Positions 1-64,000 of a stretch of DNA of 64,000 bases are shown piece after piece. How positions within the stretch are numbered: the first letter of the stretch is position 1; each line of letters starts with the position of its first letter. This DNA is from Strobilurus pachycystidiatus (taxonomy: Eukaryota > Basidiomycota > Agaricomycetes > Agaricales > Physalacriaceae), in contig JAHLMK010000009.1 in the NCBI GenBank assembly GCA_019915135.1, positions 1,488,001 through 1,552,000 of the forward strand. The letters are read 5' to 3'. The position numbers and the translations under genes were made by a program. Below the pieces are notes generated by a model, which had not been told where the DNA came from, searched no databases, and saw nothing but the letters and a program-made list of their open reading frames with translations.

Positions 1-844
1 GCGTCTTCAAGACTTACGTAGCAACGAGGACCGGTAAATGGCGAGAGAGAGGATATACATAAGATGGTTGTGGCGAGGAAGCCACTAGAACAACATCCGC
101 ACTACTATCACTGATCTGGTGATTCTGGGGAAAGGGCCCAGTCTGAGTCTTAGGATCGAGAACAGAGTAGCTGGGGAAGAAGGAGGACTCGGAGGCTAGT
201 TGACGTCGACAGTAAGGAAGGTGTTGTCAGTTGTGCTAGCAAGTTCCTCGACCTTGACATGGAAGAAGGCAACAATTGGACAGGAACACTGATTCCGTCA
301 CTGCGACAAGGCACCATGCTACGCCTATCACAGAAGATTCAAGTACGGAGAGACTGAGAGGATATGTCTTGACGACTGGATAGTGGGATAGTATGGCTCG
401 GAACCCGGAAGATGAAACGAGCAGGAAGAAGGCTTGAGGAAGTTGCCTTGATTTCGCGTCCAAAATGAGTAGACGTTGCTTTATAAATTGCATGCCGGCA
501 TACCAGCGGAGGCTATTGCTCAAGGTCTGAGAGCACATGGTTGCTCCTGGAGGAGGAGATCAGTAACAAAAGCGAGTACAGTGCAGTGGTATCCCAGTCT
601 GACAAGCCTCGCCTGTGAGAAGGAAGCAGGAGGAAAGGAAGCGGGTCCGGAGGCGAAGACGAGCTTGGTCGCCATAACGAAGCGTGACGTCAACTCAGAC
701 GGATCGGGGGCGATTTCAAATCAAAGTATGGCCAAAAATGGGCTGTCCCTGGTTTGCGTCTCCGTTTCCCACACGCTTTCTTGGCGCCGTCCTCCTTCGT
801 TCTCGCAGACTGGTATCTGCAAGCTTTCTTCCAACTTGGTCTCA
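1..844. other. No supportable gene; 5' flank of the first gene
   Basis: I see no convincing coding sequence here. The frame of the following gene stays open upstream to about position 476, but that part has none of the composition of the downstream protein, so I treat it as leader or promoter. No clear TATA box was found close to the chosen start. Confidence 0.5.
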
Positions 845-2842
845 ATGGCCGCCGCCGACGACCGCAGGCGACGCAAGAAAGACACGGGCAACGGCGCCAT
901 CACTGATGCGGGGTACGCGACTGGGTACGAGACGGACTCTGTCGCCCCGAGCCTAGGCAAAAAGTCGGGAAAAGCGAAGCTGAAGAAAAAGCGCTCCAAG
1001 GCTGCCCTGGGCTCCTCTGACCTTGGATACGAGACAGATGACGGTTACATGTCCTCTTCTGCCCCATCCATGTCCAAGAAGCAGTCCAAGTCGCGCCTAT
1101 TTCGCTTGGGGAACAGGTCAAAGTCCAACGTGCAGGCCGAGGAACCGCCGCCGCTGCCGCCACCGTTGCCTGAGCCAGCGCCTGTCTTCCGTCTCCCCAT
1201 CGCTGCTCGGTTCGCGACCACGCTTGGCGACTTGAACGCCAACGCCACGGTCGAACCTCCACTCCCAGTCCGTCCTTTCGCAAATGATACCCGCACTGCT
1301 AGCGGCGCATCGAGCCCTAACACATTCATTGAATCACCCTCCTTGCTTGAATCCACTTTCAAAGAGCTTGACGATCGGCGGTCTCTCGAACGGGCGGAGT
1401 CGACTGCTACACACGAGGCAGAGTCGACTACCACGCATTCAGTAGACCACAGTGCGGACCATAGTGCTTCCATCACTGTCCCTCATACTCGTCGCCAACA
1501 TGGCCATCCTGCCTTCACCAGCAGCGATAGCAGCGACAACCACGGAACTTCAGGCTCTAGCACGGGGCATTCCTTCTTTTCCAAATGGACCTCCTCGTCA
1601 TCCGCCTCGTCTTCTTCGCCCCAATCAAAGTACCCACCCATCTCATTCCCACTCACTCGCTCTCCATCGCCGCCCTCGCCCACTCTCGCGCAGACGAACA
1701 CTTTCTCGAGCATAAAGAGAATTCCAGAACCGCTCACCATCGACAGCTCTCTATCCGTCGCAGATTCTAGGTCGAGAAACCCATCCCCAGGCGGCCAGTG
1801 GTCCCCATTCGTAGTTGTTACGCCCAACCCGGGCACACCGGAACGCTCCAATTCGCCTGCGAGGCGGTTGCCTTTCCTCGCTCGAAATGTCAATCCGCCG
1901 TCGCCCAAGGCTACCGCGCCGAGGACGCATCTTGGTGACGAGATTGGCGCCTCGACTGAGTTCCTTGTCCCCTCGCCGACATCTCGTTCGCCTATACCTC
2001 CGTATGCGAGGTCTCCGCTTCCCCAGTCTCCTCGTCCCTTGTCTCCTGCTCCTCGATCCCATTCTCCTGCTCCTCCTCGTTCACAATCTCCTCTACCATC
2101 CCGCTCGCAGACAGCCACTCCTCTGCAACCACCCTCCAATCTTCTCGCCATGCGCGACTTGCCACCACCCAGCCCACCGCCCACCATGTCGCTCCCCGAG
2201 GTCCCCGCGGAGGACCGAAGCTACTTTGCCCAGGAGCAACAAGCATCACGGCAGAGACGCCAGTTCGTCATCAATGCGCCTGTGATACCGAAGCGTGGCA
2301 AGGAGTCGCCATTCCCATCGCGACCGGTGATGGGTGCGATACCTGTACACGCCCAGCCAGGGCTCGAGGCGCGTGTCAAGGTGCGGCGATACCGGGACCT
2401 GTACGCGCTCCCGCCGCAGGCGTACGACGCCGTGGACGTGCCCGAGGCGATGCAGGACGTGATCGTGCGGTTCAAGCACGAGTCGGCGTCGAGCGACGAC
2501 CAGGACCAGGATCTGCGTGCGGCGCTGGAGCGGAACCAGTCCGTCGAGGCGCTAAGGGAAAGGGAGGACGAGTCGGACTACGGCGAGGACAGGAGCATGG
2601 GCCGCGAGACGATGTATCGGTATGAGAACCAGTCGACGGGGAACTTGAGCACGTGGAGCGGGGAGGAGGCGTCGAGGTCGAGCATTATGGATATTGAGAA
2701 GAGCACGGCGGCGAGGGATATGTTCGTGCAGCGCATCGAGGCGATGTTTGACCACAACGGGCGCGAGCTCCCGTCGACGAAGGTCCCGCCCGTGCCGAAG
2801 ATCCCTCATGCCTACGCGAATGCGAAGCCCGTAGCATTTTGA
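845..2842 (+). CDS. Ser/Pro-rich intrinsically disordered protein (hypothetical)
   Basis: A single uninterrupted reading frame of 665 residues from an ATG in good context (ctcaATGGCC). An in-frame upstream extension exists, but its sequence looks like leader. The N-terminus is very basic (DDRRRRKKD) and is followed by two GYETD-containing repeats at about residues 20-65. A long low-complexity region then has runs of Ser, Thr and Pro, including SP/RSP dipeptide repeats at about residues 370-430. The C-terminal 180 residues are more mixed, with charged acidic stretches (SSDDQDQD) and a short Pro-rich end. No enzyme motif, signal peptide or membrane segment is visible. Many SP and TP pairs could be targets of proline-directed kinases, which is inference. 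It resembles lineage-restricted agaricomycete proteins of unknown function. Confidence 0.75.
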   Translation: MAAADDRRRRKKDTGNGAITDAGYATGYETDSVAPSLGKKSGKAKLKKKRSKAALGSSDLGYETDDGYMSSSAPSMSKKQSKSRLFRLGNRSKSNVQAEEPPPLPPPLPEPAPVFRLPIAARFATTLGDLNANATVEPPLPVRPFANDTRTASGASSPNTFIESPSLLESTFKELDDRRSLERAESTATHEAESTTTHSVDHSADHSASITVPHTRRQHGHPAFTSSDSSDNHGTSGSSTGHSFFSKWTSSSSASSSSPQSKYPPISFPLTRSPSPPSPTLAQTNTFSSIKRIPEPLTIDSSLSVADSRSRNPSPGGQWSPFVVVTPNPGTPERSNSPARRLPFLARNVNPPSPKATAPRTHLGDEIGASTEFLVPSPTSRSPIPPYARSPLPQSPRPLSPAPRSHSPAPPRSQSPLPSRSQTATPLQPPSNLLAMRDLPPPSPPPTMSLPEVPAEDRSYFAQEQQASRQRRQFVINAPVIPKRGKESPFPSRPVMGAIPVHAQPGLEARVKVRRYRDLYALPPQAYDAVDVPEAMQDVIVRFKHESASSDDQDQDLRAALERNQSVEALREREDESDYGEDRSMGRETMYRYENQSTGNLSTWSGEEASRSSIMDIEKSTAARDMFVQRIEAMFDHNGRELPSTKVPPVPKIPHAYANAKPVAF

Positions 2843-3352
2843 GGTTGCTGCTTATCTGTGAGTCTCGTCTCTTCCGTTTGTGTGAGTGAACGCTCAGGCT
2901 GATTTTGTCCGTAGATCATCATCATTCTTGTCAGTTTGGGTTCTACTGCGTCGATATATCCTCTTGTTGTATTTTTTTTTCCTTTGCTTTCCATATTCAT
3001 ACATTACATACCATACCATACCAGCAACAGACTGGTCTGTTGGACCCCCCACCGCACTCACTCATCTTGACTGTCGCTTCTGTATACATAGAATAAACAA
3101 TTGCTGTTTTGCTGTCGTCGCCGACGATGATTCGTATGCCTTCAAGTTCACGGTCTTGTAGATGAAGCCCGTATGTACGTGCACGTAGAGTGTATACTAG
3201 GCTAGAGGCTAACCTTGCTTGATATGAAAAATGGTGCGCTTTCATGTCACTCTCGTCATGCTGGTAAAACCCAGGCTCATTGTTAGTCGGCAATACTACA
3301 ATATTCCAGAATGCATGTTCGAGACACGGAGTCGTAAAGAGCATTGATTTAA

Positions 3353-4520
3353 TTAACATGAAAACACAGTCGGCCCTTTTCAAGTTGCGTGCATCAGGTT
3401 CAACGTATGAGAGGTAGAAACTGCGTGTACTCACCTGGAACCGCGTAGCTCGTGACCGTTGGGTAGTAGATGTTGATCGTGATACCGGGGTCGGAACCTT
3501 TGATAGCAGTGAGTTCGACATTATCCACGATTATTTACGTAGCTCGCTTACCTGCGTATGCGCCAGGGAAGCTCACGGTGGCTGGCGAAGCGCTGCCGCC
3601 TCCGGTGATCTGGAGCTGAGCGCACTCCATCTATATCAATGATGAGTGCGCCACATTTGAAGAGTGCGTATTCGAAGACTACTCACGTAGAATTGGGCCC
3701 CGGGGTAGGAGCTGGCGCCATGCAAAGCTAGAATGAGTGCGTCAATAATCAGATCTTGGCTTACTTCTATCCGCCGACTCACCAATCACCTCATGTCGCA
3801 GGAGGTACGAACCCGCCTTCACGCATGACGGGATCGTGAACGTCACCTTCCCTTTGTTCGCAATCAGCCTATCGACACCCCAGGTCGAGGTCGTGGGGTC
3901 GAAGCCGTCTTGGTAGATCTTGAACCACTTCAAGCCTGTGACGGTGAGATCTGTGGCGTTGTTCACTGCCGCACTGCGCAGGACATTGAGATTAGTGTGT
4001 AGTGACTCGGAAAGGAGCTCACAGGTAGGTAATGACGGGTCCCTTGTGGCTGGGATCGATAGGGTCCGCGGTATCTCCGGAAACTGCGCCTGCGAGTGTG
4101 TGATGCCATTCTGTCGTGACACTCGCGCCGGCTGGGACAGTGATTATCGCTGTTGAGACGGGAGTCTGGTATGGGTTGATACCACCGTTGCAGATGATAT
4201 CTATATGTGGCGCATGAGAATTAACGACACTCAGACTCGACTCGGAAACTATACCGTTGGAGGTCACATCCGTGATGGGCTGCACGGAAACGCGCAGTCA
4301 GTAAAGCAAGGACCGAATCGAGTAGACGCCACGTACACCATCGTAAGTGGGTACGCGAATGCCGTTCAAATGACCGGCATCTACGCCGTTCACGTACAGC
4401 TCCTGGAAGAGGAAGTCAACAAGGGGCCGCTAGCGCATCTGCCGATGAATGAACCTGGAAGATAGTGTGCGCATTTGCATATCCCAATGCAGCGCTAAGG
4501 ACGAGGGCAGAGGTCTTCAT
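3353..4520 (-). CDS. AA9 lytic polysaccharide monooxygenase (former GH61)
   Basis: Secreted copper enzyme that oxidatively cleaves cellulose or related glucans. Splicing by eye gives about 240 residues in eight exons. A 17-residue signal peptide (MKTSALVLS..) ends before [11 protein letters not shown], so the mature protein would start with the His that forms half of the copper histidine brace. The second His lies in TTEWHH, and the axial Tyr is in QFYMECAQ. The family ending VPGPTVFSC follows the last intron (donor near 3440, acceptor near 3380), with TAA at 3353-3355. There is no CBM1 or linker, so this is a single-domain form. Introns are about 45-60 bp with GT-AG ends. All key residues are present and the gene looks intact. 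Its presence supports a plant-biomass-degrading lifestyle. Confidence 0.93.
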
Positions 4521-4572
4521 GTTGCTCAGGGGAATACCTTACGTTAGGGAGGCTTGCCAGTGGCTCAGATGG

Positions 4573-4579
4573 TTTTATA
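4573..4579 (-). promoter_or_regulatory. TATA box of the AA9 gene
   Basis: TATAAAA on the minus strand, about 55 bp upstream of the AA9 start codon, in the expected orientation and at a usual distance for a regulated fungal promoter. Confidence 0.5.
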
Positions 4580-5217
4580 CGTTGACCGGAAAATTTGAGG
4601 TGTATCTATGATGTCCGTTGATCATGACCACGATTAATGATAGCATGGACACAAATCCAATATGAACCTGTGATGCTGTTGGGAAGCTGAAAATCACTCT
4701 GACCTGTACACGGTATGGCGAAATTTTGCAGAACAAACTCCGCCACATCGATGGCGAAAGTGGCTGTTCGGTGGTAAGCACATCAAGTGACGCACCTATT
4801 TCGGTCCGCGAATGCTATTTTTGCTCATCTTTGGTTGGAAATGTTGTAAATGACGGTCAGCACGACAGAACAGGCGAAAAAGCTTTTGACGTTCCGGGAC
4901 CGGAGCATTATATGCAGAAGTGTTGTATCACATTTGCACAGCAGTTGCCTTATTTGCACTCGGTGCCTTGAGGGTTGACCACGATACGAGCCCGATACTG
5001 AATTGAAGGCGGTTGAGCATCGGTTGGAAGTCGGAATCAAGAAACAGGTGGATACGAATGACGTCGACTCGGTTCTCAGCGGTCGGAAAAGCCAAATTAT
5101 GCTAACTTAGCTCGACGAAGGATTCGTCTACATAATTATAGATAGAGCTGATCTACTTCTACATAATATCGCTTCATAGGATGTGAGTAATATATTTAAT
5201 AATATTATAGTTGCGTC

Positions 5218-8200
5218 TTAGTGTAATCGTGATGGTCCGGCAACAGCGTTGCCATTCTCAATAGTATTAGCATTCGTCTCCAGCATCGGAACGTCTCCGT
5301 CCGCATCTGGTAGAAGGAACTCCGTATCCTCATACATGTGAGGGAAAAGAATCGCCAGCATGTCGTCGACTCTGCAAAACCTTTAGCAACGGAAGGAACG
5401 GAATGGCTCATAACCCACTTGGAAATGAAGTCGCCCTTGAGAGCTTGTTTCTTCGTCTTGGCGTTCTTGGACGAGACATCGACAGCACCGTCGTCATCCG
5501 TTTTATTGAGAGACGATATGTCCAAGGTTCCCGCCGAGTTTTCTTTGGTGTACAGGGAAAGTCCTCTCCGGGCCGCCATATCCAAGATGTTCTTTTCGAT
5601 GGTGTCCTCGGTGTAATAACAGTAGACTATGCCTGAAATCAATATCGCTCTGTAGATTGAGAATCATGGTTCCTGACCTTCCGTGGGCCGCGTCTGACCT
5701 AAACGATCGATCCGAGCAATTGCCTGAATCTCGAAGCCATGTTCCACGACACTTTCGAGCAAGAACACCCGAGAGGCACAAGTTATGTTTAGTCCTGCGT
5801 TCTCGCGTTCGCTATTCATAGGATGAGCACGCCGACACAGACAACGGAGTAATTACTCACCCATGTAATAATAGAACTTGGATATGTGCATTATCTTTGA
5901 ATCGCTTAGCAGCTGGGGCGCCTTGAGCGGTCTGGTCGATCTTGAGACAATCTATGGCGTTGTGCTCCAAAGCTCGCTCGAGGACTGGGAAGGAAGATTA
6001 GCAAAGGACTACTGAGTGTGATGCATAAACATACTCTGGAGCGAATCCGCCCAGGCGGAGAAGACGATACTCTTGGCGCCAGGATCTGTCTCTTGGATAT
6101 ACAAGAGATGGCGGACAATCGTCTGGATCTTCTTTCCGTAGTCTCCGAACGACTGTAAGTTCTGGATGACCTCGTATACCTCTGGTGCTTGAAGGCATAT
6201 CAGTCATGAGTACTTACTCATGATAGTACTGCAACACTTACAGATCATGCTGTACTCAATCTTACGGCGCGATCGAGGCACAGCTTCAGTTTTCTTCGCT
6301 TCGACTTTCTCAGCGGCTGGTCCATTGACAGTGAATCGTTGGAGGTTACGAGTGTCGATGGGAACACTGTTCGCCGCGTAAGCAAGCGAACGGCTGATGA
6401 AAAGTCGACTTACCGGCAAACGGGACACACCTTCCCTTCCCTCCTCTGCACCCAGGCCTTCATGCATGCCTCACAGAAAACGTGTGCACTACAGACGCAT
6501 GTATGAGCGAGGAAAAAAAAAATACCAAAATTGCAGCGTACCAGGCGGTGATAAACCCTCGCTCGAATTCACATCCACAGAGGATACAATCGTCGTCGTC
6601 CTCCTCTGCTTCTCCGCGATCTTTCTGTAAGTTTTCCATGTAACGCTGCCGAGCCCGACTGGTCTTCAAGCTAGTTTCCAAGTCCTTGAGCTCTTTCTCG
6701 CACTCCTCGACAGCCTCCTCGTATGTCTGCCCTTCCCATGAGACTTGCGTAACAGTGTCTGATATTTCTTGCAACTGCCGGAAGTAGAGAATGCGTTGAT
6801 TGAAAGCCTTTCGGAAAAGAACAAGGTCTGCATCGAGCCGATCCAGTGCTTTACCTATCGTGGCGAGTAAGTGTGTGTTACCCGCAATCAAGTAGAGGCT
6901 CACTTTGATCAGCCATGAATGTGCGCACATCTGCAATCAAAGTCTTCAGAAGAATCTTTTCGGGGTCTTTGTCGCGGGCGATCCGAGCGAAAGCTGCACT
7001 CATATCAACGAGGATCTGGTGGTGTATCTCAAGCCGGTGCTAGAATTGGATTGGATAGATCAAACATACCGATTTGATAGATCGCGAGTCAAGATCCTCA
7101 AGAAGAGCCTTACGCTGTTCCAGGAGCTGTTTACGGAGGACCTCGTGTTCTGGCTGAAGTTCGATATCTCGATGCTCGTCGTCGAGATCAATCTCGTCTG
7201 CGGCATTAGCCTTCTGAGCGGCAAAAGTCTTTCGAAGGCGCTTCTCTCTGACGGTAATTTGAGTAACGGAGCCTGAGCGAAAATTATCGGGAAGCTCACC
7301 GAGCATCATGCGCAGCCAGAAGGGTACGTTCGTTAACGAGAGCTTGCCGTCGATCAGCCAGAAGGGAGGTGTAGGCTTGAAGATAAGTTTCAGCCTCTCC
7401 TTGATCGTCGAGACTTCGCTGATATTCTTCGCCGTCCGCCTCCCCTTCGCCGCTGTCATTAGTGACGAGCTTTTGAGTAAGCAGGCGATGCATTTCAGAA
7501 CGCCATTCCCAAAGGAGCTTCGACTGCTCGTTCAATACTATCTCGACAACGTCGTGGAATTCTTCAACCTGTAGCATACGTCTCGGTAAGACGCCTGGAG
7601 ATAGGATCAATGGTCAGACTGACCATTGTGCCAGATCGTACACCTCCCTGCTCGAGGTAAGGAAGTTTGATCATGAGGGTGTTTTCGTTAATCCCATGCT
7701 TGGTGGCGTCGGCGTCCAGTTCAGCCATACCGTTGTTTGCATCCTCCGCCGTAACTGACAAAGTGAGTTTGTCGGTCTAATCAAAGGGGCGATGAGTACC
7801 TTTCAGAAGATCACGTCGAAGTTCCTCGCAAAACCCGTATGCTGCTTTCTCCTCCTCTTCGAACGACACGCCCAGCACGTTGTAGACATCACCCTGCAAG
7901 AACTTGACACGATGCAACACAATACGCGCGTCGCGAAGGCGGTTTCGAAGGACAGTCCGCTTGTTCTTGTGCTCTTCTCCAGCAGGCGTCTTTGGAAGGC
8001 CATCGTCGTCGGTGCCCAAATCGGAGGCCGGCGACGAATCTCTCTCTTTTCCTTTTGACGTCGAAGCCTCGGGCTCGAGTGATTCCCTGCTCGTTTTCTC
8101 CGCAGCGTGCTCTTTCTTCAGTATTTCGCCCCTTGCAGCATGGGCCACGATTTCTTCATTGATGGCGTCTACAAGCGTCGTACACTCCTTCTCTGCCTCA

Positions 8201-11058
8201 ATGAGAATGTCCAGCGATTCACGATAAGCCCGGTGATTGTTCGCCTTGGCATGTTGATGGAGTTGCGCCTGCCGCACCTTGGTCTGCACCTGGAGACGAA
8301 GAGTTCAACAAGAAGTACTAGTTGCGACAGGCTTGCCATACCTTCATTTTCAGATCCTCCATGACACTACGCCAATTCTGATCTTGCATGCCCTGGCAAA
8401 TCATTGAGAGCTGGATAGAAAGAGACGCAAGACAAAGCATACCAGAAGAACCTCTTCGATGGTCCTAAGTTGGCCAGCCTTGTAGAACCTATCCGCCTTT
8501 TGGAGTTGACCGACCAAAGGATGTGTGCATATACCCCGCAAGCGGCGGAGACTCTGACGCAGTACGCCAGCGTCGATTTCCCAGTCAGCTGTAGAAGCCA
8601 CACCACGTGCATCGAGTCCTAGTTCAAGCAAAACGGATTCGAGAGCTTGATCGTACACCTGCCGGGGACCTTGAGTCGGAACGGGCAAGGAAATCATTTG
8701 AAACCTACGTGACGTTCGATGCGGCCCATGGTGATGGGTACCAAGAACCGCGTCTGTTGAGGTATGGTGAGTTCCTTAGAGAGCGTCGCTTTCACGGTCC
8801 TAAAACGAGATCAGACCAACAGAACTCTCAGATGACTCGGAGATCTGCACTAACCGAATACTGTAGTGCTGTATAAACTCGGTGAATAGAGAGGCATTTT
8901 CTGGCTGTATTAGCCGTTCCCAGAGCTTCTGGCTGCCCACGACATTATCGACACGGAGGAATCTGCATTGTTGGATCAGCAGCAGAGATGCAACGAGCTC
9001 GACGCGTACTTTAACACATGTATCAGATCCGAGACCTGCGTCCGTGCAGGCGTACCGGACACAGCGAATGAAGAAAGGCGCGGAATCAGCGATACCATGT
9101 CCCTGTTCGATATTCAATCAAATGCCGATCGATAACGAACTGAGCAACTCACTCGACTTTGCCGCCGCCAACCATCTGCACTTCGTCCATGACGACCCTG
9201 TGCCACTCACACATAATGAGCGGGCTCCTCGGCAGCTCCAGGTTCGAATAAACGACGTCCTCTCGTCTAGGCCGTTTGGGTATTGGCCGGGCGACATTGA
9301 GATCGTGTCGCAACTCCGTGTAAGTGGTCACCACGACGTCGAACTCGTGCGCATAAGTACACCAATCCACAATGTTTTCCGTATCCAGCTGAGGTTGGTA
9401 TTTACGCTTCTTGTTCGCTTTTATCCTCTTCTCCCGCTCCTCCTCGACTTGGGCAGGGTTGATTGGGACGCCGAGTTTGGTCCATCCTTCGTAACGTAAT
9501 ACCTTCAAGCTCGGGGCATGCAGCGCCAATTCATCCATCCATTGTGAGGCAAGTGCAGGTGGTGTAACGATTAGCGTTGCCTGTAAGGAAGTTAGATGTT
9601 TGAGAGGGATGGTGGCAGTACAGTACTCACTCTGACGGCCTTGACGTTGACGTTGGCCTCTTGATCCCACACGACCTGATCAACCGGGTTCCTCTCTGGT
9701 GGAGCGGGGTTCAGCAAGACCAGCGATATCATCTCGAGCGTCTTCCCCAACCCAGGCTCTTCGGCCAAGATACCACCGAAAGCAGGCGCCTCGGGTGTGA
9801 AGTCCGTGGCGATCTCCCCAGTCAATCGGTTGAAGTAGAAAGTCAGGTTGCCCTCGTCTATACGCTTCCAGAACGAATATTCGGAGGCGTTCTCGAGAGG
9901 GACGACCTCGCCAGTTTCCGTGATGGTCTTGCCTTCGCGGTTCAGAAGCCAGGCCAGAGTACGCCTCTGGAAAGGTAATAGGGTTGGCATGAGTTCTGAG
10001 GGCTGCATCGCTTCGACAAGCTTGGAAGAAGGCAGCGGCGAGGCGGGTTGGAGAATGGAGTACAGAAAAGGGATGGTAATCGCGGCGCTAGAGCTGTTTG
10101 GGAAGTAAAGTCTGCGTACAAATCGCTCCTGTGCATTGTACAAAGCGTCGTCGTACAACCGCCTGGTGACGCCTTTGCTGGTTGAGACCTCTGTATAGAC
10201 AGGATCGAAGAAACTCGGAATTATTGAATAGAGAAGCTCGACGTCCAGTCTGAAAGGGAGGAGGGAGTCGCCCTGAGAAACATCAGGCGCAAGACGAACG
10301 AGTTTCAAAGAGCCGTTCACAGAGACCCTTTTCCTCGTCAACAAGTAAGTCGCATCCTTTAGAATGGGCGCGATTTCATCTTCTCTATGCGCAGAGGGCA
10401 CGATGAATAACCACTCCTTATTCCCGTTTGCCCCTTCTGCGCCCACGACCATCAGCTTTCCAGCATACATCGCAACTGATACCGCGCCTAGATCGATGGC
10501 ATCACCGCTGGAACCAGGTGCGCCAGAAGGGCCAAGGGCAGCCACGAGCGCCTCTTCCTCATCTATCCAATCCTCGCCATCCCAGACGTGACTCGGTTCC
10601 TGGGGTGCTGCTGTCCCGGAAGGAGTTGAAGACGCAGTGCTGTAGCGAATATCAAAAGTATGATAGAAGACAGGGGTCGCGCTCGAGGACTGCGACGAGC
10701 CGTGAAAGGGAACATCAGGATACTTCATCACCAACGAGCCTTCCTTTGTTCCATCGTTATGCTTCCTTCTCTTCGTCTCGTCGCGTTCAGAGCTCGGGGC
10801 GGCACGCTTTTTTCCTTTCCCAGAGTCTTTCTCCGGCGAGTCGCCGTTCCTACTCAGCAAGCGTCGAAGCAGGCCCGGCTTTTTGCCTTCCCCGTTTATT
10901 TCCTCAAGCGGGTGCGGCGCGTCGATACGGTCCTTCAGGAGGTGGAGAAGGAGGCCGATGTTGAGGGCAGGGCGATATGACCTCGAAGATGCTTGCCAAT
11001 AGAAGCTGGGAGTAGCACGAATGGGTACATTATGGCAGGAGACGCCGGTATCCCGCAT
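5218..11058 (-). CDS. SNF2-family ATPase with RING finger, SHPRH/Irc20-like E3 ligase
   Basis: Large multi-intron nuclear protein, roughly 1,500 residues. The N-terminal exon (about 488 residues) ends in the SNF2 Walker A region GGILAEEPGLGKT. Motif II is the variant VVMDEVQMVGG, as in SHPRH-type proteins. A coiled-coil-rich insertion follows (about 8.3-6.6 kb), then a C3HC4 RING (CILC..CAHVFCEAC..CPVC, about 6.6-6.4 kb) lying between the two helicase lobes. The helicase C-terminal lobe has SIVFSAW and an R-x-D-R-x-G-Q-T motif near 5.7 kb. This RING-in-SNF2 order is diagnostic of SHPRH (human) and Irc20 (yeast), which link chromatin ATPase activity to ubiquitin transfer in DNA-damage tolerance. 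The stop is TAA at 5218-5220 after a last intron near 5.4 kb. The ATG at 11056-11058 sits directly after an acceptor-like CGCAG, so a short upstream exon is possible. Confidence 0.88.
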
Positions 11059-11350
11059 CTGCGATGATGATGGTCAGGAGGAAATTTAGTAGTCACGACC
11101 CCGGGAGCGCGTCGCGTCACGGTGGCCAGTTTCCCAGGCCGGATAAATCCGCATCGGGCCGCGCCTTGGCCTAGCTTCCATTGTTCGCTCGATTCAGTAC
11201 GACCTCATGTACTTGCTGCCGCGTGGAGCCTCTATATCCCTTTGGCACCGTGCTTAATATCCAAAGATCCTCTTTAGGGAGAGCACAACCCTGATGATCT
11301 GCATTGTTGGTCGAATCTGAAAGGCCCTTTGTTGTTCTGCGCGCGTGGGG

Positions 11351-11358
11351 TATATAAA
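11351..11358 (+). promoter_or_regulatory. TATA box upstream of the small unknown gene
   Basis: TATATAAA on the plus strand, about 92 bp before the ATG at 11450. It lies in the divergent region between this gene and the SHPRH-like gene. Confidence 0.45.
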
Positions 11359-11449
11359 GCTCACCTAGAGCGATGCTATCTTTAACATCTCCCATCTATC
11401 TAACGACCATATCATTCACGCAAACCGGCTTTGCCTATTTTCTATCATT

Positions 11450-11984
11450 ATGAACACTTCAACGTCCTCCAACGTCACTCTCCCTCCCTTGCGGTCCTTG
11501 GATCTGCTCTACTTGGCACAGGAGAATGCGACAGTGAGTTCCCGTATCTTTCTCCGATCGGCGCTCATCTCTCTAGCCCTACCGCCACGCGTCGACTCCT
11601 CGCGACGGTCATGCGCAACTGCCAACTCCCGGGCAGAGCCCTGTCACTCCCCGTAAACAGAAACAGAACCCTTACCCTCCCACGAGTCCCCAACAACTGC
11701 AGAGTCCATGCCGTCAAGCGCGTCCCCGCACCACCTTACCCCCAGTCTCTGCACTTCGTGGAAGCAGCATCCAGTACCAGATTCAGCCGTGTCACGATAG
11801 CGAGGCCGACGCTCTCGTCGTCCTCATCCCCAAGGGCGCCAGGTACCCCATACCAGTTCCCGCCGATACCACAGGGCTTCTGGTCGTCGGCCCCGCCATA
11901 CCGGCGTTCCGCGACCCTCGCAACATGCCTCCAGGAACTCGCATTCTTCCGTATCGCTTTCAGAAGCCTGGAGCGAGAGCGTAG
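11450..11984 (+). CDS. Small unknown protein, two exons
   Basis: Exon 1 is 11450-11533, intron 11534-11576 (GTGAGT..CTAG), exon 2 is 11577-11984, giving 163 residues. The first 28 residues are Ser/Thr/Leu-rich, and the middle is Pro/Gln/Ser-rich and probably disordered. The last 75 residues form a more ordered block with hydrophobic strands (DALVVLIPKGARYPIPVPAD) and an Arg/Lys-rich end. There is no signal peptide or membrane helix, and I do not recognise the family. The splice is supported by a good donor and by a long open frame after the junction, while the unspliced frame stops early. It is divergently transcribed from the SNF2 gene and has a TATA box. Confidence 0.6.
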
Positions 11985-12652
11985 GAGGCTTTAGAGAGCT
12001 CACGACTTTTATGACTGTTGTCTAACCTGTCCTGCCATCATTGTATCTTTAGTATCCTTTCCATCACGTCCTCGTCCGCCGTACATACATGACTCGTTAT
12101 CCATACTCATAGTTTTGCTTATTGCTATCACTGCTATCATCTTCAAATACTTACACCTACATATACACCTTGTTGACACAATCACACTCTCGTTACCACG
12201 CCACGTACTCACATGGCCTGAACGACAACGCAAGTGAACGATTCAAAATCAAGCAACCATGAATGACCGGTTAGGACACAGATATTTCTGCACAAGACAG
12301 CGTTCGGTCAATCAAAAATGAGTGCATCGCTATCAAGCGTCTCGTTGCACGATCTACCGTCAACATCCTCGGCAAACTGAACACTGACCTCGCGTTCAGG
12401 CGGCAGTGGACTGCTCGACGATAAGAATGGAGTAGGATCATTTCGTACCAGCGCGAAAGACTCTAGCAGCCAGAGCACCGAGGTTGGTGGGCATCACTCA
12501 ATACGGCGCTTAAGCAGATAGGATTGTCCGGGTCATAAGATAGCACCAATTCCCATAGTACATAGATCGAAAGAAAGAAACAACAAGCGTAGAAGTACAC
12601 TGCAAGGCCTCAGTTGAACGACGGGCAAGAATGGGGTTCAGAAAGCGCTCAC
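11985..12652. other. Intergenic, nothing recognised
   Basis: About 670 bp between two genes. No open frame with coding character and no repeat were seen. It presumably holds the two 3' untranslated regions. Confidence 0.5.
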
Positions 12653-13229
12653 CTAAGGTGTGCCGCTGGAGATCAATCCGGAAGGCGAAGGGTTGTCGGT
12701 GGTTGTCGCACTGGCGCCAGGCGACTCCCCATTTCCACCAGTCCCAGAAGCGATGGGCTGATCCGTGTTCCCGGTGACCGTAGGACCCGCCGTCGTCGAG
12801 GTTGTAGATGTAGCCTCGCCATCATTATTCTTGTGGCTGCTCTTTCCAGCAGTCCCACCCACAGCGCCTCCTACCACTGCCGCAATGACCACAATTGCCA
12901 CAATCACGATGGTGATGATTCCTTTCCGTGTGCGCCAGAAAGGCACCTTCGCTGGTTGGGATACAGGCATGGGAAGATGTTCTTTGGAGGATGGGATGCT
13001 CCGCGAGCGCATGCTTTCTGGGTCGGTGCCATTCCGTACTGGCGTTCGGTTTGGTCGTAAAATGTCTGGATTATAGCCTTCCTGTAGGCGCCTTCGTCAG
13101 TATGATACGAATCACACTTTGCAGAAGGGTGCAGCCCACCTGCAACTGCTCCCTAGTGGGCGCCTGAGCTTCAGCCAGCAGAGCCTGGTCATAACCTCCA
13201 TTCCCCGCGGGCGTTGGTGAGGTGCGCAT
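12653..13229 (-). CDS. Single-pass membrane protein with Ser/Thr-rich tail
   Basis: Two exons on the minus strand. The first encodes MRTSPTPAGNGGYDQAL.. and ends at CAG before a 56 bp intron (GTGGGC..TACAG, about 13085-13140); the second continues EGYNPDILRPN. The total is about 170 residues. A cytosolic N-terminal part with FWRTRKG precedes one strong membrane helix (IITIVIVAIVVIAAVVGGAV) at about residues 85-105. A Ser/Thr/Gly-rich tail, probably outside the cell and O-glycosylated, runs to TAG at 12653. The absence of a signal peptide suggests type II topology. In some basidiomycete proteins such an anchor precedes an extracellular enzyme domain; here nothing follows, and the stop lies just before a donor-like AGGTGAGC. 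A longer splice form is therefore possible but not shown. Confidence 0.65.
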
Positions 13230-13896
13230 GGTCGTGAAGACGAACGTCCAATGATGGAACGAAATGAAGGCGGGGGAGGAGGCTGTTCAGGCACCTGACA
13301 CAAAGATAATTGATCCCGGGATCATTTCAACTCGTGCACCGCTCCGGTGTCCCGATCCGCTCTTCGTCAGCGACGACCGTGCTCCCTCGTTCGGTACACC
13401 CTTTAGTATTGATTAGTGTCATCTTACTTTCGAGGTCTGCCTTTCGTTATGTAACGCTCTCTCAACTGGCGGTTGGCGCAGGCAGCTGGCATGGACCCTT
13501 CAAACCCGTGTCTGTAAGCATCCGAAGTCACCGCCTTCCCCCGATTTCAATTTCCATTCTGCATGTCTCGGTGCAATCCAAAACTCTATGTAGGCGAATC
13601 TTCAAGTCAATTGTCTTACTCTTGTCTATCAGAGGCTGTACTGTACGCGTAGTGGCTTCTCAGTCCCACGTCGTGGAGCTCCTGGCATCCAAGTTGACCT
13701 ACTTGAATCGCCGCCTTTCGAAGGGGGGTCAATCCTATGAAACGCTGTCAAGCTGTCAAGGCTGTCAGCACAACGCGGTTCAGAAATTTGGAGCCTTCGG
13801 CCATAGCTTATCTTCCCGACGCCTATGTTCTTGAGTCTTCTTTCTTCGCTTCGTCTGGACTGTGCGAGATACAATTCGCTGACAAGCGATGGGTCT

Positions 13897-14108
13897 GACC
13901 TGTTTCCGACTTTCTCAGAGTCCAATATATCTGCATCACCAAGGCCCTGATAGACCACAAGGTCCGCCCCTGAGGCTATTAGCGCCAACACAGCCGCGCC
14001 GTCAATCAAGGGTCCAGTTCATATACGGCCCAAACGGAGTGTATAAAGGCAGAAATAGGGTTGTTCATCGAGCGATCCTTTCCTTCCTCCCACTCCAGCG
14101 GCGTCGAA
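13897..14108 (+). repeat. Duplicated promoter block of paralog A
   Basis: This 212 bp block is nearly identical to 26816-27027 upstream of paralog C. The two copies include the same TATA region and the same leader up to the ATG. The corresponding region of paralog B (about 25200-25403) is clearly more diverged. Confidence 0.85.
14042..14047 (+). promoter_or_regulatory. TATA box of paralog A
   Basis: TATAAA followed by GGCAG, 62 bp before the start codon. The motif and its spacing are kept in paralog C; paralog B has CATAAA at the same place. Confidence 0.55.
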
Positions 14109-15333
14109 ATGTTACGACTGGCAGCTCTCTTCGCCATCGGCGTCCTGCAAGTGTCTGTGAATGCCCAGGATACATCGCACGCGACATGCTCAGATCCCGA
14201 ATATTCATGGGTGAGTGTTCACACCGAACCCTTTCAAAGGAACATCTCTCACGCTACACACATGAACAGTCCTTCAATTCGTTGCATCAGAGTCCTTGCG
14301 CAATCGGCGAAGCTCTTGGGAACGTCTGTACAAGTGATGGAAGTAAGTGCCTTGAGGCTGCCTCTGTCCATCCACCGCTAATTACTTCTCATCTCAGGCT
14401 TCAATATCCAGTACCTCCCAGCAGGATACTACTACTCTGGTATCAGCCCGACCTTTGCCACGAACTGTGTCTGCAACACTGTGTACTATTCTGTCCTGAA
14501 TGTCTGTGCCGCGTGTCAAGGCGGTTCAGTTGCTGCGTACGTACCGCCGGGATTTGCACGGACTCAATTCCTGATCTACGCTTTTAGATGGGACGATTGG
14601 AGCGTGAACTGCACCGTAGCATATTCGACCTTCCCGGACTCAATCCCAGATGCGACCGCCGTCCCGCACTACGCCTACCTCTCTCTCCTGTCGAACGGCA
14701 CGTTCAACTTCGCTGCAGCCGAAGCTGACACAGGCATGTCGATCACCATCATCTAGGCACGAACACAACTCTAAAGGCCTCTCTCTTCTAGGTCCGGAAG
14801 CGACTTTCACTGGCTCTGCCTCTGCCACATCGAAAACGGTTTCTACGACTGGTGTTAGCACGGCCAGCGGGTTCTCCTCAGCTTCACCCTCCGGTTCCGC
14901 AGCCGCCTCTAGCAGCAGTGGCCACAAGAAGTCACACACTGCTGCCATCGTCGGCGGAGTCATCGGTGGTATCATCTTCCTCCTCGCCGTTGGGCTTGGG
15001 ATCTTCTTCTGGCGACGGAGAGCACACCGCTCAGCGGCGGCGCAACCACAGACCCCTGGTCCTGAATCAGCCTTCTTGGCGCCCAACGGGACCGGTACGA
15101 CCTACACTCCCACAATGGGTGCTTTCAACCCGGAGAAGGTGTATGACCCCAACGACCCGTCGACCTTCCCGTCGAGTATGCCTGGTACACCCAGTGCCTA
15201 CCCTCAGCAGCCGTACACTCCGTATGGGAATCCACCATCCTCGCCAGATCCATTGGGGTATTCGTCGGTAACACCGCAGACCACGGGACAGCAGCAGCCT
15301 TCTGCAGGATATCGGGGCGTAGCGGAGATTTGA
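14109..15333 (+). CDS. Cysteine-rich type I membrane protein, paralog A
   Basis: Five exons: 14109-14210, 14270-14342, 14398-14536, 14588-14733 and 14792-15333. A signal peptide (MLRLAALFAIGVLQVSVNA) is followed by a compact ectodomain of about 130 residues with regularly spaced cysteines (HATC, SPCAIGEALGNVC, NCVCNTVYY, CAACQGG, VNCTV). A Ser/Thr/Ala stalk then leads to one membrane helix (IVGGVIGGIIFLLAVGLGIF) with a WRRRAHR stop-transfer sequence. The cytosolic tail of about 100 residues is rich in Pro, Tyr and Ser. Three introns are GT-AG; the fourth (14734-14791) begins with GC. The same layout occurs in B and C. It is a receptor- or sensor-like architecture; no ligand or pathway can be inferred. 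Confidence 0.85.
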
Positions 15334-15747
15334 TCTCATATTTGAACGATTCATGATATTTTACGCTTCGAGTTCCTGTATGTAAGTATCAAGCACAATG
15401 TGGGGTTTTTGAGAGAATAAAGCACGGTTTGAGTCGCCTGAGTGTATCTCGCAGGCCGCCAACACATCCGTTTCGACCCTCGACCGACACGCTGTCGGGA
15501 CGCTTAGAAACGCTACCAACGGAATATTAAAAAAGGACCTCCACCGTTATCGACGCGCACATGAGCGAAAGGTCACGTCGAACAGAACTTTGATATATGC
15601 ACCGACGAATTGAATTACTGTATGTTCTTGGTTGAGTACTGTATGTTCTTGCAGTGTCGAGTGCTCCAAAGTTCAGATGTTTTGTCCACGACTTTCCTGA
15701 TGCTCATCCTCCGTTATGCACCTTGAATCGCAATCAGAATAACCAGC

Positions 15748-15754
15748 TGTAAAC
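15748..15754 (+). repeat. Left target-site duplication TGTAAAC
   Basis: Seven bases directly before the left inverted repeat, matching exactly the seven bases directly after the right inverted repeat (23463-23469). Confidence 0.85.
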
Positions 15755-15790
15755 TGCGGTAGGCGGGAACATCGCACTTCAATTTCGGCT
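15755..15790 (+). repeat. Left terminal inverted repeat
   Basis: It begins TGCGGTAGGCGGGAACATCG. Its reverse complement is found at 23427-23462 with two mismatches (positions 4 and 15 of the repeat). Weaker similarity continues inward for about another 30 bp. Confidence 0.9.
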
Positions 15791-15970
15791 GAGACTTGGC
15801 CCGCTGTTCCGATCACGCCGTACCGCCTCACCTCCTGATCTGATTCGTTGCCGGAGACATTGTTCTGGTGAGCTGAGGTGTGTGTGGCGCATGGCCCATG
15901 TTCTCTGTGCATGTTGAGGGTGGCCGGAACAACATGGCGACAAGTTTTTGGATCGTATATCTGATACTAT

Positions 15971-17577
15971 CTACATGCTATCAATGTATCTACTCATTGT
16001 TACGAACACATTCCAGGCGTTGTGAACAGTAATCTGTGGCCTACCAAGCTCCGTGTATACCGACTCTGCTAGGTCTGCAAAGGCCTGTGAGTACCATTCA
16101 AAGTGTTGGGCCCGAGGCCCTTCGGCTTCCTCCAGTTGGGTGCGCAATACATCGAGACACTGCTGCGAGACTTTGACACGGCAGTCAATGCCGCCAAAGA
16201 GGTGCGGGCTTCGCATAGCAAAGGCTGGGACATGGCCCGATGGCATCAACTTCTCAGCTTGAGACCGGACACGGTGGTGGTTCCACCAGTCGCAGAAATC
16301 GTCAAGTTCAGATTGGATGAGCGGTACAAAAATCCAATAGAACAGTGAGCTACACAGAGACGTGAATCATTAGACAGCGTCAAGCAGTGATATCGGGCAA
16401 CATACGGGTGATATGGGTGATTGGGATCGAAGATGTGCTCCTCTTTGCCTCGAAGGATGAAGTCCTTGAGGTTGAAGCCAAGCTTCTCCAGAAAGCGCCG
16501 CCAGAACCCTTCAATAACTGTGTTCTGCGTACTCTTGATGATTACATGCGCCGGAAAAGCAGCGGAATCGATTTCGGGTGAGAAGAACTCGCTGCATACC
16601 CGTGTTAGAAGGACATTCACAGTGTATGAAAGTCAGTATATACCGAAGTGTTGTCATAAAGGCATGCTGCCAGCCAATCTCAGACCCTGCATCCGTTGTC
16701 AGTTGAATAGGGATGCCTGAAGGATATGTTGAGCTAGAGACCCGATGTCATGAGGAGAAAGAGACTTACAACCGTGTTTCTCGACAAAATCAAGGAGCAG
16801 GTGTCCTCCAGCGGCAGCGGTCCGACTGTTGGGAACTAGGACGAGTGAAAGAATCTCATCAGTCCATTTATCCTTATAACCATAGATTGGGAGGCCGATC
16901 TCTCCCATTCGAAGCGCTGCTTGACCAAGTTTCTCGTGACCGTCTGCCGAAACTTCGTGCCACGGTCCAAGGGCTGTCAATGCCACGCGAAGTCGTCGAG
17001 CTTGAGTCTTTTTTCCTGGGAAGCGCTTGAGAAAGCCGTCAGGATAGAGCTCATGCATGATAGCTGTTACAAGATCGCTGGCAATGTTGGGTCAGAGGTC
17101 TGGTAGAAAAGACGATGACGACGGACGTACATCGGAACAAGCATTCCCTTCTTCGACAGTTGGTCCTTCACAAAGTCAGGCCCGTTTCCATCGGTGGCAT
17201 CCTTCTCGACAACGTCGACAATAGCTTGTCGGATTTCGGCATCAGTATGATGTTCTTTGTAGTTTCGAACGGATCTAGTTTTGAGGCGCTTCTTCAACTT
17301 GCGTAACGTTGTGAGTCTAGGTGAGTATGACTCGATATCAAGTCCCGTAACGCCACTGATAGTATCCAACTGACCTGATAGTATAACCGAAATCAGTTTG
17401 CAACGATTCGAGCATGTCATTCTCGGTCTGTTTCTCTCTACGGTATTTGTCGAAGGCAAGTGCTAGTTCGGCATCGTCAGGCTCTGAGTTTGATCGTGAG
17501 CCGATACAATCAAGTTAACCACTCATCGACCTACTAGTCTGCTGTTGTCGTCCGTTCTTTCCTGTTGGGTTAGGCAT
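15971..17577 (-). CDS. DDE integrase-type transposase (rve-like catalytic core)
   Basis: Spliced by eye this gives about 430 residues in seven or more exons, from ATG at 17577 to TAG at 15971. The N-terminal 115 residues are Lys/Arg-rich and helical (LRKLKKRLKTR) and probably bind DNA. The catalytic core shows D in VSADGHEKLG, D in QLTTDAGSEIGW and E in STQNTVIEGFWRRF. The spacing is about 65 and 42 residues, a complete DDE triad like the integrase core of retroviruses and related DNA transposons. The C-terminal third has WWNHHRVRSQ and a Gly/His-rich stretch. Such proteins cut and join DNA at terminal repeats. Its place 180 bp inside the left repeat makes it the likely mobiliser of the element. 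No frameshift is needed in my model, so it may be active. Confidence 0.82.
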
Positions 17578-17819
17578 TGATATCTGGGTAGTTCACCATA
17601 TAGTGCTTGCAAGTTTCAAGTTATATTATTTGCCTCGTACGATGGACATATCGTATGATTTTACCAGTGTCGTCTGATTCGCATATCGTACGACTTAGGC
17701 TGCCAAGCAGGCGGATACACAGTGCCAAGCGTCGGGCTGGCGCGCTTTAGTGCGGGTGTCGCGATGTTTCAGGTCAGCACTGCTCCCTTGACCTCTTCAC
17801 ATTGTCACATCTCTAAAGC

Positions 17820-17825
17820 TATAAA
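17820..17825 (+). promoter_or_regulatory. TATA box of the alpha-kinase gene
   Basis: TATAAA followed by GGAGC, 50 bp before the kinase ATG, in the 297 bp divergent region shared with the transposase gene. Confidence 0.5.
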
Positions 17826-17874
17826 GGAGCCTCGGGAATATCTCTCTAGTTGTCTGCGCACCTCCGATTAACCC

Positions 17875-20389
17875 ATGGCTGACTTGGCAGTTCCGATGCC
17901 AGAGCCAGAGTGTGATGGCTGTGGCAAATCCTTTCGACTCTGGCGTAGGCCTGGACTTTGTCCCAAGTGCGACAAGCTAAAGGACATTGCCTTGGGCTCA
18001 GCCGAATATAAGGAGATAAAGGTCCGATTCTTCAATTACAGTCTCTGCATATCTGCTCTATCTGATTGTTTTACACTTCAGAACTATCCGCAATGCGCTA
18101 TCTGTGGTGTTGTTCGACGCAATCTGGACTCTGCTGCACCGGGAGCTTTGCAGTTATGCGGCTCTTCCCAGTGTGCACGAACAGCTGCTGACGCTCAAGG
18201 CCTTGAGTATAGTAAGTACCAAGCATCTACTCAACGAACGCTTGCTGACTTACACCGCTTTTAAGCTGTTGGAAAGCCTCAGCCTGCGGCGCATATTGAA
18301 CTTGCATCAAAGACCTTGGATCGACTGAAGCGTAGCGGCATAACTCCTGCCCCTACAGGCCAGGATTCAGGCTCCTATGGTACTCAGCATACAACGGCTA
18401 GTCTCTTACAACACGAGTACGGTCATGGATCCCCGGGTGAAGAGCAATATGGCATTGGATGGACTGTAAGTCTGAGACGCTTGTGTTTACTTCTCTCTCT
18501 CACGTTGAACACCAGGTTCGAATGCGCGCTGCCAAAAGCACCAGTGAAGAGTATGGCAATGGCTATAAGCGTTGGGCTGGTAGTGTCTATATGTCGGGTT
18601 TGTAGTCTTTGCTCTTTCCCTCAGTTTCGGCTCCTGATTTCACGTATACTTGCAGAGATCAAGGCGAACCTTCTTCTTCAAGTCAATGGAGAGTTCACCC
18701 GAGGCAATGATAAGCGTAAGCTAACCTCGTACGTTGTTCTTTTCTTTGCAAGCTCATGTCCTAACAACTCTAAGAGCTGAGGTATCGTTCCGGTGGCACA
18801 ACAACCGGCTTCCTGAGCCCAATACAGCATCGCTAACGGTTGCCGACTTCTACAAGGCTCACTCCAGTAACGGTAGTATGATGTTGACATACATCACAGG
18901 TAATGTCAGTCCGAAATTCAAGGCCAACGCTCCGAAAAATGCGAAGGGCATTCCGCTCATGTGCCTTGAGCTTTACATTGATACTCTGGCGGTACGTTGG
19001 TTTCATTATGTGAAGTACTCCCACTGACCGTACACTGTCATATTCCAGCATAAGAATCGAATGCTCAACGAAGACGCTGCAATGGGCGTACAGAACAGCG
19101 ATCTTGATGAAGATGATGGCGATCACTCTGATAGTGGTACCCGGAAGCGAGCACTTTCTCAGAGCGCTGGCCCTGTTTCCTCGGAACTGAAGCGTCCTAG
19201 AAGTGAGTGAAGTATTGGCAATGCTATCACTGTCATACTGAATGTGAACGCTCTGTAGATGGCTTTGCAGGCATGGAAAGTCGAAGGTCACACTCAGGAA
19301 GATGATTTGCACACTTGACGACGAGTTCAATCCCGAATACGATCAGACTCAAGAACATCTCCAAGGTTATATCCGTGATCGCCACTTTGCTGCAGGTGCA
19401 ATGAAGTATGCTTTTGATGTATGTCTTGTTTACCTGTCGCTCCGCTATGCACTCAATCATAAGCACAATAGATGTCTATAGGAACATCTTCCAGCAAGAG
19501 ACTGGTAGCCAAGCGATACTTTCGCTTCGATGAACCATCTGCAAACGCCCAGGATTCTGATGACGAACACCCACATGCTCCAGCGCTGGTCGACATTCGA
19601 AGCAACCGGGAATTTCTTCAATGGGACCTGGCTCGCCTGAAGCAGTGTCAGAAGTTTTTAAAGGCCTTCTACGTTCTGGCGCGCACCGCTGGTATTCAAG
19701 TGGACGAGAGTACGCACTTCAGTAATGTGTGAGCGTATTTCTCACTGACTCAATGAATAGACATACAGGTTGCCGATGCCTATCTCGCACAAGAGTTTGA
19801 GGTACTCAACAACAATGGCCCTGCCTTGAGCGCCCCCAGTATTGCCTCCGGTATACAGACTTTCGACGCCATTCACGGAGGCTTGACTTGGCTAGTTGAA
19901 GAGCGGCGTTCATCAGTAGTTGAACACTTCACCTCTACTCTCAATCAGAAGCGTAGTCGCCAGGACCTGACAGCCTTGACTATTGATGCCTTCCAGCACT
20001 TTGTGTTCAGATACACGAACAGAAGTATGGTGCTTGCCGATATTCAAGGTACAACTCATAGACAATCCTGAAGAACTACATTGACTTGACTTTCTCAGGT
20101 AGCCCTTCAACAGTTCACGGACAAGACGGACTGACCTTATTTGATCCGATGACCCACACACTCAATGGGTAAGTACAGTTGCAATTCGGTCCCTCTCTTG
20201 ATGCTCAACACATTGATATTTAGATCCTCCGGTGTTGGGGACTTTGGACGCTCTGGAATGTCTACTTTGATCAATGATCACAAGTGTGGCAGCATTTGTA
20301 GGCGCTTACACCTTCACACTGAAGCACTTACTCTACCACCTGAGGAGAATGATGATCAGGAGACTCAGAGTCAAGTTGAGAATGATTGA
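17875..20389 (+). CDS. Alpha-type (MHCK/eEF2K-like) protein kinase carried by the transposon
   Basis: About 560 residues in ten or so exons. The N-terminus has two possible zinc clusters (CDGCGKSF..CPKC and CAICG..CGSSQC). A middle region leads to a Ser/Asp-rich linker ending SELKRPR. The C-terminal half is an alpha-kinase domain: KVTLRKMIC, KRLVAKRYF (ATP-binding Lys), AFQHFVFRYTNRSMVLADIQG (catalytic strand), then LTLFDPMTH and GVGDFGRSGM. A zinc module DHKCGSICRRL follows. Alpha-kinases are not related in sequence to ordinary Ser/Thr kinases and are expanded in some basidiomycetes. One problem: at 19200-19265 the good donor and either nearby acceptor lead into a frame that stops near 19312, whereas the conserved kinase frame is shifted by one base. 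This is either an unusual splice or a frameshift. Confidence 0.8.
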
Positions 20390-20430
20390 TAGAGCTATCT
20401 TAGTATCTACCTCCAATATTACACTATGCC

Positions 20431-21119
20431 TACTACTTGAGTGTGAATACACATGTGTGATATTTGTAACTCAATTCACTGTAGATGTGAAATTTTTCAG
20501 GACATGAAACCACTTTCAGACATCTTGTATGACCTCTATGCACCATATTTGAGCACCAGAACAGGTCTCCTGGAAGGCCCTCCAGTTACCGTACTTGAGC
20601 TCATATATGTACATGCGAGATTCTCGTAACTCAACTCACGGTAGACCTAGAATTTCTCTGCACATGAAACCACTTTCAGACATCTTGTATGACCTCTATG
20701 CATCATATTTGAGCATCAGAACAGGTCTCCTGGAAGGCCCTCCAGTTACCGTACTTGAGCTCATATACGTACATGCGAGATTCTCGTAACTCAACTCACG
20801 GTAGACCCAGAATTTCTCTGCACATGAAACCACTTTCAGACATCTTGTATGACCTCTATGCATCATATTTGAGCATCAGAACAGGTCTCCTGGAAGGCCC
20901 TCCAGTTACCGTACTTGAGCTCATATACGTACATGCGAGATTCTCGTAACTCAACTCACGGTAGACCTGGGATTTTTCTGCACATGAAATCACTTTCAGA
21001 CATCTTGAATGACCTCTATGCATCATCTTTGAGCACCAGAACAGGTCTCCTGGAATGCCTTCTGTTTGCCGTTCTTGAGCTCAAACTTGCATGCCACATG
21101 CGGAATCTTGTGACTTGGT
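20431..21119. repeat. Tandem array of 160 bp repeats inside the transposon
   Basis: Three near-identical 160 bp units start at 20502, 20662 and 20822 (each with cATGAAACCACTTTCAG). A diverged, partial unit starts at 20982, and a decayed partial copy precedes the first. Each unit contains an open frame of about 64 codons, but 160 is not a multiple of three, so the array cannot encode one continuous repeat protein. The array begins about 40 bp after the kinase stop codon, so at least part could be transcribed as its 3' end. Confidence 0.92.
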
Positions 21120-21213
21120 TACTAGCAAAGCAGTCAAAGTTCTAGTCACTGTCAACTGACTTGAAATGATTATGTTTACAAAATAAATACATGATAATTT
21201 ACTTCATAATCAA

Positions 21214-23331
21214 CTATACCCGGCGAAGTCGCTTTGACTGTCGTATCGTGAGTATACTAGTCTCATTCTCCTTATCATTCTCATTCTCCATTCCATCTTC
21301 TAGCCCTATTCTTGCGCGCTTGGAAGGAGTGGGGGAAGAAGGGCAGGTTGGGGAACTAGAACAATCTACTCCGCCTCTCACTTCCGCGCCTGCACCAATT
21401 GTGTCCACATCCTCGTTATCCTCGCTCCAGATAGGAAAAAGTCGCGAAAAGCGCTGTATACACTTCTCTGCGTGCTTTCGAATATTCTCCTTCTCCTTTC
21501 GTAATACCTCGAGACGTGCCGCAGTGAGGGCCTTTGGTGCAGCGCCTGGTGATATTGATTTCTGGCGCTATGTGGTTTCAGTTTAGAACTACTGCCAAAG
21601 GAATGAGCACGTACTGGTGGCCTACCAGCTTTACGGGGCGGTGGCTGCTGAACATCTATCATGTTCAACTTCAATTCTCTGAAATTCACAGGCCCAACTG
21701 TCGTCTTGTAGCCCTCAAGACGGTGATCGGTGGCCGGTTTCTACAAGGATATGAGAGACCAAGAACACGTATAGAGTAAAAGACACATACCTCGGTTCCG
21801 TCAAGCCAGCCGTCTGGGGCCTGTGCCCGAATAACTGTAAAGGCTTTCAAACTGCCTTCTCGAAAGTACACAGGTACATGTATACTGCGAGTGCTGCGAT
21901 CAAGCGGACTAAGTGCAGCTTCAGTAGGTACATATGGAGCACCTAATAAGCGCGCTTCATCGTTGAGCTTAAACGATAGAACAGAACAATGCTCACCGAT
22001 AGTATGAGATGGGTCAAGTAGCCCGCGTCGGACAAGCAACTCGTACAGCTGTGTAGAGACAGAGACAGTCGCCTTTCGGAATACTTTCATCGCTGACGTC
22101 GTATACTTGCTGTCCGCCTTGGACTGAAACGCAAACGGATTCGAACTGGTATTGGAGGTGGCGCATTCAGATAAGAAAGCAGGAGTGCTAAACCATGCCA
22201 TGTATGCAAACATGCGGTCCACAAAGTTGTCAAAGAGGACATCGTCAGCGCAGATTAGACCGCCAGGCGTTCCAGGAAAGAGACCAAGTTCATGAAGAGC
22301 ATCGTTGGCGAGGTGGCGACCGAAGGGACTGAAGTAGGACTCCGATTGCTCCTTTCCCGTGATCAAATGGAGGATGGATGTTCGCCTTAGAACAGGGCTA
22401 TCCAAAACAAGCTGTCGCCATGAAGTCCGAAGTTCCCGATCGGCCAAATCCTTCTCAATGTCCCAATCGTGTCCTCCTTTGAACACAGTCCAAATACTAT
22501 TCCATGACTTGTCCAGTACATCAGTATTTATAGACAATGCATCACGAAAGACTAACCTTAGAGCCAGGCTTGAGATCGTCCTCAGTCCAGATAGTGTTGC
22601 GACTGATGACATGAAGGCGGACTAGACGCGAGAAATCGGCTACAACCCAAGCTTTGGACTTTGTAACAACGGCCGCCTGGATTCGAATGAACCGATCCTT
22701 TTCCTCGTCCTTGCTCCCCGGTTCAATGAAGCGTGCAGGGATGAGATATTGGCGGAGTGTGTCGGCCTTTCCCTTGTTGAAGTTCGGGCCCGGCACGCTC
22801 TTAGCGACGATCTCGTGGTAGACGTCGGTGTCGAGCTCGATTAGGTGTCCTTCGAGGCCCCAATGAACGACGAGTAGATGCTACAACATAGTGAGTGCTT
22901 GAGATTGGCAGAATGGTAGTGTTGCTGCTTACATATCCTACAGTAATGGCCAAGAGCTTGCCCCGAACCTCTATTGAGACCGGCCCCTCGCTCAGTCGGT
23001 TGAGCAGATACTGGCATGATCTATACTTCGAGGATTGAAGCTTCTTCCGGTCAAATGGGTCGACAGAAGCCAGAAAGGAAGGAACAGCGGGCTCCAGAGA
23101 CGGATTGTAGGCGGATCGGTCTACTGTTAGCGTAGTGTAGTCCTTCTCTTTTGTCCCCACAGCCCAAGTGCTCGGATGGATCATAAGTCGGCCTGCAAAC
23201 TCAGTTAGTGCCAAGGAACCAGAACATGACAGCCACGTGCCATTGACATGATTCCCATTAGTATCCTTGAGGTATTCCAGCGTCTTTTGAACGCGCCTTT
23301 TGACGGCCTTGGCTTCGCTGCCCTCCGGCAT
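21214..23331 (-). CDS. Unknown protein of the transposon with AT-hook-like basic C-terminus
   Basis: Spliced by eye this gives about 600 residues in six exons, from ATG at 23331 (131 bp inside the right end) to TAG at 21214. The N-terminus is Lys/Arg-rich (EAKAVKRRVQKTLEYL). The middle is a mixed, globular-looking region with many Trp and aromatic residues (LLVVHWGLEGHLIELD, WTVFKGGHDWDIEKDL, FAYMAWFSTPAFL). Near the C-terminus comes PPPRKAGRPPRQKS, close to an AT hook, followed by a Lys/Glu helix and a basic end (PSKRARIG, RQSKRLRRV) that could be a nuclear signal. No enzyme motif is recognised. Being inside the inverted repeats and intact, it may be an accessory transposition or DNA-binding factor; this is inference from position and composition. 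Confidence 0.7.
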
Positions 23332-23426
23332 GATGGTGGTCGATGATCAACGAACGAAGGTCGCGTCTGATCACACGTGGCGACAGACATGTGACAATCG
23401 GAGTGGCCGCCGGCCAAGAAGTCCGA

Positions 23427-23462
23427 AGCCGAAATTGAAGTGCGATGCTCCCGCCTACGGCA
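23427..23462 (-). repeat. Right terminal inverted repeat
   Basis: Reverse complement of the left repeat with 34 of 36 matches; the element ends in CCGCCTACGGCA on the plus strand. Confidence 0.9.
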
Positions 23463-23469
23463 TGTAAAC
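23463..23469 (+). repeat. Right target-site duplication TGTAAAC
   Basis: Exact copy of 15748-15754, immediately outside the right inverted repeat. Confidence 0.85.
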
Positions 23470-25403
23470 GGTTTCAGCTACCAAGTTAGTCTCGAAACCA
23501 GCCTCTACGAGTGTGAAGATAGTCGTTCACCCATCTAGACTACCAAGTCTGCATAAACGTAAATAATCAAAAATGGAGGCCAAAATCTCACGTGGCTCAT
23601 CATCCTCTCACCCCCCATGGATCGACCCCCGGCCGCCATATATTGACCCGCCATGGACGTAGCCAAATGTACCTACCCACAACCTCTTCTTCGTGCGCGC
23701 CATGACCTCGCCAGCCTCACACACAGCCTAGGCATCCATCGCGGCGACGATGATCACGTCCCACCCATGGCCACCCACCTCCTTTTGGCTCCTTCCACTC
23801 CTTGCAGCGAACCCTGGCGCCAGACTTCGAAACGATGCTGAATACAACCAGCGGCGAAAAAAAAGACGTGTCGCAGACAAGCCGTCACAACTGTCCTATG
23901 TCGCCTCTCTGCCAGTGACGCGCTTATAGCACATTGGCGATGCCATCTTTAACCCCAAAGTCCTATAGACGATCAAGGAGGACGTCGCCGAAGCGTAGCC
24001 TGTAGAGCTTGAATCCACAAAGGCGGACAGCACTTTGCAGTTTCGAAAGCGCATCGCGGCCTTACAACATCCGATGCTCATCATTCCTGGTGCGTCCTCC
24101 CGGTCATGTTTCATAGCGTATATATTCACTGCCAAAACCAGGGGTCACCTCCAAGCCTTGTTCCAGCGGAGATGAACGCATCTGCGCGTCTATCCTCTTC
24201 GGCTTCCTGCGCATCATACATGTCCTCATCGTCAAGTATTGTCGGGATCCAGAAACTGTTCGGCGGTGTGGCCTCCAACGTCCCACAGGACTGGACTATT
24301 ACTCAACACTTAATTCCACGGTACTCGATGGTGCGTTTCTAGACTACCCTTGAACACACGCTCATTCTGCTCTAGACGTCCGGATGTACGGTCCTCGCCG
24401 TCACGTTGAACAGCGTATAACTATGAAAAACCAGAGCTCCTCGTGATGCTAGAGTATTTCTATGCGTCCAGCACGCCACACGGCTCCCTTACAACTACCT
24501 CACACGAGAGGCCGTCGTCATTTGGATTCGTCTCTGATCGGCTCACTGGCAGAAAGTGCGAATATGCAAGTCTCGGATACTCTATCGCGCTCTCTCACTC
24601 ATACCCCATGCAGTTTCGAGCTGGAACATCTGCGTATTTTCGCATCTCTCGGGGTGTGTGGAACGTCGATCCAACATGGACTACTTCAAGAACAAGATTG
24701 GGCACGACGGTGTTCTCTCCCAGCGGTCCAGGTCAGATCATATCTCTTTGCTGTCAAGGCTTTTGCTACGGAAATACGAGGTGAGGATTTTTTCTGTGTT
24801 TTTTCCATCCCTTTCTCAACATCTCTAGACTGTTGACGAACTCTTTGACGATGAGTCTGGATTGATCCGGAGCGTTTTCACGAACCCTGGAACCACTCGC
24901 TCCTGCCAGTGCTGCTTTTATTGTTGCGCTTACCCGTCGGATACCTTCCGGTGACTGGTCAGTCTACCTGGGGGTAGAACCCTGCTCGCATAGTAGGTCA
25001 AGTTCTCGGCGACATCGACGCTAAAAGACGTTCTCGTTGAAACAGTCCCAGGATCGTACGAGAAAGCCTATCACGGGTGTTTTTGGAATGGACTAGCCTT
25101 CCGCCATAGCTTTCCTTCCTGATGCTTGGACTGTGCGAGATACTACTTACTGCCATAACTACAAGCGATCGCCCTCCTTTCTCACTTCTCACTTCCACCC
25201 CGGTCAATATGCACCTCGCCAAGACCCTGATAGACCACAAGGGTCGCCCCTGAAGTTCTCAGCGCCCACAAATTGACAACAATTAGCTACCTAGCTACCA
25301 CAATCGCGCCGTAGGGTTTCACGGCCCAAAAGAAGTGCATAAAGGCAGAAATAGGCTTGTTCACCTAGCAATCCTTTCCTCCTCCCACTCTAGCGGCGTC
25401 GAA
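23470..25403. other. No intact gene; possible decayed coding remnants before paralog B
   Basis: Short stretches have coding-like character. One is at about 24170-24420, where QKLFGGVASNVPQDWTI runs to a good donor (ATG|GTGCGT) and acceptor (TGCTCTAG). Another is at about 24680-24900, where RKYE splices over GTGAGG..CTCTAG into TVDELFDDESGLIRS. I could not join them into one open protein and do not recognise the family. The last 250 bp resemble the upstream region of paralogs A and C and are the promoter of paralog B. I read the stretch as a degenerate gene or two. Confidence 0.3.
25337..25342 (+). promoter_or_regulatory. Degenerate TATA box (CATAAA) of paralog B
   Basis: CATAAAGGCAG lies at the position of TATAAAGGCAG in the two sister genes, 62 bp before the ATG. 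Confidence 0.4.
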
Positions 25404-26604
25404 ATGTTACGACTGGCAGCGCTCTTTGCCATCGGCGTCCTGGACCTGCAAGTGTCTGTGAATGCACAGGGTATAACGCACGCGACTTGCGCAGATCCTG
25501 AATATCAATGGGTGAGTGCTCACACCAATCAAACCAGACCTCTCACACCAAACACATGAATAGTCCTTCAATTCGTTGAATCAGAGTCCTTGCGCAATCG
25601 GAGAAGCCCTTGGGAACGTCTGTACGGGTGACGGAAGTAAGTGCCTTGAGGCTGCCTCTAGTATCCGTCCCAATGATGATCACTTCTCATCTCAGGCTTT
25701 TTTATCCAGTATCTCCAAGCCGGATACATGTACTCTGGTATCAACGTGCCCTGGAACACGAAATGTGCCTGCAACACCGTGTACTACTCTGTCTTGAATG
25801 TTTGTGCCGCGTGTCAAGGCGGCTCAGTCGATACGTACGCACAGCCAGGATCTGCGCGGACTCAAACCCTGATCAGCGTTTTTAGATGGGACAATTGGAG
25901 CGCCAACTGCACCGTACCATATCAAGCCTTTCCGAACTCGATCCCAGATACGACCGCCGTCCCGCACTACGCCTTCCACTCTCTCTTGGGGAACGGCACG
26001 TTCGACTTCGCCGCTGCCGAAGCTGACACAGGCATGTCGATCACCATTATCGCGGCACAAAAACCACTCTGAACACCTACCTTCTCTAGGTCCGGAAGCG
26101 ACTTTCACTGGCTCTGCCTCTGCTACATCGAAAACGGTCTCTGCGACTGGTAGCTCGACGAGCGAAGCTTCATCCTCTAGCTCCGCCCCCGCCCCTAGCA
26201 GCGGTGGTGGCAAGAAGCCAAACACTGGTCCCATCGTCGGGGGAGTCATCGGTGGTGTCGCCCTCCTCCTCGCTGTTGGGCTTGGAATCTTCTGCTGGCG
26301 GCGTCGAAAACACCGCTCAGCGGTCTTGCAACTGCAGAGTTTTGGCACAGAATCGACCTTTTTGGCGCCCAACCCTAACCCGAAGTTGTATGACCCCAAC
26401 GATCCGTCGACCTTCCCGTCGAATATGCCTGGTACACTCAGTGCCCACCCTCGGCAGCCATATAGTCTGTATGGGCATCCACCACCCTCACCAGATCCAT
26501 CGGCGTATCCTTCGGTACCACCGCCGTATTCGTCGCCGGTACCACCACAAACCACGGGACTGCAGCAGGCTTCTGCAGGATATCGGGGCGTAGCGGAGAT
26601 TTGA
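25404..26604 (+). CDS. Cysteine-rich type I membrane protein, paralog B
   Basis: Same five-exon structure as paralog A. The signal peptide carries a three-residue insertion (GVLDLQVSV). The ectodomain cysteines are kept (HATC, CAIGEALGNVC, KCACNTVYY, CAACQGG, ANCTV), but many surface residues differ (NVPWNTK for SPTFATN). The stalk is shorter, the helix is GGVIGGVALLLAVGLGIFCW, and the stop-transfer sequence is RRRKH. The cytosolic tail lacks the GTGTTYTPTMG segment but has the extended PPPYSSPVPP repeat shared with C. The fourth intron (26032-26089) begins with GC. It is the most diverged of the three in its outer domain, which suggests different ligands. Confidence 0.83.
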
Positions 26605-26815
26605 TCTCATTTTGGTTTTCCTCTACAGTATACTTATGAACGGCTCATGCTAATTTATGCCCCTTGTATGTATCAAGCACAGTGCGGCTTTTTGAAAGAA
26701 TAAGCACGAGTCTAAGTCGTCCACCATCCTGCATTGGCTTGATTCTTGAAGCTCGTAAGTGACAGGTTTTGCTACAGCAAAGTGCAATGTTACTGTAGAT
26801 GTTATGTTACTTTCC

Positions 26816-27027
26816 GACCTGTTTCCGATTTTCTCAGAGTCCAATATAATATATATCTGCATCACCAAGGCCCTGATAGACCACAAGGTCCGCCCCTGAG
26901 GCTATTAGCGCCAACACAGCCGCGCCGTCATTCAAGGGTCCAGTTCATATAAGTGTAACTTATAAAGGCAGAAATAGGGTTGTTCATCGAGCGATCCTTT
27001 CCTTCCTCCCACTCCAGCGGCGTCGAA
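26816..27027 (+). repeat. Duplicated promoter block of paralog C
   Basis: 212 bp nearly identical to 13897-14108 upstream of paralog A, with small differences around the TATA box. Confidence 0.85.
26961..26966 (+). promoter_or_regulatory. TATA box of paralog C
   Basis: TATAAAGGCAG, 62 bp before the ATG, matching paralog A. Confidence 0.55.
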
Positions 27028-28286
27028 ATGTTACGACTGGCAGCGCTCTTCGCCATCGGCGTCCTGCAAGTGTCTCAGCCTGTGAATGCCCAGGATACAT
27101 CTCACGCGACATGCTCAGATCCCAAATTTTCATGGGTGAGTGTTCACACCGAATCCTGATTCCTGAACATCTCTCACGCCACGCGAATGAACAGTCCTTC
27201 AATTCGTTGAATCAGAGTCCTTGCGCATTCGGGGAAGCCCTTGGGAGCGTATGTACGAGTGACGGAAGTAAGTACATCGAGGCTGCCTCTATCCATCCCA
27301 AAGCTGATCACTTCTCATCTCAGGCTTCAACATCCAGTACCTCCCAGCAGGATACTTCTACTCTGGTATTAGCCCGACCTTTGCCACTAACTGTGTCTGC
27401 AACACCGTGTACTACTCTGTGTTGAATGTCTGTGCCGCGTGTCAAGGCGGTTCAGTTGCTGCGTACGTACCGCCGGGATTTGCACGGACTCAATTCCTGA
27501 TCTACGCTTTTAGATGGGACGACTGGAGTGTCAACTGCACCGTAGCATATTCGACCTTCCCGGACTCAATCCCAGATGCGACCGCCGTCCCGCACTACGC
27601 CTACCTCTCTCTCCTGCCGAACGGCACGTTCAACTTCGCTGCAGCCGAAGCTGACACAGGCATGTCGATCACCATCATCTAGGCACGAACACAACTCTAA
27701 ACGCCTCTACCTTCTAGGCCCGGAAGCGACTTTCACTGGCTCTGCATCTGCCACATCGAAAACGGTCTCTACGACTGGTGTTAGCACGACCAGCGGGTTC
27801 TCCTCAGCTTCACCCTCTGGTTCCGCAGCCGCCTCTAGCAGCAGTGGCCACAAGAAGTCACACACTGCTGCCATCGTCGGCGGAGTCATCGGCGGTATCA
27901 TCTTCCTCCTCGCCGTTGGGCTTGGGATCTTCTTCTGGCGGCGGCGAGCACACCGCTCAGCGGCGGCGCAACCACAGAATCCTGGTCCTGAATCAGCCTT
28001 CTTGGCGCCCAACGGGACCGGTACGACCTACACTCCCACAATGGGTACTTTCAACCCGGTGAAGGTGTATGACCCCAACGACCCGTCGACCTTCCCGTCG
28101 AGTATGCCTGGTACACCCAGTCCCTACCCTCAGCAGCCATACAGTCTGTATGGGCATCCACCACCCTCACCAGGTCCATCGGCGTATTCGTCGGTACCAC
28201 CGCCGTATTCGTCGCCGGCACCAACACTGCAGACCATGGGACTGCAGCAGGCTTCTGCAGGTTATCGGGGCGTAGCGGAAATTTGA
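27028..28286 (+). CDS. Cysteine-rich type I membrane protein, paralog C (A/B chimera)
   Basis: Same five exons as A and B. From the promoter to the middle of the cytosolic tail it is almost identical to A, with ectodomain WDDWSVNCTVAYSTFPD, the same stalk and the same helix. From about 28130 onward it switches to a B-like sequence: PYSLYGHPPPSP, the PPPYSSP repeat, QQASAGYRGVAEI, and then the B-like 3' untranslated region. The GC-AG intron is at 27660-27717. Signal peptide, cysteines and membrane helix are intact. The switch suggests unequal crossing-over or gene conversion between A- and B-type copies. Confidence 0.85.
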
Positions 28287-28699
28287 TCTCATTTTGGTCT
28301 TCCTGTACAGTATTCGTATGAACGGCTCATGCTAATTTATGCCTCTTGTATGTATGTATCAAGCACAGTGCGGGTTTCTGAAAGAATAAGCACGAGTCTG
28401 AGTCGTCCACCACCCCGCATTGGCTTGAAGCTCGTAAGTGACGGGCTTTGCTACCTCCTTGATCCCCGACCGGACTCACAAGACCCATCAAGTTACGTCC
28501 TCCGCCTGGCCATAGTGGTTACAAAAATTCTATGACGTATATTCATTCGCGCTATTGTTATCCTTTCAAGCCACCATCAGGGTAGCGCACGAAGGACAAT
28601 GGCAAGAATGATCGTCGGCCCATTGTCTCTTGTTCAAACAAGTGTTTGTGTGCTGCAAGCCAGCCGAGCTAACGCGAAACATCTTCTCTCCCATTAACC

Positions 28700-30596
28700 A
28701 TGTCCCCGAAACTCGACGCGCTCCGTCGCGAAATTGCTGGCCTCACGTCGCTGTTGGCAGTGTTGGAGCATTTCCGCCATGAAGAGATGGACGTGACAAC
28801 GTACACTCCATCGGCGCCATTCAGACCGGACAGAGCGTGCTTTCTGAACTCGGTGGCGCACTCGTTGAGCACTGCAGACAGAGCGGTAGCAGTTGCAGGC
28901 GGCTTGGCAGGCTCTAATCATCTAGAGCTCGTCATTGCTGTCGAGGAAGAACAGTTCGATGAAAGAGGTGCTCGAGTCGCGTCTGCATGACTGTTTCTTT
29001 CATCTAACATCCCCGTGACAGTATCAATCTATTCTGATTCTGGTTAGCTTTCTTCGTCTGTCAATTTCTGCACCATTCATCTAACGCCGTTGACAGAAGA
29101 GACGCTGGTCGCCGCTCCAGAACCAAAAGAGAGCGTCAAAGGGCACCGGTGAGTCTTCCTAATTGTGTCTTCTCATGCCTCGTCTGACGAATTGTAGGAG
29201 CCATGGCTGTGAGAACATCACTCACTCTATCCGCACCCACTTCACGCCCGACAAGATGTCCAAATCCGAAGCGCGGTATACCTTCCTCAAGGAACGCGCC
29301 GCAGAAGTTCGTCAAAAGATCATTGCATCTGACCTTCTCTTCCCATACCACACCGGTGGCTTCCGCGAGATCTTCTGTAATTGGGGCGGCACAGACAGCA
29401 CTCGCGACTATACTCTCCTCCCGAAGAACGGCTTCGCCTTTCAGGTCAAACCCAACATGGGCACATTCATTTCGCAGATTGTTGCGGGCGTTTGGACCAA
29501 GAAGACGGGCACTGTGTCGTTCACGAACGCTAATCTGCCGCGATGGATCAATGGATTGGGTTTGTTACTGGGATATACCTATCTGGCGTTCGGAAATCCG
29601 ACCTCGGACGCGACATATTTGTTCTTCTTGATGGAGGCGCTGTATGTCTTCAAAGCATTCTTTGCATCTGACGCGCTTAAACGCGTCTTTACGCGTTCAT
29701 CGTTGTCTCTTGCTCTGAAGACGTGTTATGAGACGTCACATCCCATCGGTATAGAAGCATTCCTCATTCCTTTTGAAGAGTTGGCCTGACGGCATACTTG
29801 AAGGACCACACAATCACGCGGCTCATGAATACTACCCTCTGCCAACCTGCGTTCAACGTCTTGTCGAAAACTACCTCTCACGAATCATCGACGTTGCCCT
29901 GCACGCCAAAAGTCTCCAGATCCACCAACGACGGCTTCAATCCCATCTACCTCCGTCAGTGGACATAAACAACATCATCGTGGATGTTGTGTACTTGCCC
30001 TTGAAGCCTAAGGACCCGCTGTCGCCGATGTTCTGCTCGCTAGAGGACGTCCTTTTGGCTTATGTTGATGACCTGGAAGAAGACGAAAATTGGTTCGTAG
30101 TGCGGAGAGACCGTCTACGGAGGCGCGTATCTGCGAACATACATCCCGAAGCGGCGGTGATGTGCATGAAGCGCAAGTACACACAAGCCGTCCAGTCTGA
30201 CCTTGACGAGGACGTTGATGCCTATTCAATTGACGTATGTTTTCGCTCACACCCTCCTGTTTTCTCTGTCTGACAAGTGTGTTTCTCCAGCTCATCTCAA
30301 GAGTAGCACCGACGAAACACATCGGTATGAGTCGCAAGATGTGTTACTGTTGTGCAATCGTCGAGGCGTGGCTCAAACAGGATGCTGGGATGCCCCTCGA
30401 GCACATGAATCCACAACGGTGTCACGGCCGCATCGTCCCGTGGCTGCCCCCGCGGTATGGGCTCTCAATTGAGAGACTAGAGTCGCTGAGAGGCGACCTC
30501 ATCGCAACTCTGGAGTCGTTGGTGCAGAAGCTTAGATGGGACGATACGCTGATGCTGGGGGAAGACTCTGATCTGGATTTTGGAGCTACGATATAG
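28700..30596 (+). CDS. OTT_1508-like nucleic-acid/nucleotide deaminase family protein
   Basis: Six exons can be joined in frame: from ATG at 28700, through short exons near 29022 and 29096, a long exon from about 29197 to 29749, then about 29805-30235, and a last exon ending TAG at 30594. This gives about 500 residues. The C-terminal part has the deaminase zinc signature: a HPEAAVM motif (H-x-E) followed after the last intron by IGMSRKMCYCCAIVEAWL (C-x2-C type). The preceding Asp/Glu-rich and basic regions are typical of fungal OTT_1508-like members. The N-terminal half is of unknown function and has no membrane or signal sequence. The substrate is unknown for this family. The assignment rests on motif order, so it is moderate. 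Confidence 0.6.
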
Positions 30597-30606
30597 ATGG
30601 GATATA

Positions 30607-31592
30607 CTACCTTGACACAAAAGGAGGGTCTGTAGCTTCGAAATGACGACATGCCATCTCAGCCTGCTCCGCATTTCTGAGATACTGGAACGGATCAAAC
30701 ACAGGTATGTTGGGAGTAGAATTGGCGTTGTAAAGGAGCACCGTGTCCTCATTTGCTGGGATATGACGAGAAGCATGTTCTTCATCTGTGCTGTAGCAAA
30801 AGAACACCGATCTGCCCAAACGACGAAAGCCGACCTAAAAAGCCCATGAGTAGTCATTCACTGGGCAGAACCGTACACACTGTGCGCCAGAATTCCAACA
30901 GACCATCCTTCGCCGCGTTCCACGCCGCTCGATCTTCCGGAGTCTGCCCCCCAATGTCACTATTATAGGGACATGGGTAGAGGAGGTTCGGCAACGTGAA
31001 GATGTACGTGGACTTGGACAGTGTTTCGACCGCGGACAGGACGTTGGCGATGGCCCATGCACCTACGCCACATCGACGATAGTCTTCTGAGACAACTAGA
31101 CGGTCGATGTGGACCATGGGCTCTTTGGCCATTGCAGCGAAGTCGTCACTTGTCCAGCAGGTGGTCCCCTCTTGGAGGATTTTCTGTCGGAGGACGGGCG
31201 GACCACCGGAGGGCTCAAAGATGTCGTTCGCGAACTGAGCGAGCTCCTATCGTCGGGGTCGTGGTAAATGTACAAGAACACCAGAGGTTTATTTTAAGAG
31301 AAACACTCACATCTGCTACACACCCAAATGCTCTGAGCATAGAGGAAAAGCAATCCCACTGACCAAGGTTTCGGATGTCGATGACCTGGACGTAGATATG
31401 CCCAATCTCAGTTCCGTCGTTTTTGAGCTGAATACTGTATGGGATGTTCTGCGCGGACAGTGAGCTAAACCACCGAGTTCTCAGTGTACACACCTTGATC
31501 CAATCACTGTCGCAATGTGCCATCTCGAAATCATTGGGCTCGCTGTCCATCCGGACCAACTGGAGATCGGTTTGTGGGTTGAAAGTAGCCAT
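30607..31592 (-). CDS. GNAT-family N-acetyltransferase domain protein
   Basis: Four exons, about 270 residues, from ATG at 31592 to TAG at 30607. The acetyl-CoA binding motif A is seen as VHIDRLVVSEDYRRCGVGAW (R-x-x-G-x-G/A type). It is followed by a helix and the typical late motif VGFRRLGRSVFFCYS, reached by splicing over GTGTGT..TTTTTAG (about 30840-30886). The N-terminal region is family-variable, and no targeting signal is seen. Its 3' end lies only 10 bp from the stop of the convergent deaminase gene, so the transcripts almost certainly overlap. The substrate cannot be inferred. Confidence 0.78.
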
Positions 31593-31634
31593 GGTGGTAA
31601 GAGACGAAGAGGGGCTGTTTACACATCCTAGGGA

Positions 31635-31641
31635 TTATATA
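31635..31641 (-). promoter_or_regulatory. TATA-like element of the GNAT gene
   Basis: TATATAA on the minus strand about 45 bp before the start codon. Confidence 0.4.
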
Positions 31642-31904
31642 TGTACACGCCCCCTATTTTCCTCTGAATGTATCTGAAAGCCAGGTTCTCGTCCTAGATA
31701 TCTATACCTTCATCTGTTCTGCGACTTACAATATGCTAAACATCTCCAAGACCGCGTTCCCAGACTGTCGATCGTGCAGCGCAAAAGCGTAAGAAGACGT
31801 CAATTCGTTCGAGGCCATTACACAGTCATTATAGGGCGTGAACATGATAGTCGTATAATCGATCCAGAAGTGTTCATGTCTGAGTAGTGTCCCAGTTGCG
31901 CAAT

Positions 31905-32652
31905 CTAGCGCCTCCCTGGTTCATACCCATAGTTCGAACTCCCGAAGCCCGAGCCCAGAATCCTCGGAACCATAAAGTCCTCCTCGTACTGCATGTTCGC
32001 GTACTCGGGCATCGGCACGGGGAGAGAGTTGGTCGCGTACTGGCAGTTGCTTTGGGGCAGAGAGTTGATCGCGGATCCGGGCATTGGAGCGAGGAGACAG
32101 TCGACAGGGAGAGAGTTGTACACCGGGACTTGATTCTGCTCCGGTGGGACGACGGCTTGGAAGTCAAAAGTCTAAGTAATCAGAATCAGAGGGCATTCCA
32201 AGGGTGAAAGAACTGTATAGACGTACGGTGCGATTCCAGTTGGGCGGGTATCGAGCTGTGGGGGAGGCCAGAGGAGTCGAAGCCACATGCACTCCACGCT
32301 CAGCCACACCCTTCCGCGTCTTCCGCTCACCAACCAAGTTCGTCTTCATCCCAGCTTTATCCTCTGTACACGCCTTCCCACTCCGAGTCCCTGGGTACCT
32401 ATAATCCGGGTACATCGCTGCATGCCTCTCCTTCTCCCTCTTCGCTATATCCTCGTAGATTTTGCGCTCCTGGGGAGAGAGGGCGTTCCATGCCTCGCCC
32501 GCCATGCGCGAGATCTCGTGCTGCTTGATCGTGGTCCCGCTGTGCGCCTTGGAAAAGTCACTCCGGAAGAGCATGAATGGATTCAACGGCCGGGGTACGG
32601 ATGAGGATGAGGAGGAAGATTGGCGTTTGTGGCTTGAGGAGGTCGAAGGCAT
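31905..32652 (-). CDS. HMG-box (MATA_HMG-like) transcription factor
   Basis: Two exons, about 215 residues, from MPSTSSSHKRQ at 32652 to TAG at 31905, with an intron at about 32172-32224. The HMG box spans about residues 20-90: VPRPLNPFMLFRSDF, then IKQHEISRMAGEAWNALS, then ERKIYEDIAKREKERH and YPDYRY. This is the sequence-specific type (PRPxNxFxLFR) used by fungal mating and development regulators. A basic linker follows, and then a Pro/Asn/Tyr-rich tail with repeated NSLP motifs that may act in activation. The frame is open upstream to 32877, so a longer N-terminus is possible, but the upstream part does not look conserved. No second mating-type gene is seen nearby, so a mating role is not supported here. 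Confidence 0.82.
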
Positions 32653-35209
32653 CGTCTGGGGAGGGATTGGGTCCGAGATGGAGTGGTTTTTATGCAATTT
32701 CGAGGTCGTTGGTCCCGGTGAGAGTCCTTTCGAAAGGCCAGCGCGTTTGGTTCGAGAGGACCATCGGAATCGGGATTGATAGGGCCCACACAAGGAATAC
32801 GAGGACGTGGGGAGATCGGGATGGTCTTCGAAGGTTACTGTGTGGACACATGAGACAAGAAAGACGTGTGGCGTCAATAAGCTCGTTGGTTGTAGTTAGC
32901 TTCCACAGGTCCAATGCTATGCAGCAGAAGATTTCAAGTCGAGTAGTCCGGGGGCAATTCCGTAAATTTATGACTCTGGGTCTGGGTTGAGCTCGTCGAA
33001 GAAAACGGAAAATCACGATTGCGCACCAGGCTGGCATTACACGCTCGCCAACGACATAATTCAGTATCAAGAATATGGCAAGCCGTTTCGGACGATGGGT
33101 CATATCAGCGAAGGCACAAGAGGAGGATGGGATACGGTTATGGTGGTTGGTGGTCAACTGGTGGTCAACGTGCGACGCGATCGTCTTGGCCCAGAACCAC
33201 CATCATGCCACCGCTGGCTACCACACACTCCGCCCTGCACACCTCAGAATACGGCCGCACGAGGGAACTGCAGGACCGACAAGCAGAAAACACCTTGCAT
33301 CTTTTCGTCCTGATAGGATTCCCCCTCTCATCGTCGTGTATGACCCTCGTACCAGCTCGGACACATCCTCCTTGAACTGCCTCTCGCGGGTCATTCAGTT
33401 GCTGCATCGACCATCGGAGGGCCAGAAAATTTTCCCCCTCAGGATGTCGCCAACCCCGGAGGATGTGAAAATTACCGACACACGATGCGCAGACAGCGCT
33501 GAGCCTCGTATTTTCTCTCTCTCTCTCTCTCTCTTTGGACAGGCAGGCGAATGTTGGTCCGTTGCTATTGGCGTCCATTCTCGAAACTTTCTCATCCCAT
33601 TCTTGCAGATCTTTCCTCTACTCCCTGTCTACTCCTCACATCTGTATCTGAACTCTCCCTATGCCGGCTCGGAATACAACGAGTATCTCGCCACGACGCC
33701 AGTGCAACGCATGAATCGAAGTGTTGATGCTTTTGGTCGCGGACTAGATTTTCTCACAAATCTTAGGCCCGGCGTAGGCCACACTACGCAATAACAGTTT
33801 CGAACGTCGACAAAGGCATCCACTTTCCTCGTGTCGCGCGCCTGTTATTTTGCTGCCTCGAGCGTCTTTTTGAGACGCTGCTACACTTGCTGAGGTTTTT
33901 ATGATGGCATACCCGACCTCGATCGCTACCTGGCGCGGGTTCCTTGGTATTCATCCTCATTTCGGGTGTCGACATTGGCCTGACATCGACATAGGTTTCC
34001 TCCAGGTCATCGTGCATTCGGATGGGACTTTCGCAATCGCTTTGACCAGGACAGGCGGATGTGTGCCTTCACTTTCTGTCGACTCTCGGGTCATTTTGAC
34101 CTTCGACCTGTGTTCATTTCGACATACACTCGCTCTGATAGTGCTTTTGCTGACGGGACGAGGACATTGATGGCATTGTAGACGGCGGCGGTCCCACGCC
34201 TCAATCCCCGCACCATCCTCTATCTCTTCCACCAGGGAGCATATACTCCAGTGCCATGTTCCGCTCGCGGACGTGCTTGCTCTCCCAGACATCGGACCCT
34301 GGACGTCCTTGGTGTCCGCTCATCGGCTTCCACATAGTCGGGAGCGTAAGCAGAGAGCCACAACTGGTTAATCACCGTCGAGAGGCTGAGGATACAAATT
34401 GATGGATTGGAAAGAGGGAATGAATGGCTGTTCGGCTCTCGAGGAGAAGAGACAATAGAGTGCGGATTCAATTCATCCGTCGGTGTATCTCCCCGCTCAT
34501 CCAAAATCAGGCAGCGATCTGGATCGGGATTTTGCCATACCAACGCGAACGAACAACCATAGAGATGTTAAAGGCCCAGAATGCAGATCCGTTTTCTGCC
34601 CAGCGTTATTGTCTTCCGTTTGTGGCCGGCTCTATTGTCATCGTGCGCAACATTGGGGCGGGGAGCCACGACTAGACCTCGTCAAGTCAATGGGACGAAA
34701 TGTTATCTGAGGAGAGAGTTATCTGAGGAGAGACAACTGAGGTGCGTACCTCCGTGTCATTACATCTCCGATCCTCGTGCTCACCGACCATCAACCAGTA
34801 CGACGATAATTATATTCGGATTCGTCATGCCAACGCAAATGGACGATTCGAGGTACACATCAAGAACTCGGAGACCTGAACGCGCATCCGTTCCTTAGAA
34901 ATCGAGACACTCAGGCAGCGCAGACTTCCGAGCCAGAGGAGCGACGCAAACGAGCCTCTTCTCACATCATGTATCATTGATCATGAATGAATCTGATCTG
35001 TACTGATTGTTCCCTGTCCTGAACGTTGAACGTCTCGTCAAGACAAGGGTAAGCTCTTCTCTGCTTGTCTTTGGTCAGCTTCGCTCAATTCAACGTTCTC
35101 GAGAAGTTGTAATTTGTGAAGAAAAGTGTTGTATATTTGAGTCCAAATTCACGTCCCTACTGGTGGCGGCGACCAATACTTTCGTTGTGCTTGACTGTGA
35201 TTGTTCTCC
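32653..35209. other. 2.5 kb with no defensible gene
   Basis: Several medium open frames exist on both strands, but none has splice support or a recognisable motif. A (CT)n run lies at about 33514-33535. A 16 bp unit, TTATCTGAGGAGAGAG-like, occurs twice near 34700-34735. The left end contains the promoter of the HMG-box gene. Confidence 0.4.
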
Positions 35210-38200
35210 TCATCGATTACTCTCTTCTTGTGCATAATATGCATTCATTCTAAGTGCGTCGAGGGCAGCGTGTGCGCCACTTGCAACAATTTCCTCTGTT
35301 CGACGAATCGGCTGATCAGCATCGGTCAGTGTAGGATAGCATTCTGGTTCTGCATGAGGACTCACGACGAGAGGTCCTACCAAGACTTCTGGTGGTATAT
35401 ATGACCTGTGCTGGATGTCTTCTGACAAAGTCACGACTAGATCATACATCGCCTCCGACGGCAGATATTTCGGCGTTGCACCGCCAATACCCACCGCAGG
35501 GTGATACACAGCAGCCCCGTATATTTCTTCTGCCTCGTCCGAGGTAGCGAAGACCATAAGCTGCTCGAGACAGTTCGGCCAATGATCGATCTGGATGATT
35601 TGCGCCAGCTTCCAGAGCTTCTCTTGCGTGTTCACGTCTGAAGCAAGGAGGATCTTGCATGCCGTCAACAGGTTTCTGGAATCGCAAAGATCCTGGAGAA
35701 CTTTTTGGTACGTGGACGGGGAATGACGCGCAAGGGCAGCAAGTCCATCAACATAGCAGGCCGCTAGAAAAGATGTCGATCGGGTATCACGGAACAGCTG
35801 TGGCTCAAGGTAGCGTCCGAATTCATCCATGCAGGCGTGCGCCACAAACGGATCATTGACGGTTGTCTCTAGACTCCGTAGCCATTGACGCTCGACCAGA
35901 TAGATGTACACTGCCTCCAATGCGTGAAGATTTGTTCCAGAGCAAAGAACGTACGCCATGACAGCGCTGAGGATTCTGGCAGTGGTTTTGGATGCAAATG
36001 CGACCTTCAGGACTTTCTTAGTAATCGTCGGGGTAACCCACGAGAAATCATGGCCTTGGGAGTGCCGAATTAGTTGGTTAATTCCGTGGAAGAGACTTTC
36101 GACAACAAGCTCTTCGTCCTCCCCCGTGATGATGATACTGTCTCCGAAACTTTCCATGGACAGCACGGTCTGAAGCGCAATGATCACTGCAGGTTGGACG
36201 TCTTTGTCATGGCTGGCGCACAAGGATAGATCGCTTTCTTTCGCATACTCTCCCAGCTGATAAACAAGGTCACCGAATACGGAACGTCTGCCCGATAATT
36301 TCGCGGCACCGTTCATCCAGGTTCTGTGCAAAGATGATGATTTCTGAATGGCTGGGGTTTTTACCATGTTCAGAAGAAGAAATATGTCGTCTGGGATGTT
36401 TTCGGTGCAGTCTTGAGCGGAACGAGAGGCGGCAGGAAAGCCGACATGGAGCGCCCACTTGATGAAGGAAGGATACATAGTTGACACGAGACAGTCGCAC
36501 AAAGTATATCTGCCGTTCCGATGGAGATCGTAGTTGGTTATGCTCAATCGGGGCTGATCAGGCAAATCCGGGAAGGTATATAATGGATCCGGTACGTTCG
36601 TGCTGCAGAAGGTCTCTTCGCACAAGTGTGGCCGGATCGCGCATCTCAGCAGCTCAGCCCATACAAGAGACGGCTCATCGGGACTTATCCCCAGCCATCC
36701 AGTTCTCCAAGATAGCGCATTTGTGAATATCGTGCCCCATAAGATGGCGTCTAGTTCTGGACCACCATTGGCTATGGTTTCTTTGACGAATGCAATAGCT
36801 CGCATGGGATCTCTGTAGCTGGAGTAATTGCTGGGCTCTTTACAGAGTTGGTGAAACACCATGGCCTTGGGGTTGTCACTTCGAAAGCGCAATGCTGCTC
36901 TTTGAAAGCGTTCGAAGCGGTCGACGGATTGATCACCATGTGAATGCTCCTCGACAGCCTTCAGGACAAAGGGAATACCCTCCGGTGCGGGCTTGTTGAT
37001 CATTGGGATGCAATGTAGAGGGAGACTGCTAAGGGACTGGATGATGAGACTCTGCATGGACGAATTGGATGTTGTATTGAACACCCATGCGAGGTTCGAG
37101 ATGTCTATCTCGTCTGCGCGCCCCTCCACTTCATTCAACTCAACCTCGCTCAGGTGTCGGGGTGAAAGACCACCCTTCGCATTTCGACGCCGCCTGTCCT
37201 TCGGGCCAACGTAGAAGATGCTTCCGAACAGGCGCAGATTTCGGCGTAGTGCCACAAAGATGGTAAAGAGGTAGGAGGATAGTGGCGTTTGGTACGCGCA
37301 GTCCACACGAAATATGGGGAGAGCAGTGCTGACTGTGAAGACAAGAAAACAGAAAGTTGCAACGATCGCCAAGTCTGCAGCAATGGGACGACTGAGATTG
37401 TGGAGATACACTACAAGGCCAAGGAAAAAGAGACCCAATGACGCGTGCATCAGGGCGGGTAAGGACTCGATGATGAGAGGAACATGCCACTTGTTCAAGG
37501 CCATGAATCTGAAGTGACGGATACGGGATGTATGGAGAGGTGTTCCCGAGGGTAGAGCAGCGTAATGGTGGATCCACTGCTTCGTCAAAACCGCGATCAA
37601 TGAGGTTGTAAGACTGAGTCCAAGACTAGTGAACCACAAGCCGTTGACCCAGATATCGGATGTCGAAGGCCTGAAGGAGGGGGAGTCGAGGTCCGTTTCC
37701 GGTACGGCATCGACAGCCTCCTGGCCACGGCGTAGGGCCCTTTGAACTCGTATCATCTCCATCATGAGAGACCGATCAAGCAGGGTATCGTTTGTCTGAA
37801 GATTCTGGCACGTTTGCACAACGAACGTGGTCACGACGGCGGAGAAGAGCGCAGCCTACTCCACAAGGTCAACAAGAGCCCGCTGCTCGAGAGTGGGACC
37901 CACAAATACAAGGAGGACATCGAGGCTATCGCGCCAACCTGCCAGTAGATCGGCATCTGACTTTTTGCCCTCGTCCATACATGCTTTCCAAACCCTCGCG
38001 GAGGGTGCGAGCTCCTCATACTGCTCATCAGGACGATATTTCTGCTCGTAGTTAGAAGGATCGTTGGATCCTACAGTAATCTTAGGAAAGAGTTATATAT
38101 CGTTGAAGATGCTTACCGCTATTCGAATAGGAGGGATCGTCCAGTCCGAGCAATGTCTTCGACGAGAGGGTGTGCGAGCATGACGGCCAGGACAGTCGGA

Positions 38201-38273
38201 CATATCCTTCGCCACTGTTCACGATGAGTTCTGGCTGCTCAACATCTGGGCCCGACTCGGGTGTGAGCGGCAT
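35210..38273 (-). CDS. DUF6535 multi-pass membrane protein 1
   Basis: Four exons, 38273-38117, 38070-37904, 37855-35366 and 35311-35210, giving 971 residues. After a short variable N-terminus comes the family start NDPSNYEQKYRPDEQYEEL and SARVWKACMDE. The membrane region of about 200 residues has four helices: FSAVVTTFVVQT, LWFTSLGLSLTTSLIAV, SLPALMHASLGLFFLGLVVYL and LAIVATFCFLVFTVSTALPI. The characteristic DIWVNGLWFTSL lies just before helix 2. The remaining 700 residues are helical and cytosolic-looking, with no known motif. The last intron (35312-35365) is exactly 54 bp and open. DUF6535 proteins form large agaricomycete families of unknown function. Confidence 0.85.
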
Positions 38274-41200
38274 GGCGGTTTCAGGTCTTGAGAAAAAGTG
38301 GCGCAGCTATGCGGATCTGTATGATTTAAAAGCAAGGTATCGATGGCTCCGAGTATACACAGCCCAAGGATCAACAGCGTCGATCCGTGCAGAGAACAAT
38401 GCGTCGGTCCGAGCATCCGAGATGCTTCGGTCCGTTTGTGGCCGGCATTGTGCCTTACAAACCAGGCCCACCATGAATCGTAAATTGTAACCAACAACCA
38501 CCACCATCCGACACCCTGCGTCCATGCGCGTTGCCTCGACTCTCGACATGTACATTGATCAACATTTTGAAAACATTTGGCAAGCGTATAATGTGTGTCT
38601 TCCACTATCTACTCGCCTTTCTTTGCTTAGAGAAAAATCCACACTTTAGCGAAATCCTCTGCGGCTCCCCTCGACTGCGATCGTGTGGTCATCGTTCGAT
38701 ATCTGAGATTGGAGCTACGAGTCTTCAGGCAGGAGCTCCTGATGTCGGAGCTATGATACATATGGCGGCGCCAAAAGTCCCCGGCATGGTGCGTCAATCT
38801 TCACATTTACTTTTCCATCACGTCCTCATAAGGTGCACTGTCCTAGGCCCTCGTTCGAGTAATTTATGGCTTCAAATCTTGGTCGGAGCGTGCCATGAAG
38901 GAACCACCGTTTGCCTGCCATTCGAAGTGTAATATCGACGCGACCGTCTCCATTGCTACCATTTGCAATGTGCCCAGCAGCGCAGGTAAACGACCAGGAG
39001 CTTTCTGAGTCGCTGTATGGAGCTAACGCTTTGTTACCATAGGCTGCTCAGCCTCAGACCACAAGCATGCCTTATCATGAGATGGAACTGTCTCTATACC
39101 GAGGGTAGCCAAAATCTTACCCATACCGCTCTGCCTTGTCGCTTTATGAACAGTTATTACGCTGTTGGAGCAAACTGTCGCTACTGCGCTCACCGTCGTG
39201 ACGCTTTCATGGTATTACGCCGACAACGAACTCCCAGCGCCCTCCTCGCCATCTTCACCCGATCGCATGAACCAATAAAAATGCTGCGCATATCCCGTCT
39301 GGGAAGCCTTGGTCTCCAGTCATCCCATAGCGCACCTTGGACGTCGGATAGAGCTGTTCTCGTTCGCAGGTAGAAACTGGGACGGACCTGTGGGGGTTGC
39401 TACCACCAATTGAATCGCTCTCACTCCCGAATCCGTCTCTCGTTCACCTCCATCCTCCTCTCACTCATCTCATCCGTTGCTCCGGCAACGCCTTTCATGC
39501 TCAGGCGGGCGTCCATTATCAAAAGCCAGTCGTCCACGGCCTACAGGCGCTCTTTCCCGATACGCTCACCAGCAACACTGGCCAGTATCGAGCCAGGGGA
39601 ACGGGCGTCGGCGACGAACCCGTCCTTCCTCGACATGTCAATCGAACGATCTGGTCAACCTCGCGGAGATACCTCGAACGCTTATTGCATTGCGGCAGAT
39701 GCTAGCAACCTGGAGTGCGGGTCCAAGGCGCTTGTAGGGCGTTGCTTCAAATCGGTCTTGGTGAAGTTCGCGCGATACTACGACCTGGTGGGCACCTACT
39801 GCAGTTCTCATCTACTACCAGGCTGACAGTGCATTCAGACCGTCAATGCTACAATGTAGCTTCCTTTGCGCCTTTCAACCAGGCCCAAAAACGAACTAGA
39901 CTGCATTGAACATTTGCTTCTGGTCTTCGAAAGTATTACGAGCCCTTTGCTCGTCAGCGACCTGGTCATTGGCTTCGGCGATGCGATCCCCTCGCTCTCC
40001 TCGGTTTAGCCTCCGGACCTTGCGTTCGATGGGTTCCCCGCTAATGCATGCAATTCCTCGCGGCCGGCTAGTCCCTCCCTGGTCCCACTTCTTCTGCTCT
40101 GTTTGTCTCGTCGAGCAAGCTTAGCCTTCTCCACATGTGGTATCAATCGATCGATTGGGATACTCGGAGGTGAACGGCTTCTTCGCTCGACTCCATTTTT
40201 CCCATCTCTCGAAAAACTCGCACTGGCAATGTGGAACGGCATATGACGGTAGCGATGGCCAACCTGACCGCTTCTTTGACACTGCATACGAAGGTGTCGC
40301 GTCCCACACGTCGTTGATCCGGGTCCTACTCGCGACGAGCGGTCCTCCCTTGGTCCTTCTTGCGGCGTGGTTCGTCGGTGTTGGATGTGCGTTCAGACAT
40401 GCTGTGGCTCAGTTGCCTGAGCTTGTGAGCGATGTAGGTTGGAACAAAGAGCGAGGATCGACGCTCTTTGGAGACATCGACGCCGTCGAGCGTAAAGGAT
40501 GGACGTAGGGTCACAAAAGGATTTACGAGAATAGTTCTGCATTATCATCCCGGGCGGGGCATGGCACAAGGACTTAACCTTTATCGATGGAGCGTTTTCA
40601 CCGAAACCCACTATACTTGTCTAGTTTCTTCCTACCGCAAGCCACCTTTTCCTGGGACCGAAGCGTCCGTCCAATAGCGGGTCCGACAACACCGACACAT
40701 TTGCGATAATTCCTTGCAATCGTTTCTGCTTTTTGCGGGACCGCGTTCCTTCCAGGTCGGGGCATCACCTTTGTCTCCGCCTAGCGCTAGGGCTTTGCAT
40801 CTTTGCCATGCTGTCCTGTATATATATATATATCGTCACGTCAGCGCCAGTGGTGGGGCTTCCCGGTTGGCAATCGGACTACATTCGTCTCCAGACAACA
40901 TCCTTGCATCTCTCCTTCGTTGGTTTATCGAGCTCACGGCATATCACACACGACCGTATGGCTGGGGTGATTATCATCATCGCCGAACCTTCTCTACTTT
41001 ATATGAATGAAGGTGCTGCATGCGTTTCTATTGTATAACTTTCTGTGGCGTGATTTGTTAGCATTAATTACTCGACGGTGGTGTTCCACGCGTCGTATTG
41101 TGGTACTTTGACCCTGGACAGCACACTGCAATTGCTGTATGGCCTGCGGACGATATTAAGAAAGGAACGTCGGTGGTGGATCGATATCACCGTCTGCTGG

Positions 41201-42010
41201 AGAATCGGATAGACCGGCTGATGAGAAGATCTTGCCTGTTGGGTATGCACTCCGGGCCTGAGGCTCCGTAACTTAACCGTCCTCGATATGATGTCAAGAT
41301 GTCAAGCTTGTAACTTGTTAGGCCATAGTATATTGTTTCTGTACCGCTGACCAGGTCCTGAAACGCGCTCTAGAGGTCAAATACTCGTAGCTACTTCTGA
41401 AGACTACATTAATATCAACCTTGATCCTAGAAAATACCGCTTGACACCTGTCGCCCGGCCAATTTGGCACTATGAGTCCAGGATCCCCTCAGAGAGCCGT
41501 CCGAGAACATGATCGCAGTCGCTTTCAATATTGGACTAATCATTGTCGGAAAAACAGAATCGTTGACTGACAGGCCGTTGATAATTTGACTTTCAATTCA
41601 TGACCGTCCTCGCGTTCTCCCGCGAAGGCGCAGTCTACCTACATGTGGATGCGAAATTCGCGGAAGAGGAACTTGAATTCGAGATTGGTAGTAGGATACA
41701 TGTACTTGAAATGGCGTGCAAGTGAGTGTATGAGACTAAAATGCAGGAGAGAGTGGAATGAATCTAATACATCCGTTTCTGTAGGTCGTCGAAAAGTGAT
41801 AGTGCTACAGAGATAAGAAAGGCTACAATGAGGAATGTTAGGTATAATGGGATAGCAATTGTATGGAAGCTTGGTGTGATAAGGGTATAAAGGAAAGAGT
41901 GGCAGCGACTCAACTCGGGAATGGAGAGAGTAGACAAGAAAGCGAATCAGTAAGAAAATTGAACACCGTCTTTCAGAAGATGGCTGGTCAGACGATCGTG
42001 GCATGAGCAC
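38274..42010. other. 3.7 kb with no defensible gene
   Basis: The best candidate is a frame at 39410-39826 (plus). It begins with a signal-peptide-like MNRSHSRIRLSFTSILLSL and ends with a Cys-containing segment, but nearby frames also look partly coding and no consistent splice model emerged. A frame at 40137-40508 contains one hydrophobic stretch. A (TA)n run lies at 40819-40833. It may contain decayed genes. Confidence 0.35.
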
Positions 42011-43237
42011 TCAGATCTCCCTCCAGTACTTCTCATAAACCATGTCTGCGACGTCCTCAATTTGGTAGAGAGCGTTCGAGTAGACGACTACCGTTCGCTC
42101 GTAATCGTGGACGAAGACCACCTTGACGATGTTCGGGCAATACAGTCTCAACTCGCTGGCGAGGGAACGAAAGACAGCCAGCGTGCTGGGTAGCTTCCAG
42201 GCAGAGATTTCGAGCTCGACACACTGCAATCTAGGGCACTTCATCAACAGGCCGTAGAAACGTAGTCTCTAGAGAAAGGACCAATCAGTGGAGGAGATGA
42301 AAGATATACAAGTGGTACGTACCTCGTCACCGTCGATGGGCAGAACCAATGTCCCCAGATAACGTAACCTGAATCCAACTTGGGCAATGCGCGTCAGCGT
42401 GTCCATACCGAAGGACGCGTCGTAGGTCGAGTCACCAATGTCCAGTGCGCGGAGGTGGCAGGTCGAATGTGTTAGAGCAGTGTACAGAGCCGCCAGCTCC
42501 GCTCTGCGTTCATCTAAATCCGACCGCGAAAAGCATGTCTTCAAACGCTTGACAGGGCGGCCGGGAACGAAGGTGACGACAGCATCAATGAGGGTGCACT
42601 CCAAGACGGATAGCTTGGGTACAGCCGTCGGCGTGATGCCGGGCGTGGTGGGCGTGGGCGTATCCGCGGTCGGGGTGGCGTTGACGTCGCTGTAATCTCC
42701 GATATACAGATCACGGAGGTCCGTCTGGGCATTCAGGAATGCGAGAAGATGCGGGTCCCAGTTGAAATCACAGTGGAATGTGCGAAGAGGGAAAGTACAT
42801 CCCTCGAGGACCCAGGCGTTGGAGGAGACGGAAGGCACGTAGATGTGGATATTCAAATGACGAAGTCGTGAGAGGTTGCGTAGGGCGAGTGAAAGGATGC
42901 CCCAGTAGTCTTCCGGAAGGCTAGTCGCGGACGATTCTTGGTCCTCCTCCTCATCGTCATGTTCGTCGTCTTCGTCTTCGTCATCATCGGAACCAGAATC
43001 AACGGGCCTGAGGACTTCAACCGTGAAAGAGTCCACCAATTCGGCAAGGTGAGGAGTACTGGACAGAGTGGTGCACAGTCGCATGGTACGCCGGGCGGCT
43101 TTGACCTCGAGCGTCTTGTACAAGGCACGTTCCGCGAGATTTCGGAAGGCTTTGGACACTCTGCAAAGCACAGCGAGGGTGGGATGGTCCTTAACATTTT
43201 CAACTGTGTCGCGATAAGCCTCGAGTGACAGTTCCAT
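42011..43237 (-). CDS. F-box/LRR-like protein with acidic insert (N-terminus uncertain)
   Basis: Two exons joined over about 42270-42322 (GACGAG|GTACGT..CTAG|AGACTACG), about 390 residues from ATG at 43237. The N-terminal part, DHPTLAVLCRVSKAFRNLA and ERALYKTLEV, is the second half of a fungal F-box region. An acidic tract (SGSDDDEDEDDEHDDEEED) precedes leucine-rich segments (LRNLSRLRHLNIHIYV, LRALDIGDS, LRYLGTLVLPI) typical of the LRR half of F-box proteins. The first half of the F-box probably lies in an upstream exon, since an acceptor (TTTTTAG|GT) sits at about 43258, but I could not place it. Likely role: substrate receptor of an SCF ubiquitin ligase. Confidence 0.65.
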
Positions 43238-45823
43238 GCACTTTGCAGCATAACCTAAAAATTCGTCAAACGGGTATGCAGGAAAGTGGAGCAATCACGT
43301 ACGTCCTCCCGCTCGGGGAGTCAGAATGGGAGGAAGGAAAGAGCGTTTCTCGCCGGTATTAGTGTATCTAAATTACTTGTGGGATGAAAACAACGCGAGA
43401 TTCTCAAGGCCTGGAGGTGCTCAGGGCCGGCCATCAATGGACATGTGGAAGCAGGTACTCACCGATTTCGTGAAGACGAGAAAAAAATAAAGGAAGGCGC
43501 GACGGGAAAGTCGGAAGACGTGACAAGATGAAGAATGGGACGATGATCTGGGAAAGACGGCCATTTATACTTCGCGTGGGGAGCGGACGCATTTCGGAGT
43601 GCGCAGGGAACAGAACCGGGGTGCCCAGCAATGCTTCCGTCGTATCCTTAGCCCTGTGCCTAACTATGAAGAAGGCGGTCATTTCCTTCGAAAGACGCAG
43701 TTTTCTGGTCTGCTGGCCGATGCTGGTTGCTCGTTGCGTAGCTATCGAGAAACGTGGCCAGCCACGCGAAAACCATGCGGCAGTCGAGGACAATCGGTCT
43801 CCTCGGAATCTGTAGCTAGACGACCGCGATTGTTGTTAGGCGGTCTAGAGCGGTGTTTCTCACCCACAGACTGTTGGCGCTGGGCTACGTCAGGTGCCTC
43901 GTCATGATCTATCGTCAACAGATTCAACACCAACGGAAATCAAGACGCTGACGGCTCTTTCCCGACAACACGCCTGTCATGTTTCCGGACAATTAGTACT
44001 GACGTCCGTGTGGTTTAGCACCAGATGCTTATAGACTCATTGGGTCTCATTACCGGTGGAGTTGAGACCCAGAAAAGGAAGCCGATACATATGTATATCT
44101 GTTGTCACCACCGCCTACAAGTGTGATTCAGTGGACCTTCCGGCTCCTTTAGAAGGGCCACCACTTACCAGCCATCGTCCTGAACGCTTTGATCTCCTAG
44201 AGAGACTAGCGGTCTGTTCCTGCCCTTTTTTGCCTTTCTATGCTTCGCGGTTCTCGTTGTCATTCACAGGCTGACAAAAAACACCGTTATAACGCTTAGG
44301 TATTGACACGAGGTGTGAATATATGTCAGGAAATATAGTATACCTCCGGTTTTGAAGGACAACAAGCGAATCAGAGCATTACCAGGAAGCCCGCAGTATG
44401 GGGACACCTCCCCCATAACGGAGCCCAAGCCTATGCTGATGCAGAGAGAATCACGAAGGAAGGACCAGGGGCTCGGCAACCTTTCCGTCGAGGATCTGGT
44501 TTCGCATGTGATGGTTCCTTCCGTGCTCTTGGCTTCATGTCCTCAGGTCTGAAGCAAGTCGTTGCTCTGATGAAAGATCAGAACGCGTTCCAAACTGCAG
44601 TCACCGTCGAAGTGCGTCTCCGTTGGATGGGTACCAACCGAGACCACCGAGACAGGAGGTTGGATCGCGACGCAGAGCGAAGAAACTTGCTTCCTGCAAT
44701 GCGGTGCGAGTTTCTCATCAGACGAACACCTAGGGATCCTAGCAATAATAGCAGCGGTGAGTTGTGAACGCGAATCCGATTACTCGGGGTAAAACACGTA
44801 TGTGTATGATAGCGACCGAGTCAATTTCTCAAGCTTCGTAGCCCCATCATCTGGATTTGAAGTACAATTCAACAAAGACTGGACACCGAAATCATAGTCA
44901 TCGATTCCGTGGGGCGATGAGCTATTCACTTGGGTTAGATAGAGCTAAAATCAACTAGCGTCAGAATACTCACGCAGACGTCGTTGAGACCAAAAGTCAA
45001 TCCAGCTGAGGATCATGGCCCCAGGCCCCCGAATCGAGTGTCTCATTGTCGACCGATGTTAGCTCAGAGTCGAAGACTGGGCTGGTAGGATTAGCATCGG
45101 ACAAGAGCGGCGCAAGAGTTTGGTACGATTGACGTGCCTTGTTTTCTAAAGACCAGAGATAAGTATTCGCATGCCTGTAGAGCGAGACCGAGAGATATAC
45201 CTTCTGGGCGAGGCAGACAGTAGTAACATTTCTGCGTCGTTCCAGGTGGGCCCAGAGGGAGCTAATAGTGTCCTTCTGACTGGAGAATTGAATGGGATGC
45301 GTGGCATAGTTATACGAGTGGCACACCGTTGCTAAAATTCAGTCGGGATACACGCGGTGTGGTACTGTGAGATCCAGCATGTGGCGAGCCGGGACGAAGA
45401 TATGTCATGATAGAATTTTTTTTCGTGATGCCCTCAGGCGGCCAGAGAGCTGCATGGCGGTGCTGCTGCAAGCTTCAGCTGGTCGAACGACTCGAACGTG
45501 ATGGGCAGAGGACAAGAAGGATTACGTACAAAGTCAGATCGTTACTCGGGCACATCGGCCCGCCTGGATCGAATTTGAAAATCACCTCTGCTTTGACCCT
45601 CTTCCACTAGACTTAGTTTGCGAAACTTTCACGAATACCTATCGCGCCAATGTAAGTGTGCGAGGGGGAATCAGACACTCCTCTCTGGGATGGTGCCAGA
45701 TCGTACGATCAAAGATTCTGGGATTCTTTCTTGGAAGTGGTGTCCTCGTTTGCCACACTCGGAGTCGCGGCAGCTTGTTCGAAATTCTCCCGTTTTTGAG
45801 ACGTGCACTTGACCATCAACAGC
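43238..45823. other. 2.6 kb without a defensible gene
   Basis: It probably holds the missing first exon and promoter of the F-box/LRR gene. A minus-strand frame at 44997-45326 has coding-like character (LWSLENKARQSYQTLAPLL) but no in-frame ATG and no convincing partner exon. Confidence 0.35.
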
Positions 45824-46758
45824 ATGAATGTCCGCGTAGCTTCGCAGTTTAGAGCAGACGCAATCCGCCTCCTCATCCACGACGCCCTTCAAAACGGTGG
45901 ACCGGATCGCGAGCGAGAGCTCGTATTCGCGAGAAAAAAGCAGGATGACCTTCCGCCACAAGCCAAATCATTCTCGGGCAAGGTGAAACCCACGAGAATG
46001 CCAATTCGTGCCCAAACTTACTCGACAATCCAATGAGGCTCGATGCACAAATTGTCGTGCGGCAGAACGGCCTGACTGCACTCCCCTTAGGTTAAAGAGT
46101 CATTGCTCGTTTTGCAACAACCAGAACCGATTGGCCCTTACTGGAAGACGCTGTAGCTTTCGGGACGAAGAACTTTACGATCGTCTTGCCAGCGACGGTC
46201 AATTGGGAAATGGCCCGGGCTTGATTGCCTTCGACGAGTTCCTGACGTATCTGACCGATGTGGCGCCAGAGCCTCGCGTTGGTTGAGTCTGAGAGTATGC
46301 TTCAATTTCGACCTGGATAGTCCTTTGTACTAACCAAATCACAGAGAAAACAACTACACAATCGCAGCGGCTCACCGAGCTCATAAAGGTCAAGGCGTCA
46401 TTGGAAGCCGAGCTCGAGGCTGTTCGCAAAGCAACCCACGGTGAGTTTACCAAAGACGAAGCGTGTAGCTGCCATTAACAATCATTCAGACCGCAAACTC
46501 CAGAGCGTGCTGGAGAGTCTTTCGCTTGACCGCCAGGTTAAGATGCTGTCTGGCCTAGGAAACGAGAACGACGTACAGAAGCTTCATCAGAAAGTCGCCA
46601 AACACGTCAAAATCTTGGCGAAACTCTCTGCTGAGCGACAGGAGGATCTTGACGACGAGGACGTCGTGGAGATGATTGCAAGTGTGCGCGTCAAGGATGA
46701 AGAGATCGATGAGGAGAGGCCTCGGAAGCGGAAGCGGGAGATCATCAAGTTGGAATGA
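45824..46758 (+). CDS. Coiled-coil protein with Cys-rich N-terminal part (hypothetical)
   Basis: The last two introns are well supported. GTTG|GTTGAG..CACAG|AGAAAA lies near 46285-46347, and CACG|GTGAGT..ATTCAG|ACCGC near 46440-46490. They link a Cys-rich exon (CTNCRAAERPDC, HCSFCNNQNRLAL), a helical heptad region (LTELIKVKASLEAELEAVRK) and a charged C-terminus (ERPRKRKREIIKLE). The first exon, from ATG at 45824, is joined over a weak acceptor and is less sure. The product is roughly 280 residues. Two Cys pairs could bind zinc, and the basic end could be a nuclear signal. Family not recognised. Confidence 0.5.
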
Positions 46759-49059
46759 ACGCCTATACTAATTGTCTGTAAATTCTGCATTATCTCCCGG
46801 AATGTCAGAGATGGATACCGATGTGACATTTCTACAGCCCAAAGGCTGAGCGCTGACTGACGAGAGCGGACATTTGGAATGAATACCGCCCCGCTTTCTT
46901 TCGAGATACTTAGCAGTACAGTTGTGCAAGTACAATCCCCCAGGCCGGGCCCTTGACAATGGCAAACTGTTCCAATCGTATCCGAGTCTTGAATCGTTGA
47001 TAGATTCACTCGTCCACCTGTCGCTCTTCCACTAGTAGCTTGTGGCGTGTATACTGGCAAGTCATGTTGACCTCCATCCTGTACCGAACACAATCGCCGC
47101 TCGCGAGCATCGCCGCAATCATGTAAGTGGCCGCCAATCGAGATTCGAGACACGCCACTGAAGCGGGTTGAAGGTTATGAGACCGCTGATGACCGAACTT
47201 GATAGTCTCCTGTCCCAGGTCGGACAACGACTTCGTTTGAGGGTACTGTAGTACAAGTTGGTTACTGGGGTTCTTCATTGTCGCTGAATATTTACAGTGA
47301 GTGAGCATCGCAAGGCTGCTGCCATTGTGATTGCTGTGCTGCTTATCTCCAGGAGGCCTATTCAATACGAGTACATATGCAAGCAACGAGGTGTATGAGA
47401 CCTGAAGGAGGAATGAAATCGACTTCGTGGCAATCACTGTCACTGTCAGGGTTGTATGATCGATGATCACGAGACATTTCTTTTTGTTGTTTTTGCGGCG
47501 TGAGAAAGGTCACTCCCGTTCGACTTTCAGACAACGCTCACATGTCGGATGTTGCGATGATTAGGATTGGCATTAAGACCTGGTCATTCCGCGAAGCTCT
47601 CTAATCCGCGAGCACATGTGGTGCCGGCCAAAACATCCGACTCGTTTCTGCATTGACTTCGGCTTCGATCGAAAGGGCTCCGCAAGACTCTGTTGGTAAG
47701 GCTCAGTTCTCCGCCCCGACGACGTGTTCTTTTATCGTGTATCGGCGCTCTGGCCGTCAGGTGGCAAAGGTGACTGTCGGCGCGATTTCGGACCAGCACG
47801 CCTTTGGATTGACCTTTCAGGTATGGCGTTCGACCACCACCGTCTCCACACACAATTCTTGTCTTGACAATCTCCCTAGTAAGTCACCTATTTGCTGAAA
47901 AGTAAAACGTGGAGTCTGTGTCCGCTCACGTATCTAAAACCTGTGACCGATCCGTGTATGAGCAAGCGTCGATACACCACGTACCCACTCAATTCACACA
48001 TTCCGATCTGGTAAACTACTGGCAACTCGACTGTTCATGTGGCGCAATTAAAGTACGTTTTGACATGCCCAGCGGTCAGGATGACCTAAATCGACCCTTC
48101 TAGATGGCTCTGACGTGATGCAATATTTGACGCCAAGAGAGAGGTTGGAAGTCGTGCTGATGGCATCGAATGTAGATTGAGGCGCGCCAATTGTTCCTCG
48201 AAACCTTTAGTGTCACGCCTTGGTGCTCTTGCATTCCACTTGGATCTTCAACCGACCATATTCGCTTGTGCTGACGACACTGTTTCCGTTTTGATCAGCA
48301 ATGACTGGGACCTGCTTGCGGTGCGGGGTGTCTGGCTCCAAGGGGGGAATATTGAGAGCCGAAACAGAGCGAGGAAGACGGTAGCGTAGTGGTGAACGAC
48401 CGATACGGAGGACTTCGGAGGACTCCATCGACGGATGGCCTGTTGTGGTTGGACCATTGGGACGTTCCCTCGCAACCATTTCGAGCAGCGACGATGTCCT
48501 TATTGTTCTTGGATCGCGATGTCCTGCTTATTGTCTCGCCGACAATCTTAGATTTGGGGCACCTGGGATGCAGGAAACATGGACGTGTTGGGTGCGCAGA
48601 GCTGGGATTGCCTGGAACTTGGTGGCGCAGTTGCGCAGAGTGTATCTTGAGGCTTTGGTCATGTCGTGGAGCTCGTGGCACAAGCATTTCACAGGTGCGG
48701 CTGGGACTGTTGGCGGCTGATGATGACGAACACTCGAAAGTGGATGCGCCCATTATTTTCGCTGAATTCCATTTCTCGTTGGCTATGAATCTCACAGGTC
48801 TTTCCCGCACTTTTCCTGGCGCCGCACCTGATTGTGACCACGAAAAGGTGTGCATTCCCATGAACGACATCCAAATCGAGTAATGACCTTCACGCTCTCA
48901 GGAACAGCCAACCATCATAGCGTCCGTTGATGTGGACCGCTTCCTTTGTCCTCAAAACATCGTAACTGGAGGGCAACCAGCAAGATGCTGTGGTTCTAGC
49001 TAGCATCTTGGGAACAAGAGAGCGACGACCTACTTGTTTTTAAAGAGAAGCGAGAAAAC
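46759..49059. other. Gene-poor stretch with a block also present near 57.8 kb
   Basis: No gene model could be completed. A segment at about 48026-48190 shares several blocks with 57751-57930: TGTGGCGCA, TACGTTTT..CATGC.CAGC, TGATGGCATCGAA and GATTGAGGCGCG. In both, a GTACGT donor and a TTCTAG/TTCCAG acceptor are in the same place, so an exon-intron unit was duplicated. The overlapping frames at 48295-48883 on both strands look like composition effects. Confidence 0.4.
48026..48190 (+). repeat. Copy 1 of a diverged duplicated block
   Basis: Shares ordered short blocks with 57751-57930, including a splice donor/acceptor pair at the same places. It marks the left side of a segmental duplication that also covers the downstream gene pairs. 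Confidence 0.45.
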
Positions 49060-49936
49060 ATGTTAGCACTTTTCCTTTTCACTCACCCGTGTGTGTCTCA
49101 TGTTATCAGTTTCTATACCCCCTACTGCCTCTTCGCACCAAGCAATCTCTGCTTCGTTAGTTGGGCTCACAGGAGACTGGGCAGATTATTGTCCAAAGCT
49201 CATTACCTCGGAGCCATGGGCTGTGACATCGTACCTAACAGATGTTCTTGACGATCCGCGCTGGTACCAGGTCATCGAAGCCAGTCCTAGTCCCGAAGCC
49301 CTTCTGTGGGGCTCTGCCTTTGCTCATCGTCCTATGATCTTCTCCGCAACACAGAACGTGAACGCGACCTCAGCGCCAGGAACTCCCTACGTTGCGGGGC
49401 AATCCCTGTACTATTCTCATGACTCCGCACCCGCTGTGACTTTGTCGCAAGCATATACAACCTCTCCGCAGGATATTCAGACCGATGCTGGTGTAGCGGA
49501 CCATGCCAGTCGACACAGCACGCCGTCATATACCTCCAAAGCGTCTTCATCCAGCAGCTCCCGCGGTGGGGCTGTTTCAACCGGCGATCCCCTAATCGAA
49601 GCGACAGATGACGACCCTTCGTTTGCCTTTTGGACGACACACCTTCGAGGCTCCACTGTCAGCCAGCTTGGAGGCGCCGCCTATCAATCCTGGCAGTCTC
49701 CTAGTACATCTACGGCAAATGTTTTGAGCCCAAGGTCTCCTGCTGCGACTGTCCATCGGCAGACTCATGCCCCAACTTTGTGGAGTCACTGGTGTTTGCG
49801 TCTTCTCGAGTACAGAAACTCGGCTTTCCAGTCATCGATGTTTGCTGCAGATATATTGTACGATATCGTGTTCCGTTTGATCACTCCATATGGGGAAGCT
49901 TGCCTGGCGGAGATGCAGGCATTGACTGGACGGTGA
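49060..49936 (+). CDS. Unknown protein family X, copy 1 (upstream of DUF6535 protein 2)
   Basis: A short first exon, MLALFLFTHP, splices over GTGTGT..TTAG into GLTGDWADYCPKL. The frame is then open to 49936. The C-terminal part, LWSHWCLRLLEYRNSA and ILYDIVFRLITPYGEACLAE, matches copy 2 (58705-59195). Between the matching ends, copy 1 has about 130 residues rich in Ser, Thr and Ala that are absent from copy 2; they could be a real low-complexity insert or a retained intron. The hydrophobic first residues may be a signal anchor. The 3' end is uncertain because a donor-like GTGAGC follows ACTGGACG. Family unknown. Confidence 0.5.
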
Positions 49937-50587
49937 GCGAACGTCTTGCCACAACTACACTCTCATTAGGATGCTCAATCTACATCAGAACTCACTCTGA
50001 TGCTCAAATCATAGCCTATTTTGAGAATCATCGGGCCGCCGTTGGGCACAGACTGACTTTTGGGTTAGCCGAAATATACAATGAACAAAGGAAGTTTAGG
50101 CCTGCTGCGATCCAGTATCGTACAAACAATCCGTTGACGGAAAATATTGTACTCGACTGTTTGACCACTCCCGATCTGGCAGGGTGGCTCTAGGATATGA
50201 TGTATCTTGATTGGATGGCGCGTTACGAGTTACCATTGTGCGGCACTATTACGCTTATGTCTTTGGTTATTGTGGACGTTACAATAATGAATGACTCACA
50301 CATTCCAGTCAATTGTCTTGTTGTCAATGCCTCCCAAGTTTCAATTGTCTGTACGAAATAGGTATGGTCACCCCTAAATGTACTATGGGGACATTGACCC
50401 ACTCGGGGTTTGTTTCTCTCGTAATAACCATGCCCTCGCATCGCATACAGGGCGTATATGAGGCCACCCTCCTCCTTCCGATCTTCCGCGCTAATATTAC
50501 AGCCTCGATATCCTTCTTGCTTTTTTCGCAGCTTGTATCCATCCCAAACGCATCCTTGATTCCGCGTCGCCATACCGCCCGCAGGAA

Positions 50588-53500
50588 ATGTCGCGACGAG
50601 CCCCACTATTGCCCACTCAGGCTACACCTGAAAACCCTCACGACGGTATATTGCGCGCATTCATTGTCCTCTTTCTTCGCTTATAACTTCTTTAGCTGTG
50701 ACAACTGATCCATACAACTATGAACAAAAATATGAACCGGACGAGCAATACAAGGAGATGTCTTCAACAGCAAGGGTGTGGAAGGCATACGAGGACGAGA
50801 GAGAAAAGTATGACAAGGAAATGACAGAGAGTTGGCGAGACGGTCTCGACATGCTTCTTGTTTTTGTGAGTAACCTCCAAGGATACGCTGTTGCACTGAT
50901 CATATCCCTGACAATGTCTTCGACAGGCTGCCCTTTTTTCCGCTGTCGTCTCTACGTTTGTATCTCAGACATCGCAATCTCTTCGATTGAGTAGCGTTGA
51001 CGTGACAGCTTCCCTCATGTTTGAGATGGTCGGCCTCCAGCGTGCTATGGGCAACGGAACTTCGTTCGACGATGTTCCACGCTCAACCGTCACTCCCGCT
51101 CTGTTCCGTCCCAGGACCTTGGATTTATGGGTCAATGGCCTTTGGTTCACCAGTCTTGGACTTAGCCTCACGACTTCTTTGCTCGCCGTTATGGCAAAGC
51201 AATGGATTCACCAGTACATGGCTGTGCCTTCGGGAACCCCCCTGGATCGTTCACGGATCCATCACTTCCGATTCATCGCCTTAGAAAGATGGAATGTACC
51301 TGTCATCATAGGTCTACTGCCCGTCCTTCTACACCTTTCACTGGGCATTTTCTGTGCTGGATTGGTCGTATATTTGTACGATCTCAGTCACGCAATTGCA
51401 TTCGATATGATGTGCATTGGAGGCAGCGCCTTTCTCGCATACTTTATCTGCAATTCACTCCCGCTTGCTTTTTCTGATTGCCCCTACAAAACGCCGCTGG
51501 CATCGTATTCGTACGCGCTAGTCACGACTACCCGCCGGCGTTGGGGATTGGCTCGCAATCGCGTACTCCCGTCGTCATTGCATGAGGTGGAACGTGGCGT
51601 GGTTGCTCGCATTTCGGAGAGGATAGACGTCTGGTCCCTCATCTGGCTCTATAAGACATCGAACTTCTCTGCTCAGAGTGTGGTTTTACAGGCTCTTAGC
51701 AGCCTACCATTGCAGAGTATCCCGATGATCGTCGGAGATGGCGGCATCAGAAACATCCTGGCGGCTCTCCGTGAGCATTATCTACATCCCACCGTAGCAC
51801 AATCTACGAGTCGCTTCAAACGTTTTCATCGGGCGGCGATGCGCTTCGGAGAGGATGCAGGTGTCGTCCCGGGGCAGCACTCTAGCGCATACTCTCTTTT
51901 CCAGCACATCGATCCTCTTCCTGCAGTTGGGTTGATCCGAGACAATCTTCTCGGGGTCGTCAATCCAGTCGCTCCCGATACCAACTTCGATGTCATATTC
52001 TGGGGCAAGATATTTGAAAATGCTCTGCGCCTGGGCAAAGATTGGCTCGAGATTGATCACGATCGTCCATCTCAGGTGTGGTGCAACCTTTTGCAGTACG
52101 CGGTTGTCAATCACGATGCTGTCTGCTGTAGGATGCAAGACGACAGTAAGGCAGACAAGGCCGAGCTGTTCAGTTTCTGGATGCCGCCCGAAACTGACTG
52201 GCCACCACTCGTTGTCGACGTATATGATGTAGAGACCTGTGGACAGTCAACGACCATCGGCGACGCTCTACAGCGGAATATGTATCCATCCTTTGTGCGC
52301 TGGTTGCTCCACGTCGGCTTCAGTGCCAAATTTCCGCGTTCATCGTCAACGTATAGTGCAGATCTACCCGACGACATCTTCCTTCTCTTAGCAATGATTC
52401 AAAGTCCAGCTGTGCAGGCAAGTTCATCCTTGTATGCAACCTGGGGGGGAAGCCGGCCATCGTCCTTCGGAATAAAGGAATCGCTGTTTCGGAGTGTCTT
52501 GCGGCTTGTCGGAGACTATGCCTCGAAAGCCTCCATGTGCCGGACTCATCGTAATACTACACATGTCGACCAGGCGGCTATCCTTGCCCTGCAGAACGTC
52601 GTGAACTCTAGCACGTTTGGTTCAGGAACGGTCCTCACGTCTGACGATGAGCTGACTGTCACTAGAAGGCTCTTTATTGCCCTGAACGCCCGACCCACTC
52701 TCTCTGTCTCTGATACGCCTGATTTCTCTTGGTTCACTTACGACATATCGGAGAAAGTATTGAAGGTAGCTTTCTCCGGTCAAGTCAGTGAATATGTACT
52801 GCCCGCAATCACGAACATATTCTACTATGTTCTTTCGTCTGGAGCGTATGACCATGCGATACCCTGCCTCTACGGAAGACTTTTGGATCGTGATTGGCTG
52901 CATGGGATCGGCGAAAACCTTGCTTCTGCCCCACTTTCTGGTGGATCGACACCGCCTTCCGACCCTTTGTATGCATGGAATCAGCGACAGACTGGATTCA
53001 TGGCATCACTGTACATCGACGGGCTCTCAACTCGGATCCTTTCGATAGAGTCGCCATCACTCTTTGAATCTGTTATGCGCAACTTGAAACGACCGGACAA
53101 TCTACTCACTATCCTCAAGGTCCTTCTCATTGCCGATATTGATACCCAGAAGCGGCTCTGGAAATTGGCAGCAATCATCGACCGGACGTCCCAGATACCT
53201 TTCGAGTGGGCACCTATCACTCAGGCACTTGTCGAGTTCGCCCACAGTGATCATGCTAGAAAGCTGTTCAAGGCAACCTTTCATTGGAACGATCATATTG
53301 GCTTGATACCTCCGAAGTACCTCGCACCCGAAGCGATCCCAGGAATTGCAGATACTTTTGCAAATGATGTTCATTGTGGATCGTTCGTCCCACCTGCGTA
53401 CTCGGGTAGCTCTCATATCAGGGTAACGTGCTGGCTTTCAACTGATGTGGCAAACGGATCTGACCTTAGCATTGCAGGATCCGCAAGAGCTGCGTGAAAT

Positions 53501-53648
53501 GTGGCGGAATGGTAAAGGCGCGCAGAAATATCGCGAAGGCTGGTCTCAGAGACATGTGCAGCACCCGACATCTGATCCACGGGAGCGTGCTTATCTGGAG
53601 AAAGTCCAACGTTGGTATCCGCTGATAAACGTTATACGAGCTATATAG
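50588..53648 (+). CDS. DUF6535 multi-pass membrane protein 2
   Basis: Exons 50588-50645, 50696-50865, 50927-53422 and 53478-53648 give 964 residues. The start MSRRAPLLPTQATPENPH is followed by DPYNYEQKYEPDEQYKEMS. The four membrane segments are FSAVVSTFVSQT, LWFTSLGLSLTTSLLAV, GLLPVLLHLSLGIFCAGLVVYL and a fourth hydrophobic segment GGSAFLAYFICNSLPLAF. Introns fall at the same places and phases as in proteins 1 and 3. The long C-terminal region has LWKLAAIIDR in common with its sisters, and the tail is Arg/Glu-rich. All frames are open, so the gene is probably functional. Function unknown. Confidence 0.87.
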
Positions 53649-55370
53649 TGCAGCGGCTGCAGCCGCAACGTCTATACGACTTCTAATCAAATTGACACAC
53701 TGCATCTACTACAAGGAGCTCCCAAGAATCAATCTCTGACTGCTGGAACCGAGTCTCAAGTAGTCTTCTCTTTCCCGATGCTGTCCGAGTCTTCTGGCTT
53801 GGTATAATCAGGATTTTCATCGCGTTTAACCGGCAGCGGGGTGATGGGGACGACAAAGCATGTCTGGCTAGCTGTCCCACCTTTCTCTCGACAGGGTATA
53901 CAGATCTTTCCGATGGTTGATCAAATGGAAAGACCAGGAGCTGCTCCAGAATACTAGAAGATATTCGGATGCCGATGGCATCATCGCACAAAGGTTGAAC
54001 GTTGAGGGCCGGGTGGACGGCAGTGCCGTGCGGGCTGCCGATCAATGCCGCGGACTAATCTAGCACGCTTTGCATCCGACAGTCATCCTGCTCTCCTCTT
54101 TTCTAGCGTCCGTCTGCAGTGTGTGGCCGGCCATGCAACACTGCCACCTGGCCCGAGTGTTGAATTATCACGTCACGCAACTCTGCAGAGAGAGCAATGA
54201 CTCAGACGGCGGATGTGCATCTTCACTCAACGCAACTGTGTGCATTGTGCCGCGTCCGGGAAATGGGATTCGGAGTCGTACAGTGTCTCAGTGCGAATGC
54301 TCCTCGACTGGCCATGTTCTTGCTGCTGATACAGCCTCTACAGCGCCGCTTCTTGATTCTCCCTCCACTGCCAATCTGCACCCATGTCTTGACGCCCCGC
54401 GATTTCCTTGTGTCGTGTAACGATCTTAACCCGCTTTGAAAATCTCCGAAACCGACACACATCTTTCCACCACCCAGCTTCGACCAGGCTGATCTTTTGG
54501 ACGACGTTGCGCGATGCTTGATTGGCACTTGGCCGCCGTGACTCTTAGGCTGTACGCGTATGGACCACTCCACGATGACCTCGCCCTTCACATCCCGTCA
54601 TTCAGCGACCACAATCAGCACTACAGATGGACGATGTCTATGCTGTGGATTTCGTGCGCCGTATGTCCGCTAAAACCTCCCTCTACCCTCTATCTTGACA
54701 TTTCGTTTTTAGATGTCGTACTCGCTGAAAACTTCACTCCGATAACACCACGCTCCGATCCTGAATAACACGGCACGGAACTCCAGGATTGCCGGACGTC
54801 GACTAGCACAACACGTTGTGGCGGGAAACGGTTTGCTTTCGAGTGCACAACAGCCTGAGCAGTAGGAATTCGACCTTCTCAGAACGCTGTGCAGGGGAGG
54901 TGATGGAACGACTCTTCGTACACATGTCTATGTTATCTCAGCTGGTTCTCATGCTTTCACGCTGCATGGCTCGCTCTTTCTTACAGTCTCATTTCGCGAA
55001 GATATCATTCCTGATGTCGTTTAACGCTACAGCGAACAAATGTCATCGATTACATCCTGCTCAAGCAACGACATGGTCCAAATCGCAATGTACGAGATGC
55101 CTGGGGGTTTGGTTTGTCTGGCTGACTGTCACTTCGTGAATGTATGCCGTCGGTGTATGGTCGTCCATCAAATGCTTTGATGTTCCCGATCTCCACAGCT
55201 AAGACACCTGTCGAGGAAGACGACAACTTCGAGCGATTGAGGCTGTGGGCTCTGGGATCGGTCAGCTGAAAGTAGTATCACAGCCACTTTCACAGCTATT
55301 GATTCAGTTTGATTGTGATCTACTCTATCAAACAAGTCGGTACGCACGCCCATCTTTCCTTCTCGCCATC
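53649..55370. other. 1.7 kb without a supported gene
   Basis: There are a few frames of 80-120 codons on either strand, including a minus-strand one at 53683-54045, but no motif, splice support or composition argues for a gene. Confidence 0.4.
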
Positions 55371-56689
55371 ATGTCTGCATCCAGCCCTGACCCTCCGGAA
55401 TACGAACATTCTCCTCAAACCCAGCACAGTATTGGCGAAGAACCAACGCCCGATGTCAACACAAGTCTACCATCTGCTGATTGGCCGTTCCGCTTCTTGT
55501 TATGCTTCTGTATGTGTCCCTATTCTTACTGTCCGTAGGTCCCTCAGAATGTGTAGTCTCGTCCGTGGGGCTACTTGTGGCCACTGTTGCGTACGTTCAA
55601 TATTCTCCCTACGCTTTCCGCTCATCCTCAACATCCTCCAGATCTGTGAGTCCTTTTATAAGTCTGAGCTTTCGTCGCTGCTAAGTCTTTGATTAGTATA
55701 CGCCGTACCAAGGCATGCTCATGGCCGAAGACGGTACTGTCCTCCTTTGTTGTCATTTCGCCCTCATCTTCTTCCCATAAGCCGGGTTCAAGAAACTAGC
55801 GTCAGCCTGTCGATGGCGCGTGGGGCTAACCGGTGTCATCATCTTTGGCCATGTGAGTGGGCGCTAGCGCTGAATCACTCTGAGCGCTGCTGACTGGCCC
55901 AGGTCCTGACTCTGGTTCTCGCAATTTTCGTCAGTCCTCTAAGGACATCTTGAGTGCTCTTACTTACCCAAATCATACTCGAAGGTCCTCATCAGAACAA
56001 GACGCTTCCTCCTGGGTGTTTCCTTCGTCACTTTCATCGCCGTAATCAGCGCTGGCGCTGTCCATTTATCTATGTTCCACAGACGCAAGGTAACAAAGTT
56101 ATTCTTGATGCGACGTTCCTGAATCGTTTGCAGAACAACATCCTTGCGGTCTGTGCCGGGACCTGGGGACAGCCTGATGGGATGTCTTTCCTGTACGCCT
56201 TCATTTTCCCGTCGTGGCAAAACGAGAGGCAAGTCGTCAACGACGCGGATGGTGCCGCATCTTGTAAGTCATCACTACAGGTGACCCAAATAGGACGTTC
56301 GAAAGTTCACATTTGTTGTGTCTTTGATCAGGGTGTCGCTCGGAGTGGAACTCCGCGTCTTGGTGGAGTTGGATCTTCTACATCGTCTCTTTGCGTGAGT
56401 ACTGGCACGTCGGTTCCGCGGCCGCTGGCTTATGGATAACGAAATAGTGTTCTCCTTTGGGGCGTTGTTCTTCCACATTGGTGTCGCGTACATGCCGGTA
56501 GAGCAGCTGGAAAATCTCAATTCAAAGGTTGGCGATGCGGAGGAGCATCCGTTGCTCGCGCTCGGAGAATATACGCAGCTACCGGATAGAGATGTGGACG
56601 GGGAGGAAGCGGAGAGCAGCGCTTTGGGTGAAAACGTTTTGGAATGTGACTCCGAGCTAGGTGCTCGTAAGGCGGGAGAGGTCTTTTGA
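55371..56689 (+). CDS. Multi-pass membrane protein (hypothetical)
   Basis: About nine small exons can be joined in one frame, from MSASSPDPPEYEHSPQ to TGA at 56689, roughly 270 residues. After a short polar N-terminus, hydrophobic segments follow: SSVGLLVATVA, VGLTGVIIFGHVLTLVLAIF, FLLGVSFVTFIAVISAGAV, DGMSFLYAFIFPSW, and WSWIFYIVSLLFSFGALFFH. The C-terminal 70 residues are acidic and polar (EEAESSALGENVLECDSE) and probably cytosolic. All junctions use GT-AG with introns of 30-60 bp. I do not recognise the family. It lies between the two DUF6535 duplication units but is present only once. Confidence 0.6.
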
Positions 56690-58704
56690 ATTTGAGCTTG
56701 CGTGCTTGTATTGAAGTTGTCTGCGATCTTCTCTATCACATTTATCGCGAAATTTGGTCTTTTTAGACTTTATCTTCCCACACGCGCTCGACACACGGGT
56801 TGCGTTAGTCTTGGAGAACACTCGGTCCATAGCTGAATTACATGGCAACATATCGATGGACTGTATGAGCCGTGAGCGCTTGAGCTATAACGCATAGTTC
56901 AGTAGAAGCCGGTTGCACATTAATTGATGCCGCCCACAAGCCGCCCACGCCGCCAATCGTCGATCGTGCGCTTATCGTACCCTGGTCCACGCCCACTTTT
57001 CCTCTCCCTTGATTCTAAGCGAGGCTGAGACTGCTACTCTATGCCACAATTATCCGCGCCGTCTTCGCGACGTGCAGTCCTCATATCTCTTTTGCGGGCG
57101 AGATCGTGCCCTCGATGTAGATTGACCAAACAATCGAGGGTCGAGACAGTATTGCATGCAGCTCGGCATCCAGACGAGGACAGAGTTCAATAAAGCACTT
57201 CTCGAGCAGCATCGTATATCATGACCCAGAGCAAACTCTTCTAGGACGCGACGAAGGCAGTTTGGAGAACTGCTTTGGTACGTACTGGCACCCAGAACGC
57301 CTACCATGTCTTGATCTGCCTCAGGCTACAATCTACAATGCGCTCCTACACTACTCGGAGCAAGAACTAACATGCCAAGGAAACCTGACACCTTTCTGGC
57401 ACAAAACAGACCTCGATGTTTACTGACTCAGTCGTCTGAGTTAGTCTAACGGAAAGATCCTACTACCAGTGAGTAGTCGCAATCTTTGGGTGGGAAATGA
57501 CATGACAATGGCTCCAAGAAGCAATGTAGCAAGGTTTGTCCGAGGACTAGTGAGAACCTCAAGTTGACGCATATATGGCTAGTGGTGTGTTCAGCGACCT
57601 CGACGGAATCAATAATTATGGCACATCTTCGCTTGATGTTCGCAAGGCGGTGTTTGTGGGAAGGAGCATTGCAAGTCCCAATCAGGCGAAAATGACCGCG
57701 GTCGACAGTAGCCTTCCCTTGAGGTCCTTTCCATTGACCCACAGTCTGATTTCGAACACCTCTGTGGCGCATATAAGGTACGTTTTCCCATGCACAGCAT
57801 CTTTTAATTGAACCTTACTCTGACCCTTCCAGAGAGCTGCCGTCAGTGGTCACTGTAACGCGCGACTGAAACCAGAAGCGGAGGTGAAACGTTGTTGATG
57901 GCATCGAACCCAAAATCCGGATTGAGGCGCGTTCATGAAAGTCTAAATTGAGGCGCGTCAAGCCTTCCCTCAAGCTCATTTCCTTCGCGGTTGAACCAGT
58001 TAACCCATATCACCGGATCTCCATCTGCTTTCATTGCCCAAAAGATCGCTATTGTCTCCTCCTGATCGGCCACTCGGATGGCGGGTGTCCGTTATTGTCT
58101 TTGTGTTGCTAGGTCGACTCTTCCCAACTAGGAAGATGCGAGGGAGCTCAAAGGCCGCGGCTCATCTGGCCTGAGAGCCGGCCAATAGATGGCGCCAAGC
58201 GGGGCGTGACTGTTGGCTGATGCCTAGAGTTTTTGCTACGCTAGGCCGATGGCTTGTGGTCCGGATATCTGACACAGTCACTGGTGCTAGAGTGCGTGTT
58301 CTCGTCGCTTGGGTCGACGATGACGATGACGAATCCGTTTCACTGCTAACGCAGTGGTCAGCGAAGGTCTCAAACCAGGCGTTCGCGTGCAACAATGACA
58401 TGTCCTGTCTCTACTCTTCGCTCCCTCTTCCTTCGGTGCGCCTTCATGTGCGTCTTTCAGTGACCTCGTAGCTTTGCATATAGATTGACACGGTGCGTCC
58501 GTCCAAGAATGTCAACTCAATTTGGCATTGACCTTCGTGAGCGTAGATCAACGAGTGATTCCGTGCCCTTGTACTGCAAAAGTCGCGCCTTGAGACATTG
58601 GTGTCGAGGATCAGGACGCTCACTGCTACTATGGTGATGCCCTTGTTTGAACAGTGATGGAAAGAGGACGTCTGCCTTCTTAAGCTGGAGAGATGCATAG
58701 GAAA
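56690..58704. other. Gene-poor stretch containing copy 2 of a duplicated block
   Basis: Nothing was assembled into a gene. The block at 57751-57930 matches 48026-48190, which places the start of the second duplication unit here. GATTGAGGCGCG and a close variant occur about 26 bp apart near 57919-57960. Confidence 0.4.
57751..57930 (+). repeat. Copy 2 of a diverged duplicated block
   Basis: Same ordered blocks and splice-site pair as 48026-48190. It lies about 0.8 kb before family X copy 2, comparable to copy 1 before its own X gene. Confidence 0.45.
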
Positions 58705-59195
58705 ATGTCAGCACTCTTCCTCATCCTCACTTTCCGCACCTATCTCATCGTCGCTGGCGACATCCAGATATGCGCACCCCCATCCATCCAGACTACGATG
58801 ACGTACTTCCTCACAACAAGCTCCCTGGCTGCGATGACTTTTTTCCGCGCATGTTCAGAAAGGATGAGGAGACCTACCAGTCCTACACAACGGAGGGTCT
58901 CAAAACCACTCCGAAGTGGTTTATCAAGCTAGAAAATTCATCAGACCCGGAAAGCTTTCTGTGGCGTGGCTACAAACGTTCGGCCAACTATCCCTCTCAT
59001 CTACATTGGAGTCTACGTCTATTGGGTTACCATAACTCGGCGGGGAATGCCTCTGTGTTTGGCAGTCACATATTCTTCGAGATCGTCTTCTCGGTTGTCA
59101 CACCTGCGCCTTCTAACTGGCCGGGTTGGCTCGAGACGATCCAATCCTTCATTGGCGTGTATGTACCACAAGCTTGCTTTCTGTTCAACCTTTGA
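58705..59195 (+). CDS. Unknown protein family X, copy 2 (upstream of DUF6535 protein 3)
   Basis: MSALFLILTFRTYLI joins over an intron of about 70 bp (ATC|GTCGCT..AACAAG|CTCCCT) to LPGCDDFFPRMF. This lines up with GLTGDWADYCPKL of copy 1. The frame continues with KWFIKLENSSDPESFLWRGY (copy 1: RWYQVIEASPSPEALLWGSA) and LHWSLRLLGYHNSAGNASVF, ending near FIGVYVPQAC. The product is about 140 residues. The 3' end is uncertain because a GTGTATG donor lies just after FIG. The hydrophobic start may be a signal or membrane anchor. Family unknown; the pairing with DUF6535 genes is the only clue. Confidence 0.5.
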
Positions 59196-59445
59196 TCTTC
59201 TTGAGGTAGAGCCCTTGATGAAGCCTCCATCAGACTTTGGTTTTCGAAGCGCGCTCGGCAAGTCGACTCGAATGCGATCCCGACTGAGACCTTTACGCTA
59301 CTGGGTCCTGTGTGGTCAACAGTGCGGGTCCGTTCAACCGCGCTTCAGTGCATTCGTGGCCTGCCTCAGCACCATCCTCAGGCTATTCTACGGTGGATTT
59401 TGCTTCATCATCTAAGGCAGTTGGTAGAGCGGTCCTGATTCCTGA

Positions 59446-59522
59446 AGGTAGATTGAAGATACTGTAATATCTGTACTCTACGCAGGTAGATTAAAGATAC
59501 TGCACATATCTGTACTCTACGC
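59446..59522 (+). repeat. Two tandem copies of a 38-39 bp unit
   Basis: AGGTAGATT(G/A)AAGATACTG.. ending CTGTACTCTACGC is repeated head to tail (59446-59483 and 59484-59522) with few differences. It lies between family X copy 2 and the DUF6535 gene. Confidence 0.8.
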
Positions 59523-59877
59523 TGCGTCCGGGGTTTTGTATCCATTTCGCTGGGTATCTCGGCCCGAGACGGCAAGGAAAAAGAATTCACAAATCGGACA
59601 ATAAACCGCGTCCGGCGATCTGCCATGGATTGATTGATTGATTCTATATCCCCTTATTGTTTGTGTGGCAATTACGATGTCACAATTGCAGTGCCTGTCC
59701 GAGGAATGTAATTGTCGAATTTTCCTATTGTTCTATTGTTTACAGCGATGCTGTAATGTGAGGCTACCCCGGTATCGTTTTAAACGCGGTATGCGATCAA
59801 AACTGGTGATTTACCTACGCCACTGGATAACACACCCCCCGCCCCCAACTGATTTGTGGGCTCGAGAAGCTTCTCCG

Positions 59878-62800
59878 ATGTCGAATACGGGACGAATCAT
59901 GAGCATCTTCGAGCGTGCAACCATCGAGGAGGACCTGGCACCGAGCAGTGACACCTCGACCGTACCAGCAGACAGTCCACCGCCGACGCAGAATGGTAGA
60001 TGTTTCTTTACGCATTGCTTAATAACGTTATCTCACCCGTTTGCAGTCGTCAATGATCCGTATAACTACGAGCAGAAATATCCGCCCGACAAGGAATATC
60101 AAGAGATGTCCGCGACAGCCAGAGTTTGGAGCACGTACATGGATGAAAGCGGTCAACACGAGGAGGAAAGAGTGAAAGGGTGGGGCGCAAGCCTTGATGT
60201 GCTGCTCGTCTTTGTGAGTCTCCCTGGTGCTCCTGCAGAAAGTTAATGACGACGGTTATAGGCTGCAGTCTTCTCGGCTGTCGTAACAACGTTTGTTGCG
60301 CAGACGTGTCAAAACCTTCAGTTGGACCCCAGCACCGTCACATCTGCCTTGATGTATGAGCTCATTGCAGTGGAGCGTGCCATGGCCCATGGAGTCGAAG
60401 CTGTTGATGCTGTCCCCCCCGCTTCCACCGTGTTTTCTCCCAAAACTTCTGACCTTTGGGTCAATGGCCTCTGGTTCACCAGTCTGGGTCTGAGTCTTGT
60501 CACAACTCTTATAGCAGTGGTAACCAAGCAATGGATTCACGAGTACACGTCCATTCCTTCGGGAACCCCGCGCTTTCGATCCCGCATCCATCACTTTCGA
60601 TTCCGAGGCCTAGAGAGGTGGCACGTCCCAATGATAATTGGACTTCTCCCATTCGTGATGCATGCATCACTCGGTCTATTCTTTATCGGACTGGTCATTT
60701 ATCTCTACGCTCTCAGTAAAGTCATGGCGGCGGACCTTGCGTGTATTGCTGGCGTCGCCTATGCCTCATACTTCATCAGTAGCGTCCTCCCTGTCTTCCA
60801 CGCGGATTGTCCATATAAGACGACACTCACATCGCAATGCTTCCACATCTTCGCCTACTTGTGTCGGCACCTTACCTTGAAATGGGATTGTGCTCCCATG
60901 GCCCAGTCTTTGAAGGTTCTGGAACGTGATACTGTGGAGCGAGCAAGCGACGCAGTAGATTCCTACGCGCTATCATGGTTATATAAAATGACCTCGAATT
61001 TCTCGGTGCAGAGCATTGTGCTCCAAGCCTTCAGTGCGCTTCCTCTTCAAAGTATCCCCACCATTGGTCGCGAAGATGGCGGTATCTCGGATGTTATCGC
61101 AGCCATCAACGAGCACGGTCGTCCTGGCGAGTCACTCGATCGGTTTGAAAGACTGCAGCGAGCAGCTTTGCGGTTCGGGGAACCACTGGCAAATACTGGA
61201 ACCCTTGTTATGACGTTCAGTCCTGCGCCGAGCAAGTACGCTCTTCTGCGAGAGCCCTTCCATGCGATTAGATTCATTTCGAAGAACCTTCTTAGTCTCC
61301 GCGGACATGAAACCAAACTGGATGCAGTGTTTTGGGGCAGGATCTTTGCTACTGCCGTATCGCCGGGGTGCGATTGGCTTGGTATCAGCGGAGAGACCCC
61401 GACAAAACTTTGGTCCAAGCTTTTGTGGTTTGCTTTGAGGCATCATGCCTGTACTCAATTCGACTGCGATTGCTCGAAATCCCCTTTGCTCACATTGCAA
61501 ACCTCGGAGTCTGGATGCTCGCCACCTCTGGTGATCAAGGACTATGACTTGCAGGTCAACGGAACCACTGAATATGTGGGGATGGCCTTGGTCAACCACA
61601 TGTATCCGTCTTTCGTACGATGGGTCCTTCGCATCGGATTCCCCAACTTCTCGCGATCTTCTGCCGACCACACGTTGAGCCTTCCGGAAGATATCCTTCT
61701 TCCATTGGCCATGGTCCGTACTCCTGCCATCCAAAAGACATCCTCCCTTCATGACGCCTGGCTGCAGGAGGAGAATTTACCCAGTGAAGTCGACCAATCC
61801 GTGATCCGGTCCGTATTCCGTCGTGCAATTAGTATTCTTCAAGACTACGCAGCAACACACGATTGTGTACATCAGCGTCATGGTGCTGACGTTCGCAGAG
61901 CGGCAACGTTAGCACTTGTGCAGCTTGTCACGTCCGAGAGATTCGGAACCGGAGAAAGCTATATCACCCGAGAGGACGAGCTAATTGCGCTTACCGGCGC
62001 ATTTGAGGGAATGAATCGTTGCCGCACGGAATGCATCCGGATCGACGAGTTCCATGATAAATTTACTCAGGAGGCAACTCAAAAGCTGCTTCAGGTGGCA
62101 TTCTCTGATGTCCGCACACTTTATCCAACCCTAACCGATACCGTCTACTACCTTATCTCGACCAATCCTCTTCCATCGGCCATTGAGACTGTCTATATCA
62201 CCCTCATAGAGCGAGACTGGCTACATGGACTCAGCAGGGATTTGCTCTCTTCAATGAGCGCTCAATCCGGCAACCACCCTGACCTTCTTCATGTATGGCA
62301 TCACCGAGATACAGGGTTTTTGGCGGCGATGTATGTTGATGGTCTGCCTGGTCTTCTCTCCCATTCCCCCGCCACATTCATACGTGTCATGAACAATTTA
62401 TGCGAACGAGACAATTTGTCTGCTATGTGTAAAGTTCTTCTTCTGGCAGATGTGTGCACGCAGGAACGTTTGTGGCGATTGGCGTCACTGCTCGACACTG
62501 AGCATTGGGACGATGTTCTTGAAGATCTTCTTGTCTTCTCAACGACACAGCAGACCAGTGAGCGTTACGCTCGAAACTATTACTTTCCCAGGGTTGGTCC
62601 GGGAGCGAAACCAACGAGACAGGTCATGCCGACCGAACTTGCTGGCGTAGCAGCTCGATTTGCCAGTGACGTGAGACGAGGCCATTTCAAGCCACCAGTA
62701 TATTCAGATACATCTCCGTGGCTTGGGGTAAGTCGTTGAACTTCTAACTGATTGGGTTCTTCGCTGTCTGACGAAGTGCCCTCAGGATCCTAACGCTGTA

Positions 62801-62929
62801 TTCAAAACCATCTGGGGCAGAGGAAAGAATAGACATGTTCGACAAGATGCAATGGCAGACATAGAGCGGGAGTACATCAAGGCCGAACGTCGTCGTCTAC
62901 CATTCATGTACCTCGTCCCTACTTCCTAA
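59878..62929 (+). CDS. DUF6535 multi-pass membrane protein 3
   Basis: Exons 59878-59995, 60047-60213, 60262-62727 and 62786-62929 give 964 residues. The N-terminus MSNTGRIMSIFERATIEED is copy-specific. Then come NDPYNYEQKYPPDKEYQEMS and the membrane segments FSAVVTTFVAQT, LWFTSLGLSLVTTLIAVV, GLLPFVMHASLGLFFIGLVIYL and VAYASYFISSVLPVF. The C-terminal end is basic (IKAERRRLPFMYL). Intron positions match proteins 1 and 2. The next gene starts only 417 bp downstream and is a partial copy of the same family, so this is a local tandem array. Confidence 0.87.
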
Positions 62930-63346
62930 CGACGATTGACACGGACGTATCTTACCACAGAGAGCATTTTGTCTTTTCATGACTTACCTGACCGAGCTAG
63001 CAGGCTGGCGTAACAATTGTTTGTGAATATAATATACCGTCTCTTCATTACTCACGCCGGTCATACCTACTCCACAAATGCAGCAGTATTCATGACAGTC
63101 TTGACAATTGTCCACAAAAGGAATCCAAAGACCAGTGTCGGCAAACATCAAACAAGTTGCGTACGTACGTACTTCCAATTGTTTCTGGCAGCTAATTGTG
63201 TGGCCATCACCTTTGCCCAGGTCCGATGGTATATGCTGTAGCGATGTGCTATCCTTGCCACCGTGGCGCCACTCAGTCTCTTCCTCTGCTCTTTCTTGAC
63301 AGAACTTTACTACCTCACACCTCACTCTTGGTCTCAAATCGAAACC

Positions 63347-64000
63347 ATGCCTCCACGGCCCTTCGGCAGGGGTGGTCTACCGGGGACGCGCTTCGGGAAT
63401 CATCTAGGGTTTACCAATAGTGCACGACCACAGGACTGTGAGTATTGCCAGAAATCTTGGCTACTTTCAATATCGATCAATTTCAGTTGCAAACGACCCA
63501 TACAACTACGAGAACAAGTACGCGCCGGACGCGGAATATAGGGAATTGGCACCCACCTCCCGGGTGTGGAACGGGTACATGGACGAATCCGAAAAATATG
63601 AGGTCCCCATTACACCAGATATTCCCCCGAGCAGATGTAGCCTCTATCTGCAACCCGATCCTGGCCCCGCGATCGACTTGATTACAAGGAGCCTGCTAGG
63701 AGAGTTGAACCGGTTCGACGCTCTGTTCTGGGCGAAGGTCTTCGTGAACTCGTTGCGAGCTGGCGCCGATTGGTTGTACATCGATCATGATGTACCTTCA
63801 GTAACGTGGTGCGAGCTTCTCAGGTATGCTGTCGCAGGACATGCCTGCAGGAACTTGAATTGCTCTTGCAACCCGGAGACGGAAGTACCCTTATTTGTCA
63901 TTCCGATGTTCGACAGCGAGTGGCCAGCCCTGGTCCTCGAGCGATGCGACCTCAACACTGACGGCATTCGGGAAAATCTGGGTACCGCACTCGCAGATAA
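63347..64000 (+). CDS. DUF6535-family paralog 4, membrane region deleted, runs off the window
   Basis: Exon 1 is 63347-63437, the intron is 63438-63486, and exon 2 is open to the window end. After MPPRPFGRGGLPGTRFGNH the family start ANDPYNYENKYAPDAEYREL and YMDESEKYE is normal. At about 63600 the frame passes directly into the region that in its sisters lies some 290 residues further on (SLYLQPDPGPAIDLITRSLL, then FDALFWAKVFVNSL). All four membrane helices and the WVNGLWFTSL motif are therefore missing, yet the frame is kept. It would be a soluble protein containing only the N-terminal motif and the cytosolic region. Either a neofunctional soluble form or an early pseudogene. Confidence 0.72.

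What the first reader, a model, noticed from the sequence alone, without database searches (positions are those of the whole stretch)
15748..23469. Intact 7.7 kb transposon carrying a protein kinase and an unknown DNA-binding-like gene
Two 36 bp inverted repeats (34 matches) and a perfect 7 bp target duplication delimit exactly three genes: an integrase-like DDE transposase, an alpha-kinase and an AT-hook-like protein. I know of no described eukaryotic transposon that carries an alpha-kinase. The near-identical ends imply recent movement, so the kinase and third gene may be part of the mobility machinery rather than passive cargo.
Basis: partly seen in the sequence, partly recalled or inferred. 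Interest (0 to 1): 0.93.

Follow-up and report, generated by a model that had tools for sequence, protein, structure and literature searches.

The report
Mushroom transposon with its own kinase
This is an apparently intact fungal DNA transposon that carries, besides its transposase, a protein kinase and a gene of unknown family; kinase-bearing relatives had already been mentioned in print, but here the kinase looks like a long-standing partner of the transposase rather than a passenger.

Summary
In detail: 36-bp inverted repeats (34 matches) and a perfect 7-bp duplication enclose three open spliced genes: a 427-aa DDE transposase, a 633-aa alpha-kinase and a 639-aa protein without Pfam or PDB match. 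One full copy was found in the host genome, plus three 821-831 bp copies with the same ends and 6-7 bp duplications. Two ~9 kb relatives (99.9% identical over the 6.4 kb compared) have transposase, alpha-kinase, similar ends and perfect 7-bp duplications. Eight of ten alpha-kinase loci lie within 5 kb of a relative of this transposase (two of these matches are weak), and transposase and kinase similarities rise together, so the kinase looks like a stable partner. The claim that no described eukaryotic transposon carries an alpha-kinase is wrong: Kojima 2025 (PMC12730594) reports fungal TET+ IS3EU families with both genes in opposite orientations. This element resembles IS3EU/GingerRoot but has TG..CA ends, a 7-bp duplication and another third gene, so strict IS3EU membership is not established. 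Closest protein relatives are Mycena and Favolaschia (up to 55%). What the kinase does is untested. A new variant of a known kind.

The parts
15748..15754 (.). left copy of the 7-bp target site duplication TGTAAAC
15755..15790 (+). left terminal inverted repeat, begins TGCGGTAGGCGGGAA
15971..17577 (-). DDE transposase gene, 7 exons, 427 aa, D158 D224 E267; helical N-terminal part and integrase-like core inferred from the model of relative P0004
   Evidence: splicing inferred
17875..20389 (+). alpha-kinase gene, 12 exons, 633 aa; N-terminal cysteine pairs, bipartite NLS-like stretch 310-329 (motif from memory), kinase domain 372-604
   Evidence: splicing inferred
20466..21083 (.). tandem array, period 160 bp, 3.9 copies, between the 3' ends of kinase and third gene
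21214..23331 (-). third gene, 5 exons, 639 aa, AT-hook-like stretch at residue 516, no family found
   Evidence: splicing inferred
23427..23462 (-). right terminal inverted repeat, begins (on - strand) TGCCGTAGGCGGGAG
23463..23469 (.). right copy of the 7-bp target site duplication TGTAAAC

Best explanation
An apparently autonomous DNA transposon of an integrase-like (IS3EU/GingerRoot-related) lineage. Inferred working: the transposase binds the 36-bp ends with its helical N-terminal part, cuts them with an integrase-type DDE core and joins them to staggered target cuts, leaving a 6-7 bp (here 7 bp) duplication; it or a close relative also moves short non-autonomous copies with the same ends. 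The alpha-kinase is a standing member of the element, kept with the transposase since before the families in this genome diverged. My guess is that it works in the nucleus and promotes transposition by phosphorylation, either of the element's own proteins (about 0.35) or of host silencing, chromatin or repair proteins (about 0.35). The third protein is probably an accessory DNA-binding factor (about 0.4). Shown: ends, duplications, open genes, DDE and kinase motifs, linkage of kinase and transposase across several element families. Inferred: activity, and the roles of kinase and third gene. The confidence given covers mobile element plus kinase as standing partner, not the biochemical role.
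Against: Only one full-length copy of this family was found (counts are lower bounds) and no empty site was seen, so movement of this copy is inferred. The short copies share only 31-37 bp at the ends with it, so a sister family may have moved them. Two of 10 kinase loci (C7:725469, C51:38231) have no transposase relative near. At C17 and C2 the transposase match is weak, 31% over 61 residues. The arrangement is not fixed: kinase and transposase are divergent in 6, convergent in 2 and in tandem in 1 of 9 loci. No expression or activity data.
Confidence: 0.75

Rival explanations
1. The kinase is passive cargo: a host alpha-kinase gene captured by the element and merely carried along.
For: Transposons capture host genes (general knowledge); two kinase loci in this genome have no transposase relative near; searches with the window's third protein and with the third protein of the C3 elements did not find each other, so such elements seem to take up different genes, though remote kinship is not excluded.
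Against: Kinase matches lie near 6 of 7 strong transposase loci (7 of 7 with the weak C25 match), with concordant divergence; conserved kinase motifs are kept; the TET+ IS3EU families of PMC12730594 also have it. A fresh capture would not give this.
Confidence: 0.15
2. An old, dead insertion whose genes only look intact; the ends survive by chance.
For: Single full copy found; 2 of 36 mismatches between the ends.
Against: All three genes open after splicing, perfect 7-bp duplication, short copies 98-99% alike. One of the two end mismatches is shared by all four elements of this end type.
Confidence: 0.07
3. The kinase works on the host rather than on the element's own proteins, for example by modifying host silencing so that sister elements profit too.
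For: Related elements carry TET/JBP genes, which the abstract of PMC12730594 says likely help transposons escape methylation-based silencing, so silencing-evasion genes may occur in this group.
Against: Nothing here tests the substrate.
Confidence: 0.25

Closest known systems
Fungal TET+ IS3EU families (Kojima 2025, PMC12730594)
   Same: transposase and alpha-kinase genes in opposite orientations, TIRs over 30 bp, short duplications
   Different: described as ending in TAYGG..CCRTA with 6-bp duplications (rust families) and with a TET/JBP gene between transposase and kinase; the window element ends in TGCGG..CGGCA, has a 7-bp duplication, 297 bp between the two start codons, and another third gene beyond the kinase
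GingerRoot (as described in PMC10045372)
   Same: same supported lineage as IS3EU; ends mostly TA..TA, occasionally TG..CA
   Different: 6-bp duplications; no kinase is mentioned in the passages I saw
Styx of Zymoseptoria (PMC10853768)
   Same: IS3EU-like transposase, 7.9 kb, several genes including ones with putative DNA-binding motifs
   Different: 6-bp duplications; its other genes have GATA, CCHC and DUF3577 domains; no alpha-kinase is named in the passages seen
The C3 elements of the same genome (C3:1740426-1749404, C3:1804974-1813958)
   Same: transposase and alpha-kinase divergent, 7-bp duplications, first 15 bases of the left end 13/15 alike
   Different: TA..TA ends, about 9 kb, a different third gene on the transposase side

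Membership tests
IS3EU superfamily | integrase-like DDE transposase of the IS3EU clade | tested here: inconclusive
   Pfam rva_4 E=6.6e-9; DDE residues and retroviral-integrase fold in relative P0004; no IS3EU reference sequences were at hand for a tree
IS3EU superfamily | termini always TA..TA (PMC10045372, passage) | tested here: not met
   window ends are TG..CA; the C3 relatives are TA..TA
IS3EU superfamily | target duplication usually 6 bp | tested here: not met
   7 bp in the window copy, C20 and both C3 copies; 6 in C8; 5 of 6 in C21
IS3EU, fungal TET+ families | alpha-kinase opposite in orientation to transposase | tested here: met
   transposase -, kinase +; feature from PMC12730594 section 4.1
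IS3EU, fungal TET+ families | TET/JBP gene between transposase and kinase | tested here: not met
   297 bp between the two start codons; no TET hit in Pfam scans of the three proteins
GingerRoot | TA..TA, occasionally TG..CA ends; 6-bp duplication | tested here: inconclusive
   ends fit the occasional type; duplication 7 bp in the window copy, 6 in one short copy
Alpha-kinase family | alpha-kinase domain | tested here: met
   PF02816 E=7.4e-25, profile positions 2-185 of 185; residues 533-614 align with myosin heavy chain kinase A, 1.3e-8
Alpha-kinase family | kinase activity, intact catalytic and zinc-binding residues | tested here: inconclusive
   conserved motifs present, their catalytic and zinc roles recalled from memory; activity not testable here

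The most novel reading that the evidence does not exclude
A lineage of eukaryotic transposons whose mobility depends on a self-encoded kinase: the alpha-kinase is an obligate part of the transposition system, and most alpha-kinases of such a mushroom genome are transposon genes rather than host signalling genes.
Probability: 0.3. Interest if true: 0.8.

Novelty: new variant of a known kind. Interest (0 to 1): 0.5.

Why it matters
Alpha-kinase genes in mushroom genomes are easily read as host signalling genes; in this genome 8 of 10 detected loci sit within 5 kb of a transposase relative, so kinome counts would need correction. If the kinase is needed for movement, it would be a transposon that regulates its own transposition, or host silencing, by phosphorylation, which can be tested by gene removal in a laboratory host.

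Tried and rejected
Rejected: the claim that the arrangement is undescribed. The searches behind what I say about print were made, in a library without most subscription journals. Papers: PMC12730594, outline with abstract, passages and section 4.1 ('kinase' occurs twice in its main text, both in section 4.1); PMC10045372, part 1 of 5 and passages; PMC10853768, passages; the others only in search listings. Supplements were not read.

Led nowhere: the third gene's 311-aa exon frame with its one relative P0001 folded badly (pLDDT 33) and was not searched further. The viral contig scans found no relative of third gene, transposase or kinase. A scan of 21 loci for end-like motifs printed nothing, and inverted repeats around the C4, C14, C25 and C7 loci gave only 9-13 bp pairs, so the ends of those elements are unknown. 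A paralogous empty site in the tandem gene array around the element was not found: the paralogues align only up to 318 bp short of the insertion point. The first protein search used the 311-aa frame, and its length filter excludes full-length relatives of the 639-aa protein, so the single hit says little about how rare the third gene is. A regex count of the DDE motifs over all 120 listed transposases matched only 93, 62 and 61 of 120; the patterns were narrow, some entries are partial, and I relied on the alignment, for which I picked 61 near-full-length entries.

Against my reading: 18 loci of the Pfam rva_4 family (34 rows, clustered by me; four of them overlap weak matches) lie 213 kb or more from any kinase or on other contigs, so the link holds only for close relatives of this transposase; the window's own transposase did not appear in that exon-wise search. 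The identity correlation rests on 6 element families and 15 non-independent pairs, with kinase overlaps of 72-569 columns; C25 was dropped for an overlap of at most 45, and C17 and C2 were not included; the permutation test used the rounded identities, where the unrounded r is 0.64. The Favolaschia pair (P0004, P0122) is taken as linked only because both contigs have length 3412355; coordinates were not seen. The other three kinase relatives share no contig length with a listed transposase.

Full report
What is there. The element occupies 15755-23462 of the window (7,708 bp) between two copies of TGTAAAC. The 36-nt ends match at 34 positions. A 20-base pattern from the ends occurs twice in the window, at the two ends, against 0.01 expected.

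Kinase. Four relatives were returned, one from Favolaschia claudopus and three from Mycena galericulata, 34-40% identical over 81-97% (only the 7993 candidates sharing most words were scored). The N-terminal cysteine pairs are shared with P0122, and RKRALS is invariant in 5 of 5. The nearest solved structure by sequence is myosin heavy chain kinase A, 1.3e-8, over residues 533-614 only. That the 310-329 stretch is a nuclear localisation signal, and which residues are catalytic, is my reading from memory.

Other copies. In the 51.8 Mb genome the DNA search gives one full copy. A pattern search gives 15 places (3 for the reversed control), of which the 8 with at most one mismatch form four pairs: the window element and three 821-831 bp elements on C8, C20 and C21. 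These three are 98-99% alike and share only 31-37 bp at the ends with the window element. Their flanking duplications are 6/6, 7/7 and 5/6. No further copy of the short type was found (counts are lower bounds).

Relatives with kinase. Transposase relatives above 50 bits lie at seven loci: the window, C25, C4:431k, C3 twice, C14:1277k, C4:2111k; six weaker ones include C17 and C2, each 31% over 61 residues. Pfam alpha-kinase matches (13 rows) lie at ten loci. Counting the two C3 copies once and the C17/C2 pair (99.6% identical over 3.3 kb) once, it is 6 of 8. The C25 transposase has a weak kinase exon next to it (E=0.0015). Orientation: divergent at the window, C3 twice, C4:2107k, C17, C2; convergent at C4:426k and C25; tandem at C14. 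The 18 rva_4 loci clustered are 213 kb or more from any kinase or on other contigs.

The two C3 copies. They are 99.9% identical over the 6.4 kb compared and stop together at a terminus TAGGGCTGGCGGGAA; the left termini TACGGTTGGCGGGAA were found by pattern and read with their flanks. Duplications, read by eye: GTATAAA and CAGGCCA, both perfect over 7 bp. Their ends are of the TA..TA type given for IS3EU, yet 13 of the first 15 bases of the left end equal the window's. The degenerate 15-base end pattern occurs at 19 places against 4 for the reversed control; 11 of the 19 are ends of the elements described here. The C3 elements have a different third gene on the transposase side, which also has a 39% relative beside the C4:2111k transposase and an 86% one on C1.

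Co-inheritance. Over six element families (the Favolaschia pair counted as one), transposase and kinase identities correlate, r=0.66 on rounded values; 6 of 720 label permutations reach this (values). The closest transposase pairs (window-Favolaschia 52%, C3-C14 51%) are also the closest kinase pairs (43%, 44%).

Third gene. Relatives: a 188-aa metagenome fragment, 37% over 57% of the query frame, and in the own genome C7:337662-338231 (46%) about 3 kb from a distant rva_4 transposase, C7:394665-395326 (38%), and a weak match on C35. So this gene too turns up beside another integrase-type transposase; no kinase match was found in the two loci held there, L043 and L063.

Reading. A DDE transposon related to IS3EU/GingerRoot, with TG..CA ends and a resident kinase. 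Kojima 2025 already reports the transposase/alpha-kinase pair for TET+ IS3EU families. New here, as far as the searches named under Tried and rejected show: the pair in an element with no TET gene, TG..CA ends, a 7-bp duplication and a third gene of unknown family, and the genome-wide link of alpha-kinases to this transposase group. Whether the kinase acts on the element's own proteins or on the host is open; the co-inheritance argues that it does something for the element.

Noticed in passing
own genome G000, C7:337662-338231 and C7:394665-395326: Two parts of a relative of the third gene (residues about 290-521 and 1-240) lie 56 kb apart on the same strand, as if a large insertion had split one copy.
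   Followed up: no
window 20466-21083: A 160-bp unit repeated 3.9 times fills much of the space between the converging ends of kinase and third gene.
   Followed up: partly
window 14255-15436, 25552-26613, 27187-28405: The element sits in a tandem array of related genes; copies are 79-89% identical to the stretch left of the element.
   Followed up: partly
own genome G000, C1:5746394-5748651: An inverted pair of C3-type ends (TACAGCTGGCGGGAAGTCCAAGG) 2.3 kb apart, perhaps a non-autonomous derivative.
   Followed up: no
P0005 (Mycena chlorophos, 544 aa): A transposase relative named by its source a GATA-type domain protein, with a cysteine-rich C-terminal extension; Styx, an IS3EU-like element, has a gene with a GATA domain.
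   Followed up: no
own genome G000, C7:725469 and C51:38231: The two of ten alpha-kinase loci without a transposase relative near; possible host kinases or remnants.
   Followed up: no
own genome G000, C17:1140707 and C2:709988: Two kinase loci whose surroundings are 99.6% identical over 3.3 kb, so probably copies of another mobile element.
   Followed up: partly
own genome G000, C1:2398001-2398662: A copy, 77-86% identical with stop codons inside, of the third gene of the C3 elements; no transposase or kinase match was seen near it.
   Followed up: no
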